A stretch of DNA of 7,216 bases, from assembly GCA_021787255.1 (NCBI GenBank), contig JAJYMD010000189.1, positions 1-7,216 on the forward strand. The letters are read 5' to 3'. The notes under the pieces are model-generated. The model searched no databases. It was not told where the DNA came from and saw nothing but the letters and a program-made list of their open reading frames with translations. This document shows positions 1 through 7,216 of the stretch, one piece after another (position 1 is the first letter of the stretch; each line of letters starts with the position of its first letter). The DNA comes from Actinomycetes bacterium (lineage in GTDB: Bacteria; Actinomycetota; Acidimicrobiia; Acidimicrobiales; RAAP-2). The position numbers were made by a program, and so were the translations under genes.

Positions 1-294
1 GAGATCCTCGGGCTCGTCGACGCGTACCCGCGCACTCGGCTGATCCTGGGGGTGGTCGGGGGGCAGGGGATGCTGCTCGGACGGGGCAATCAGCAGCTGG
101 GGCCGAGGGTGCTCGGACGGCTGTCCCCCGACGACGTCATGATCCTCTCGACTGCCGAGAAGCTCGTCGCGCTGCGGCCCGCGCTGCTGCGCGTCGACGC
201 CGGCGACGAGGCGTCGTTCCCGTGGCTGGCCGGCTACCGGCGCGTCCGGGTCGGTCCGCGGCGCTACATGATGATGCGCGTGGACGCGGCATGA
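1..294 (+). CDS. ATP-NAD kinase family protein (COG3199/AcoX-like), C-terminal part
   Basis: This is a partial gene whose 5' end lies outside the window; the last 97 codons are visible, ending at TGA 292-294. The fragment reads GVVGGQGMLLGRGNQQLGP, followed by a TAEKL segment, LLRVDAGD, then LAGYRRVRVG. This matches the C-terminal region of COG3199 proteins, where the usual pattern is a GGQG-F/GRGNQQ-SP motif, an A/T-EKL motif, VDTGD and a GY-RV strand. The family has an NAD-kinase-like fold and includes AcoX, which is encoded with acetoin dehydrogenase genes; its reaction is uncertain in most members. VDAGD replaces the usual VDTGD, a minor change. The next gene starts 64 bases downstream on the same strand, so co-transcription is likely. 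The family assignment is fairly sure; the actual activity is unknown. Confidence 0.8.
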   Translation, partial: EILGLVDAYPRTRLILGVVGGQGMLLGRGNQQLGPRVLGRLSPDDVMILSTAEKLVALRPALLRVDAGDEASFPWLAGYRRVRVGPRRYMMMRVDAA

Positions 295-302
295 CCCTGG
301 GC

Positions 303-320
303 GCCGCCTGGAGCGGCGGC
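303..320 (+). other. Short GC hairpin between the kinase-like gene and gcvPA
   Basis: A perfect 6-bp inverted repeat, GCCGCC (303-308) and GGCGGC (315-320), encloses a 6-base loop. It sits between the stop of the kinase-like gene and the ribosome binding site of the next gene. No T-run follows, so it is not a classical terminator. It could tune transcript processing or be chance in very GC-rich DNA. Confidence 0.2.
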
Positions 321-344
321 CGGCCGGCAGCGGACGGGTGAGCG

Positions 345-353
345 AGGAAAGGA
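345..353 (+). promoter_or_regulatory. Ribosome binding site that decides the gcvPA start
   Basis: The purine run AGGAAAGGA ends five bases before the GTG at 359-361. The alternative in-frame GTG at 338-340 has no comparable purine run at the right distance, and this site would lie inside that longer reading frame. The start at 359 is therefore preferred. Confidence 0.55.
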
Positions 354-358
354 CGGAC

Positions 359-1789
359 GTGGCACATCCCTTCATGGCGAGCGCGCTCGCCGACCAGCAA
401 GCCGAGATGCTGGAAGCGATCGGAGCCGAGCGCGTCGAGGAGCTCTTCGAGCAGATCCCGCAGGCGCATCGTCTCGCGGCACCGCTGCGGCTCCCTCCCC
501 AGCTCGTCCCGGAGGCCGCGCTGCGCCGCCACCTCCGCGGGATCCTCTCGCGGTCGACCACCTGCGAGGGGGCGCTCAGCTTCCTCGGCGGCGGGTACTG
601 GCGCCACCACGTCCCGGCGATCTGCGACGAGATCGCCTCGCGGCGCGAGTGGCTCACCTCGGTGTGGGGCACGCCGTCGTCAGACCAAGGGCGCTTCCAG
701 GCGTGGTTCGAGTACGCGAGCCAGCTCGGCGAGCTGCTCGACCTCGACTTCGTGGGTCTCCCCGTCTACAGCTGGGGGTGCGCCGCCGGCCACGCGCTGC
801 GCATGGCCGCCCGCATGACCGGGCGCCGGCGCGTCCTCGTCCCCGAGGCTCTCGACCCCGAGCGCCGCGCGGTGATCGCCAACTACTGCGGAAGCCCGGA
901 GCTCGCGCCCCACCTCGAGCTGGGGACCGTCGCCTGGCGGCGGAGCGACGGGCGCGTGGACCTCGACGACCTCGCCGCCAAGCTGTCCCTCGACGTGGCC
1001 GCGGTGTACGTCGAGAACCCGAACTTCTTCGGCGTCGTGGAGGACCAGGTCGGCGAGGCGGTCGCGATGGTCTCCGGCGCGGGTGCGGAGCTGGTGCTGG
1101 GCGTCGACCCGCTCTCCCTGGGGGTGCTCGCGCCGCCCGGCGAGCTCGGGATCGGCCTCGCCGTCGGGACGATCCAGTCGCTCGGCGTCCACCTGAACGC
1201 GGGCGGCGGCGCCGGCGGCTTCATCGCCAGCCGCGACGAGGAGCGCTACGCCCGTGAGTTCCCCACCCTGCAGGTGAGCCTGTGCGACACGACCCAGGAA
1301 GGCGAGCGCGGGTACGGCATCAGCCTCTTCGCTCAGACCTCGTACGGCGCGAGGGAGCAGGGCAACGACTGGACCGGGAACTCCGTCTACATGTGGTCGA
1401 TCGCGAACGCGGCCTACATGGCCGTGATGGGGCCGCAGGGGTTCGCCGACGTCGGCGCGGCGGTCCTGCAGCGAAGCCACCACGCGGCACGGCGCCTCGC
1501 CGCGCTGCCGGGGGTGCGCGTCCGCTTCCCGTCGGGCTTCTTCAAGGAGCTCGTCGTCGACTTCGGCGGCACCGGACTGCGCGTCGCAGAGGTCAACGAC
1601 GCCCTGCGCCGCCGCGGCATCTTCGGCGGCCTCGACCTGTCGGGAACGTTTCCCGAGCTCGGGCAGTCCGCGCTCTACTGCCTGACCGAGCTGCACACGG
1701 CCGCAGACGTCGAGCGCCTCGTAGACGTGCTCGGAGAGGTGCTCGGCGAACCGTCCGCTCCGCACGCTGGCGACGGAGCCGGACGATGA
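359..1789 (+). CDS. gcvPA: Divergent glycine dehydrogenase (decarboxylating) subunit 1-like protein
   Basis: A 476-aa protein of the fold-type I PLP family that matches GcvPA over its whole length. The N-terminus (residues 14-33: EML..IG....ELFEQIP) and the FLGGGYWRHHVPAI segment are typical. GcvPA and GcvPB together form the P-protein, which decarboxylates glycine and passes the aminomethyl group to lipoylated GcvH; the catalytic lysine is in GcvPB. The conserved GcvPA interface motifs are strongly altered. WGTPSSDQG at 103-111 replaces the usual TPYQPE-SQG. LPVYSWGCAA at 134-143 replaces NASMYDGATA. REQGNDWTGNSVYM at 332-345 replaces REQHIRREKATSNICT. I infer a paralogue with changed substrate or acceptor rather than the housekeeping enzyme. 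Start chosen by its ribosome binding site; GTG at 338 would add seven residues. The stop overlaps the next start (ATGA), which fits stoichiometric co-translation with subunit 2. Fold and family are near certain; glycine as substrate is doubtful. Confidence 0.87.
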   Translation: MAHPFMASALADQQAEMLEAIGAERVEELFEQIPQAHRLAAPLRLPPQLVPEAALRRHLRGILSRSTTCEGALSFLGGGYWRHHVPAICDEIASRREWLTSVWGTPSSDQGRFQAWFEYASQLGELLDLDFVGLPVYSWGCAAGHALRMAARMTGRRRVLVPEALDPERRAVIANYCGSPELAPHLELGTVAWRRSDGRVDLDDLAAKLSLDVAAVYVENPNFFGVVEDQVGEAVAMVSGAGAELVLGVDPLSLGVLAPPGELGIGLAVGTIQSLGVHLNAGGGAGGFIASRDEERYAREFPTLQVSLCDTTQEGERGYGISLFAQTSYGAREQGNDWTGNSVYMWSIANAAYMAVMGPQGFADVGAAVLQRSHHAARRLAALPGVRVRFPSGFFKELVVDFGGTGLRVAEVNDALRRRGIFGGLDLSGTFPELGQSALYCLTELHTAADVERLVDVLGEVLGEPSAPHAGDGAGR

Positions 1790-3393
1790 GCGGGCCCGGC
1801 GGGCGCCGCTACCACGCCGCCGTGTGGGACGAACCACTCGTCCACGAGCTCGGCCACCCCGGACGCCGCGGGGTGATCGTCCCCGGGGTCGAGCCCGAGG
1901 TGGCCGCGGCAGCAGGAGATCCCCTCGCACTGGTGGCCCCTGCGGCGCGCCGGCGGGTTCCGCCGTCGCTGCCCGAACTGAGCGAGTGGGAGGTCCTGCG
2001 TCACTACCTTCATCTGTCCCAGCAGACCCTCGGGATGATGGGCGTCAGCCTCTTCGGGACCTGCACGATGAAGTACAACCCCGCGCTCTCCGAGAGCCTC
2101 ACCTCACTCCCCGAGGTTCGTGAGGTGCACCCGCTGCAGCACGAGGAGACGATGCAGGGCCTCTTGGAGATCGTCTACCGCCTCGACCTCGCCCTGCGGG
2201 AGCTGTCCGGGATGGACCGCTTCGTGTTCCAGCCCGGCGGCGGAGCCGACGCGGCTTGGCTCCATGCCTGCATGACCCGCGCGTACCACGCCGACCGTTG
2301 CGAGCTCGCCCAGCGCGACGAGGTCGTGACCACGATCCAAGCGCACCCGTGCAATGCAGCGACCGCGGCCGCCGCCGGCTTCAAGGTGATCACCCTCCCG
2401 CTCGAAGAGGGGGGGCGGGCGTCGCTCGGCGCGCTGCGCGGGGCGGTCTCCGAGCGCACCGCCGCGCTCATGGTGAACAACCCCGACGACATGGGGATCT
2501 ACAACCCCGACATCGCAGAGTGGGTCGAAGCGGTCCACGCAGTCGGCGGGCTGTGCTTCTACGACCACGCCAACTTCAACGGCGTGATGGGCAAGCTCCG
2601 CGCCGCGGACCTCGGCTTCGACGCGTGCATGTTCATGCTGCACAAGACCTTCGGAGCCCCCAAGGGCAACGGTCCCGCGGTCGGCGCCTACGGCTGCTCC
2701 GATCGCCTCGCGCCCTACCTTCCCGGACCGCTCGTCGTGGCCGACGGGCTCGACGGCGAACCCGACCCTCACGGAGCTGGCTTCGATCTGCCCGCTTTCG
2801 GCCGGTCCGACGTGCGCTTCCGACTCGTGGAGCCCGAGCGCGGCGTCGGACGGGTCCGAGAGTACCTGGGCAACCTCCCCCAGGTCGTGAAGGCCTACGC
2901 GTGGGTGCGCGCCATGGGCGCGGAGGGCATCGGCGAGGCGTCCGACCTCTCGGTGCTCATGAGCAACTACATCGACGCGCGCCTGAGATCGATACGGGGG
3001 GTCACCCGGTCGAACCCGGAGACGGGTGCCCACCGCCTCGAGATGTGCCGCTACAGCCTGGAGGCGCTCGCCGAGGAGACCGGCGTCGGCGCCGTCGACG
3101 TGCAGCATCGCATGACGGACTTCGGGATCGACGCCTTCTGGCTCAGCCACGAGCCGTGGATCGTGCCCGAGCCGTTCACCCCCGAAGCGGGGGAGCTCTG
3201 GAGATCGGAGGACGTCGACGAGTGGCTCGGGGTGCTCGCGCTCGTGTGCGCCGAGGCCTACGAGCACCCCGAAGTGGTCCGCACGGCACCGCACCACCAG
3301 GTCACCCATCGCGTCGACGGCAGCGCGCTGGACGACCCCGCGCGCTGGGCGACCACCTGGCGCGCCTACCGGGCAAAACGCCGGGCGCCGTGA
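1786..3393 (+). CDS. gcvPB: Divergent glycine dehydrogenase (decarboxylating) subunit 2-like protein, PLP-binding
   Basis: A 535-aa protein that matches GcvPB along its length. The ATG lies in an ATGA overlap with subunit 1, which fixes the start. Retained features are GTCTMKYNP at 91-99 (usual GSCTMKYNP), the PLP ring-stacking histidine H187, the pyridine-N aspartate D260 in FYDHANFN, and the Schiff-base lysine K287 in HKTF. The glycine-rich loop right after the lysine is lost: HKTFGAPKGNGPAVG (286-300) stands where true GcvPB has HKTF-TPHGGGGPG-GP. Other changes are QAHPCNAAT for SAHGTNPAS around H187 and EPFTPEAGE (462 onward) for the EPTETESKE-type C-terminal motif. PLP chemistry is therefore likely intact, but the substrate and lipoyl-carrier contacts probably differ. 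No gcvH or gcvT is nearby in the window. It should form a heterodimeric unit with the preceding subunit. The family call is firm; glycine decarboxylation is not proven. Confidence 0.88.
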   Translation: MSGPGGRRYHAAVWDEPLVHELGHPGRRGVIVPGVEPEVAAAAGDPLALVAPAARRRVPPSLPELSEWEVLRHYLHLSQQTLGMMGVSLFGTCTMKYNPALSESLTSLPEVREVHPLQHEETMQGLLEIVYRLDLALRELSGMDRFVFQPGGGADAAWLHACMTRAYHADRCELAQRDEVVTTIQAHPCNAATAAAAGFKVITLPLEEGGRASLGALRGAVSERTAALMVNNPDDMGIYNPDIAEWVEAVHAVGGLCFYDHANFNGVMGKLRAADLGFDACMFMLHKTFGAPKGNGPAVGAYGCSDRLAPYLPGPLVVADGLDGEPDPHGAGFDLPAFGRSDVRFRLVEPERGVGRVREYLGNLPQVVKAYAWVRAMGAEGIGEASDLSVLMSNYIDARLRSIRGVTRSNPETGAHRLEMCRYSLEALAEETGVGAVDVQHRMTDFGIDAFWLSHEPWIVPEPFTPEAGELWRSEDVDEWLGVLALVCAEAYEHPEVVRTAPHHQVTHRVDGSALDDPARWATTWRAYRAKRRAP

Positions 3394-5273
3394 GGTTGCC
3401 GAGGCTGCCGAGGCTGCCCGGCCGGCCGGGTGGGCGCGGGGGCGCGGCGGCGCGGGGCGAAGGGACCACTGCCGCCGCCCCGGTCTGCGTGCGCGTCGGG
3501 AAGCCCGGGATCGACCCGGCGCCCGAAGACGCCGAGTTCACCTTCGAGGGCGAGACGATCCGCGCGCGTTGCGGGGAGAGCGTCGCCGCGGCCCTGGTCG
3601 CAGCCGGCAAGCTGGCTTGTCGCTCGACCCGCGCCACCGGTGAGCGGGGGATCTTCTGCGGAATGGGCGTGTGTACCGACTGCTCGCTGACCATCGACGG
3701 GCGCGGCGGCCGGCTCGCGTGCATGGAGAAGGTCGTCTCCGGGCTCCGCGTGGCGAAGGACCCCGCGATGCGCGCGCTCGACCAGGCCGAGCCCGCAGCC
3801 CCGGACCTCCCCGAAGATGAGCTGGAGGCCGACGTGGTGATCGTGGGCGCCGGCCCCGCAGGCCTCGCGGCGGCGCTCGCCGCGTCGAGCGCGTCCGCGA
3901 GCGTGCTCCTGGTCGACAACCGCCGGACTGGGGGCGGGCAGTACTTCAAGCAGCCCGGGGAAGGCTTCTCACTGGACGACGCGGCGCTCGACGCGCAGTA
4001 CCGGGCGGGTCGGGCGCTCCTCGGACGCGTGGCGGCGTCCCCGGTCCGCGCGCTGCGAGAGACCGTGGTGTGGGGCGCGACCGGGCCCGGCCACCTCCAC
4101 GCGACGTCCCCGACCCGCCGGTACGCGATCAGAGGGCACGCCCTCGTGCTCGCGACGGGCGCGTACGAACGTGGCGTCCCGTTCCCGGGCTGGACGCTGC
4201 CGGGGGTCATGACCACCGGGGCGGCGCAGACGCTCCTGCGCTCGTACCTCGTCGCTGCCGGGCGGCGCGTGCTCGTCTCGGGGAACGGTCCGCTGAACCT
4301 CCAGGTCGCCGCGGAGCTCCGCTCGGCCGGCGTCGACGTGGTGGCGGTGGCCGAGACCGCGCCCCTGTTCCGCCTCGCGGCGGCTCTGCACCTCGTCGGT
4401 CTGCTCGCGTCCTCGCCGCGCGACGCCCACCAGGGGCTCGGCTACCTGCGCGACCTCGCGGGGGTCGAGCTGCTCGCACGCTCCGCTGTCGTCGCGGCGG
4501 GAGGCGACGGCAGGGTGGAGTGGGCGGAGGTGGCCCGCCTCGACCCCGACGGCCGCCCGATCGACGCTGGGCGCCGGCGGTTCCGCGTGGACTCGGTGTG
4601 CGTCGGCCACGGCTTCGTCCCCTCCGTCGAGCTCGCGAGGGCGCTGGGCTGTGCCCAGGCCGTCGACGCGCGCACCGGAACCGTGACCGTGCTGCGCGAT
4701 CGCCGAGGCAGGACCTCGGTGCAACGGGTGTGGAGCGCGGGCGACGGCGGACGGGTCGCCGGCGCGCAGGCGGCTCAGGCGATGGGGACCCTCGCTGGAA
4801 TCGACGCGGCGCGCTCGGTCGGGCACGTCGCCTCCGGGACCGCAGGGAAGGAGCGACGACTCGCCCACGAGCTCGCCCGACACGAGCGCTTCCAGCGCTC
4901 GTTGTGGCGGCTGTTCGACGGTCCGCGCCTGGTGGACCAGCTTGCGAGCTCGAGCACGGTGGTGTGCCGCTGCGAGGAGGTCACCCTGGGCCAGCTCACT
5001 GCCGCCGGCTCGTCGTGGTCGGCCTCTGCGGGTGCGCTCAAGCGTCTCACGCGGGCCGGGATGGGCAAGTGCCAGGGCCGTTACTGCGGTCCGGTGCTCG
5101 CGGAGATCGCTCGGCGCGTCTCGGGCGAGCCGCTCGGTACCCGCTCGGGGTTCGCGCCCCAGGCGCCCTGCCTCCCGGCACCGCTCGCCACACTCGCGGC
5201 GATGCCCTCCGCCGGGCATGCCGAGGGGTCCGACGCCGCGCCCGAGGCGGCGCTCACGACATCGACGCCTTGA
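3390..5273 (+). CDS. FAD/NAD-dependent oxidoreductase with N-terminal [2Fe-2S] and C-terminal BFD-type [2Fe-2S] domains (HcnA-HcnB/OoxA-like fusion)
   Basis: A 627-aa protein with three parts. Residues about 33-125 are a plant-type ferredoxin domain with cysteines C90, C95, C98 and C111 (C-X4-C-X2-C-X12-C). Residues about 145-490 are a two-Rossmann flavin oxidoreductase: GAGPAG at 153-158 for FAD, LATGAYERGVPFPGWTLPG, GNGPLN at 298-303 for the second nucleotide, and a VWSAGDGG motif. Residues about 520-580 are a BFD-like domain with C526, C528, C561 and C566. This is the order of HcnA joined to HcnB, also seen in opine, proline and amine dehydrogenase A subunits, which pass electrons from a DadA-like FAD subunit to an acceptor. 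No such partner subunit is in the window. There is no C-terminal GcvT-like domain, so it is not a full sarcosine oxidase alpha. The GTG start sits in a GTGA overlap with the upstream gene. A later GTG at 3489 would remove a low-complexity N-terminus. The 3' end overlaps the opposing IclR gene by 20 bp. Confidence 0.85.
   Translation: MRLPRLPRLPGRPGGRGGAAARGEGTTAAAPVCVRVGKPGIDPAPEDAEFTFEGETIRARCGESVAAALVAAGKLACRSTRATGERGIFCGMGVCTDCSLTIDGRGGRLACMEKVVSGLRVAKDPAMRALDQAEPAAPDLPEDELEADVVIVGAGPAGLAAALAASSASASVLLVDNRRTGGGQYFKQPGEGFSLDDAALDAQYRAGRALLGRVAASPVRALRETVVWGATGPGHLHATSPTRRYAIRGHALVLATGAYERGVPFPGWTLPGVMTTGAAQTLLRSYLVAAGRRVLVSGNGPLNLQVAAELRSAGVDVVAVAETAPLFRLAAALHLVGLLASSPRDAHQGLGYLRDLAGVELLARSAVVAAGGDGRVEWAEVARLDPDGRPIDAGRRRFRVDSVCVGHGFVPSVELARALGCAQAVDARTGTVTVLRDRRGRTSVQRVWSAGDGGRVAGAQAAQAMGTLAGIDAARSVGHVASGTAGKERRLAHELARHERFQRSLWRLFDGPRLVDQLASSSTVVCRCEEVTLGQLTAAGSSWSASAGALKRLTRAGMGKCQGRYCGPVLAEIARRVSGEPLGTRSGFAPQAPCLPAPLATLAAMPSAGHAEGSDAAPEAALTTSTP
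3393..3419 (+). repeat. Three 9-bp tandem repeats encoding RLP-RLP-RLP
   Basis: Near-identical units AGGTTGCCG, AGGCTGCCG and AGGCTGCCC lie at 3393-3401, 3402-3410 and 3411-3419. They start right after the first codon of the oxidoreductase and give a basic Leu/Pro/Arg N-terminal tail before the ferredoxin domain. The tail may be translated and disordered, or it may be untranslated if the real start is the GTG at 3489. Confidence 0.6.
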
Positions 5274-6249
5274 GCTGCACGGAGACGCGGACTTCTTCTT
5301 CGAGCCGCATGACGGTCTCTTGGAGCGCGGGAAGGAACTCGCAGAGGAAAACGTCGGAGCTCGCGCGTAGCGTGTAGGCACTGACGTTCATTGCGGCCAC
5401 CACTGCGCCGTTCGCGTCGTGAACCGGAACCGCGATGGCGCCGAGCCCGTCCTCGAGCTCCTGGTCCAACAGCGCGTAACCCTGAGCGCGTACCTGGAGG
5501 AGCACCTTCCTCAACTCGGTGGGGTCGGTGACAGTCGAGTCGGTGAGCCGCTCCAGGACGACCCTCTTCAAGTACGCGTCGATCTCCTCGTCGCTCGAGC
5601 GCGCGAGGAGCACCCGCCCGAGCGACGTGCAGTACGCAGGATCCCTGCCGCCGATCGGGACGTTGATGGTCATGACCCGGCGTGGGGCGACGTTCGCGAC
5701 GTAGACGATCTCGTCACCGTCGAGGACGGCCGCGCTGGTCGACTCCTGCACCCTGGCCGAGAGCTCCTCCATGTAGGGCTGCGCGATCTCAGGGAAGGTG
5801 AGCCCTGAAAGGTAGCTGTAGCCGAGCTCCAGGATGCGCGGCCGCAACGAGAAGGAGCGTCCCTCGCTTCGCACGTAGCCGAGCTCGACCAAGGTGAGGA
5901 GGAAGCGCCTCGCCACCGCCCGGGTGAGACCCGTCGCCTGAGCCACGTCGGTGACGCTCATATGGGTGCGATCCGGTCCGAAGGCCCGGATCACCGCGAA
6001 GCCGCGCTCGAGCGACTGCACGAACTCCACCCGCCGCCCACCAGCCCCGCGCACGGCGACGGTGCCGCTGGCGCGCCCCGCGCCGCGGCCCGATGCCGGA
6101 AGCTCCGCCGCGACGCGCTCGGGGACGGGGACCCGCTCGGGGTCGCGGACCCGCTCGGGGTCGCGGGCACGCTCGGGGTCGCGGGCGCGGGCACTGCGTC
6201 CCGGCGCAACCGGAGCGTGCTCAGGAGCTGCAGGCGCTCTGGGCGGCAT
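5254..6249 (-). CDS. IclR-family transcriptional regulator, PcaR/PcaU/PobR subgroup
   Basis: A 331-aa regulator if started at the ATG 6249-6247. The core begins at residue about 74 with VEFVQSLERGFAVIRAFG. A winged helix-turn-helix follows (about 97-128: SVTDVAQATGLTRAVARRF, then LVELGYVR), then the effector domain with LELGYSYLSGL, EIAQPYMEEL, VLDGDEIVYVANV and DPAYCTSLGRVLLA. These phrases are characteristic of the subgroup that controls aromatic and other catabolic operons, often as activators or repressors bound to a small carboxylate. The 73-residue N-terminal extension is Pro/Arg/Ala-rich and carries an 18-bp tandem repeat. A GTG at 6030-6028 would give a 258-aa protein of normal family length, so the start is uncertain. 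The gene faces the left operon and overlaps the oxidoreductase 3' end by 20 bp. It is a candidate regulator of that operon or of itself, but this is inference from position. Confidence 0.88.
   Translation of the reverse strand: MPPRAPAAPEHAPVAPGRSARARDPERARDPERVRDPERVPVPERVAAELPASGRGAGRASGTVAVRGAGGRRVEFVQSLERGFAVIRAFGPDRTHMSVTDVAQATGLTRAVARRFLLTLVELGYVRSEGRSFSLRPRILELGYSYLSGLTFPEIAQPYMEELSARVQESTSAAVLDGDEIVYVANVAPRRVMTINVPIGGRDPAYCTSLGRVLLARSSDEEIDAYLKRVVLERLTDSTVTDPTELRKVLLQVRAQGYALLDQELEDGLGAIAVPVHDANGAVVAAMNVSAYTLRASSDVFLCEFLPALQETVMRLEEEVRVSVQLKASMS
6116..6187 (-). repeat. Four tandem 18-bp repeats in the 5' part of the IclR gene
   Basis: Four units of 18 bp begin at 6116, 6134, 6152 and 6170. 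On the plus strand each starts CGCTCGGGG; the last three share CGCTCGGGGTCGCGG and differ only in the final three bases. On the coding strand they give repeats of the type RDPERV/RDPERA in the N-terminal extension. The unit length is a multiple of three, so copy number can change without a frameshift. Confidence 0.85.
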
Positions 6250-6274
6250 CAGTCGTGCATGGTAGTGGTCTCCT
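6249..6274 (-). promoter_or_regulatory. Ribosome binding site and three-codon leader ORF coupled to the IclR start
   Basis: On the minus strand AGGAG (6274-6270) is followed after nine bases by ATG (6260-6258), which opens ATG-CAC-GAC-TGA. The TGA (6251-6249) shares its last A with the ATG of the IclR gene (TGATG). The same AGGAG is 20 bases from the IclR ATG, too far for normal use. Initiation at the minigene followed by re-initiation would explain the arrangement. It may also be chance, especially if the IclR gene starts at 6030. Confidence 0.35.
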
Positions 6275-6289
6275 GCGGCAACGACCCTT

Positions 6290-6318
6290 GCCGACCGCAA
6301 GCGCCGGGTGCGGTCGGC
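6290..6318. promoter_or_regulatory. Perfect 9-bp inverted repeat upstream of the IclR gene (candidate operator or hairpin)
   Basis: GCCGACCGC (6290-6298) and its exact reverse complement GCGGTCGGC (6310-6318) are separated by 11 bases. The element lies in the 107-bp gap between the M24 stop and the IclR ATG, about 40-70 bases upstream of that ATG. No T-run follows on the minus strand, so a classical intrinsic terminator is unlikely. IclR proteins commonly bind imperfect palindromes near their own genes, so an autoregulatory operator is plausible; a stabilising 3' hairpin for the M24 transcript is the alternative. Confidence 0.5.
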
Positions 6319-6356
6319 CACGCCTCATCGTGCGCCTGGGAAGGCAGGGCTCGCGT

Positions 6357-7067
6357 TCAGACGTTGGCGACGAGGGTGACCGGGTACTCGTTCAGCCTCC
6401 GGCCGCCGGAGGGCTCGCAGACGACGACGTCTTCGACGCGTACTCCGTAGTGCCCGGGACGGAACACCGACGGCTCGATGGTGAACCTCATGCCTGCTTC
6501 GAGCGGCGTGTCGTCCTCCTCCGAGATGAAGGGGCGCTCGTGGACGTCAAGGCCGATGCAGTGGCCCGTGCGGTGCCGGAACCACTCGCCGAGTCCCGCA
6601 TCCACGATGACCTGGCGAGTGGCCGAGTGCACCGCAGCAGCCGGCACGCCGAGGCGCGCGGCAGCGATACCTGCCGATTGAGCAGCCATCACCACCTCGT
6701 AGACAGGCTCGTACTCCGACGTGGGGGTGCCGACGTGGACGGTCCGACCGAAGTCGGAGCAGCACCCGTCGACGACGGCGCCGAAGTCGAAGGAGACACC
6801 CATCCCGGGCGCGAGCCTGCCCGACGAGAGGCGCGTGCTCGCGTCGCGCTCGCTCGCTGCGCCCATGCTGAACACAGCGGTACCGAACGAGGGGAAGGCC
6901 GACCCCAGATCGCGCATGTGGAACTCGACGTCGCGGGCGATCTCGAGCTCGGTGACCCCGGAGCGCACCGACGCGCTCACGAGCGCGAGGGTCTCGTCCG
7001 CGATGCGGCACGCCTTGGCCATCGTCTCGAGCTCGCCGGACGACTTGACGCGGCGCATCGGGTTCAC
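6357..7067 (-). CDS. Stand-alone M24 family metallopeptidase (Xaa-Pro peptidase/MetAP-like)
   Basis: A 236-aa protein that is almost entirely the 'pita-bread' catalytic domain. It begins near MRRVKSSGELETMAKA, where longer Xaa-Pro dipeptidases pass from the N-terminal creatinase-like domain into the catalytic one, so that N-domain is absent. All five metal ligands are present: D94, D105 (11 apart as usual), H169, E198 and E212. The surrounding motifs are FDFGAVVDG, CSDFGRT, TGHCIGLDVHERP, FTIEPSVF and GVRVEDVVV. The second prolidase-type His (VHE) is kept. Cysteines replace common residues in DGCCSD (usual DGY.SD) and GHCIG (usual GHGIG). The GTG start at 7067 has GAGG five bases upstream. 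ATG 7058 and ATG 7127 are alternatives, but the latter overlaps the upstream cyclase gene. The metal ligands argue for a hydrolase active on peptide or amide bonds and against creatinase. The substrate is unknown. Confidence 0.82.
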   Translation of the reverse strand: MNPMRRVKSSGELETMAKACRIADETLALVSASVRSGVTELEIARDVEFHMRDLGSAFPSFGTAVFSMGAASERDASTRLSSGRLAPGMGVSFDFGAVVDGCCSDFGRTVHVGTPTSEYEPVYEVVMAAQSAGIAAARLGVPAAAVHSATRQVIVDAGLGEWFRHRTGHCIGLDVHERPFISEEDDTPLEAGMRFTIEPSVFRPGHYGVRVEDVVVCEPSGGRRLNEYPVTLVANV

Positions 7068-7072
7068 GTCTG

Positions 7073-7076
7073 CCTC
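7073..7076 (-). promoter_or_regulatory. Ribosome binding site for the M24 gene
   Basis: On the minus strand GAGG (7076-7073) stands five bases before the GTG at 7067-7065. It is 14 bases from the ATG at 7058, too far for good use, so it supports the GTG start. Confidence 0.45.
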
Positions 7077-7093
7077 AGATCCGAGCTCGGTCG

Positions 7094-7216
7094 CTACACG
7101 GACATGACAACCGAGAAGACCGACCATTCGCCCGGCACGCCCTTCAATTGGTGCGTCCCCCTGGCATCGAAGCCGATTCCCGAGCCGGCCACAAGCTCGC
7201 GAACGGTCCCGGTGAC
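7094..7216 (-). CDS. Class III adenylate/guanylate cyclase, C-terminal fragment
   Basis: The last 40 codons of a gene that begins beyond the right edge of the window, ending at TAG (7096-7094). The visible peptide contains VRELVAGSGIGFDARG, then THQLKGVPGEWSVFSV. This is the typical end of bacterial class III nucleotidyl cyclase domains, where a G-SG-F--RG-H-LKG--G-W-LF pattern closes the catalytic domain. The protein makes cAMP or cGMP if the missing part is intact; no catalytic residues are visible here. The domain seems to lie at the extreme C-terminus, with only a few residues after it. The M24 gene follows after 26 bases on the same strand, so read-through or co-transcription is possible, though a functional link is not shown. 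Confidence 0.72.
   Translation of the reverse strand, partial: VTGTVRELVAGSGIGFDARGTHQLKGVPGEWSVFSVVMSV

Follow-up and report, generated by a model that had tools for sequence, protein, structure and literature searches.

The catalytic beta subunit (PB) encoded in the window, the whole 7,216-nucleotide stretch analysed here, belongs to a family that, on sequence comparison, is distinct from the split and fused glycine decarboxylases with which it was compared. We consider it reasonably likely, at roughly 60%, that PB and its alpha partner (PA) are a neofunctionalised paralogue of the P-protein, acting as a PLP enzyme of amine or amino-acid catabolism that probably does not use glycine and lipoyl-GcvH. 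The window operon consists of GcvPA-like, GcvPB-like, and SoxA-like genes, in that order and overlapping, preceded by the end of a COG3199 gene. This upstream fragment (positions 1 to 294, forward strand) encodes the C-terminal 97 codons of a COG3199/ATP-NAD kinase-family protein (COG3199 being, we assume, the number for this family) and is truncated by the window edge; it matched PF20143 NAD_kinase_C at 30.9 bits (cut-off, 23.7), retained the GRGNQQ motif, and was 88% identical over 76 amino acids to the match immediately upstream of PA in locus L001. PA (338 to 1789, forward strand; 483 amino acids) scored 409 bits with NF001696 (cut-off, 364), and PB (1786 to 3393, forward strand; 535 amino acids) is encoded by an intact 535-codon ORF whose ATG overlaps the PA stop codon (ATGA). 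The SoxA/HcnAB-like protein with Fer2_4, FAD, and BFD regions (3390 to 5273, forward strand; 627 amino acids; PF13510, PF07992, and PF04324) starts at a GTG overlapping the PB stop (GTGA) and matched TIGR01372 only at model positions 167 to 598 of 996. Convergent with the operon is a gene for an IclR-family regulator of the PcaR/PcaU/PobR subfamily (5254 to 6321, reverse strand; TIGR02431, 321 bits, cut-off 284.75), and IclR genes were present at 32 of the 87 module loci.

The residues of PB were compared across 86 distinct family PBs, three fused GcvPs, and 35 split GcvPBs, the latter comprising 34 sequences that are canonical by profile score plus Thermus thermophilus 1wyt_B, the one solved and characterised enzyme in that set. 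The PLP site was kept, as the first-pass annotation had proposed: H187 (2344 to 2346), D260 (2563 to 2565), and K287 (2644 to 2646; these and the following motifs all on the forward strand), which we take to be the PLP-stacking histidine, the pyridine-nitrogen aspartate, and the Schiff-base lysine, respectively, were identical in all 86 family, 35 split, and three fused rows. The canonical motifs AHGTN, P-N/S-T, HGGGGPG, HEF, and EPTETES were all replaced family-wide, and the canonical strings were carried by the Escherichia coli and Synechocystis enzymes in their alignments with the window PB. The rewriting of the SAHGTNPAS and EPTETESKE motifs claimed in the first-pass annotation was borne out, with the window PB reading IQAHPCNAAT and EPFTPEAGE (3169 to 3195) at these places. 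Within the former, AHPCN (2341 to 2355) stands for AHGTN, and position 188 was Pro in every family row and Gly in every split and fused row. PDD (2482 to 2490) takes the place of PNT/PST, with D235 in 86/86 family rows and Thr in 35/35 split and 3/3 fused rows. The run after HKTF is indeed GAPKGNGPAVG (2653 to 2685), with K293 for an invariant His; the claim that the glycine-rich loop had been lost was mistaken, however, as 81 of the 86 family rows have a loop of full length or with one extra residue. The loop is one residue short (K-G-N-G-P-A) in the window and in the remaining five rows (L002, L003, L116, L010, and L021), and the changes in this region that extend across the family are His to Lys at 293 and Pro to Ala at 301. 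Farther downstream, R417-x-E419-M-x-R422 (3034 to 3051) replaces C-x-H-E-F-V, and the charged residues R417, E419, R422, and H455 were each fixed in 86/86 rows. Changes beyond those first read were, besides these charged residues and the alterations in PA, E157 to Ala (83/86), T235 to Asp, and N284 to Met. Positions 156, 188, 235, 284, 293, and 301 were replaced in all 86 family rows and held the canonical residue in all 35 split and all three fused rows. When 111 canonical columns (at least 95% conserved in the 34 split GcvPBs) were scored, the window PB kept 68, and 1wyt_B kept 84 of the 87 that aligned. The changes in PB are, by this measure, not chance, because the family rows keep 64 to 72 of these columns compared with 91 to 96 in the three fused GcvPs.

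The contrast was weaker in PA, where the window kept 50 of 86 canonical columns and the fused GcvPs kept 60 to 64. Thirteen positions conserved in canonical GcvPA were nevertheless replaced family-wide, and in a quick PA tree a single branch set off the 29 module rows.

In the PB tree, the family together with its deep members L085 and L119 was separated from the 35 split GcvPBs and the three fused GcvPs with support of 100/100, by a branch of approximately two changes per column (1.81 and 0.25 flanking the midpoint root). Nesting inside the glycine decarboxylases, the outcome named beforehand as speaking against a new subfamily, was thus not what the tree gave, and a separate subfamily in which the PLP site is conserved and the loops are altered, as proposed, agrees with a clade of its own and fixed replacements. 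The description of this subfamily as undescribed also fits, since the full-text matches listed for the open-access subset held no description of the gene set; leads from the homarine and acetoin/AcoX literature likewise gave none among the matches listed in that subset. Family-type peptides matched 231 places in the genome collection, and the module occurs in Actinomycetota, Pseudomonadota, and haloarchaea. The NCBI equivalog model for GcvPB, NF003346, accepts the family (455 for the window against a cut-off of 441; 667 to 736 for canonical split examples), and its score does not separate the family because fused GcvPs fall in the same range (443 to 475). Pfam GDC-P (PF02347) was above its cut-off in three of three canonical GcvPBs tested; it matched none of six family or deep PBs, even at E up to 1, and among the 120 listed relatives a precomputed PF02347 match was present in one (P0083).

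That acceptance by NF003346, together with the wholly retained PLP site, would be expected if PA/PB were still a glycine decarboxylase that had been duplicated into catabolic operons and borrowed the lipoyl-GcvH of its host, and a GcvH gene was present in 22/22 host genomes tested (draft assemblies). We consider this unlikely, and we give equally little credence to its corollary, that the enzyme serves to clear glycine made by the pathway and that the residue changes tune its kinetics. Six PB positions that do not vary among the split and fused enzymes compared are replaced in 86/86 family rows, and the fused GcvPs, although distant from the split enzymes, retain most canonical columns. The module also stands without a nearby GcvH: none of the 22 hosts (draft assemblies) had one on the module contig closer than 100 kb, and the three GcvH genes that shared the module contig were at least 190 kb distant. 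Nor was GcvT found among the neighbours annotated or scanned. A second, separate P-protein gene was present in 21 of the 22 host genomes and was not found in the other, G018.

Neighbours were counted over 87 loci using tblastn with annotated neighbours. Genes of catabolic type recurred, namely those for an SDR and SoxA/DAO-type dehydrogenases and, often, a class-III aminotransferase and a succinate-semialdehyde-type dehydrogenase. Because the neighbours vary between lineages, no single pathway is established. The overlap of the SoxA-like gene with the PB stop in the window, the presence of SoxA-like genes at 38/87 and DAO-like genes at 34/87 loci, and, in the Pseudomonas cluster, an SBP_bac_3 amino-acid-type ABC transporter would fit a PA/PB enzyme whose substrates, handled together with the SoxA/DAO-type oxidase of the cluster, are opine-like amino acids or N-substituted glycines. 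This seems very unlikely to us, as a SoxA homologue was absent from the available stretch at 49/87 loci (partly from contig ends), and the plasmid loci of Rhodococcus, Gemmobacter, and Sphingomonas had neither a SoxA nor a DAO homologue by tblastn. Hydroxyproline-type catabolism, prompted by the co-occurrence of DAO, SoxA, and DHDPS genes, was set aside because SSADH-type dehydrogenases are present and some loci are without DAO, SoxA, or DHDPS. LysA-like and DapA-like genes in the Mesorhizobium locus L018, the one locus examined for LysA-like genes, are a hint of lysine/DAP catabolism.

A COG3199 kinase gene was found at 79/87 module loci, and the kinase has the GGDGT motif, which is not diagnostic of its substrate. 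The kinase might phosphorylate an amino alcohol or a hydroxy-amino acid on its hydroxyl group, giving a product that PA/PB then eliminates or cleaves, a possible but doubtful alternative; under it, phosphate could be bound by K293, R417, and R422, three basic residues that are new in this family and fixed in 86/86 rows. Analogous pairs are sphingosine kinase with S1P lyase and PduX with CobD. The frequency of the kinase at the loci is consistent with such a pairing, as is its position next to PB in both deep-clade loci seen, which are ordered PA-PB-kinase-SDR (L169) and PB-kinase-SDR (L170, where the contig stops before PA). The haloarchaeal kinase, which clusters with class-III aminotransferase, DHDPS, and SDR genes, shares a plasmid with PA-PB at a distance of ~54 kb, and in Peptoclostridium COG3199 and HisC/CobD-like PLP genes overlap. 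Against the pairing, searches of the L049 and L072 genomes (MAGs) yielded no kinase; in L049 a scan identified a phosphotriesterase-family gene at the kinase place, and L072 carries a gene that matches it in size and position. The L003, L047, and L069 genomes, where the contigs end near the module, yielded none either. Moreover, 16 of the 249 Pseudomonadota genomes sampled carried COG3199 kinases with no PA/PB in the 12 kb seen, and both deep-clade kinases cluster with stand-alone enzymes of this kind (18 in the tree, support 99/95); a generic role, for example making NADP, is therefore possible. The 31 module kinases lay on one side of a weak branch (74/88) for which the bootstrap was unsettled. 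In its fullest form, to which we give the same limited credence, this would be a new catabolic chemistry of the P-protein scaffold: phosphorylation by a dedicated COG3199 kinase would activate an amine or amino acid that bears a hydroxyl, and a lipoyl-independent alpha/beta PLP enzyme would cleave the product. As part of the same tentative reading, this kinase-lyase module would be reused in varied amine-degradation clusters of Actinomycetota, Pseudomonadota, and haloarchaea and hidden by automatic GcvPA/GcvPB annotation.

Returning to the neofunctionalised paralogue, PA/PB would be an alpha/beta PLP enzyme that uses the P-protein scaffold of glycine decarboxylase. Because the internal aldimine site of PB (K287, D260, and H187) is intact, PB would be expected to form an external aldimine with its amino substrate and then a carbanion by cutting a C-alpha bond. 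The glycine-decarboxylase residues have given way to a fixed alternative set (A156/A157, P188, D235, M284, K293, A301, and E419) with new charges at R417, R422, and H455, so that the most likely substrate is an amine or amino acid other than glycine, probably a charged one. PA/PB most likely passes nothing to GcvH and would catalyse a single step in a catabolic pathway that also involves the COG3199 kinase, the SDR, and the SoxA/DAO-type dehydrogenases, often also with the class-III aminotransferase and the succinate-semialdehyde-type dehydrogenase. We infer the different substrate and the lipoyl-independent acceptor from the replaced residues and from the lack of GcvH near the locus, and the catabolic role is likewise a deduction. 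The family is annotated as glycine cleavage P-protein, and any metabolic reconstruction relying on that label would attribute glycine cleavage to these operons. The substrate, if found, would give a new reaction for the P-protein fold and a function for at least one branch of COG3199 kinases, and it would make a group of uncharacterised amine-degradation clusters directly testable in culturable strains of Rhodococcus, Pseudomonas, Caballeronia, and Streptomyces.

An AlphaFold2 model of PB alone, built with 25 sequences, was weak (pLDDT 66.7), and its best Foldseek matches were 9a73_B, 1wyu_B, and 1wyt_B. The model indicates that PB has the P-protein fold and confirms only that; the active-site positions were assigned by alignment and from general knowledge of P-proteins. 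Beyond P-proteins, the first match of this weak model was S1P lyase, in line with a kinase-lyase pairing, followed by NifS/SufS enzymes and more S1P lyases. With the two-subunit GcvPA/GcvPB of T. thermophilus (1wyt/1wyu), the module shares the alpha/beta gene pair, the fold, the PLP Lys/Asp/His, and the CTMK motif, and the window PB aligned overall with 1wyt_B at an E value of 6.7e-61. It differs from this system in forming a separate clade, in being changed at 43 of 111 canonical columns in the window PB, and in lacking a nearby GcvH and carrying a COG3199 kinase gene at most loci. The fused GcvPs of E. coli, Synechocystis, and human align with PB over the catalytic half and share its PLP site, whereas they exceed the family in the canonical columns kept, as counted above. 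The acetoin operons offer a likeness at the level of gene neighbourhood, with an ATP-NAD kinase gene (which we take to be AcoX, with its COG) beside a lyase and a dehydrogenase; the acetoin-operon lyase is acetoin dehydrogenase, which is TPP-dependent, and so, unlike PB, is not a PLP enzyme. Sphingosine kinase and S1P lyase share with the module, by analogy only, a kinase ahead of a fold-type-I PLP enzyme; the COG3199 kinase presumably belongs to the NADK/DAGK/SphK superfamily, and S1P lyase resembles the PB model only remotely in structure, with a TMq of about 0.5.

The GcvPB-like gene identified by profile search (1786-3393, + strand) encodes a protein in which the PLP residues H187, D260, and K287 are in place, and the strings that the first-pass annotation quoted from it were correct. 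These three residues were present in all 86 distinct family rows of the alignment, which hold the relatives of this protein; positions are numbered according to the latter. The glycine-rich loop, described in that annotation as lost, is full length or longer in 81 of the 86 rows and one residue shorter only in the window and 5 of the rows. Judged from the alignment, the real signal is the family-wide replacement of residues kept by glycine-type sequences: G156 to A, G188 to P, T235 to D, N284 to M, H293 to K, and P301 to A in 86/86 family rows, with the first-named residue kept at each position in 35/35 split GcvPBs and 3/3 fused GcvPs, a set in which the Thermus thermophilus protein (1wyt_B) is the sole solved enzyme and the other rows were assigned as canonical by profile score. 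E157 is replaced by A in 83/86 family rows, the His of the HEF motif becomes E419, and the family has fixed R417, R422, and H455 at positions where glycine-type sequences carry varied uncharged residues. In alignments, the Escherichia coli and Synechocystis enzymes carry the canonical strings. On the basis of 111 reference columns conserved at ≥95% among 34 split GcvPBs, the window protein keeps 68, the family rows 64 to 72, and the three fused GcvPs 91 to 96; 1wyt_B keeps 84 of its 87 aligned columns. The branch of the fused GcvPs measures 2.36 changes per column, yet these proteins keep most canonical columns, so distance alone cannot account for the replacements in the family.

Maximum-likelihood analysis of 84 rows (44 family members including the window, the deep members L085 and L119, 35 split GcvPBs, and 3 fused GcvPs) placed the family on one side of a branch with 100/99 support. 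The family, L085, and L119 were together set apart from the glycine-type sequences with 100/100 support, across a branch about 2 changes per column long; the deep branching order is uncertain because long branches meet there. Together with the fixed replacements, this separation bears out the earlier suggestion of a distinct subfamily, which is apparently undescribed. The family profile separated the groups cleanly, at 868 to 1018 bits for family rows, 757 for L085 (a haloarchaeal plasmid copy), 625 for L119, ≤381 for canonical split GcvPBs, and ≤209 for fused GcvPs. Two public models disagree on the identity of the family. NF003346 (cut-off 441) accepts it: four family proteins reached 455, 481, 504, and 518 bits, the haloarchaeal protein 503, and one deep-clade protein 575, compared with 667 to 736 for canonical split GcvPBs and 443 to 475 for fused GcvPs; Pfam GDC-P found no match in the six family or deep proteins tested, was found in 3/3 canonical ones, and appears in the precomputed domains of one (P0083) of the 120 best-listed relatives. 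L119, the beta subunit of deep-branching locus L170, retains the canonical loop in part (PHGSGGPA, EPMTLEPTES) and is an intermediate by sequence. A quick tree of the alpha subunit gave the same split. In this subunit, 13 canonical positions are replaced, including seven within one motif; the contrast is weaker, as the window keeps 50 of 86 canonical columns and the fused GcvPs 60 to 64.

The relatives came from a protein search (7997 candidates scored; the best 120 of 3979 at E≤1e-20 were used, and the 3979 may include canonical relatives) and a genome scan that confirmed 231. The distribution is rare and patchy: when the best candidates of each genome in evenly drawn samples were scored at a threshold of 600 bits or more, 2/296 genomes were positive in the phylum of locus L031 (the seed itself and one deep member) and 3/398 in that of L032 (the seed, one family member, and one deep member by score). 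On plasmids, copies with 50-61% identity were found in Rhodococcus, Sphingomonas, Gemmobacter, Paracoccus, Roseicitreum, Antarctobacter, and a haloarchaeon. Three plasmid-collection records of 2.6 to 4.9 Mb (NZ_CP030101.1, NZ_AP026896.1, and NZ_CP154629.1) look like chromosomes filed as plasmids. The species title of two MAG loci labeled Bifidobacterium breve (L067 and L078) is doubtful; their cluster type matches that of Actinomycetota MAG loci L040 and L042.

The window opens with the 3' end (97 codons) of a COG3199 gene of the ATP-NAD kinase family (1-294, +; domain and profile searches), followed by a GcvPA-like gene (338-1789, +; profile search), whose stop overlaps the ATG of the GcvPB-like gene (ATGA). 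The stop of the latter overlaps the GTG (GTGA) of a gene for a 627-residue protein with Fer2_4, FAD, and BFD domains (3390-5273, +), which resembles the N-terminal portion of sarcosine oxidase alpha or HcnAB; it matches the sarcosine oxidase alpha model only at positions 167-598 of 996, outside the GcvT-like half. There follow a gene for a PcaR-subfamily IclR regulator (5254-6321, -; profile search) and an M24 peptidase gene (-) cut by the window edge. In the IclR reading frame, roughly 100 residues that include DPER-type repeats come ahead of the HTH domain, and translation probably starts further downstream than the first GTG. The nearest genome locus, from an actinobacterial MAG, has the same gene order and a 91% identical beta subunit, with DAO-like, DHDPS-like, succinate-semialdehyde dehydrogenase-like, and class-III aminotransferase-like genes upstream of the module.

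Among 87 loci (the best 80 of the 231 genome relatives and 7 plasmid loci), recurrent neighbors, counted with query genes taken from seven of these same loci, were 3-hydroxyacyl-CoA-dehydrogenase-like (46), DHDPS (39), SoxA (38), DAO (34), class-III aminotransferase (33), IclR (32), and SSADH (28) genes; those beyond the kinase vary by lineage. The closest PDB chains by sequence to the P. gingeri aminotransferase and dehydrogenase are named 4-aminobutyrate transaminase and succinate-semialdehyde dehydrogenase, respectively. The Rhodococcus and Gemmobacter clusters include APC permease, AMP-binding/acyl-CoA synthetase, and SDR genes, the latter cluster also a primary-amine oxidase gene. These neighbors point to a role in breaking down amines or amino acids. 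In a Mesorhizobium cluster, a diaminopimelate-decarboxylase-like gene (L018, 13081-14505, -) lies between SDR and DHDPS genes. Glycine cleavage was considered in 22 draft genomes, drawn from those of the 80 genome loci. GcvH was present in 22/22, with no copy closer than 100 kb on the contig that carries the module, and another P-protein gene scored above cut-off in 21/22; the remaining assembly (G018, locus L060) has the module and GcvH, with no other P-protein found. The second P-protein in most hosts, the lack of a nearby GcvH, and the absence of the GcvT-like half from the match of the window's flavoprotein count against a glycine cleavage role.

The COG3199 kinase, which carries a GGDGT nucleotide motif, was found at 79 of the 87 loci (78 by a stricter cut) and is adjacent to an intact alpha-beta pair in 70 (45 on the same strand and 25 on the opposite). 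Five of the eight kinase-less loci are contigs ending near the module (L003, L004, L046, L047, and L069), and searches of the genomes of L003, L047, and L069 did not find it elsewhere; in L085 it lies elsewhere on the same plasmid, and none was found in the assemblies of L049 and L072. At L049, amid peptide-ABC, PucR, amidase, and dimethylformamidase-like genes, a phosphotriesterase-family gene (7425-8483) takes its usual place; L072 has a gene at that position, the family being assigned in L049 only. Deep-clade locus L169 (8031-13161) has the order alpha-beta-kinase-SDR, accompanied by a divergent GcvA-type LysR gene; at L170, the other deep-clade locus, beta-kinase-SDR lies on a contig that stops before the alpha gene. 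In 13 genomes, no second locus like the module kinase appeared at E≤1e-5, and at least one further NAD_kinase-family match occurred in 13/14 genomes (above cut-off in 12/14). A sequence search of the PDB with the P. gingeri kinase found no relative at E≤0.01. COG3199 genes with no alpha or beta gene within 12 kb were seen in 16/249 Pseudomonadota, and both deep-clade kinases cluster with these (99/95); therefore, the kinase may be generic (NADP supply) or substrate-specific.

Taken together, the window encodes a predicted PLP-competent beta subunit with a paired alpha subunit and fixed alternative residues, in an operon; the earlier claims of a new substrate and acceptor run ahead of this evidence. 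Such an enzyme would bind an amino substrate other than glycine as an external aldimine and cleave a bond at C-alpha, and the lipoyl arm would not be used. More speculatively, the substrate could be the kinase product, its phosphate bound by K293, R417, and R422. A further pairing of kinase and PLP enzyme is seen in Peptoclostridium acidaminophilum (L162, 7992-10068), where the genes for a COG3199 kinase and a HisC/CobD-like PLP protein overlap. The first structural match of a weak predicted model outside P-proteins was S1P lyase, with NifS/SufS enzymes right behind; because the model is weak and those enzymes come next at once, the likeness to S1P lyase is no more than suggestive.
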